A stretch of 32,326 nt of DNA. Origin: Streptacidiphilus neutrinimicus (GTDB lineage Bacteria > Actinomycetota > Actinomycetes > Streptomycetales > Streptomycetaceae). Of this stretch, positions 1 through 32,326 are shown piece after piece. The notes under the pieces were generated by a model. It saw only the letters and a program-made list of their open reading frames with translations, had not been told where the DNA came from and did no database searches. Position 1 is the first letter of the stretch. Each line of letters opens with the position of its first letter. The DNA lies in NCBI RefSeq assembly GCF_000787815.1, contig NZ_BBPO01000045.1, positions 1-32,326 on the forward strand. The letters run 5' to 3'. The position numbers and the translations under genes are program-made.

Positions 1-146
1 AGCACGACGCGGACCAGTGTCGGCACCCCGCCGCCGTCGGGGTTCCGCTGCTCGGAGCTCCGCTGCGAGGGGACGCCGGGCGGGGCGTCCCGGCCCGGGT
101 CGGCCGTCCGGTGAGCCGGCGCTGACGTGTCGCGGGGGGCTTGCAT
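1..146 (-). CDS. Possible N-terminal part of an unknown protein, cut by the left edge
   Basis: An ATG at 144-146 on the minus strand is preceded by a perfect AGGAGG (151-156) four bases upstream. The frame stays open for 48 codons to the edge. The first 35 or so residues are rich in Pro, Ala, Arg and Asp, followed by GGGVPTLVRVVL, which could begin a folded or membrane domain. I do not recognise the family. The ribosome-binding site is the main evidence, because an open frame of this length is weak evidence in such GC-rich DNA. Confidence 0.3.
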   Translation of the reverse strand, partial: MQAPRDTSAPAHRTADPGRDAPPGVPSQRSSEQRNPDGGGVPTLVRVV

Positions 147-377
147 CGGTCCTCCTGGGGTCGCGGTCGCTCCTCGCATGCCCCGATCCGTGCGGCTGAC
201 ACGGTGCGGACGATCACCGCACGCATCCCGCCCGCCGCCACCGGCGCACCCGGCCGCACGTTCTGACGCTCCGTCCGCCGCACACCGCGCGATGGCGTCG
301 TCCCTGACCAGGCGGGCAGCGGGCCGACCGCCGTTTGCCTCGGCCCACGACGGGCAGCCGCGCGGGAAGGAGGCCGC

Positions 378-717
378 ATGGACTGGACTCTGTCGTCGTT
401 CCGCCGTCGCACGCCCGACAGTGCCGCCGCGTCCCGTGACACGGGCCAGGGGCTCGGACAACCCCGCTGGCAGGCGCGGGCGCAGTCAGGCGCGGAGACG
501 GTGAGCCCGCTCGCGCGGGTCGGCTTCGCGGCGCGCGGCGTGGTCTACGTGGTGGTCTACGTGATCGTCGGCGTGCTCGCCGTGATGGTGGCCCTCGGGT
601 TCGGCGAGCCCGCGCTGGACAGGTCAGGTGCGCTGGCGGCGGTCGCGGGTGGCCTACGGTCTCTACTCCGTCGCCGAGGCCCGCTGGCGGCGCACCATGG
701 GCGATGCTCCTCGCTGA
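378..717 (+). pseudogene. DUF1206 membrane protein, internally deleted and frameshifted
   Basis: The ATG at 378 follows a strong GGAAGGAGG (363-371). The first 90 or so residues read as the start of a DUF1206 protein: a charged leader, then VSPLARVGFAARGVVYVVV and a first membrane helix with a VGVLAVMVALGFG run. The match stops near 648. From 649, in a different frame, VAYGLYSVAEARWRRT followed by a stop at 715-717 matches the conserved C-terminal end of the same family. About two thirds of the usual length (some 270 residues) is therefore missing between two pieces that still sit in the right order. The first frame continues to 1085 as nonsense sequence. The family's function is unknown. I read this as a deletion remnant, although a short N-terminal peptide may still be made. 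Confidence 0.6.
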
Positions 718-1030
718 GTCTCCGTCCTCCTGGGCAGGGGCCTCTCGGCTCCTGCCGTCGTCGCAGGACGGCCCACGCCGTCCTGCCGTCCGGCCCGGGG
801 ACGGTCCCCCAGGAGGCGGCGCGGTCGGCGACGCCGTTCGGGCCGTACCCGCCCGAGTGGGAGGGCTCGCCACGCGAGCGGGGAACCGGGAGCGCGCGAG
901 CGCCGTCGGAGACGGACACGGTCAGTCCGTGCTCGTCGAGGGCCAGCGCCAGCTCGGTGGCGCCGCCCGCGTGGGCGGCGGCCTTGGCGACCACTTCCGA
1001 CACCACCAGCAGCACGTTCTTGAAGGACAT
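557..1030 (-). pseudogene. Truncated RsbW/anti-sigma-type HATPase protein
   Basis: Residues 5-92 match the HATPase_c_2 fold of Streptomyces anti-sigma-like ATPases. VLLVVSEVVAKAAAHAGG corresponds to the N-box (usually [13 protein letters not shown]), with the usual Asn replaced by Lys. Then come VSVSDGARALPVPR (G1 box), GGYGPNGVADRAASWG (G2 region) and a closing TAWAVLRR. The 25-40 residues normally before the N-box are absent, and 20-bp tandem repeats lie there instead. No ribosome-binding site precedes the ATG. After about position 755 the frame runs on through the antisense of the DUF1206 remnant, so the last 65 residues are not family sequence. The lost Asn and clipped N-terminus argue against normal ATP binding. 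A recently trimmed but expressed protein is the alternative. Confidence 0.5.
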
Positions 1031-1050
1031 GGGCCGCCCGCACGCCTGCG

Positions 1051-1130
1051 CCGTTCACGAGGTTACCGTGGTGTTCATGACATGACCGCGCCGTTCATGA
1101 GGTGACCGCGCCCTTCATGAGGTGTGACTG
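1051..1130. repeat. 20-bp degenerate tandem repeat, four units
   Basis: Four head-to-tail 20-bp units start at 1051, 1071, 1091 and 1111. The third, CCGTTCATGAGGTGACCGCG, is the best consensus. Unit 2 differs at several bases, and unit 4 runs into the 3' end of the SsgA-like gene and contains its stop codon (1115-1117). The array fills the gap between that gene and the truncated ATPase. No hairpin or coding role is evident. Confidence 0.75.
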
Positions 1131-1522
1131 CTCAGCTGCTCGGAGAGCAGGTCCCAGTCGATGAGGCGCGACTCCGTGCCGGGGGGCACGGCGCCCTGCG
1201 TCAGGAGGAGGAAGGAGCGCAGCCGGTCTGCGTTCACGGTCAGCGTCGCGGTGCCGTTCTTGCCGTAGAGGGTCATGGCGACCTGGTCGTCCGCCGCGGG
1301 GCGCACGCGCACGTCGCCCAGACCGGCCGGCCCCTCGAGACCGGCGGTGAGCAGTTCTCTGGAGAAGGACCACGCGTTCGGTTTGGTGTGGGCGACCAGT
1401 CTTGGGAAGAGCAGTTGGACCGCGTAGGGGTCGGCGGGGCTGTAGCGCAGGGTGCACAGCAACGAGAAGCGGCCACTGGTCTCGCTGTGGACCGTGACGG
1501 TGACGCGGTCTTCTAGAACCAC
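1115..1522 (-). CDS. SsgA-like sporulation and cell division protein (SALP family)
   Basis: SsgA-like proteins are small proteins of morphologically complex actinomycetes that control septum placement, spore maturation and peptidoglycan remodelling, partly by recruiting SsgB and FtsZ. This 135-residue protein has the family pattern: a basic N-terminal strand, LRYSPADPYAVQLLFP (residues about 26-41), WSFSRELLTAGL, GLGDVRVRPAA and the closing VPPGTES with an acidic C-terminal helix. The start is GTG at 1520-1522, with GGGAG about six bases upstream. The gene lies 77 bp downstream of a SigB/F-type sigma factor on the same strand, so co-transcription is likely. Its stop falls inside a tandem repeat. 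Which SALP (SsgA to SsgG) it corresponds to cannot be told from the sequence alone. Confidence 0.88.
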   Translation of the reverse strand: MVLEDRVTVTVHSETSGRFSLLCTLRYSPADPYAVQLLFPRLVAHTKPNAWSFSRELLTAGLEGPAGLGDVRVRPAADDQVAMTLYGKNGTATLTVNADRLRSFLLLTQGAVPPGTESRLIDWDLLSEQLSSHTS

Positions 1523-1599
1523 TCAGGCTCCCGGGCGGGTTCGATCGGAGGTGGGGGTCGGGTCTTCTCGCTGGGGGCCACCGGCGGCGGGGCGCCCGG

Positions 1600-2454
1600 T
1601 CAGGTGAGTTCCTCGCGCAGAACGGACAGGATCCGGGTCAGCACCCGGGAGACCTGCATCTGGGAGACGCCGATCCGCTCCCCGATCTGCTGCTGGGTCA
1701 GTTCCTCGACGAAGCGCAGGCGCAGGATGGTGCGGTCGCGCTCGGACAGGTCGGCGACCGCCCGCTTGAGGGAGAGGATGTTCTCGATCTTCTCCAGTTC
1801 GGGTTCGGGCTGCCCGAGCCGGTCGTGCAGGGGGTTGTCGTCCTCTTCGGCGCTGGGCGCCTCGAGGGTGCCCGCGGTGTAGGCGTTGGTCGCGACCTGG
1901 CCCTCGACGACGTCGGCCGTCGAGATGCCCAGGTGGGCGGCGAGTTCCGCGGTGGTCGGCTCCCGGTCGAGTTGCTGCTGCAGGAGGTCGGTCGCCCGGG
2001 CGAGCTGGAGACGCAGCTCCTGCAGGCGGCGGGGCACGTGCACGGCCCAGCTCGTGTCCCGGAAGTGACGCTTGATCTCCCCCGTGACGGTGGGCAGCGC
2101 GAAGGTGACGAACTCCAGGCCCCGCTCCGGTTCGAAGCGGTTGATGGCCTTGATCAGCCCCACCACGCCCACCTGGACGATGTCGTCGAGCGGCTCGCTC
2201 CGGTGCGCGAACCGGGAGGCGGCGTGGCGGACCAGGCCCATGTTCAGCTCGACCAGGCTGTTGCGGACGTAGGAGTAGTCCTTGGTGCCCTCCTCCAGGC
2301 CCCGCAGGCGGGCAAAGAGCACGTCGGTGAGCGTGCGCACGTCGGCGACGGGCATGGCGGACAGGTCGCTCGGCAGCTCGGGCAGGTCGGCCGGTCCTGC
2401 GGCCGTGTCGGCGCGGAGCTCGAGGCTGACTCGGTGAGCGGCTTCGACGAGCAC
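1600..2454 (-). CDS. RNA polymerase sigma factor, SigB/SigF/SigG family
   Basis: A 284-residue group 3 sigma factor. Region 2 is clear: LVELNMGLVRHAASRF, then DDIVQVGVVGLIKAINRFEP and FVTFALPTVTGEIKRHFRD. Next comes the region 3 signature HVPRRLQELRLQL with LGIS. Region 4 has LSERDRTILRLRFVEELTQQQIGERIGVSQMQVSRVL, ending in the helix-turn-helix at about 250-275. Streptomyces paralogues control osmotic and oxidative stress responses and spore maturation, and are usually held by RsbW-type anti-sigma factors that are released by SpoIIE-type phosphatases. Start is GTG (2452-2454) after GGGAGGGA. No intact anti-sigma gene is adjacent; the nearest is the truncated ATPase at 557-1030. The downstream SsgA-like gene and the SigB-type promoter just upstream suggest a stress or development unit. 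Confidence 0.93.
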   Translation of the reverse strand: MLVEAAHRVSLELRADTAAGPADLPELPSDLSAMPVADVRTLTDVLFARLRGLEEGTKDYSYVRNSLVELNMGLVRHAASRFAHRSEPLDDIVQVGVVGLIKAINRFEPERGLEFVTFALPTVTGEIKRHFRDTSWAVHVPRRLQELRLQLARATDLLQQQLDREPTTAELAAHLGISTADVVEGQVATNAYTAGTLEAPSAEEDDNPLHDRLGQPEPELEKIENILSLKRAVADLSERDRTILRLRFVEELTQQQIGERIGVSQMQVSRVLTRILSVLREELT

Positions 2455-2494
2455 GGTGTCCCTCCCAGATGCGGACGACGTCAGGAAAACGCGT

Positions 2495-2519
2495 CTACCC
2501 CGGTATCAGGATCCTATGC
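2495..2519 (-). promoter_or_regulatory. Candidate SigB-type promoter of the sigma factor gene
   Basis: On the minus strand GCAT is followed after exactly 15 bases by GGGTAG. This fits the Streptomyces SigB pattern GNNT-N14-16-GGGTAC with one mismatch. It lies about 40 bp upstream of the GTG start, so the sigma factor may activate its own gene. Inferred from pattern only. Confidence 0.42.
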
Positions 2520-2583
2520 ACGCGAGTTTGCCGGGCCGCCGGGCGCGGGCGCCCGACGACCCCCGCCGCACCCGACCGCGCCT

Positions 2584-2827
2584 CTGCCAGAGGGCGTAGC
2601 CGCCGGTCGCGACCAGCAAGATGCCGCCGCGCCGGCGGGAGGCCGGTCCGATCGTGTCCGCCGCGCGCGGCCGAGGGCCGCCGGCGAGCGGCATGCCGGC
2701 CTCGAAAAGCCCGAAGACGACGCCGACCCGCCGACGCGCGCGGGTCCACGCCGGAGACACCGATGCCGATCGCGCCGGCGAAGTTGCACAGCCCGACCGC
2801 GACGGCGACCAGCAGGAGGGCTGTCAG
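2584..2827 (-). pseudogene. MntP-like manganese efflux pump, truncated and frameshifted
   Basis: Immediately after the cold-shock stop the minus strand reads [20 protein letters not shown] then IGVSGVDPRA. In the neighbouring frame it continues VGVVFGLFEAGMPLAGG, ADTIGPAS and GGILLVATGGYALWQ. Together these follow the first half of MntP (DUF204) Mn2+ efflux proteins, which normally have about 190 residues and six helices. At least one frame change near 2728 and probably another near 2675 separate the blocks, and the second half is missing. The likely original start, now CTG at 2825-2827, overlaps the cold-shock TGA in the manner of an ATGA junction. I read it as a decayed gene. Without a search, a related small membrane family cannot be excluded. 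Confidence 0.5.
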
Positions 2828-3027
2828 CCGCGGACGACGTTCTCGGCCTGCGGGCCCTTCTGGCCCTGGGTGACGTCGAACGTCACGCGCTCGCCTTCCT
2901 GGAGCTCCTTGAAGCCGGAGCCGGTGATCGCACGGAAGTGCACGAACACGTCCGGTCCGCCGCCGTCCTGCTCGATGAAGCCGAAGCCCTTCTCGGCGTT
3001 GAACCACTTCACAGTACCCGTTGCCAT
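2824..3027 (-). CDS. Cold-shock domain protein (CspA family)
   Basis: A 67-residue single-stranded nucleic-acid-binding protein of the standard CSD length. [15 protein letters not shown] holds the RNP1 motif (KGFGFI), and DVFVHF is RNP2. [20 protein letters not shown] closes the barrel. It acts as an RNA chaperone, and several paralogues per genome are usual in Streptomyces, many of them expressed without cold. Start is ATG 3025-3027, with GGGAGAA about six bases upstream. A longer reading from 3159 has no ribosome-binding site and no family match. The gene is transcribed divergently from the chitinase, and its stop overlaps the former start of the MntP-like relic. Confidence 0.95.
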
Positions 3028-3201
3028 GGTCTTCTCCCGTTCTGGACGAGGGCCTGCGCCTTCTGCCGGCCCTGGGGGTGATCGCGTCCTCGAACAGCGG
3101 GTGAAGCGGTGCGGCGGACGGCGAATCTCACTCACTGACAACGCTACCCAAGTCGGCATGATCGCGTACCGGCGACGCAGCGCGCCACAGGGCCGAATGC
3201 C

Positions 3202-3217
3202 ATTGGTCCAGACCTAT
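3202..3217 (+). promoter_or_regulatory. DasR-responsive element (dre-like operator)
   Basis: ATTGGTCCAGACCTAT is a near palindrome close to the DasR consensus ACTGGTCTAGACCACT and to the TGGTCCAGACCT repeats long known before Streptomyces chitinase genes. DasR is a GntR-family repressor released by glucosamine-6-phosphate. The site touches the -35 box of the promoter at 3217-3245, as expected for repression of the chitinase. Confidence 0.8.
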
Positions 3218-3245
3218 TGACGGGCCCTCCCGCCCCTCCTACGAT
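3217..3245 (+). promoter_or_regulatory. HrdB-type promoter of the chitinase gene
   Basis: TTGACG (3217-3222), a 17-base spacer and TACGAT (3240-3245) match the housekeeping sigma consensus. Transcription would start near 3252, giving a leader of about 97 bases. The -35 box shares its first base with the DasR-like operator. Confidence 0.68.
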
Positions 3246-3348
3246 CCGGTCCGGCACAGCCCCACCTGTCCCCACCTCACCCAGAGCCGGGCGCCATGCC
3301 CCCACACGCCAGTCATGCTCATGGCATCCGGCGGGAAGGGAGCGCAGC

Positions 3349-4965
3349 ATGTTCCGTCCCAAGAGGGCGTCCGCCCAAAGCGCACTCGCGGGGGTGAGCG
3401 CCGCCGCGGTCGTCGGCGCCTGCCTCGCCGTGGCCGGCTCGGTCACCGCGGGGGCCGCCACCGCCAACCTGCTGGCCGACCCCGGCTTCGAGAACGGGCT
3501 CACCGGCTGGACCTGCTCGGCCGGCTCCGGCACGGTGGTGAGCTCTCCGGTCCACTCGGGCGCCTCCGCGCTCCAGGCCACGCCCGCCGGCCAGGACGAC
3601 GCCCAGTGCAGCCAGACCGTCCGCGTGCAGCCCGACTCCTCCTACACCCTCAGCGCCTACGTCCAGGGCAGCTACGTCTACCTGGGCGCGACCGGCACCG
3701 GCAACGCCGGCGGCGACCCCTCCACCTGGACGCCCAGCAGCCCGTCGTACGGCCAGCTCAGCGTCTCCTTCACCACCGGGGCGACCACCGCGTCGGTGAC
3801 GGTCTACCTGCACGGCTGGTACGGACAGCCCGCGTACTACGCGGACGACGTCTCCCTCACCGGCCCCGGCGGCAGCCCGTCCCCCAGCGCATCGCCGAGC
3901 GCCAGCAGTTCGCCGAGCGCGAGCCCCTCCCCCAGCGTCAGCGCCCCGCCGACCGCCACCGCCTCGCCGACGACCAGCCCGTCGCCCACCGGCACGCCCT
4001 CGGGCGGCGCGACCTGCGCCACGAAGCCCCGGCCCGCGGGCAAGGTCCTCCAGGGCTACTGGGAGAACTGGGACGGCGCCGCGAACGGCGTCCACCCCGG
4101 AATGGGCTGGATCCCCATCACGGACAGCCGTATCGCCGCGCACGGCTACAACGTCCTCAACGCCGCCTTCCCGGTGATCCTCTCGGACGGCACCGCCGAG
4201 TGGCAGGACGGCATGGACACGGGCGTCAAGGTCGCGACCCCGGCCGAGATGTGCCAGGCCAAGGCCGCCGGCGCGACGATCCTGATGTCGATCGGCGGCG
4301 CCTCGGCCGGCATCGACCTGAGCTCCAGCACCGTCGCCGACCGGTTCGTGGCGACCATCGTCCCGATCCTGAAGACCTACAACTTCGACGGGATCGACAT
4401 CGACATCGAGACCGGGCTGACCGGCAGCGGGAACATCAACACGCTCTCCACCTCCCAGGCCAACCTGGAGCGCATCATCGACGGCATCCTGGCCCGGATG
4501 CCCGCGGGCTTCGGCCTGACGATGGCCCCGGAGACCGCGTACGTCACCGGCGGAAGCGTCACCTACGGGTCGATCTGGGGCGCCTACCTGCCGATCATCA
4601 AGAAGTACGCCGACAACGGGCAGCTGTGGTGGCTCAACATGCAGTACTACAACGGCAGCATGTACGGCTGCTCCGGCGACTCCTACCAGGCCGGCACGGT
4701 GCAGGGCTTCACCGCGCAGACGACCTGCCTGAACAACGGCCTGACCGTCCAGGGCGCCACCGTCAAGGTGCCCTACGACAAGCAGGTGCCCGGTCTGCCG
4801 GCCCAGTCCGGCGCGGGTGGCGGCTACATGGCCCCGAGCCTGGTCAGCCAGTCGTGGAACTCCTTCGGCGGTTCGCTCAAGGGGCTGATGACGTGGTCGA
4901 TCAACTGGGACGGCTCGCTGGGCTGGACCTTCGGCGACAACGTCAAGTCGCTCCAGGGCCGTTGA
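3349..4965 (+). CDS. Secreted chitinase, glycoside hydrolase family 18, with N-terminal CBM
   Basis: A 538-residue secreted enzyme that cleaves beta-1,4-GlcNAc chains of chitin. Residues 1-39 are a signal peptide (MFRPKR start, hydrophobic core, probable cleavage after GAATA). Residues 40-170 form a beta-sandwich carbohydrate-binding module (NLLADPGFENGLTGW opening, closing with YYADDVSLTG). Residues 172-225 are a Ser/Pro/Thr linker. Residues 230-538 are the GH18 barrel with LMSIGG and the catalytic DGIDIDIE motif at 347-354, whose proton donor is Glu354; MQYYN and a C-terminal WSINWD complete the site. The start ATG follows GGGAAGGGA. The DasR-like operator and good promoter upstream, and the terminator downstream, make it a single-gene unit induced during chitin or GlcNAc use. 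Confidence 0.95.
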   Translation: MFRPKRASAQSALAGVSAAAVVGACLAVAGSVTAGAATANLLADPGFENGLTGWTCSAGSGTVVSSPVHSGASALQATPAGQDDAQCSQTVRVQPDSSYTLSAYVQGSYVYLGATGTGNAGGDPSTWTPSSPSYGQLSVSFTTGATTASVTVYLHGWYGQPAYYADDVSLTGPGGSPSPSASPSASSSPSASPSPSVSAPPTATASPTTSPSPTGTPSGGATCATKPRPAGKVLQGYWENWDGAANGVHPGMGWIPITDSRIAAHGYNVLNAAFPVILSDGTAEWQDGMDTGVKVATPAEMCQAKAAGATILMSIGGASAGIDLSSSTVADRFVATIVPILKTYNFDGIDIDIETGLTGSGNINTLSTSQANLERIIDGILARMPAGFGLTMAPETAYVTGGSVTYGSIWGAYLPIIKKYADNGQLWWLNMQYYNGSMYGCSGDSYQAGTVQGFTAQTTCLNNGLTVQGATVKVPYDKQVPGLPAQSGAGGGYMAPSLVSQSWNSFGGSLKGLMTWSINWDGSLGWTFGDNVKSLQGR

Positions 4966-4982
4966 CGCCCCGTTGACCCCCA

Positions 4983-5016
4983 CTCCGCCGGAGGGCGGTT
5001 CGCCCCTCCGGCGGAG
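4983..5016 (+). terminator. Terminator of the chitinase gene
   Basis: A perfect 13-bp stem (CTCCGCCGGAGGG / CCCTCCGGCGGAG) with an 8-base loop begins 18 bp after the stop. There is no U-tract, which is usual for actinomycete terminators. Confidence 0.8.
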
Positions 5017-5137
5017 CACCACCTCGGAACGGATCACCGAGGCACGCAGGCGGAGCTCCTGCTTCATCCAGACGCCATCAACCGGTCAGCCACGAGGCTT
5101 CACTGATTCGCATGAGTTCCTGAGCTTCCCGAGCAGC

Positions 5138-6037
5138 CTAGTTCCCGGCCGACTGCTGCATCGCTCGCCACTCCGCTCCCGCACGCTGGATGCGGTCCCA
5201 CAGTGCCGCACGGTCGGCGTCGTCGATCGCCGACAGGTCCAGATGGAACACGTCCGTTGCGATCTTGAACAGCTCTTCGGCGGACTCGAGGGTGCGTGTC
5301 GTGCGCTGTCCGGCTCCCTCGTCGCGCGTGTACTCGTCATCCAGCACGTACTCGGCACAGCCCGCGTCGCGGCGGAAGAGCTGGAACCACCTGACGTAGG
5401 GAGACTGCGGCGACGTCGACCACTCGGTGTGGCGGCTCCTGAAGTCCTCCCACGTGGCCGGCGCCAGCGTGAAGTCCATACTGTGGAAGGTCGTCTGCGC
5501 CGGATCGGTGAGGAACCGCCAGGCGTCCGGGCCGATCTCCGGCAGCGGCCGCAGTTCGAAGCGGAAGGGCCCCTGGACGTGGACGCCCTCCCGGAGCGGG
5601 ATGGGCTCGTGGTGCGAGTTGGCCAGGCCGACGTCGACCGACCAGCGTTCGCCATCGATCACGACGCTGAGGGCCATATGCGTGTCGTATTCGTCAGCGG
5701 TCGCTTTGGCGCTCGCGACAGAACCGTTGATCTGGCCGCGGTGCACGGTGACGTCGTACCCGAGGAAAGTCAGCAGTTCGTGGAAAGCGTTGTTCAGGTT
5801 GAAGCAGTAGCCGCCCCGGCCGGCCAGGATGCGGGCTATGGACTCGGCCGGTTCGATGCCCGGCGGGCATCCGAGCTGGATGTCGAAGTTCTCGAAGGCG
5901 ATGAGCTCGACGTGTGCGCGGTGCAGCCTGCGCAGAGTGTCGAGCGAGGGGGCGCCGAGGGACTGCGGGTCGTCGACGCCGAGCCTGGCCAGGTAGGGCG
6001 GGACCCAGGCAGGATGATCGTCTCTCTTCGAGGTCAT
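5138..6037 (-). CDS. Arylamine N-acetyltransferase (NAT)
   Basis: Transfers acetyl groups from acetyl-CoA to arylamines or hydrazines; relatives in ansamycin clusters form amide bonds. The 299-residue protein is slightly longer than typical bacterial NATs (about 275-280). The catalytic triad is visible: Cys78 in RGGYCFNLN, His120 in THMAL and Asp135 in VDVGLA. HRAHVELIAFENFDI near residue 40 is the other family hallmark. The middle domain has GPFRFELRPL, and the C-terminal lid is acidic and helical. Start ATG 6035-6037 has GGAG only two to three bases upstream, so weak initiation is possible. There is no polyketide gene nearby, so a detoxification role is more likely than biosynthesis. Confidence 0.93.
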   Translation of the reverse strand: MTSKRDDHPAWVPPYLARLGVDDPQSLGAPSLDTLRRLHRAHVELIAFENFDIQLGCPPGIEPAESIARILAGRGGYCFNLNNAFHELLTFLGYDVTVHRGQINGSVASAKATADEYDTHMALSVVIDGERWSVDVGLANSHHEPIPLREGVHVQGPFRFELRPLPEIGPDAWRFLTDPAQTTFHSMDFTLAPATWEDFRSRHTEWSTSPQSPYVRWFQLFRRDAGCAEYVLDDEYTRDEGAGQRTTRTLESAEELFKIATDVFHLDLSAIDDADRAALWDRIQRAGAEWRAMQQSAGN

Positions 6038-6125
6038 GGCTCCGAACGCTAGTGCAGCGCCGCGAAACGCGCTCAGGAATTAGCGCGTCACTGCACGAGC
6101 TTGCGTGGGCGGTCCCACGGGCTGA

Positions 6126-6370
6126 GAGCGAGCGCGCACCCTGACTTTTGAGGACCAGCCGGTCGTAACGGCCCTCCAGTACCTCCAGCGAGTTCCTCCG
6201 CCGAATCGGTCGCGAGCTGGCCCGGACGGTGCTGATGACCGCCGAGGGCGACTGGGACATTCCGTACTCGGCTTCGATCCGGAGGCCGATCGAAGTGGTG
6301 CTGACGGCGGATCCGACGCTCCCGGGCGACCGACCGTTGTGGCCCGAGAGCTCCCGGGTCTCTGCGCCGC
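6126..6370 (+). pseudogene. Unrecognised coding remnant with a frame change
   Basis: The 374-bp gap between the NAT start and the RbpA-like stop looks partly coding on the plus strand. One frame gives LTFEDQPVVTALQYLQR (6141-6191). The next frame then gives EFLRRIGRELARTVLMTAEG and DWDIPYSASIRRPIEVVLTA (6190-6309). Third codon positions across 6181-6360 are almost all G or C by eye. The first frame begins after a TGA at 6123-6125, and no start codon or ribosome-binding site is evident. I do not recognise the family. It may be the remains of a small gene. Chance is the alternative. Confidence 0.28.
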
Positions 6371-6372
6371 GG

Positions 6373-6400
6373 AGCGGCGGGCCACGCATGGCCCGCCGCT
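6373..6400 (-). terminator. Terminator of the RbpA-family gene
   Basis: An 11-bp perfect stem (AGCGGCGGGCC / GGCCCGCCGCT) with a 6-base loop starts 11 bp beyond the stop of the minus-strand gene. The arm sequence is symmetric, so it could also work on plus-strand transcripts. Confidence 0.75.
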
Positions 6401-6411
6401 TTCCGTGGGCG

Positions 6412-6750
6412 TCAGAAGTTCCCGCGCAGTTTGGCGAGGGCCTCGTTGAGGAGGATCTCGCCTTCCTCCTGGCTGCGGCGCTGGCGCACGTAGCCCATGT
6501 GCGTCATGTAGGGGGCGTTGGTCTCGGCGGCCGGGGTGTTGTCCCGGTCCGGGCCGGCCGGAAGGCCGCACTTCGGGCAGTCCCAGACATCCGGGACAAC
6601 TGCCTCGATCGCGAAGCTGGGCTGGCTGTGGTGACCGTTGCCGCACCAGAACGAAGCCACGACGCGGGGGGCGAGGTCCCCACGCTCCGGCTCCCCCAAC
6701 GGCCCCGAGCCGATACGAGCGCCCCTGATGCCGGTCCGTCCCTGTGCCAC
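6412..6750 (-). CDS. RbpA-family RNA polymerase-binding protein
   Basis: RbpA binds actinobacterial RNA polymerase and group 1/2 sigma factors, stabilising open complexes and promoter binding. This 112-residue protein has the family core: GDLAPRVVASFWCGNGHHSQ, PDVWDCPKCGLPAG and a basic/acidic C-terminal helix HMGYVRQRRSQEEGEILLNE, which is the sigma-contacting part. The zinc ligands are Cys36, His40, Cys58 and Cys61. Start is GTG 6748-6750 after GAGGAG. It differs from the classical RbpA in lacking the long YETDRG segment and in the AKLRGNF terminus, so it is more likely the second paralogue (RbpB-like) than the main one. It is monocistronic between a promoter-like site and a terminator. Confidence 0.87.
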   Translation of the reverse strand: MAQGRTGIRGARIGSGPLGEPERGDLAPRVVASFWCGNGHHSQPSFAIEAVVPDVWDCPKCGLPAGPDRDNTPAAETNAPYMTHMGYVRQRRSQEEGEILLNEALAKLRGNF

Positions 6751-6803
6751 GTTCGTTCTCCTCGGCCACGATGTCCACGCCTCGGATGAGCATGGGAAGG
6801 GCC

Positions 6804-6831
6804 AGCCTACGGCCATCAGCCGCTGATGCAA
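6804..6831 (-). promoter_or_regulatory. Candidate promoter of the RbpA-family gene
   Basis: On the minus strand TTGCAT, a 16-base spacer and TAGGCT resemble HrdB -35 and -10 boxes. The -10 lies about 54 bp upstream of the GTG. Pattern evidence only. No SigR-type GGAAT/GTT pair was seen. Confidence 0.4.
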
Positions 6832-6950
6832 CCCTCGCCCCCACCGGAGGGCCACTTTTGCGGCGAGGGGCCGAACGCGGCCGTTCTCGTCGGGACGGCG
6901 CGGATCCCACCCGTTCGTGCGGCACGGCCACCTGCGGGCGGGCAGGCGTG

Positions 6951-6988
6951 CGGCCGTGGCCGGCCCCTTTCGGAGCGGGCCACGGCCG
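6951..6988 (-). terminator. Terminator of the phosphoesterase gene
   Basis: CGGCCGTGGCC and GGCCACGGCCG form an 11-bp perfect stem around a 16-base loop that can fold further. It begins 8 bp after the phosphoesterase stop. Confidence 0.7.
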
Positions 6989-6995
6989 TCAGGGG

Positions 6996-8633
6996 TCAGG
7001 AGACGGCCAGGGCCGTGTCGTCGATGACGAAGCTGGTCTGGTTGCCGGCGTTCTCGCTGCCGGTGAACTTCAGCGTGACAGTCTGGCCCGCGTAACCGGC
7101 CAGGCTGAAGGAGTGTTGGGTGTATCCGGTGTTGGCGTTCAGGTTCGAGTACGTCGCCAGGGTGCCGAGCACCGTGCCGGAGCCGTTGAGAACCTGGACC
7201 TTCAGGGTGTCGTAGGCCGTGGTCTTCGTGGTCTCGGCGGTGTCGACGTGCAGCCAGAAGGAGAAGTTCTCCGCGCTGCATCCGGCCGGAACGGCTACGG
7301 ACTGCGACAGGGTGTCGGTGTGGGTGCTGCCGTAGCCGTCCAGCCAGGCGTCCCAACTGCCCGAACGGGCGGGCTCGGACGAGTCGTTGCTGATGACGCC
7401 GGAGGAGGCCCTCCACGGGGAGGCGGCGCCGGTCTCGAAGCCCGGGTTGCCCAGGAGCTGCGCCGCGGTGCATCCGCCGCCGCCGCTGGGGTTGACGGTC
7501 CAGGTGAAGGACGCGGAGCCCGACGCCGTCCCGGAGGAGGCGGTGACGGTCACGTTCGAGGTCCCCGCCGTGGTCGGGGTACCGGAGATCAGACCCGACG
7601 GCGACATGCTCAGGCCCGCCGGAAGGCCGACCGCCGAGTAGGTCAGCGCGTTGCCCGCCGAGTCGGTCGCGGCGACCTGCAAGGACGCCGCCGTGCCGAC
7701 GGTGCCGGTCTGGCCGCCGGGGTTGGTCACCGAGACGGTCTCGGCCGCAGAGCCGCCCCACACGTCGGTGATCGGCGTGGCCGAGGCCGCGGCACCGGCG
7801 TACGGCAGGCCGTACATGTCCTCGATGGTGCGCAGCACGTTGTAGTGGTTGACGGTCTCGCTGTACTGACCGGCCTTGACGCCCGCGCCGTAGAAGATGG
7901 TCGGGATCTGGTTGCTCATCGAGGAGTCGTCCTCGTCCCAGGTGACCACGAGCAGGCTGTTGTGGGTCTTCGCCCACTGCGCGTAGGCGTCGACGTTGTT
8001 CTGCAGCCAGGTGTCGCCCTCGGCGATGGTGCCGTCGTGCATGTCGTCGTTGAGGTTGGGGATGACCCACGAGACCGTCGGCAGCTGCGTGAAGTCGCTG
8101 GGGAAGCTCGTGAACGGCCGGTTGTCAGCGGCCGGGATGTTGCTGAAGTCGCTCCACGGCACGTGCTTGCGCGCATACGAGCCGGAGGTGCACGAGGTGG
8201 AGCCGGTGGAGGGCAGGTCCTCGGAGTAGCCGGCGAAGGTGTCGCCCGCGGCGAGCAGTTGGGCGCCCTCGTTGTCGGCGCTGAACGTGTGCGGGCAGGA
8301 GTCGTCGGTGACGCCCTGGTTGGAGCCCGAGAACAGGTCCAGGTAGTTCGGCTGGGAGGGGTGCTCGACGGCGAAGGACTGGGTGAACAGCGCGCCGCCG
8401 GAGGCCAGGGTGTTGTTGATGTACGGAGCGTCGGCGGTGTCGCCGATGACCTCGTCGTAGGCGTGGTTCTCTTCCATCACGACCACCACGTGGTCGTACT
8501 TCGGCACGCTGTTGGCGGCGTGCGCGGGGGCGACGGCAGCCGTCATGCCGGTGGCTGCCAGCGCGGCACCACCGAGTAACGCGAGGCTCAGGCGCCCGAG
8601 GCGCTTCTTGACGGTGGTGGCGACTCGACTCAC
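6996..8633 (-). CDS. Secreted phosphoesterase (PF04185 type) with Ig-like and CBM-like domains
   Basis: A 545-residue exported enzyme of the alkaline-phosphatase-like phosphoesterase family (acid phosphatase / phospholipase C relatives). Residues 1-40 are a signal peptide (VKKRLGRLSLALLGG to APAHA). The catalytic domain (45-300) has HVVVVMEENHAYDEVIG, SQPNYLDLFSGSN, SWVIPNLNDDMHDG and LLVVTWDEDD, which carry metal and phosphate ligands. Residues about 310-400 are a putative Ig/cadherin-like domain (LPAGLSMSPSGLISGTPT). A short Gly linker leads to a C-terminal beta-sandwich (LLGNPGFETG to SFVIDDTALAVS) like carbohydrate-binding modules, probably for wall or polymer binding. Start GTG 8631-8633 has AAGGAGA eight bases upstream; the longer reading to 8693 has no such site. 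PHO-box-like repeats upstream suggest phosphate control. The substrate is not predictable. Confidence 0.9.
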   Translation of the reverse strand: MSRVATTVKKRLGRLSLALLGGAALAATGMTAAVAPAHAANSVPKYDHVVVVMEENHAYDEVIGDTADAPYINNTLASGGALFTQSFAVEHPSQPNYLDLFSGSNQGVTDDSCPHTFSADNEGAQLLAAGDTFAGYSEDLPSTGSTSCTSGSYARKHVPWSDFSNIPAADNRPFTSFPSDFTQLPTVSWVIPNLNDDMHDGTIAEGDTWLQNNVDAYAQWAKTHNSLLVVTWDEDDSSMSNQIPTIFYGAGVKAGQYSETVNHYNVLRTIEDMYGLPYAGAAASATPITDVWGGSAAETVSVTNPGGQTGTVGTAASLQVAATDSAGNALTYSAVGLPAGLSMSPSGLISGTPTTAGTSNVTVTASSGTASGSASFTWTVNPSGGGGCTAAQLLGNPGFETGAASPWRASSGVISNDSSEPARSGSWDAWLDGYGSTHTDTLSQSVAVPAGCSAENFSFWLHVDTAETTKTTAYDTLKVQVLNGSGTVLGTLATYSNLNANTGYTQHSFSLAGYAGQTVTLKFTGSENAGNQTSFVIDDTALAVS

Positions 8634-8691
8634 GGAAGATCGTCTCCTTCGACTGTCGGGTGGTGGCGGGACGCGCGCAGCCCCACACGGC

Positions 8692-8721
8692 ACGGTAGGG
8701 GTACTGGCGAGTACCTGTCAG
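8692..8721 (-). promoter_or_regulatory. Candidate phosphoesterase promoter
   Basis: CTGACA, an 18-base spacer and TACCGT on the minus strand, about 60 bp before the GTG start. It directly follows the PHO-box-like repeats. Confidence 0.45.
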
Positions 8722-8726
8722 GATGC

Positions 8727-8748
8727 TGTGAATGAAGCCATGCTGAAC
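8727..8748 (-). promoter_or_regulatory. PHO-box-like pair of 11-bp direct repeats
   Basis: On the minus strand GTTCAGCATGG is followed without a gap by CTTCATTCACA. Two adjoining 11-bp units with a TTCA core are the layout bound by PhoP in Streptomyces (consensus starting GTTCA). The pair ends five bases upstream of the candidate -35, the position expected for PhoP activation of a phosphatase gene. Confidence 0.45.
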
Positions 8749-8887
8749 GTCCGACGGCTGTGTCGCACTCGCCGTGGTGACGCACCTCGGGACCCTGAGA
8801 CGGCATCAGTGAAGGATCAGGGACGGCTCAGGGCAGTCCCCGATGGTCGGCCGACTCCGGGCCGGCGGAGACTGAACGTGCGGCGAC

Positions 8888-8914
8888 GGGGCCGCCCGTA
8901 CCGCCAGCGGCCCC
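8888..8914 (-). terminator. Terminator of the PadR-MMPL operon
   Basis: GGGGCCGC and GCGGCCCC form a perfect 8-bp stem with an 11-base loop, starting 6 bp after the MMPL stop. Confidence 0.6.
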
Positions 8915-8920
8915 TGAGGT

Positions 8921-11038
8921 TCACGGGCGGGCGTCGTGGTCGGCAGCGGGGCGCGTGGCGGGCGCGGGGGTTCCCGACTCGCGGATCGCCACGCGCCGGT
9001 GGAGTCGCTCGAGCCACGCCGGGGCCCACCAGTTCCAGCGGCCGAGCAGGGCCATCAGGGACGGCACGAGGAGTGCGCGCACGATGAAGGCGTCGATCAG
9101 CACGGCGACGGCGACCCCGATCCCGACTTCCTTGAGGAAGACGAGCTTCGAGGTGGCGAAGACCCCGACGGCCACGGCGAGCAGGATCGCCGCCCAGGTG
9201 ATCAGCCTGCCGGTGCGCTGCATGCCCGCGGCGATGGCGTCGCGTTCCGAGACCCCGGGCCGCCGCTCCTCGCTGATCCGCGCCAGCAGGAACACGCCGT
9301 AGTCCGTCGACAGGGCGAACGCGATGGCGGCCACGATCAGGAAGTCGGTTTCCTCGATGCCGCCCTGGCTCGTGTAGGCGAGCGGCCCGGCCAGACGTCC
9401 GTCCTGGAAGACGAAGACCAGGATGCCGGTGGCCGCGGCGGCGGTGAGGCCGTTCATGAGCAGGGACTTGATCGGAAGGATCACCGAGCCGGTCATCAGC
9501 CACAGCACCAGCAGGGTGACGGCGCACAGGATCGCGATGGCGGGCGGCAGCGCGCCGGCGATCGAGGTCCCCTGGTCGACGAAGGACGCGGTCGTCCCGC
9601 CGACGAGGACGGGGACGGGAGCGGGCTGCGCCCGGATCGCGCGCACGGTCTGCTGGGCCGCCGGAGAGATCGGGTCGTTCGGGCTCACGAGCATGATCTG
9701 CCATGTCCCGGGCGCGAGTTGGACCGGAGGGCCGGATGCGGTGACTCCGGGCGCCCGTGCCAACCCCTCCGCGTAGCCCGCCAGCGCGGGCCGGTCGGAG
9801 GCCGGGGCCCGGGCGACGACCGTGATCGCGTTGCCGCCGCTTCCCACGGTGAACTCACTGGCGACCCGGTCCGAGACCACCCGCGCGCTCTGGCTCGTGG
9901 GAAGGACCGTGGCGTCGATGCCGCTCCAGCGCACGCTCAGGGCGGGCGCCGCCATCAGCAGCAGCAGTGCGGTCGTGGCGGTGGCGACGAGCACGGGTCG
10001 GCGCATCACGCCGCGGGCCAGCCGGTACCAGGCCCCGCCCTGCGTGGAGGGCTTGACCCGGCCGAGGCGCCTGGCGAGCAGCACCAGCAGCGGCGGCACG
10101 ATGAGCAGGGCGCTGGCTGCCGCGACGAGCGCCACCATCGCGCCGCCGATGCCCATCGAGACCAGGAACCGCTGCGGGAAGACGGTCAGGCTGGCCAGCG
10201 CGGCCGCGACCGTGGTCGCACTGAAGGCCACGGTGCGGCCGGTCCTCGCGAGGGTCGACCGCAACGCGGTTTCCACGTCGCCGCGCTCCTGCAGTTCCTC
10301 CCGGAAGCGCCAGACCAGGAACAGGCTGTAGTCGACGGCGAGCCCGAGGCCGAGCCCGATCACCAGGTTCAGGGCGAAGATCGACAGTGGCAGTGCGAGG
10401 TTGACCAGCCGCAGCACGACGAACGTGCCCAGCACGGCCATCCCGCCGACGGCCAGGGGCAGCAGCGCCGCGATGCCCCGGAAGATGACAAAGGCGAGGA
10501 TCGCCAGCAGCGGGAAGGCGATCGCCTCGGCGAAGCCGAGGTCCGCCTGCGCCTGCTTGCCGGTCTGCGTCCCGGCGACGTCGGGGCCGCCCAGCAGCAC
10601 GTCGGACCTGCCGTGCAGGGTGGCCTCGATGTGTTTGACGACCGTGTCCGGGTCGGGTGCGGCGCTGAGCGTCGCGACGACCAGCGAGGAGCGGCCGTCG
10701 GTCGACACCAGTCCGGTCTCGCGCCCCGGCGTGGGTGCCGTGACCGCGGCGACGCCCGGGACCCGGGCGATCTCCCGCGCGGCCGAGGCCACCGCCGGGG
10801 TACCCGGCGGCGCGGACACCAGCGCCAGCACGCCGGGGCTCGGCTCCCGCCCGGTGGCCTGCTCGACGAGCTGCTGGGCGCGGGCGCTCTGGGACGCGGG
10901 GTCGCTGAACGGCTCGCGGGCGTTGAGCATGCCGACCGCGGGGGCCCCGAGCACGGCCGCCACCAGGAACGCGACCAGCGCGAGCAGCAGCATCCGGCGT
11001 GGATGCCGGATCGCGGTGCTCGCGAGTGCGCCGAGCAC
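8921..11038 (-). CDS. MMPL-family RND transporter
   Basis: A 705-residue inner-membrane exporter of the MMPL group, which moves lipids, drugs or siderophores using the proton gradient. It has the duplicated layout: an N-terminal helix (MLLLALVAFLVAAVLG), an extracytoplasmic porter domain (about 35-160), a helix bundle with GLGLGLAVDYSLFLVWRFRE, then a second helix, second porter domain and bundle with FALSTDYGVFLLARI. The two D-Y-x-x-F/Y signatures are the proton-relay sites of the family. The C-terminal tail is hydrophilic. Start GTG at 11036-11038 lies one base after the PadR stop, so translation is probably coupled. The neighbouring PadR regulator suggests an inducible drug or metabolite efflux pump. 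The substrate is unknown. Confidence 0.93.
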   Translation of the reverse strand: MLGALASTAIRHPRRMLLLALVAFLVAAVLGAPAVGMLNAREPFSDPASQSARAQQLVEQATGREPSPGVLALVSAPPGTPAVASAAREIARVPGVAAVTAPTPGRETGLVSTDGRSSLVVATLSAAPDPDTVVKHIEATLHGRSDVLLGGPDVAGTQTGKQAQADLGFAEAIAFPLLAILAFVIFRGIAALLPLAVGGMAVLGTFVVLRLVNLALPLSIFALNLVIGLGLGLAVDYSLFLVWRFREELQERGDVETALRSTLARTGRTVAFSATTVAAALASLTVFPQRFLVSMGIGGAMVALVAAASALLIVPPLLVLLARRLGRVKPSTQGGAWYRLARGVMRRPVLVATATTALLLLMAAPALSVRWSGIDATVLPTSQSARVVSDRVASEFTVGSGGNAITVVARAPASDRPALAGYAEGLARAPGVTASGPPVQLAPGTWQIMLVSPNDPISPAAQQTVRAIRAQPAPVPVLVGGTTASFVDQGTSIAGALPPAIAILCAVTLLVLWLMTGSVILPIKSLLMNGLTAAAATGILVFVFQDGRLAGPLAYTSQGGIEETDFLIVAAIAFALSTDYGVFLLARISEERRPGVSERDAIAAGMQRTGRLITWAAILLAVAVGVFATSKLVFLKEVGIGVAVAVLIDAFIVRALLVPSLMALLGRWNWWAPAWLERLHRRVAIRESGTPAPATRPAADHDARP

Positions 11039-11039
11039 G

Positions 11040-11675
11040 TCAACCAGTCCCCGGGGGGACCGGTGCCTCGGCGTTCACCGCGCCGTCGGCTTCGGACTCG
11101 GATTCGGCTTCGGTCTCGGCTTCGGTCTCGGCCGCGGCGAGGAGCAACGGGCGCGCCTCGGCGACCCAGTCCAGCTTGGCCTGCTCGTGACGCAGGCCGA
11201 ACATCGCCGTGGCCCGGCGGAACACCGACTCCGGCCGGTCCGCCAGCTTGTCCACGAGCGCCGCGAAGTGCTCCCTGCGTCGCAGCGCGGCGGTCTCGTA
11301 TGCGTTCAGCACGCCTGCCATCCGTTCCGGCGAGGTGCGGTCCCCGAAGAAGATCCGGACCAGGAACAGGCTCCGGGTCCGCTCCTCGCTCAGGTCGGTC
11401 TCGTCCAGCCAGCGTTGCAGCTCGTCCGAGCCGGCCGGGGTGATCTCGTACGCCTTCTTGGCGGGCGCGTTCTCCCGCGGCGTCTCGGTCACCCGCAGCA
11501 GGCCGAGCGCGCTCAGGTGGTTGAGCTCGGTGTAGATGTGGCTGCGGGTCAGCGGAAAGAAGTTGGCGATCGACCGTGAGGCGAACGCGGTCAGCTCGTA
11601 GCCGGTCACGGGCCGGATGGACACCATCCCGAGGACCACCTGCGCCGTGGCCGAGAGCCTGCGGGGGGCCGCCAT
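11040..11675 (-). CDS. PadR-family transcriptional regulator
   Basis: A 211-residue regulator. The N-terminal winged helix (about 5-85) has the PadR features: VVLGMVSIRPVTGYEL, then the recognition region SRSHIYTELNHL-type (here FPLTRSHIYTELNHLSALGL) and the wing KKAYEITPAGSDELQRWL. A long helical domain (about 95-180) provides the dimer interface. The final 30 residues are a low-complexity Ala/Glu tail (ETEAETEAESESEA) not needed for the fold. It is the first gene of a two-gene operon with the MMPL pump and probably represses it until a ligand binds. The palindrome at 11687-11701, directly before its ATG, is the likely operator. The ribosome-binding site is weak (CGGGA). Confidence 0.92.
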   Translation of the reverse strand: MAAPRRLSATAQVVLGMVSIRPVTGYELTAFASRSIANFFPLTRSHIYTELNHLSALGLLRVTETPRENAPAKKAYEITPAGSDELQRWLDETDLSEERTRSLFLVRIFFGDRTSPERMAGVLNAYETAALRRREHFAALVDKLADRPESVFRRATAMFGLRHEQAKLDWVAEARPLLLAAAETEAETEAESESEADGAVNAEAPVPPGTG

Positions 11676-11686
11676 GTCCCGACCGT

Positions 11687-11701
11687 AGTCCTAATAGGAC
11701 T
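11687..11701. promoter_or_regulatory. Probable PadR operator
   Basis: AGTCCTAATAGGACT is a perfect 7-1-7 palindrome lying 12-26 bp before the PadR start. A third half-site TAGGAC follows at once (11701-11706). Its position across the promoter/start region suggests autorepression of the padR-MMPL operon. Confidence 0.6.
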
Positions 11702-11834
11702 AGGACAAAAGGGGTGGTTCCTCATGGAAGGAGCGGGGCCGGACCGGCTGTCGGCAGGACGCCCGGCGCGTCCGTCCCGAGCGGCTCGCTCCGCGGACCG
11801 CCGCGACGGACCGGAACCCGGGCGCCGGGCGGCC

Positions 11835-12101
11835 TCAGGGCCGGGTGGGCGGGTGGCCGTGCCTGCGCAGTTCGTGCGTGGCGGCCTGGATCCTCGCCTG
11901 CAGATCCTTGCTCATCCTGCCGCGCGCCCGGTCAACCGGCCCGGGTGTGCCCAGGGTGCGCCCAGGGGCCCGGAAGCCGCCGATCTCCGGTTCGAGCAGT
12001 TCGGCCAGTCGCGGCGTCGTGCGGTCCTCGTACAGCGGACCGACGAGCTGCACGCCGACCGGAAGGCCCTCCAGCGACCGGCCCGCCGTCACAGCGGCCA
12101 G
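11835..12101 (-). pseudogene. C-terminal remnant of an amidase
   Basis: Between the PadR operator and the hydrolase (over 600 bp) the only coding signal is on the minus strand at about 11958-12101. FLAAVTAGRSLEGLPVGVQL and VGPLYEDRTTPRLAELLEPE match the end of amidase-signature family enzymes, where GLPVGVQLVGP is conserved. The catalytic Ser-Ser-Lys part is absent: upstream sequence is replaced at about 12105 by unrelated, less GC-rich DNA. After the amidase piece the frame continues MSKDLQARIQAATHELRRHG to a stop at 11835, which I do not recognise. The gene is dead by truncation. 11702-11834 shows nothing else. Confidence 0.6.
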
Positions 12102-12119
12102 GAAATGCCGCTTCCTACA

Positions 12120-12154
12120 AAGGGATTGTCCGCTGAGCCGACAAATGGTCCCTT
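12120..12154. repeat. Inverted repeat at the amidase break point
   Basis: AAGGGA-TTGTC and GACAA-ATGG-TCCCTT face each other across 8 bases, making an 11-bp stem with one 4-base bulge. It lies just beyond the point where amidase homology ends. It could be a footprint of an excised element, a miniature element, or a hairpin in the leader of the hydrolase. Confidence 0.4.
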
Positions 12155-12289
12155 CGGAGCCATGGTTCGTGTAAATACCGTCCGCGCCGATGTCGTTCGT
12201 GGACGATGCTTTCATCACCGCATCGACCGCAGTTCTCCGGCTCGTGTCCCACGGCCCGCTCGGCCGGTGCGCACCCCCAAGGAGGAACC

Positions 12290-13510
12290 TTGTCCGGACC
12301 ACAGGACGAGAAGGCGGAGCAGAGCGTCGGCGCGTTCACCCTCGCCGATCCGCTGAGCTCCACGGCACCCACCCCGCTCCCCTACCCCGTCCCGGAGCCC
12401 GACGAGAAGTGGCAGTTGCCGAACGGCTTCGCCCACGTCTTCTACGGCGAGCGCAACCAGGGCCTCATGCGGCCGGTCATCATGGCCGACGGCTTCAACC
12501 TCGGCCGCAGCGACCTGCAGTGGCTGTACGCGGGCTTGGACCGCGACTACCCGCTGCTGTCCGAGCTGCGCCGCCGGGGCCGGGACGTGATCCTGCTCGG
12601 CTTCGACGAGCGCTCCGCCTCGATCCTGGACAACGCCCAGGCCGCCATGGCCGCAGTCCAGCGGACCCTCGCCGAGCAACTGGGCGGCGCCCCGCTGACG
12701 GTGGGCGGCTTCAGCATGGGCGGCATCATCACCCGCTACGCGCTGGCCGACCTGGAGCGGCAACGCATGGACCACCGCACCCGCCTCTACTTCTCCTACG
12801 ACAGCCCGCACCGCGGCGGCGTCGTCCCCATCGGCCTCCAGGCGTTCTCCCACTTCATCCCGCTCGCCAACGACTTCGCCCGGCAGATGAACAGCCCGGC
12901 CGCCCGGCAGATGCTCTGGCGGCACTACGACCCGAGCAACGGCGGCATCGGGGTGGCCCCCGAGCGCGTCGCGTTCCTCAAGAAGCTGGAGGAGATCGGC
13001 TCCTGGCCGCGCATCCCGCGGCTGATCGGCCTCGCCAACGGCCGCGGCGACGGCAAGGGCCTGGACATCAAGCCCGGCGACACCACCCTCGCGGTCGAGA
13101 AGATCTACCCCGGCACCACGTTCTACGCCCAGGCGCAGAACGGCGACGTCACCGTCGCCGAACTCAGGCGGCTGCTGCCGCCGGCCCAGAAGACCATCAA
13201 GACCAACGGCTTCCCGGAGCTGGACGCCGCCCCCGGCGGCACCCTCCGCTCCTTCGGCATCCTCGCCGACATGCTGAAGAAGTTCGGCGCGGAGGTCGAC
13301 CTGCGGCACGAGGACGTCTGCTTCGTCCCGTCGGTCAGCGCGGTCTCCATCCGCGACATCGACCAGCAGAAGGACCTCTACGCGGACATCGACGCACTCG
13401 ACCCCGGCGACAGCGAGCTCGACGACTTCATCTGCTCCACGGCCAACACGGCGCACACCGCCGTCACCGAAGAACTCTGCACCTGGCTCCTCGACCGCCT
13501 CCCCGACTGA
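12290..13510 (+). CDS. Alpha/beta hydrolase, lipase/esterase-like
   Basis: A 406-residue cytosolic protein with no signal peptide. The nucleophile elbow GFSMGG holds Ser142. It is preceded by the oxyanion-strand region RPVIMADGFNLGRSDLQWLY (about residues 62-81) and followed by YDSPHRGG, a pattern seen in triacylglycerol-lipase and DUF676/PGAP1-like serine esterases. The remaining triad members are not certain: Asp near 270 and the His of STANTAHT near 388 are candidates. Start TTG 12290-12292 was chosen because AAGGAGGA stands four to five bases before it; the frame opens further upstream without such a site. It is monocistronic, with a terminator 15 bp after the stop. The natural substrate is unknown; similar proteins occur in Streptomyces and other actinomycetes. 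Confidence 0.8.
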   Translation: MSGPQDEKAEQSVGAFTLADPLSSTAPTPLPYPVPEPDEKWQLPNGFAHVFYGERNQGLMRPVIMADGFNLGRSDLQWLYAGLDRDYPLLSELRRRGRDVILLGFDERSASILDNAQAAMAAVQRTLAEQLGGAPLTVGGFSMGGIITRYALADLERQRMDHRTRLYFSYDSPHRGGVVPIGLQAFSHFIPLANDFARQMNSPAARQMLWRHYDPSNGGIGVAPERVAFLKKLEEIGSWPRIPRLIGLANGRGDGKGLDIKPGDTTLAVEKIYPGTTFYAQAQNGDVTVAELRRLLPPAQKTIKTNGFPELDAAPGGTLRSFGILADMLKKFGAEVDLRHEDVCFVPSVSAVSIRDIDQQKDLYADIDALDPGDSELDDFICSTANTAHTAVTEELCTWLLDRLPD

Positions 13511-13525
13511 CCCCCACCCCTCTCC

Positions 13526-13558
13526 CGGCCGGGCCGTCCCCCCAGGACAGCCCGGCCG
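13526..13558 (+). terminator. Terminator of the alpha/beta hydrolase
   Basis: CGGCCGGGC / GCCCGGCCG (9 bp) encloses an inner GTCC / GGAC stem, giving a long GC-rich hairpin just after the stop. Confidence 0.75.
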
Positions 13559-13820
13559 ACTCCTCCAACAGGCCCCTCTGATTTGGCGCCGCACCACCTG
13601 TCAGGATTCTCGACGCGCCCGCGCTGAATCGGCGCGTGGAAGCCGGTGTCCTGCTTCGTGGACCCGCCGATGCGGACCGGCGGCTTCACTGCCGCTGGCT
13701 CCACTACCGCCGGCCTGCACGTTCTCTCGATCCAGGAGCTCGGTACGCCGATGGACCAGGTGGATCTCCGGTGCCTCGCCAAGACCGGGCTTCGACGGGC
13801 CGTCACATGCGGGGGCGGGG
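13559..13820. other. Gap without a clear gene
   Basis: Between the hydrolase terminator and the DinB-like stop no complete gene is visible. One minus-strand frame (about 13600-13760) reads WSIGVPSSWIE then KPPVRIGGSTKQDTGFHAP with fairly high GC at third positions, which hints at an old coding piece. I cannot assign it and no start is visible. Confidence 0.3.
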
Positions 13821-14339
13821 CTACTCGCCGGTGACGCCGTCGGTGAGCTCGCGGACGATGTCCAGGTGGCCCGCGTGGCGGGCGTATTCCTGGAGGACGT
13901 GGAAGAGGATCCAGCCCAGGGTGGGGCGGGGGGTGCCGTCGTCGGGGAAGCGGCCGCCCGCCGCGGCGACGGTGGAGAGCGGCACGCCCGAGGCGACCGT
14001 GCGGGTGTACGCGCCGCCGGCGTGCAGCGCGGTGAGGAGGTCGGCGAGTGTCTCCTCCGGGCCGACGTGCCAGCGGTCCTCCGGGCCGCGATCACCCCAG
14101 GGCGCCGGGACCGGCTCGCCCAGGAAGCCCCAGCGCAGCCAGCGCTGCTCCATGTACACGAGGTGCTTGAGCAGTTCGAGCGGCGACCATCCGGAGGGGA
14201 GCCCGCTGACGCGCAGCTCCGCCTCGGACAGTCCCTCGAGCCTGGCGCCGACCACGGAGCGGTAGTAGTCGAGGTAGTCCAGCAACAGCGCGTTGGAATC
14301 GGAGAGTTGCTGGTCCGGCTCGGACAGGGAGGAAGTCAT
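13821..14339 (-). CDS. DinB-like / DUF664 family protein
   Basis: A 172-residue four-helix-bundle protein of the DinB superfamily, whose actinobacterial members include mycothiol-dependent transferases. The family pattern is clear: LLDYLDYYRSVVGARLEGLS, then SGWSPLELLKHLVYMEQRWL with metal-ligand candidate His59, and LGWILFHVLQEYARHAGHLD with His147, His155 and His158. Start ATG 14337-14339 has no convincing Shine-Dalgarno. A six-codon ORF (ATG at 14354-14356) ends in a TGA overlapping this start (ATGA), which could give coupled initiation but is easily chance. It lies downstream of the SpoIIE-type phosphatase on the same strand with 62 bp between them. Its substrate is unknown. Confidence 0.85.
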   Translation of the reverse strand: MTSSLSEPDQQLSDSNALLLDYLDYYRSVVGARLEGLSEAELRVSGLPSGWSPLELLKHLVYMEQRWLRWGFLGEPVPAPWGDRGPEDRWHVGPEETLADLLTALHAGGAYTRTVASGVPLSTVAAAGGRFPDDGTPRPTLGWILFHVLQEYARHAGHLDIVRELTDGVTGE

Positions 14340-14401
14340 GGTGCCGAGTCTGCCATCGCGCCGGCCCAGCTCCGCACCCGGCACGACCTCGCGGCACGAC
14401 C

Positions 14402-15904
14402 TCAGGGCGCGCACCGGAGGGCCAGCCACACCGCCTTGCCCTCCCCCGTGGCCCTGGTCCCCCAGCGGGCGGCGAGCGAGTCGACCAGGCGCAGGCCGCG
14501 CCCCGACTCCTCCGCCTCCTTGGCGTGGCGGGCGCGTGGCAGGAAGGGGCTGCCGTCGCTGACTTCGAGGCCCAGCTCCCCGTCGGCGAGACGCAGGCGG
14601 ACCCGGATCGGGCCGCAGGCGTGGCGGACCGCGTTGGTGACCAGCTCGGAACAGAGCAGCGCGGCGGTGTCGACGACGTCGGAGGTGCAGGCCCAACGGG
14701 CCAGCGCCTCGCGCAGGAAGCGCCGGGCCGCGCCCGGCGCGGTCGGGTCGGCCGGCAGGTCGGCCGACTGGGCGGCCTGCGCGGGCTCGGGGATCCGGGC
14801 GAGCAGCAGCGTGACGTCGTCGCCGTAGTCGTCCGGGGCGGGCAGGATGGACGTGAGGATCTCGTCCGCCGCGCGTTCCAGGTCGTCGTCCTCGGCCAGG
14901 AACTTCTTGAGGCTGCGGGCCAGGCCGTCGATCTCGGCCTGAAGGTCGCCGAGGGGCGTCTCGACGAGCCCGTCGGTGTAGAGGGCGAGCACCGAGCCCG
15001 CCGTCACGGGCAGGGTGACCTGCAGGTGCGGCACCTCGCCCACGCCGAGCGGCACGCTGACGGGGACGTCGAGGATCCTCGCGTGCTGGCCCGGCTCCAC
15101 CAGCAGCACGGGCAGATGCCCGGCCGAACAGAGCGTCAGCTCCCCCGCGTCGGCGTCGAGCACCAGGTAGCAGCAGGTCACCAGTTGGTCCGGCAGCTCC
15201 GCGACGACGGCGTCCAGCGCCTGCATCAGCTGCCACGGCGCCATGCCCGTCTTGGCCAGGGCGTGCGCCGCCGAGCGCAGTTGGCCCATGACGGCGGCGG
15301 CCTCCAGGCCGCGGCCCATGACGTCCCCGATGAGGATGCCGACGCGGCCGGCGCCGAGCGGGACGAGGTCGAACCAGTCGCCGCCGACCCCGGCGCCCTG
15401 CCGCGCCGGCAGCCAGCGGGCCGCGGTCACGACTCCCGGCACCGGCGGGGGCGAACCCATCAGGCTGCGCTGCAGGGTGAGCGCGACGTGGCGCTGCTGC
15501 TCGTAGAGCCCGGCCAGCGCCGCCTCGACCGCCTTGCGGTCGCTGACGTCCCGGATCGCGGCGGACAGCAACGTCCCTTCGGCGGTCTCCAGCGGGCTCA
15601 GGCTGATCTCGACGGGGAACTCGTCGCCGTTCTTGCGGAGCCCGAAGAGGTCCAGGCCCGCCCCCATGGGGCGGACCCGGCGGTCGGCGACGTAGCGGCG
15701 GCGATGGCCCGCGTGGGCCCGGCGGAACCGCTCGGGGACCAGGACCTCCACGGGCGCGCCCAGCAACTCCTCGCGGCAGTAGCCGAACAGCGCCTCGGTC
15801 TGCGCGTTGACCAGCGCGATCAGGCCCTCCCGGTCGCAGATGACCATCGCGTCGGGCGCTGCCTCCAGCAAGGCCCGGAAGGTCTTCTCCGTCGTCGTCC
15901 CCAC
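14402..15904 (-). CDS. PAS - SpoIIE phosphatase - HATPase regulatory protein
   Basis: A 500-residue cytoplasmic signalling protein. Residues 8-130 form a PAS domain ([39 protein letters not shown]). Residues about 150-355 are the PP2C-like SpoIIE/RsbU domain with [40 protein letters not shown] and [10 protein letters not shown], carrying the metal-binding aspartates. Residues 380-500 are an RsbW-like HATPase ([45 protein letters not shown]). Such proteins dephosphorylate anti-anti-sigma factors and may also bind or phosphorylate them, tying a sensed signal to SigB/F-type sigma activity. GTG start 15902-15904 was chosen for the GAGGCGG before it and because the PAS begins eight codons later. 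The target partner is not adjacent. Confidence 0.92.
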
Positions 15905-15967
15905 GGCACCGCCTCTTGCTCCGAACCAGCTCCCGGCCTCCGAGCGGCCATTGGAGCACGACCCCGC

Positions 15968-15981
15968 ACGGCATATGCCGT
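15968..15981. promoter_or_regulatory. Perfect palindrome, candidate operator of the PAS-SpoIIE gene
   Basis: ACGGCATATGCCGT is a perfect 14-bp palindrome 64 bp before the GTG start. It would lie at about +2 to +15 of the candidate promoter at 15990-16017, where a bound protein would block transcription. The regulator is unknown. Confidence 0.5.
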
Positions 15982-15989
15982 CGTGTCGG

Positions 15990-16017
15990 ATATTGGCCGC
16001 AAGCCCTCCGTTTTCAA
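15990..16017 (-). promoter_or_regulatory. Candidate promoter of the PAS-SpoIIE gene
   Basis: TTGAAA, a 16-base spacer and CAATAT on the minus strand, in a short AT-richer patch between the NRPS stop and the phosphatase gene. Pattern evidence only. Confidence 0.35.
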
Positions 16018-16067
16018 CCGACGGGGTGCTGTCCTCGACCTTTCCGGATGGTGTCACCGCACGACGG

Positions 16068-19000
16068 TCACCAGCGGGCGACCGGGTTGCCCAGCCAGCG
16101 ACCGTGGTCCGGGACCGACTCGCCGCGCATGACCAGCGAGGACGGGCCGACCACCGTTCCTTCGCCCAGGCTCGAGCCGGGCAGTGCGATCGCGTGCGGA
16201 CCGACCGTCGCCCCCGCGCCGACCGTGACCTCGTCCATCCGCATGAGGCGGTCGTGGAAGAGGTGCGTCTGGACCACCACACCGCGGTTGAGGGACGCCC
16301 CGTCGCCGACGCGGACCAGGTCGGTCTCTGGGAGCCAGTGCGTCTCGCACCACACGCCGCGGCCGATGCGCGCGCCGAGCGTGCGCAGCCAGAGGGCGAG
16401 GAACGGGGTGCCGATCAGCGAGCTGGCCAGCCAGGGCATGGCCAGCACCTCGACGAAGGTGTCGAAGAGCTCGTTGCGCCACACGAAGGAGCTCCACAAC
16501 GGCTGCTGCCCGACCCGGAACCTGCCGACCAGCAGCCACTTCGCCGCGGTGGTGAGCAGGCAGGCGGCGGTCCCGCAGCCGAGCATCAGCGCCCCGGCCA
16601 CCAGCACGCACACCGTCAGCCCGGAGGCCGTCAGCCCGCAGACGTCGAACGCCTTCTGCAGCAGCAGCACCGCGACGTCCGCGAGGAGGGCGCTCGCCAG
16701 CACCGGCGCGGTGCGGCAGAGCTCCACGGCCGCGCGGGCCCACACCAGGCGGCGCGGCGGCTCGTAGGTGCGCGCGGTCTCCGCCTGTTCGGGGTTGCGG
16801 TGCAGGGGGAAGCCGGGGCGGCCGAGCCAGGAGCCGCGGGCCGCGGCCTGCGCGGGCGCGTCGGACAGCACGCCGACCAGGGCGTCGTCGGCCAGGCCCC
16901 GGCCCGGCCCGACGATCGCGGAGTTGCCGACGAACGCGCGCCGGCCCACGGTGGCGACGCCCAGGCGCAGCCAGCCGCCGCGCGTCTCGAACGGGGCCAG
17001 CAGCGAGTCGTCGGCGAGGAACGCCTGGTCGTCGACGTGCATCAGGCCGGGAAGTCCCAGCACCGTCGAGGCCTCCACCCGGCGGCCCACCCGGGCGCCG
17101 AGCAGGCGTAGCCAGGCCGGTGTCAGCAGGCCCGCGTAGAGCGGGAAGAGGGTCCGCCGGGCGGTGTCCATGAGCCGGTGCACCAGCCACGCGCACCAGG
17201 CCACCCTGCCGTGCGCGGGGTGGGTGCCGGGGACGAGCGGGCGCGAGAGCAGCCGCACGGTGGCGGCCAGGACCAGCGCGTACAGCACCGCGGTGACCAG
17301 GACCAGCGGCACGGTCAGCTCCACGACCCGGGCGCTGACCACGCCGAAGTCGGCCGTGTGCCCGACCGTCAGGTAGAGCGCCCACAGGGCCGGGGCCGCG
17401 GCGAGCAGCGGCAGCAGGGAGAGCAGCGGCAGGGTGGCGGCGTAGGCGGCCGTCCAGCGCCGGGAGCGACGGTGGTGCGGGGCCGGCCACGGGGCGAGCG
17501 GCGCGGTGTGGTCCGGCCTGGCCGGGGAGCCGTGCACGCGCTGGTGGGCGGGCACGGCGCCGTTCACGCAGCTGCCCGGTGCGACATCGGCGCCCTCGCC
17601 GACGTCCGCGCCCGGCATCAGCATGCTGCGCGTGCCGACGCGCGCCCCGGCGCCGACCCGGACGGCGCCCAGGTGGAGCACGTCGCCGTCGAGCCACCAG
17701 CCGGCCAGATCGGCCTCCGGCTCCACGGAGCAGCCGTCACCGAAGTCGGCGAGGCCGGTGACCGGCGGCATGGCGTGGAGGTCGACGTTCGCCCCCACCC
17801 GGCAGCCGAGCATCCGGGCGTAGCGGGGCGCCATCGGGGTGCCGATCACGGAGGCGATGTTGAATCCGGCCGCGACCCGCTCGGCCGTCCACAGCCGCAA
17901 GTGCACCAGTCCGCCGCGCGGGTGAGTGCCCGGTCGCAGACGGGCCGTCAGCGCCCGTGCGCTCAGCACGCCGACGGTGGCGCGCCCCGGCGAGCTGGAC
18001 AGCAGCAGCCAGCCCGCGCCGATCAGCCACCAGGAGGTGTGCACGGTCCAGGGCAGCGGGCCGATCAGGTCGTCCAGTGCGGCCAGTACGAGCACCCACT
18101 GCAGGCCGGACAGGACCGAGAGCGCCGCCAGGACCCCGGCCTGGTACGCGCCGACCAGCCGCGAGGTGGGACGGACCTCGCGGCGGTCCCCGGTCGGCGC
18201 GGCCACCTCGTCCAAGCGCCGGGCGAACTCCCCCAGCCGCGGGCTCTGGTACAGGTCGGCGACGCCGATCCCCGGGTGGCGGTCGCGCAGCGCGGAGATG
18301 AGCCGGGCGGCGCTCAGGCTGCTGCCGCCCAGGGCGAAGAAGTCGCTGTCGGCGTCGACCGGGACGCCGAGCAGCTGGTGCCACCGTTCGGCCAGCCACC
18401 GCGCGGTACCGGTCAACTCAGGACCCGTGCCCGGCGGTTCGTCGGCGGTCGGCAGCGGCCAGGGCAGGGCCGCGCGGTCGACCTTGCCCGAGGTCCTGGT
18501 GGGCAGTTCGGGAAGCACCGCGAGGACCGGGACCAGGGCTGCGGGCAGGCGTTCCAGGAGTCGGCGGCGACCGTCCGCGCGGTCGAACGGCGATGCGGAG
18601 TCCTCCGGGACCAGGTAGCCGACCAGGATCTGGCCGCCCGCCGCCGTGCTCTTGACCGACGCGGCCGCCGCGCGGACGCCGGGCAGGGCCAGCAGCGCGG
18701 CCTCGACCTCGCCGAGCTCGATCCGGCGCCCACCCAGCTTGACCTGGTCGTCGGCGCGCCCGACGAAGACCAGGCCCTCCGGATCGGCGCGGACCAGGTC
18801 GCCACTGCGGTAGACGCGCTGGCCCGGCAGGGCGGCATGGGAGCGGAACTTGGCCCGGTCCTTCTCCGCGTCGAGGTAGCGCGCCGTACCGACGCCCGCG
18901 ATGAGCAGTTCGCCGGTGCCGCCCCAGGGGACCTCACGGCCCTCCGGATCGACGACCGCCACCTGCCAGCCGGCCAGCGGGTGGCCGATGCGCACCGGCT

Positions 19001-19973
19001 GCCCGGCCCGCAGGCGCGCGGCGCAGGCCACCACCGTGGTCTCGGTGGGGCCGTAGGTGTTCCACACCTCGCGTCCCGGCCTGTCGAGGCGCTCGACGAG
19101 CTCGGCGGGACACGCCTCGCCGCCGACGATCAGCAGCCGGACGCCGTCGAGCGCCTCGACCGGCCACAGCGCGGCGAGGGTGGGTACGGTGGAGACCACC
19201 GTGATCGCCCGCTCGACGAGCCACGGGCCCAGCTCGGTACCGGCCTTGACGAGCGAACGCGGCGCGGGGACCAGGCACGCGCCGTGCCGCCAGGCCAGCC
19301 ACATCTCCTCGCAGGAGGCGTCGAACGCCACGGAGAGCCCAGCCAGCACGCGGTCGCCGGGGCCGAGCGGCGCGTCGGCGAGGAACAGCCCCGCCTCAGC
19401 CTCCACGAACGCCGCGGCGCTGCGGTGGCTGACCGCGACGCCCTTGGGGCGGCCGGTGGTTCCGGAGGTGAAGATGACCCAGGCGTCGTCCGACGGGCCG
19501 GGCGGACCGGCGCGGTGCCCGGGAGTCCCGGGGCCTTCCAGGATGCGGCCCTCGGAGCCGATGACCGCGCAGACGCCCGCGTCCTGCCACACCATGGCGG
19601 CCCGCTCGTCGGGGTCGTCGACGTCGACCGGGACATAGGCGGCTCCCGCGTGCAGCACGCCGAGGATGGCGACGTACAGCTCCGCCGTCCCGGAGGGCGC
19701 GCGCACCCCCACGCGGTCGCCCGGGCCGACGCCGCGACGGACGAGCACCGCGGCGACGCCCTCGGCGGCCGTGCGCAGCCCCGCGTAGTCGAGCACCACC
19801 CCGTCCGCGTCAAGCGCCGCCGCGGTCGGCGCCGCCCGCACCGTCGCGTCGAAGAGTTCCAGGAGCGTGGCGGGTGGGGCCGGCGGCCCGGCGGGCCATC
19901 GCGCGGGGCGTGGGCTGACCGCGACCGAGGACGTGGGGGTCGGGATGCGCGTCGGAGCAGGGGTGAGCGTCAT
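16068..19973 (-). CDS. Pls/PosA-type single-module NRPS (poly-amino-acid synthetase-like)
   Basis: A 1301-residue membrane NRPS. The adenylation domain (about 35-500) has [56 protein letters not shown] and SGKVDRAAL (Lys497). A carrier domain (about 520-590) has FFALGGSSL, with Ser552 as phosphopantetheine site. There is no thioesterase or classical condensation domain. Residues about 615-1301 alternate membrane helices with soluble blocks rich in hexapeptide (V/I-G-x-x-A/S-x) repeats, the terminal domain of epsilon-poly-L-lysine synthetase Pls and relatives. Length and order match Pls (about 1320 residues). The code read by alignment to GrsA is D-A-E-S-I-G-T-V-V(-K); acidic Glu222 favours a basic substrate such as lysine, ornithine or diaminobutyrate. 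ATG 19971-19973 follows AAGGA. The product is inferred, not shown. Confidence 0.88.
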
Positions 19974-20026
19974 GAGCAGTCCTTCGAGGAGCGGCGGCCG
20001 AGGAGTGTCACGGCCGGAAGGCACGA

Positions 20027-20042
20027 CAGAGCAAGCGCTCTG
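20027..20042. promoter_or_regulatory. Inverted repeat before the Pls-like NRPS gene
   Basis: CAGAGCAAGCGCTCTG has 6-bp perfect arms around four bases. It lies 54 bp before the NRPS start, a likely promoter or leader position, and is a candidate operator for an unknown dimeric repressor. Confidence 0.45.
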
Positions 20043-20493
20043 AAACAGTGAAAGTGGCGTCGCGCGGATCGGCTCCGCGTGCGAGGGAAAGGTGAAATCC
20101 CTTGGGCCTGCGACCGTGCGTGCGCCTACCGGGCGGCTATGGAAGCGCCGAATCCCAGGTGTTCAGAAACCGGGGCCGGCTGGGCGAGGAGCAGGACGGT
20201 TGGTGCCATGGACCAAGTCTTCGCGATCAATCGCCGCACCTCGTACCGTTGCCGCACCATCTCAGTCTCTTCCCACCGGACTTCCAGGAAATTCTCAGAC
20301 AGTACCGCCGACGCCCGCGCGGTGAGCCCGCTTTTGATCGACCATTAATTTATTCTGCGCAAGGATGGTCGCTTTTCGCGCACGTGACCGACGGAAGTTC
20401 TCCAAAGGGAAATAGACGTTCATCAAGGCGGGGGGAGTCACTTCGCGGTGTTGACGCACCCGCCCTGCCGTCGACTCAGATCAGGAGCAATCG
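20043..20493. other. Divergent regulatory region between NRPS and gluconokinase genes
   Basis: About 450 bp without a credible gene. It holds a small CGCGGA/TCCGCG hairpin (about 20069-20085) and an AT-rich island around 20331-20430 that includes an inverted repeat CGACCAT / ATGGTCG (20339-20345 and 20365-20371; 19-base loop), followed by CTTTT. A TTGACG at 20451-20456 has no good -10 partner. The low GC is striking here and suggests a regulated promoter region for the divergent genes. Confidence 0.5.
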
Positions 20494-21030
20494 ATGTCCG
20501 CCAGCAGCTCGCGACGCCCGCCCCGGGTGGTGGTGATGGGCGTCTCCGGCGTCGGCAAGACGACCGTGGCCCGGCTGCTCGCCGAACGGCTGGGCGTTCC
20601 CCTGGGGGACGCGGACGACCTGCACCCGCCGGCCAACATCGCCAAGATGGCCGCCGGCATCCCGCTCGACGACGCGGACCGCCGGCCCTGGCTGGAGGCG
20701 ATCGGCCGCTGGCTGCGCGAGCGGGACGGCACCGGCGGCGTGGTGGCGTGCTCGGCGCTCAAGCGCGGCCACCGGGACATCCTGCGCTCGGCCTGTCCAG
20801 CCGTGGTCTTCCTCCATCTGACGGCGGGCCGTGACCTGCTGGCACGGCGGATCGGCGGTCGCCGCGGCCACTTCATGCCCGCCTCCCTGCTCGGCTCCCA
20901 GCTCGCGGAGCTCGAACCGCTCGGCCCCGACGAGCGCGGCGCCACGCTCGACGCCGCCGCGGAACCCGACCAGGTCACCCGGACGGCTGCGGAGCTGCTG
21001 GCCCGGTGGGACGACCGGGATTCCGGGTGA
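20494..21030 (+). CDS. gntK: Gluconokinase
   Basis: Phosphorylates D-gluconate with ATP to 6-phosphogluconate, the entry to the pentose phosphate pathway. The 178-residue P-loop kinase has VVVMGVSGVGKTTVARLLAE (Walker A), the gluconate-kinase motif GDADDLHPPANIAKMAAGIP, the PWLEAIGRWL lid start and VVACSALKRGHRDILR, then FLHLTAGRDLLARRI and GHFMPASLLGSQLAELE. All are diagnostic of the GntK family. Start ATG 20494 has AGGAG seven bases upstream. It is first in a plus-strand run with an alcohol dehydrogenase, a GH15 enzyme and a G6PDH-family enzyme. That context supports a sugar-to-6-phosphogluconate role rather than simple gluconate salvage. No gluconate permease is adjacent. Confidence 0.95.
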   Translation: MSASSSRRPPRVVVMGVSGVGKTTVARLLAERLGVPLGDADDLHPPANIAKMAAGIPLDDADRRPWLEAIGRWLRERDGTGGVVACSALKRGHRDILRSACPAVVFLHLTAGRDLLARRIGGRRGHFMPASLLGSQLAELEPLGPDERGATLDAAAEPDQVTRTAAELLARWDDRDSG

Positions 21031-21159
21031 ATCCGGCCGAACGTCCGGATGACGCCGGTTCCCCGGGTGCGCCGCGTCGTCGTCCGGTCGAGCATGAAGG
21101 CGTACCTGGCAGCAGGACGCGTCGACGCGGGCGCGCCGCGCAAGAGGTCTGGAGCGCGC

Positions 21160-22209
21160 ATGAAGGCGTTCGTGATGAAGGAGATCGGTCGCGTCGGCGT
21201 CATGGCCAAGCCGGTGCCGCGCCCCGGACCGGGCGACGCCGTCGTCAGGACGACCCGGGCACTCATCTGCACCTCGGACACCCACACCGTGATGGGCGGC
21301 ATCGGGCCGCGCGAGGATCTGACCCTCGGCCACGAGGCGGTGGGCGTGGTCCACGAGGTCGGCAGCGAGGTCCGGCACTTCGCGCCCGGTGACCGGGTCC
21401 TCGTCGGCGCCATCACCCCCGACTGGGGCGATCCGGCCTCCCAGAACGGCCACTCCTCGCAGTCCGGCGGCCCGCTCGGCGGCTGGAAGTTCGCCAACGT
21501 CAAGGACGGCGTCTTCGCCGAGTACTTCCACGTCAACGAGGCCGACGCCAACATGGCCCGGATCCCCGACGACGTCTCCGACGACGCGGCGGTCTACTGC
21601 GCCGACATGCTCTCGACCGGGTTCATGGGCGCCGAGCACGGCGCCATCCCGATCGGCGGAACGGTGGCCGTGCTCGCCCAGGGCCCGGTCGGGCTGATGG
21701 CGACGGCCGGGGCGCGGCTGCGCGGGGCCGGGAGGGTCATCGGGGTCGAGTCGGTGCCCGGCCGCCAGAAGCTGGTGCGCCTCTACGGGGCGGACGAGAT
21801 CGTCGACTTCACCCGGGAGGACGTCGTCGAGCGGGTGATGGAACTGACCGACGGTGAGGGCGTCGACACCGCGATCGAGGCGCTCGGCTCCGACGCGACC
21901 TTCCAGACCTGCGTCAAGATCACCAAGCCCGGCGGGACGGTGTCCATCACCGGCTACTTCGGCGAGGGCGACTTCGTGCGGATCCCCCGGGTCGAGTGGG
22001 GCGTCGGGATGGCCGACAAGACCATCGCGACGGGGCTGTGCCCCGGCGGGCGGCTGCGCATTGAGCGGCTGCTGCGCCTGCTGCAGGCCAAGCGCGTCGA
22101 CCCCACTCATCTGACGAGCCATCAGTTCGGCTTCGACGACATCGAGCGGGCGTTCGAGGTGATGGACAAGAAGCTCGACGACGTCGTCAAGCCTCTGATC
22201 GTCTTCTAG
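21160..22209 (+). CDS. Zinc-dependent medium-chain alcohol dehydrogenase, secondary-ADH type
   Basis: A 349-residue NAD(P)-dependent oxidoreductase closely resembling the Clostridium beijerinckii/Thermoanaerobacter secondary alcohol dehydrogenases, with the same blocks (ICTSDTHTVMGG; LGHEAVGVVHEVGSEV; GGWKFANVKDGVFAEYFHVN; IPRVEWGVGMADKTI). Catalytic zinc ligands are Cys37, His58, Glu59 and Asp149, and the structural-zinc cysteines are absent as in that group. After the GxGxxG-like GPVGLM, the second Rossmann strand ends VIGVES, so acidic Glu197 replaces the Gly of the NADPH-using enzymes; this suggests NAD+ preference. Start ATG 21160 has GGAG seven bases upstream. An in-frame ATG at 21094 carries a copy of the same GCATGAAGGCGT context, so a longer form is possible. 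It probably acts on a sugar or short-chain alcohol. Confidence 0.92.
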   Translation: MKAFVMKEIGRVGVMAKPVPRPGPGDAVVRTTRALICTSDTHTVMGGIGPREDLTLGHEAVGVVHEVGSEVRHFAPGDRVLVGAITPDWGDPASQNGHSSQSGGPLGGWKFANVKDGVFAEYFHVNEADANMARIPDDVSDDAAVYCADMLSTGFMGAEHGAIPIGGTVAVLAQGPVGLMATAGARLRGAGRVIGVESVPGRQKLVRLYGADEIVDFTREDVVERVMELTDGEGVDTAIEALGSDATFQTCVKITKPGGTVSITGYFGEGDFVRIPRVEWGVGMADKTIATGLCPGGRLRIERLLRLLQAKRVDPTHLTSHQFGFDDIERAFEVMDKKLDDVVKPLIVF

Positions 22210-22223
22210 GAGGCGCGGGGCCC

Positions 22224-24053
22224 ATGCTCGATCTCGATCCGCCCTTCCGGCCGGTGCGCCGACGGGACGGCTACCTTCCACTGGAGGACCACGGGCTCAT
22301 CGGGGACGGCACCACGGCGGCCCTGGTCGGGCTGGACGGCTCCGTCGGGTGGATGTGCCTGCCCCGCTTCGGCTCCGAGCCGCTCTTCTGCGGCCTGCTC
22401 GACCACGCCCGCGGCGGCCACTTCACGGTGGCGCCGGAGGGCCTGACGGAGGCCCGGCAGCGCTACGAGGCCGACTCGGGCGTCCTCACCACCGAGATGC
22501 GCGGCCCGAGCGGCCTCGTCCGGGTCACCGACGCCCTGGTCCTGCGGTCCGGCGCCGACCTGACCGACGACGTGGCCCAGAGCCGCGCCGAGCTCGTCCG
22601 CTCGGCGGTCGTGCTCGACGGCGAGGTCCGCCTGCGGGTCGAGCTGGAGCCGCGCGGCGGGGCGACGGCCCGCGCCCGGTTCAGCGGGCTGGAGGTGCAG
22701 GCGCCCAGGCGGCCGGACCTGCAGCTGCACCTGCGCTCCAACCGGCCGCTCGACTCGCTGCGCAGCACGCACGAGCTGCGCCGGGGCGACCGGCTGGACC
22801 TGGTCCTGTCCTGGGGGCGCTTCCACCGCCACCACCGCTTCGACGCGGAGGCGATGCTGCGCGGCACCGTCGACGCCTGGCGCCGCTGGATGGCCGGATT
22901 CCGCTACGACGGCCCGCAGGAGCAGCTCGTGCGGCGCTCCGCGATCACCCTGAAGCTGTGCGACGACTGGGCCAACGGCTCGCTGGTCGCGGCGCCGACC
23001 TCCTCCTTGCCCGCGCCGATCGGCGGCGTCCGCAACTGGGACTACCGCTACACCTGGATCCGCGACGCCGCCTACGCGGTGTTCGCCATGCGCCGCATCG
23101 GCTTCGGCGGGGAGGCCGACGCCTTCCTCGGCTGGGTGCTCGACGCGTTCGAGCGCAGCGGCCGGCCGCGGATCATGTACGACCTCGACGGCCGTCCGGT
23201 GCCCGACGAGGTCGAGGACGCCGAACTGGAGGGCTACCGCCGCTCCGCCCCGGTGCGCTGGGGCAACGGCGCGGCCGACCAGCGCCAGCACGACGTCTAC
23301 GGCGAGGTGCTGGACTGCGCGGACCAGTGGCTGCGCGCCGGCGGCCGGCTCGAGCCCGCCCTGTGGGCGGGCCTCTCCGGCCTCGCGGACGCCGCCGAGA
23401 CCGCCTGGACCCAGCCCGACCAGGGCATCTGGGAGGTGCGCAGCGAGGGCCGGGTGTTCACCTACTCGGCGGCGATGTGCCAGGTGGCGCTGGACCGGGC
23501 GGCCGTGATCGGCGAGCGGCTGGGGCTCCCCGAGAAGACCGCCGGATGGCGGGCCTCGGCCGAGAGGCTGCGTGCCCTGATCCTGGAGCAGTCCTGGGAC
23601 GAGGACGCGCGGACCCTCAGCGAGCACCTCGACGGCGGCGGCGGACTGGACGCCAGCCTGCTGGCCCTCCCGCTGCGCCAGGTGGTCCCGGCCGACCACC
23701 CGCGCATGGTGGCGACGACCGCGGCGGTCGCCGACCGCCTCTCCGCAGGCGACGGCCTGCTCTACCGCTATCTGCACGACGACTCCCCCGACGGGCTGCC
23801 CGGCGACGAGGGCGCCTTCGTACTGTGCAGCTTCTGGCTCGTCGACAACCTGATCGGACAGGGCCGGACCGACGAGGCCGCGCGGCTGTACGACTCGCTG
23901 TGCGACCGCGCGAGCCCGCTCGGCCTGCTGTCGGAGCAGATCGACCCCTCGACGGGAGCCTTCATGGGCAACTTCCCCCAGGCGTTCAGCCACATCGGCG
24001 TCATCGCCAGCGGCGTGAACCTGGCCCGGGCGAGGGCGGGCGGCAGGTCATGA
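22224..24053 (+). CDS. GH15 glucoamylase/trehalase-type glycoside hydrolase
   Basis: A 609-residue cytosolic protein with the two-domain architecture of bacterial and actinobacterial GH15 enzymes: an N-terminal beta-sandwich (about 15-225, LEDHGLIGDGTTAALVGLDG) and an (alpha/alpha)6 barrel (about 250-600). Substrate-site motifs are RNWDYRYTWIRDA, DVYGEVLD, DQGIWEVR with general acid Glu404, and LSEQIDP with general base Glu571. Inverting GH15 enzymes release beta-D-glucose from alpha-glucans; several actinobacterial members are trehalases. No signal peptide is seen, so the substrate is intracellular (trehalose, maltose or glycogen fragments). The start ATG lies 15 bp after the ADH stop, with AGGAGG overlapping that stop. 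Its stop overlaps the next gene's ATG (ATGA). The glucose formed could feed the adjoining oxidation genes. Confidence 0.92.
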   Translation: MLDLDPPFRPVRRRDGYLPLEDHGLIGDGTTAALVGLDGSVGWMCLPRFGSEPLFCGLLDHARGGHFTVAPEGLTEARQRYEADSGVLTTEMRGPSGLVRVTDALVLRSGADLTDDVAQSRAELVRSAVVLDGEVRLRVELEPRGGATARARFSGLEVQAPRRPDLQLHLRSNRPLDSLRSTHELRRGDRLDLVLSWGRFHRHHRFDAEAMLRGTVDAWRRWMAGFRYDGPQEQLVRRSAITLKLCDDWANGSLVAAPTSSLPAPIGGVRNWDYRYTWIRDAAYAVFAMRRIGFGGEADAFLGWVLDAFERSGRPRIMYDLDGRPVPDEVEDAELEGYRRSAPVRWGNGAADQRQHDVYGEVLDCADQWLRAGGRLEPALWAGLSGLADAAETAWTQPDQGIWEVRSEGRVFTYSAAMCQVALDRAAVIGERLGLPEKTAGWRASAERLRALILEQSWDEDARTLSEHLDGGGGLDASLLALPLRQVVPADHPRMVATTAAVADRLSAGDGLLYRYLHDDSPDGLPGDEGAFVLCSFWLVDNLIGQGRTDEAARLYDSLCDRASPLGLLSEQIDPSTGAFMGNFPQAFSHIGVIASGVNLARARAGGRS

Positions 24054-25420
24054 TCGACCGGCTGGTCGTCTTCGGCGCGACCGGGGACCTCAGCGCGCGC
24101 TACCTGCTTCCGGGGCTGGCCGCCCTGCACGCCTCCGGCTACCTCGGCTCCGGCTTCCGGCTGGTCGGCGCCGACCGGAGCACCTGGGACAGCGGGCGGT
24201 TCCGCGCCTGGGCCACCGAGCAGCTCGACCGCCATGCCGCCGCCTACCCGGCCGCCGCCAGGCGGGCCGTCGCCGACGCCGCCGGGTTCCGGCGCGCCGA
24301 CGTCACCGACCCCGCCGAGGTGGCGGCGGCCATCGCTGGCGAGGGACCGGTCGCCGTCTACCTCGCCCTGCCCCCGGCGCTCTTCCCCGCCGCGGTGAGC
24401 TCCCTGCACCGGGCGGGCCTTCCCGACGGCAGCCGGATCGTGCTGGAGAAGCCGTTCGGCGAGGACCTGGACGGCGCGGTGGAGCTCAACCGGCTCCTGG
24501 CCGACCTGGTCCCCGAACCGGCGGTGTTCCGGGTCGACCACTTCCTCGCCATGACCACCGTCCAGAACCTGCTCGGCAGCAGGCTCGCCAACCGGGTCCT
24601 GGAGCCGATCTGGAACAGCACGCACATCGCCGAGGTGGACATCGTCTGGGACGAGACCCTCGCGCTGGAGGGCCGGGCCGGCTACTACGACGGCGTCGGC
24701 GCGCTCAAGGACATGCTCCAGAACCACCTGCTGCAACTGCTGTGCCTGGTGGCCATGGAGCCGCCGGTCAGCCTCGACGAACGCGACCTGCGCAACCGCA
24801 AGGTCGACGTGCTGCGCTCGGTGCGGCCGCTGACCGAGGCCGACGTCGTGCGCCGGACCCGCCGCGCGCGGTACACCTCCGGCCGGATCGACGGACGCGA
24901 GATCCCTTCCTACACCGGCGAGGACGGCGTGGACCCGGCGCGCCGCACCGAGACCTTCGCCGAGGTCGAGCTGGAACTGGACAACTGGCGCTGGTCGGGG
25001 ACCGTCTTCCGGCTGCGCAGCGGCAAGGCGCTCGGCGCCGACCGCAAGGAGGTGGCCGTCCACTTCCGGCCCGTCCCCCACCTGCCGTTCGGCGCGGACG
25101 AGGAGGCCCGGCCGAACCTGCTGCGCTTCGGCCTCGACCCCGAGGACCTGACCCTGCAGCTGACCGGCACGGGCACGGGCACCCACACCCTGGCGCCGCT
25201 GACGCTCTCCGCGCGGATGCAGCCGCCGGAGCTGCCCGCCTACGGCCGCCTGCTCCTCGACGTGCTGGCCGGCGACCCCGCCCTGTCCATCCGCGGCGAC
25301 GAGGCGGAGGAGGCCTGGCGCATCCTGGCCCCCGTCCTGTCGGCCTGGTCCCGCGACCTCGTCCCCCTCCACGAGTACCCCGCCGGCTCCCCCGGCCCGC
25401 CGCCCGACGCAGCCGACTAG
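24050..25420 (+). CDS. Glucose-6-phosphate dehydrogenase family enzyme with altered phosphate-binding site
   Basis: A 456-residue protein of the G6PDH family. The nucleotide fold begins VVFGATGDLSARYLLPGL. EKPFGEDLDGA, IWNSTHIAEVDIVW and GALKDMLQNHLLQLLCLVAM follow in the usual order. The catalytic pair is present: Asp163-His164 in RVDHF and His226 in QNH; Lys326 in RSGKAL is also kept. Three residues that hold the substrate phosphate in classical enzymes differ: the Lys of DLAKRKL is Tyr18, and HYLGKE has become HFLAMT (Tyr to Phe165, Lys to Met168). It may therefore prefer unphosphorylated glucose or another sugar. It is translationally coupled to the GH15 gene (ATGA) and in an operon with gluconokinase. 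A normal zwf/opcA pair presumably lies elsewhere. Confidence 0.9.
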   Translation: MIDRLVVFGATGDLSARYLLPGLAALHASGYLGSGFRLVGADRSTWDSGRFRAWATEQLDRHAAAYPAAARRAVADAAGFRRADVTDPAEVAAAIAGEGPVAVYLALPPALFPAAVSSLHRAGLPDGSRIVLEKPFGEDLDGAVELNRLLADLVPEPAVFRVDHFLAMTTVQNLLGSRLANRVLEPIWNSTHIAEVDIVWDETLALEGRAGYYDGVGALKDMLQNHLLQLLCLVAMEPPVSLDERDLRNRKVDVLRSVRPLTEADVVRRTRRARYTSGRIDGREIPSYTGEDGVDPARRTETFAEVELELDNWRWSGTVFRLRSGKALGADRKEVAVHFRPVPHLPFGADEEARPNLLRFGLDPEDLTLQLTGTGTGTHTLAPLTLSARMQPPELPAYGRLLLDVLAGDPALSIRGDEAEEAWRILAPVLSAWSRDLVPLHEYPAGSPGPPPDAAD

Positions 25421-25463
25421 GGTCTCTCCCGCACGCGCGCCCCCGACGTCCCAGGAGCACCGC

Positions 25464-25559
25464 ATGGACCTCGTTCCCGGCAACTCGCTCGTCGCCGGCG
25501 CCCACGTGGCCGCCCTTGAATTCTCCCCCCGCGCGGCCGTCGGCGACCACCGGCGTTGA
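25464..25559 (+). CDS. Possible 31-residue peptide
   Basis: A short ORF between G6PDH and the ABC-SpoIIE fusion starts with ATG seven bases after AGGAG. It reads MDLVPGNSLVAGAHVAALEF and ends in SPRAAVGDHRR before a TGA. The good ribosome-binding site and position are the only support. The opening (M-x-L-V-P-G-x-N) recalls the start of TerD-like stress proteins, so it could be the stub of such a gene rather than a functional peptide. No leader/core peptide features are convincing. The rest of 25421-25631 shows nothing else. Confidence 0.3.
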   Translation: MDLVPGNSLVAGAHVAALEFSPRAAVGDHRR

Positions 25560-25631
25560 CGTGCTGCGGTTCGAAGCCGTCACTTCGCGGGAGACTTGAG
25601 GGAATCGCACCGGGAGAGGACATCGCGCCGC

Positions 25632-27473
25632 ATGGCTGATTCACCTTTGCTGTCCCTGCGCGGCGTCTCCAAGCGCTTCGGCGCCGTACGAGCGCTCGTG
25701 GACGTCGACCTCGACGTGCGAGCGGGCGAGGTGGTGGCCGTCGTCGGCGAGAGCGGCGCGGGCAAGTCCACCCTGGTCCGGGTGATGGCGGGCGTCGAAG
25801 CGCCGGACAGCGGCACCGCCACGTGGTGCGGCGACCCCCTGGACCTGCGCAGGCCGCGGGCCTTCCGGCGGCTCGGCGTGGCCGCAGTCCACCAGGACCA
25901 GCAGCTGTGCCTCAATCTCGACGTCATCTCCCAGCTCTTCCTCGGACGGGAGTTGCGCCGCTTCGGGCTCCTGGACGAGGTCGGCATGGAGCAGCAGGCA
26001 CGCGAGCTGCTGGACCGTCTGCAGGTGCGCCTGGCCGACCTGCACGCCCCGCTGGCGGCCCTGACCGCCGCGGAGCGTCAGTCGGTCGCCATCGCGGGGG
26101 CGCTGATCGACAGTCCGAACCTGCTCCTGCTGGACGAGCCCACGGCCGGGCTCGACCCCCAGCAGAGCGCGCTCCTGCTCCGGCTGGTACATCGGCTGCG
26201 CCGCAGCCGGATGGGGATCGTGCTGGTCAGTCACAACATCGACGACGTGCTGGAGGTCGCCGACCGCGTCGCCGTGCTCCGCCTGGGCCGGAACACGGGG
26301 GTCTTCGAGACCCGTTACGCCAGCCAGGAGCAGATCGTCTCGGCCGTGACCGGCAATCAGATCCTCGCCGCCGCGCTGCAACGCAGCCTGCTGCCGCTGG
26401 ACCTGCCGAAGCTCGAGACCGTTGACACGGCCGTCCGCTACCTCCCGGCGCAGTCCGGCGCGGGCGGCGACTGGTTCGACGTCATCCCGCTGTCCGGCGC
26501 CCGGGTCGCCCTGGTCGTCGGCGACGTGGTCGGCCACGGCCTCAGCGCCGCCGCGACGATGGGACGGCTGCGCACGGCCGTCCACAACGTCTCCCATCTC
26601 AACCTCCCTCCCGCCGAGCTGCTCGCCCATCTGGACGACGTCGTCAGCCGCCTGGACGAGGAACGCGGGGCCGCGGGCGGGCACAACGACATCATCGGCG
26701 CCACCTGCGTCTACGCCGTCTACGACCCGGTCGCCCGGCAGGTGGCGCTCGCCCGCGCCGGGCACGTGCCGCCGCTGCTGGTCCAACCGGACGGCAGCGC
26801 GGCCTTCGTCGACGTCCCGGCCGGACCGCCGCTGGGCCTCGGCGGGATGCCCTTCGAGGCGGTCGAGCTGCCACTGCCGGACGGCGCCCAGCTCCTGCTC
26901 TACACCGACGGCCTGGTCGAGCGCCGCGACCGCGACATCGACGCCGGACTGGACCGGCTGCGCAGTGCGGTCCGCCAGGAGGGGGACTCCTCCCCCGCCC
27001 GCCTGTGCGACGCCGTCGTCTCCGCCCTGCTACCCGACGACGAGGCCCGCGAGGCGGCCGACGACGTCGCCCTGCTGGTCACCCGGGCCCGCGGGCTCCC
27101 CGCCGACCACGTGGCCTGCTTCGACGTCCCCGAGGACCCGGCGGCGGTCGCCGAGGTCCGCGCCAAGGCGGCGCGTCAGCTGCACCGTTGGAACCTCGAC
27201 GACCTCGCGTTCACCACCGAGCTGATCCTCAGTGAGCTGATCACCAACGCCATCCGCCACGCCTCCGGCCCGATCACCGTCCGGCTGCTCCGCACCCGTT
27301 CCCTGGTCTGCGAGGTCTCCGACGGCAGCAGCACCGCGCCGCACGTGCGCTACGCGGCCAGCACGGACGAGGGCGGGCGCGGTCTGTTCCTGGTGGCCCA
27401 CATGTCGGAGCGCTGGGGCACCCGCTACACCGACCGGGGCAAGATCATCTGGACGGAGCAGCGCCTGCCCTGA
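25632..27473 (+). CDS. Fusion of sugar-type ABC ATPase, SpoIIE phosphatase and RsbW-like HATPase
   Basis: A 613-residue protein with three modules and no membrane segment. Residues 5-240 are an ABC nucleotide-binding domain of the ribose/xylose importer type: Walker A GESGAGKST (Lys45), Q-loop near 88-90, degenerate signature LTAAER (144-149, normally LSGGQ), Walker B LLLLDEP with Glu169, H-loop His201. Residues 245-485 are a PP2C/SpoIIE domain with GGDWFDV (Asp280), VGDVVGHG (Asp298), YTDGLVE and ADDVALLV. Residues 500-610 are HATPase_c_2 with SELITNAIRHASGP, VSDGSS and GGRGLFLVAHMSERWG. There is no PAS or GAF sensor: the ABC cassette takes that place. ATG 25632 follows GAGAGGA at a long spacing; TTG 25596 is an alternative. 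No permease gene adjoins it. It probably controls an anti-anti-sigma factor in response to ATP or a transporter partner (inference). Confidence 0.92.
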   Translation: MADSPLLSLRGVSKRFGAVRALVDVDLDVRAGEVVAVVGESGAGKSTLVRVMAGVEAPDSGTATWCGDPLDLRRPRAFRRLGVAAVHQDQQLCLNLDVISQLFLGRELRRFGLLDEVGMEQQARELLDRLQVRLADLHAPLAALTAAERQSVAIAGALIDSPNLLLLDEPTAGLDPQQSALLLRLVHRLRRSRMGIVLVSHNIDDVLEVADRVAVLRLGRNTGVFETRYASQEQIVSAVTGNQILAAALQRSLLPLDLPKLETVDTAVRYLPAQSGAGGDWFDVIPLSGARVALVVGDVVGHGLSAAATMGRLRTAVHNVSHLNLPPAELLAHLDDVVSRLDEERGAAGGHNDIIGATCVYAVYDPVARQVALARAGHVPPLLVQPDGSAAFVDVPAGPPLGLGGMPFEAVELPLPDGAQLLLYTDGLVERRDRDIDAGLDRLRSAVRQEGDSSPARLCDAVVSALLPDDEAREAADDVALLVTRARGLPADHVACFDVPEDPAAVAEVRAKAARQLHRWNLDDLAFTTELILSELITNAIRHASGPITVRLLRTRSLVCEVSDGSSTAPHVRYAASTDEGGRGLFLVAHMSERWGTRYTDRGKIIWTEQRLP

Positions 27474-27479
27474 ATCGTC

Positions 27480-27556
27480 TGTCAGCGGTTTGTCAGCGGG
27501 GTCTGTCAGCGTTTCGTCAGCGGCGACGGCGCCGTATCAGCGCGCTGTCAGCGGGG
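27480..27556. promoter_or_regulatory. Three pairs of 11-bp direct repeats (SARP/OmpR-type operator)
   Basis: Six 11-bp units with consensus TGTCAGCGGnn start at 27480, 27491, 27504, 27515, 27535 and 27546. Each pair is exactly in 11-bp register; pairs are set apart by 2 and 9 bp. This is the layout bound by winged-helix regulators of the OmpR/SARP class. The last unit ends 17 bp before the DrrA-like ATG. CACCTT (27562-27567), eight bases after the last core, could be a weak -10, which would give a nearly leaderless mRNA. Confidence 0.75.
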
Positions 27557-27573
27557 TCCGGCACCTTGAGGGC

Positions 27574-28593
27574 ATGACGCGAACCGACAAGAACCCCGAA
27601 TCCGGCCGCCCGGTGGCCGTGTCCGTGCGGGGGCTGGTCAAGCACTTCGGCGAGACCAAGGCGCTCGACGGCGTGGACCTGGACGTGCACGAGGGCACCG
27701 TCCTCGGTGTCCTCGGCCCGAACGGCGCCGGCAAGACCACCCTCGTCCGGTGCCTGTCCACCCTGATCACGCCCGACGCCGGCCAGGCCGTCGTCGCAGG
27801 CTACGACGTGGTGCGCCAGCCCCGGCAGCTGCGCCGGGTGATAGGCCTCACCGGTCAGTACGCCTCGGTGGACGAGAAGCTCTCCGGCCGGGAGAACCTG
27901 TACCTCATCGGCCGACTGCTGGACCTGTCCCGCAAGGAGGCCCGCTCCCGGGCGGACGCGCTGCTGGAGCGGTTCTCGCTCACCGACGCCGCGACCCGGC
28001 CGGCCCGCACCTACTCCGGCGGCATGCGCCGCCGCCTCGACCTCGCCGCGTCGATGATCGGTCGGCCGCACGTCCTGTACCTGGACGAGCCGACGACCGG
28101 GCTCGACCCCCGCACCCGCAACGAGGTGTGGGCCGAGGTCACCCACATGGTCCGCGAGGGCGTGACCGTCCTGCTGACCACCCAGTACATGGAGGAGGCC
28201 GAGCAGCTGGCCTCCGAACTGACCGTCATCGACCGCGGCCGGGTCATCGCCAACGGCGGGATCGACGAGCTCAAGGCCAAGGTCGGCGGCCGCACCCTGC
28301 GGATCCGTCCGGCCGACCCGCTGCAGCTGCACCCGCTGGCGCAGGCCCTGGAGCAGCACCGGCCAGGCGGCCCCGTCCCCGCCGTCCCCACCGAGTCCGG
28401 CGAGGTCCTGGTGCCGATCGTCAGCGACGACCAGCTGACCGCCGTCGTCGCCGAGGTCACCGCCCGCGGCGTCACCATCGGCTCGATCTCCGTCGAGCTG
28501 CCCAGCCTGGACGAAGTGTTCCTGTCTCTCACCGGTGAGAAGGCCTCCGCTCCCCAGCAGGCCGCGCCGGAGCTCGAGGAGGTCGCCGTATGA
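27574..28593 (+). CDS. ABC exporter ATP-binding protein, DrrA family
   Basis: A 339-residue ATPase of the daunorubicin-resistance (DrrA) family that powers drug, lipid or antibiotic export with an ABC-2 permease. Motifs: LGPNGAGKTT (Walker A), LTGQYASVDEKLSGRENL (Q-loop and DrrA-typical segment), YSGGMRRRLDLAASMIGRP (signature), VLYLDEPTTGLDPR (Walker B) and LLTTQYMEEAEQLA (H-loop replaced by Gln, as is common in DrrA-type proteins). The C-terminal region (about 245-330) with GVTIGSISVELPSLDEVFLSLTG is characteristic of the family. ATG 27574 was chosen because homology starts soon after and GAGGG lies just upstream; a start at 27490 would run through the operator repeats. The stop overlaps the permease start (ATGA). 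Confidence 0.93.
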   Translation: MTRTDKNPESGRPVAVSVRGLVKHFGETKALDGVDLDVHEGTVLGVLGPNGAGKTTLVRCLSTLITPDAGQAVVAGYDVVRQPRQLRRVIGLTGQYASVDEKLSGRENLYLIGRLLDLSRKEARSRADALLERFSLTDAATRPARTYSGGMRRRLDLAASMIGRPHVLYLDEPTTGLDPRTRNEVWAEVTHMVREGVTVLLTTQYMEEAEQLASELTVIDRGRVIANGGIDELKAKVGGRTLRIRPADPLQLHPLAQALEQHRPGGPVPAVPTESGEVLVPIVSDDQLTAVVAEVTARGVTIGSISVELPSLDEVFLSLTGEKASAPQQAAPELEEVAV

Positions 28594-29426
28594 GCACCGC
28601 CACCCTGTCCCCGACGGCCCCCACCATCACGATCGAGGCCGACCCCAAGATCAGCCTGCGCGGCCATATCCGCCACACCGGCGCGCTGATCCGCCGCAAC
28701 CTGCTGTGGATCAAGCAGGATCCGGAGTCCATGATGGACGCGGTGCTGATGCCGGTCATCTTCACCCTGCTCTTCGTCTACGTCTTCGGCGGCTCGATCG
28801 GACAGGCGCTCGGCGGCGGTCAGAGCGCGTACGTCCAGTACGTGATCCCGGGCATGGTCGCGATGATGAGCATGAACATCGCGCAGGGCGTCGGCACCGG
28901 CTTCAACGAGGACTTCAACAAGGGCATCATGGACCGCTTCCGGTCCCTGCCGATCGGGCGCGGCTCCGTGCTGGTCGCGAAGATCTCGGTGGAGCTGGTC
29001 CGGCTCCTCGTGGCCGTCACGATCCAGATGGTCGTCGCGCTCCTGGTCGGCTTCGACATCAACGGCCACTGGCTCGGCCTGCTGGCGGCCGTCGGGCTGA
29101 CGGCGCTGTTCGGCTCCGCCATCATGTGGATCTTCCTGGTCCTCGGCGTGACGATGAAGAACGCCCAGTCCGTCCAGGCGATGGGCTTCCTGGTGATGAT
29201 GCCGCTGCAGTTCGGGTCGTCGATCTTCGCGCCGACCAACTCGATGCCGGGCTGGCTGGAGAGCTTCACCAAGTACAACCCGATGTCCGGCCTCGCGGAC
29301 GCCTCCCGCGGCCTGATGACCGGCGGCCCGATCGCCCACGGGCTGACCGTGACGCTCGCCTGGACCATCGGTCTGACGCTGGCCATGGCCCCGGTGGCGA
29401 TCCGCAAGTTCACCCGGAAGGCCTGA
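28590..29426 (+). CDS. ABC-2 type exporter permease, DrrB family
   Basis: A 278-residue integral membrane protein partnering the upstream ATPase. After a cytoplasmic N-terminus with HIRHTGALIRRNLLWIKQDP (coupling helix region) come six predicted helices: PVIFTLLFVYVFGGSIG, MVAMMSMNIAQGVGTG, LVRLLVAVTIQMVVALLVG, LGLLAAVGLTALFGSAIMW, MGFLVMMPLQFGSSIF and LTVTLAWTIGLTLAMAPVAI. The FVPTNSMP-like element appears as FAPTNSMPGWLESFTKYNPM, typical of DrrB-like permeases. The ATG overlaps the ATPase stop, so both subunits are co-translated. Exported substrate unknown. The gene converges on the AfsR-like regulator, separated by a 15-bp minisatellite. Confidence 0.93.
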   Translation: MSTATLSPTAPTITIEADPKISLRGHIRHTGALIRRNLLWIKQDPESMMDAVLMPVIFTLLFVYVFGGSIGQALGGGQSAYVQYVIPGMVAMMSMNIAQGVGTGFNEDFNKGIMDRFRSLPIGRGSVLVAKISVELVRLLVAVTIQMVVALLVGFDINGHWLGLLAAVGLTALFGSAIMWIFLVLGVTMKNAQSVQAMGFLVMMPLQFGSSIFAPTNSMPGWLESFTKYNPMSGLADASRGLMTGGPIAHGLTVTLAWTIGLTLAMAPVAIRKFTRKA

Positions 29427-29430
29427 CCGG

Positions 29431-29505
29431 CCCCACCCCGGTCCGCCCCACCCCGGTCCGCCCCACCCCGGTCCGCCTCACCCCGGTCCGCGTCACCCCG
29501 GTCCG
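29431..29505. repeat. 15-bp minisatellite between convergent genes
   Basis: Five head-to-tail copies of CCCCACCCCGGTCCG start at 29431, 29446, 29461, 29476 and 29491, with a partial sixth running into the stop of the AfsR-like gene. The first three are identical; the fourth and fifth differ only in bases 2-3. The minus strand carries closely spaced runs of three to four G, so it could form G-quadruplexes. No classical terminator hairpin is seen between the two genes. Confidence 0.9.
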
Positions 29506-29507
29506 CG

Positions 29508-32326
29508 TCACAGCAGGGCGGCGGCCTCCCTCACGGAGAGGCCGCCGCCCTCGGCGTAGGCGCGGTCGTACCCCGGCTCGTCGAGCAGGGCCCGCACCTC
29601 CGCCTCGGCCGCGGCGCGCCAGCGCAGCTCGGTCGAGGCCCTGACGTGGCCGGGCGGCAGCGACGCGTCCGCCGCGCCGACGAGCCGCGCGGCGCGCAGC
29701 ACGCTGGCGTCGTCGCCGCGCTGGGCGAGGGCGCGGGCCGCGGTGAGCAGGTGCTGCGCCACCAGATGCGGCATGATCACCGAAACGAGCGGGTCGTCGC
29801 CGAGGTCGAGGGCGCGCGCCACCAGCTCCAGCGCGGCGTCGGTGCGCCGGTCGAGGACCTCGATCATCGCCTCCATCCCGGCGAGCACACCGTGGACGAA
29901 GGGCGCGTCGTTGGAGGTGGCGTCCTCGCGCAGCAGGGCGAGCTGCTCGCGCGCCTCGGCGGTGCGGCCGGTCTCGCCGAGCCGACCGACCAGGAACATC
30001 CGGGCCGCCGGGCGCGCCTCGTTGGTGAGCCGCCGGGACGGCTCCAGGGTCTCCCACAGCAGTTGCTCGCCGCGCTCCCCCAGCCCCTGCTCGATCAGCA
30101 CCTGACCGAGCCGCACCTGAAGCAGCGTCACCTGGGTGTAGGCGCCCATCTCCTCAGCGACCTGGCGGGCGCGGGTGTAGTCCTCGGTGGCCTCGACGTA
30201 GCGTCCGAGCTTCTCGTGCGCCTCACCACGGGCCGACAGCGTCTCGGCGACACCCCATTCGTCGCCCAGCCGGCTGAACAGCTCCATGGCCTCGTCCGCG
30301 TCCGACAGTGCCTGGTGCGCCCACTCGCTGCGGTTGGCGAGGAGGTTGGCCCGCAGCTGCAGGACGAGCGCGAGCTCCCAGTCGTAGCCGAGCTCACGAC
30401 AGGTGCGCGCGGTCAGGTCGGTGAGCTCGAGCAGGCGGTCCGGGTCGCCGGACATCAGCACCGCGAAGTACCAGACGTTGCCGGGCGGGCGGCAGGCCTG
30501 CGGCAGGTCGGCGCGGTAGGTGGCGATGATCGCGCGCAGCCGGGCCTGGCCCGCCTCGGACTTCCACTGCTCCGTGTCGGTGTCCAGATACGCGAGCCGG
30601 TGCAGCTGGACCTGGCGACGGGCCTCGTCGAGCAGCTCCCCCGTCAGCGGCGGCGGCACGTCCGTGCAGCGCTCGAGCAGCGGCGGCGCGGGGCGCACCG
30701 GGCCGGCGAACGGGTCCGGGCCGAGCCCCGAGGCCGCCTCCGCCCACGCACGCGCGTCGGTGCGCAGGTCCCGCATCTGCCAGAACCAGCTGAGCGACAG
30801 GACGAGGCTGATCGCCTCCTGCTCGTCGCGGGCGTCGACGGCGCGGCGGAGCGCGGTGCGCAGGTTCTCGTAGTCGCGTTCGAGCCGCGCGATCGCCGCG
30901 CGCTGGCCGTGCCCGCGCAGCAGCGGATCGGTGGTGCGGGCGAGTTCGCGGTAGTACGTCAGGTGCGCGCGCTCGGCCTCGGCCCGCCGCCCGCGCTCGT
31001 CCAGCCGGTCGCCCGCGTACTCGGCGACGGTCTCCAGCAGCCGGTAGCGCATGCCCGCGTCGCCCTCGTCGGGCCGGGCCACCACCAGCGACTTGTCGAC
31101 CAGCGACGCCAGGGCGTCCAGGGCGTCCGGCCCGCAGACGGCCTCGGCCGCGTCCAGGTCGCAGCCGCCCCGGAACACGGACAGCGCCGAGAGCACCTCC
31201 CGCTCGGACTCGTCCAGCAGCTCCCAGGACCAGTCCACCACCGCGCGCAGCGTTTGCTGCCGGGGCAGCGCGGTACGGGCGCCGGAGGTGAGCAGCCGGA
31301 ACCGGTCGTCGAGCCGGTCGGCGATCTGCCGGGGCGTCAGCATCCGCAGGCGGGCGGCCGCGAGTTCGATGGCCAGCGGCAGCCCGTCCAGGCGACGGCA
31401 GATCTCCGCGACCGCCTCCGGGTCCTCGTCCGGGGTGAACCCCGGCCGCACGGCGCTGCCGCGCTCGCCGAACAGCCGCAGCGCGTAGGGCTGCGGCAGC
31501 GGCTCTACCGGACGCAGCAGCTCCCCCGGCACGCCGAGCGGCTCGCGGCTGGTCGCGAGCACGGTCAGGCCGGGGCAGCGGGCGAGGAGTTGCTCCGCCA
31601 GCTCGGCGGCGGCGTCGATCACGTGCTCGCAGTTGTCGAGGACGAGCAGCAGGCGACGTGCGGCACAGTGCTCGACCAGCCGGGCGAGCGGGTCGTCGCC
31701 GTGCCGCTCCCCGACGGCGCGCAGCTCCTCGGCGCCGGCGCCGTGGAGCACGGTCTCGCGCACCCCGAGCGCGCTGACCACCGCCTCCGCGACCGCGCCT
31801 GGATCCCGCACGGGCGCGAGCTCGGCCAGCCACACCCCGTCCGGCGCGACCTCACCCCCGCCGAGCCCCTCCGCGGCCTCCTGCGACAACCGCGTCTTCC
31901 CCGCCCCGCCGGGACCGAGCAGCGTCACCAGCCGCACCCGTCCCAGATCGGCCCGGATCGCCTGGATATCCCCCTCCCTCCCGACGAACGAGGTCAGCCG
32001 CGCCCGCAGATTCCCCGGGGGCGCCCCGGCTCCGGCGCCCGGGGCGCCCCCGACCCCGACGCCGGACACCGGCCTGGCCCCGTCTCCAGAGCCCGAGCCG
32101 GGCGCGGAAGACCAACCGGCCACAGGTGCACTCCCCGGCACGGAGCCGTGCGGGACGGCAACGTCACCACCCGGCACGGGCACGACCCCCGCCACCGATC
32201 CAGGCCCGGCCCCAGCGCCGCCCGCAGGTGCGTCCCCCACGGCAACGCCGGGTGCAGGCGCAGCGCCGGGCCCGGCCGCCGTCCGAGCGGCCGCAGGCGC
32301 GGAACTCGGCGCCTGCCCAGAACCGG
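29508..32326 (-). CDS. AfsR/SARP-type regulator with NB-ARC ATPase and TPR domains (N-terminus outside window)
   Basis: The frame is open to the right edge, so at least 939 C-terminal residues are present. The first 120 or so are a Pro/Ala/Gly-rich linker, then NLRARLTSFVGREGDIQAI begins the NB-ARC/AAA-type ATPase with LLGPGGAGKTRLS (Walker A), LLLVLDNCEHV (Walker B), LATSREPLGVPGE, RRLDGLPLAIELAAARLR and the winged-helix part. From about 550 the chain is helical with TPR-like repeats (YTRARQVAEEMGAYTQV and similar). This order follows an N-terminal SARP (winged helix plus BTAD) in AfsR relatives; that part must lie beyond 32326. A start at GTG 32238 is not likely because the linker reads on upstream. 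It converges on the DrrAB-like exporter, whose promoter holds SARP-type repeats. A LAL-type regulator is the main alternative. Confidence 0.85.
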   Translation of the reverse strand, partial: GSGQAPSSAPAAARTAAGPGAAPAPGVAVGDAPAGGAGAGPGSVAGVVPVPGGDVAVPHGSVPGSAPVAGWSSAPGSGSGDGARPVSGVGVGGAPGAGAGAPPGNLRARLTSFVGREGDIQAIRADLGRVRLVTLLGPGGAGKTRLSQEAAEGLGGGEVAPDGVWLAELAPVRDPGAVAEAVVSALGVRETVLHGAGAEELRAVGERHGDDPLARLVEHCAARRLLLVLDNCEHVIDAAAELAEQLLARCPGLTVLATSREPLGVPGELLRPVEPLPQPYALRLFGERGSAVRPGFTPDEDPEAVAEICRRLDGLPLAIELAAARLRMLTPRQIADRLDDRFRLLTSGARTALPRQQTLRAVVDWSWELLDESEREVLSALSVFRGGCDLDAAEAVCGPDALDALASLVDKSLVVARPDEGDAGMRYRLLETVAEYAGDRLDERGRRAEAERAHLTYYRELARTTDPLLRGHGQRAAIARLERDYENLRTALRRAVDARDEQEAISLVLSLSWFWQMRDLRTDARAWAEAASGLGPDPFAGPVRPAPPLLERCTDVPPPLTGELLDEARRQVQLHRLAYLDTDTEQWKSEAGQARLRAIIATYRADLPQACRPPGNVWYFAVLMSGDPDRLLELTDLTARTCRELGYDWELALVLQLRANLLANRSEWAHQALSDADEAMELFSRLGDEWGVAETLSARGEAHEKLGRYVEATEDYTRARQVAEEMGAYTQVTLLQVRLGQVLIEQGLGERGEQLLWETLEPSRRLTNEARPAARMFLVGRLGETGRTAEAREQLALLREDATSNDAPFVHGVLAGMEAMIEVLDRRTDAALELVARALDLGDDPLVSVIMPHLVAQHLLTAARALAQRGDDASVLRAARLVGAADASLPPGHVRASTELRWRAAAEAEVRALLDEPGYDRAYAEGGGLSVREAAALL

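Follow-up and report, generated by a model that had tools for sequence, protein, structure and literature searches.

A putative sigma-control switch bearing a captured sugar-importer ATPase domain in the Streptomyces family

Known switches and the layout of the fusion protein

The general-stress phosphatases RsbU, RsbP, OsaC, and Rv1364c carry a PPM phosphatase behind an N-terminal input domain. According to the accessible part of one account (PMC12143880), the input domains of RsbU-type proteins are RsbU-N, PAS, GAF, response receiver, and HAMP domains; RsbU becomes active when its linkers are ordered and bring its phosphatase domains together as a pair, an arrangement that recurs in dimers predicted with PAS, GAF, receiver, and HAMP sensors, and PPM phosphatases are proposed to take exchangeable sensors through the shared dimeric linker. 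In SpoIIE, a helical switch controls the active site (PMC5468089, accessible part). The term “ABC” has 0 occurrences in the main text of PMC12143880, and no ABC-SpoIIE fusion was described among the matches listed in the mostly non-subscription literature that we searched by titles and abstract starts.

The protein considered here resembles these phosphatases in its order of parts, except that its N-terminal domain is an ABC nucleotide-binding domain (NBD). It is encoded in the window, by which we mean the whole stretch of Streptacidiphilus neutrinimicus DNA that was analyzed (32,326 nucleotides). Translation gives one intact protein of 613 amino acids (aa) with no interruption, in which a CUT2-type (sugar importer) NBD is followed by a SpoIIE/RsbU phosphatase and then by an RsbW-like HATPase, as follows.

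25632..27473 (+): ABC NBD-SpoIIE phosphatase-HATPase fusion gene; ATG start, TGA stop; 613 aa
25612..25631 (+): purine-rich upstream stretch, likely a ribosome-binding site, judged from its likeness to five relatives of the same genus
25644..26351 (+): ABC NBD of the CUT2 single-NBD type, residues 5-240 (Pfam, NCBIfam, tree, model, Foldseek)
25746..25772 (+): Walker A GESGAGKST, residues 39-47; K45 and S46 in 35/35 fusion members
26061..26081 (+): degenerate ABC signature LTAAERQ, residues 144-150; second Gly in 6/35 fusions versus 21/21 solo NBDs
26121..26144 (+): Walker B and catalytic Glu, LLLLDEPT, residues 164-171; D168 and E169 in 35/35
26226..26240 (+): H-loop region, residues 199-203, with His201; His in 27/35 fusions versus 21/21 solo NBDs
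26325..26396 (+): joint, residues 232-255, last NBD helix (232-240) into first phosphatase helix (243-253) plus an SLLP motif (alignment, model)
26364..27089 (+): SpoIIE/RsbU-type PPM phosphatase region, residues 245-486 (Pfam 289-486; GGDWFD in 35/35)
27129..27449 (+): RsbW-like HATPase, residues 500-606, N-box SELITNAIRH (Pfam; invariant residues in 23 aligned members)

The open frame extends 5' of the ATG to a TTG at 25596, but the same-genus relatives L011 to L015 (L015 being cut by its contig end) preserve the ATG together with the purine-rich bases ahead of it. A promoter scan gave nothing notable.

The initial annotation had described a single-chain ABC-SpoIIE-HATPase fusion, and this description stands: ABC_tran (residues 24-172, E 1.1e-25), SpoIIE (residues 289-486, E 2e-54, 184.9 bits against a cut-off of 25), and HATPase_c_2 (residues 500-606, E 2.3e-13, 50.7 bits against 27.4) all exceed their curated Pfam cut-offs, and every NBD, PP2C, and HATPase motif that had been named is present in the translation (GESGAGKST, LTAAERQ, LLLLDEPT, and SHN in the NBD half; GGDWFD, YTDG, DDVALLV, and SELITNAIRH in the phosphatase and HATPase half). 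In NCBIfam, the NBD comes closest to the first halves of the CUT2 sugar ATPases YtfR, XylG, AraG, and RbsA, in every case with a score far under the equivalog cut-off.

By its Pfam domain and metal-site motifs, the central region can be classed as a SpoIIE/RsbU PPM phosphatase, GGDWFD and TDG being the motifs of the metal site. GGDWFD is present in 35/35 fusion members and TDG in 32, the window protein included; the other three have TNG, so that some members may have altered metal binding. The C-terminal region can be assigned to the RsbW-like HATPases by HATPase_c_2, the N-box Glu/Asn, and the glycine-rich boxes; E535, N539, D564, and GGRGLFLV are invariant across 23 aligned members. An AlphaFold2 monomer model built from these 23 members (mean pLDDT 81.3, pTM 0.60) places helices at residues 232-240 and 243-253, such that the last NBD helix would lead within a few residues into the first phosphatase helix, with low confidence at the joint itself (pLDDT 63-65 at residues 231-250). 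The best Foldseek match of the model is the RsbU-RsbW unit of Rv1364c (3ke6, E 1.2e-23), and the next are ABC ATPases, LptB among them.

Distribution and origin of the fusion

The same architecture was recovered in at least 6/14 genomes of the genus, counting the window's own (relatives 83 to 92% identical), and in at least 52/394 genomes of the family, representing 4/17 genera; both counts are lower bounds set by the threshold of E 1e-175. Overall, fusion relatives are 58 to 92% identical, and the 53 family matches run nearly end to end on the query except in G121 (2-447) and G002 (1-599, at a contig end). Among the matches listed, carriers include Streptomyces fildesensis (L027), Actinacidiphila epipremni (L028), A. 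cocklensis (L030), and Streptomyces sp. NBC_00572 (L029, 58% identity).

In a sample of the class (394 genomes, 138 genera, E 1e-140), the sole full-length match was the window's own, the remaining rows matching the phosphatase-HATPase half. In a sample of the phylum (396 genomes, 237 genera), a profile spanning the joint (E 1e-32) was matched over positions 1-214 by the window alone, and other matches lay on the NBD side (~1-118) or the phosphatase side (~109-214). Three candidates per genome were scored for the class and seven for the phylum, so weakly similar fusions could be missed. Among the 56 plasmid records with a match (E 1e-60), none covered 80% of the query. Within the class and phylum samples, the fusion thus looks restricted to the Streptomyces family.

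One apparent full-length match, in Streptomyces antimicrobicus (L102), was rejected as a fusion: positions 6303-10835 of that locus hold a GAF-SpoIIE-HATPase gene, 45 bases, and then a separate gene for a double-NBD CUT2-like ATPase. Similar functions therefore lie side by side in this species as unfused genes.

A tree of 61 NBDs placed all 35 fusion NBDs in a single clade (100/99) that nests within the single-NBD CUT2 subunits, the solo NBDs L189, L190, and L192 being its sisters (97/90) and the window's genus having a long stem (0.66). Single-NBD CUT2 ATPases of this clade include L114 and L115, and the window NBD is 56% identical to solo L114. The nested position argues for descent of the fusion NBD from CUT2 single-NBD subunits. 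The phosphatase-HATPase halves gave the same picture: among 93 of them, the fusions were one clade (98/97), in a tree whose bootstrap had not settled and whose 58 non-fusion rows were every second locus of L031-L106 together with L102, L002-L010, and L017-L026. Both trees carry long-branch warnings. The 35 fusion rows used throughout are a subset of the family matches. One clade in the trees of both halves is most simply explained by one fusion, between a single-NBD CUT2 subunit and the phosphatase/kinase half of a SpoIIE-HATPase protein.

Among the nearest non-fusion relatives of that second half are two Streptomycetaceae proteins (L017 and L019) whose phosphatase and HATPase are 65 to 68% identical to approximately residues 240-613 of the fusion. 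Unlike the fusion, they have no NBD and instead carry sCache_3_2, PAS, and GAF domains ahead of SpoIIE (Pfam). By eye, L002 (a paralogue in the window's own genome, likewise lacking an NBD), L003, and L031 look similar, and the more distant L102 relative, also without an NBD, has GAF domains and no sCache. The sCache domain is usually an extracytoplasmic sensor. Most simply, then, a longer sensor front was swapped once for the NBD. The initial annotation had placed the NBD where SpoIIE phosphatases normally have their sensor, and the architecture of these relatives agrees; the position fits an ABC cassette recruited as an input domain. From these comparisons, we conclude that the fusion is genuine and conserved and most simply has a single origin.

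Retained and drifted residues of the nucleotide-binding domain

Across the 35 fusions, Walker A K45/S46, Q-loop Q88, Walker B D168, and the catalytic E169 are all kept in 35/35. The ABC signature motif forms part of the composite ATP site of an NBD dimer and helps to close that dimer on ATP, and here the fusions differ from solo CUT2 NBDs, which retain both LSGGQ and the H-loop His in 21/21 cases (the solo set left out the ill-aligned L195 and the more distant L116, L117, L119, and L120). At the second signature Gly, the fusions have Ala (26), Gly (6), Ser (2), or Glu (1), and at the H-loop position His (27), Pro (7), or Asp (1). The degenerate signature noted initially is indeed present in the window as LTAAERQ, which is the form of the window's genus; the other fusion members mostly have LSGAQRQ (12) or LSAAQRQ (7), LSGGQRQ occurs in 6/35 overall, and drift is greatest in the window's genus. 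A CUT2 importer subunit would be expected to combine LSGGQ with the H-loop His, and the window protein has LTAAE with the His present.

Compared with solo NBDs, fusion NBDs showed an entropy excess of 0.555 bits in the signature, Q, D, and H loops versus 0.109 bits over all sites and 0.008 bits in Walker A, while residues 206-240 were more conserved in the fusions (-0.208 bits). The loop excess was reached by 4/236 circular shifts; this result is indicative only, because the loop set was chosen after the residue counts had been seen and because the fusions and the solo NBDs do not span the same phylogenetic range. Nucleotide binding looks kept in the fusion NBD and the catalytic cycle relaxed, and the fact that the catalytic Glu never varies suggests that hydrolysis may retain some importance.

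We therefore favor, tentatively and at a probability of roughly 0.45, a reading of the protein as a sigma-control switch with a captured sugar-importer NBD as its sensor, that is, an RsbU-type switch with a nucleotide-binding input. The NBD would no longer be a transport motor and would bind ATP or read ATP/ADP; NBD-NBD pairing or a change in NBD shape would set the helix at residues 232-255; and two phosphatase domains would then adopt the paired, active arrangement described for RsbU, RsbP, and SpoIIE. Once active, the phosphatase would dephosphorylate a STAS anti-anti-sigma factor, and the C-terminal HATPase may act as kinase of the STAS factor and/or as an anti-sigma factor. A wider formulation, in which the NBD sets the phosphatase directly, either through its bound nucleotide or through its docking on a sugar permease, giving a one-protein readout of energy or sugar transport that evolved once in the Streptomyces family, seems to us an even bet. 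Of the two inputs, ATP reading appears the better, with the caveat of the drifted signature: a textbook ATP-closed homodimer may not form, which keeps the rival explanations alive.

Gene neighborhood and competing explanations

Under the first of these rivals, the NBD would retain its docking to a CUT2 sugar permease, whose working state would set phosphatase activity; we consider it unlikely, though worth serious attention. Several features are consistent with it. The NBDs of L027 to L030 are, over the aligned part, 57 to 67% identical to L114, the solo CUT2 NBD of this genome. An intact Walker A/B with a degenerate signature also occurs in NBD1 of double-NBD CUT2-type proteins (LPVPLRQ, LSVERRQ, and LPVGVQQ; LAPAERS in L102), a likeness that makes an asymmetric pair with a canonical NBD conceivable. 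Perhaps, in such a variant, the fusion is one of two NBDs and its intact Walker A/B site is completed by the LSGGQ of a canonical solo NBD at its side. A docked NBD could also stand in for a sensor such as the sCache domain of the two close phosphatase-side relatives, and service in trans has a parallel in MsiK, a streptomycete ATPase encoded apart from the permeases that it serves (PMC4890002, accessible part).

Against docking, gene neighborhoods lent no support to the permease link that had been proposed. No CUT2 permease or binding protein was found at E 1e-8 in the flanks of 41 fusion loci, searched with three sequences of this genome (two permeases and one binding protein) over up to ~10 kb per side (less at contig ends), and the one CUT2 NBD match under E 1e-30 in those flanks lay 8 kb off, in L204. 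Each of the 13 PF02653 permeases identified in the genome, whether of amino-acid or sugar type, has an NBD gene within ~3 kb. Solo L114 to L116, unlike the fusion, adjoin a PF02653 permease gene; in these searches, no sign was found that the fusion is encoded with a permease or is the sole ATPase of one, as would be expected of a CUT2 importer subunit. The H-loop His is lost in 8/35 fusions. Groove sites that face the permease (placed by general NBD anatomy) and are invariant in solo NBDs (20 rows, L187 with its disrupted N-terminal reading also being left out) are 83% kept outside the genus, which agrees with docking, but this retention, 71% within the genus, is unremarkable beside most other regions of the domain.

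The statement that no permease adjoins the gene survives for a sugar importer, although a transporter of another type does: a DrrA-like ATPase and an ABC-2 membrane protein lie directly 3' of the fusion at 27490-29426 (+), and likewise in G006. They look like an ordinary exporter pair.

A functional tie to a glucose/gluconate operon, also suggested initially, was rejected. Upstream of the fusion in the window are gluconate-kinase-like, zinc dehydrogenase, GH15, and G6PD genes, the first name being a guess, since the gene at 20494-21030 matches only SKI and AAA in Pfam. The whole four-gene block precedes the fusion in 1/10 other fusion loci compared, that of the nearest relative G006 (92%), and in 0/9 of the rest: G012, G001, G002, G018, L027, L028, L029, and L030 have no gene in common with it, and in G010 (L109) a distantly homologous GH15 gene (39%) lies ~4 kb from the fusion.

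A second rival, which we judge quite improbable, is that the NBD mainly binds another protein, such as a STAS substrate or a neighboring phosphatase, with ATP in a purely structural role. The combination of invariant ATP-binding residues and relaxed catalytic loops fits a static nucleotide, and in MlaF-MlaB a STAS protein, MlaB, binds an ABC NBD (PMC7367683, accessible part); MlaF-MlaB is, however, a transporter subunit without a phosphatase and serves as an analogy only. Among the 41 fusion loci, no neighbor conserved across the family was found. The commonest neighbor cluster, SpoIIE-like genes, was seen in 8/41 loci with a crude GC-based gene caller, and a tblastn recount placed another SpoIIE domain in the flanks of 16/41, adjacent in 13. 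On the same strand, an adjacent SpoIIE gene accompanies 10/40 fusion loci versus 4/66 non-fusion SpoIIE-HATPase loci, these being raw counts from loci that are not independent. With strand ignored, such neighbors are common in the controls too (12/66 versus 13/40), and the window's own locus has no adjacent SpoIIE gene.

The same-strand genes lie directly upstream of the fusion in L199, L204, L206, L210, L222, and L223 and directly downstream in L027, L197, L198, and L203; the one in L027 reads GAF-PAS-GAF-SpoIIE with no HATPase match. A role for these neighbors as partner phosphatases is possible. In the window, a second protein of sigma-control type (PAS-SpoIIE-HATPase) is encoded ~9 kb from the fusion at 14402-16282 (-). 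In L107 (G006), the nearest relative, the fusion is closely preceded by a weak SpoIIE match (E 8.9e-10) on the other strand and followed by a 364-aa gene, and the window has no room for either at the corresponding places.

It is very unlikely that the NBD is a decaying passenger of a chance fusion, kept by inertia while the phosphatase works without it. The signature and H-loop drift would suit this idea, as would the fact that, in most of the 35 members, the NBD is less conserved than either of the other domains, and in 14 hand-chosen pairs its dN/dS exceeded that of the phosphatase in 10. Yet NBD values were below 1 in all 14 pairs (0.11 to 0.50, with 0.04 to 0.42 for the phosphatase and 0.08 to 0.48 for the HATPase), which points to an NBD maintained under purifying selection, slightly less tightly than the phosphatase; the Walker A K/S and Walker B D/E are invariant, and the fusion is held in four genera. 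An assembly error or frameshift joining two genes, which the initial annotation had named as a refuting condition, is vanishingly improbable: 35 aligned members, drawn from separate genomes, share the joint with not one gap over residues 205-261.

The reading that we prefer, an RsbU-type switch with a nucleotide-binding input, describes what appears to be a known kind of switch bearing a sensor that was not described in the literature searched, as far as titles and abstract starts tell. How ABC NBDs pair under the drive of ATP is well understood, and this fusion family is therefore a natural test of the exchangeable-sensor idea, with an input that can be controlled in vitro. The sequences suggest an unusual route for feeding ATP or transport status into gene control, by way of a transport motor turned regulator whose intermediate signature forms, LSGGQ, LSGAQ, LSAAQ, and LTAAE, are found in living relatives.
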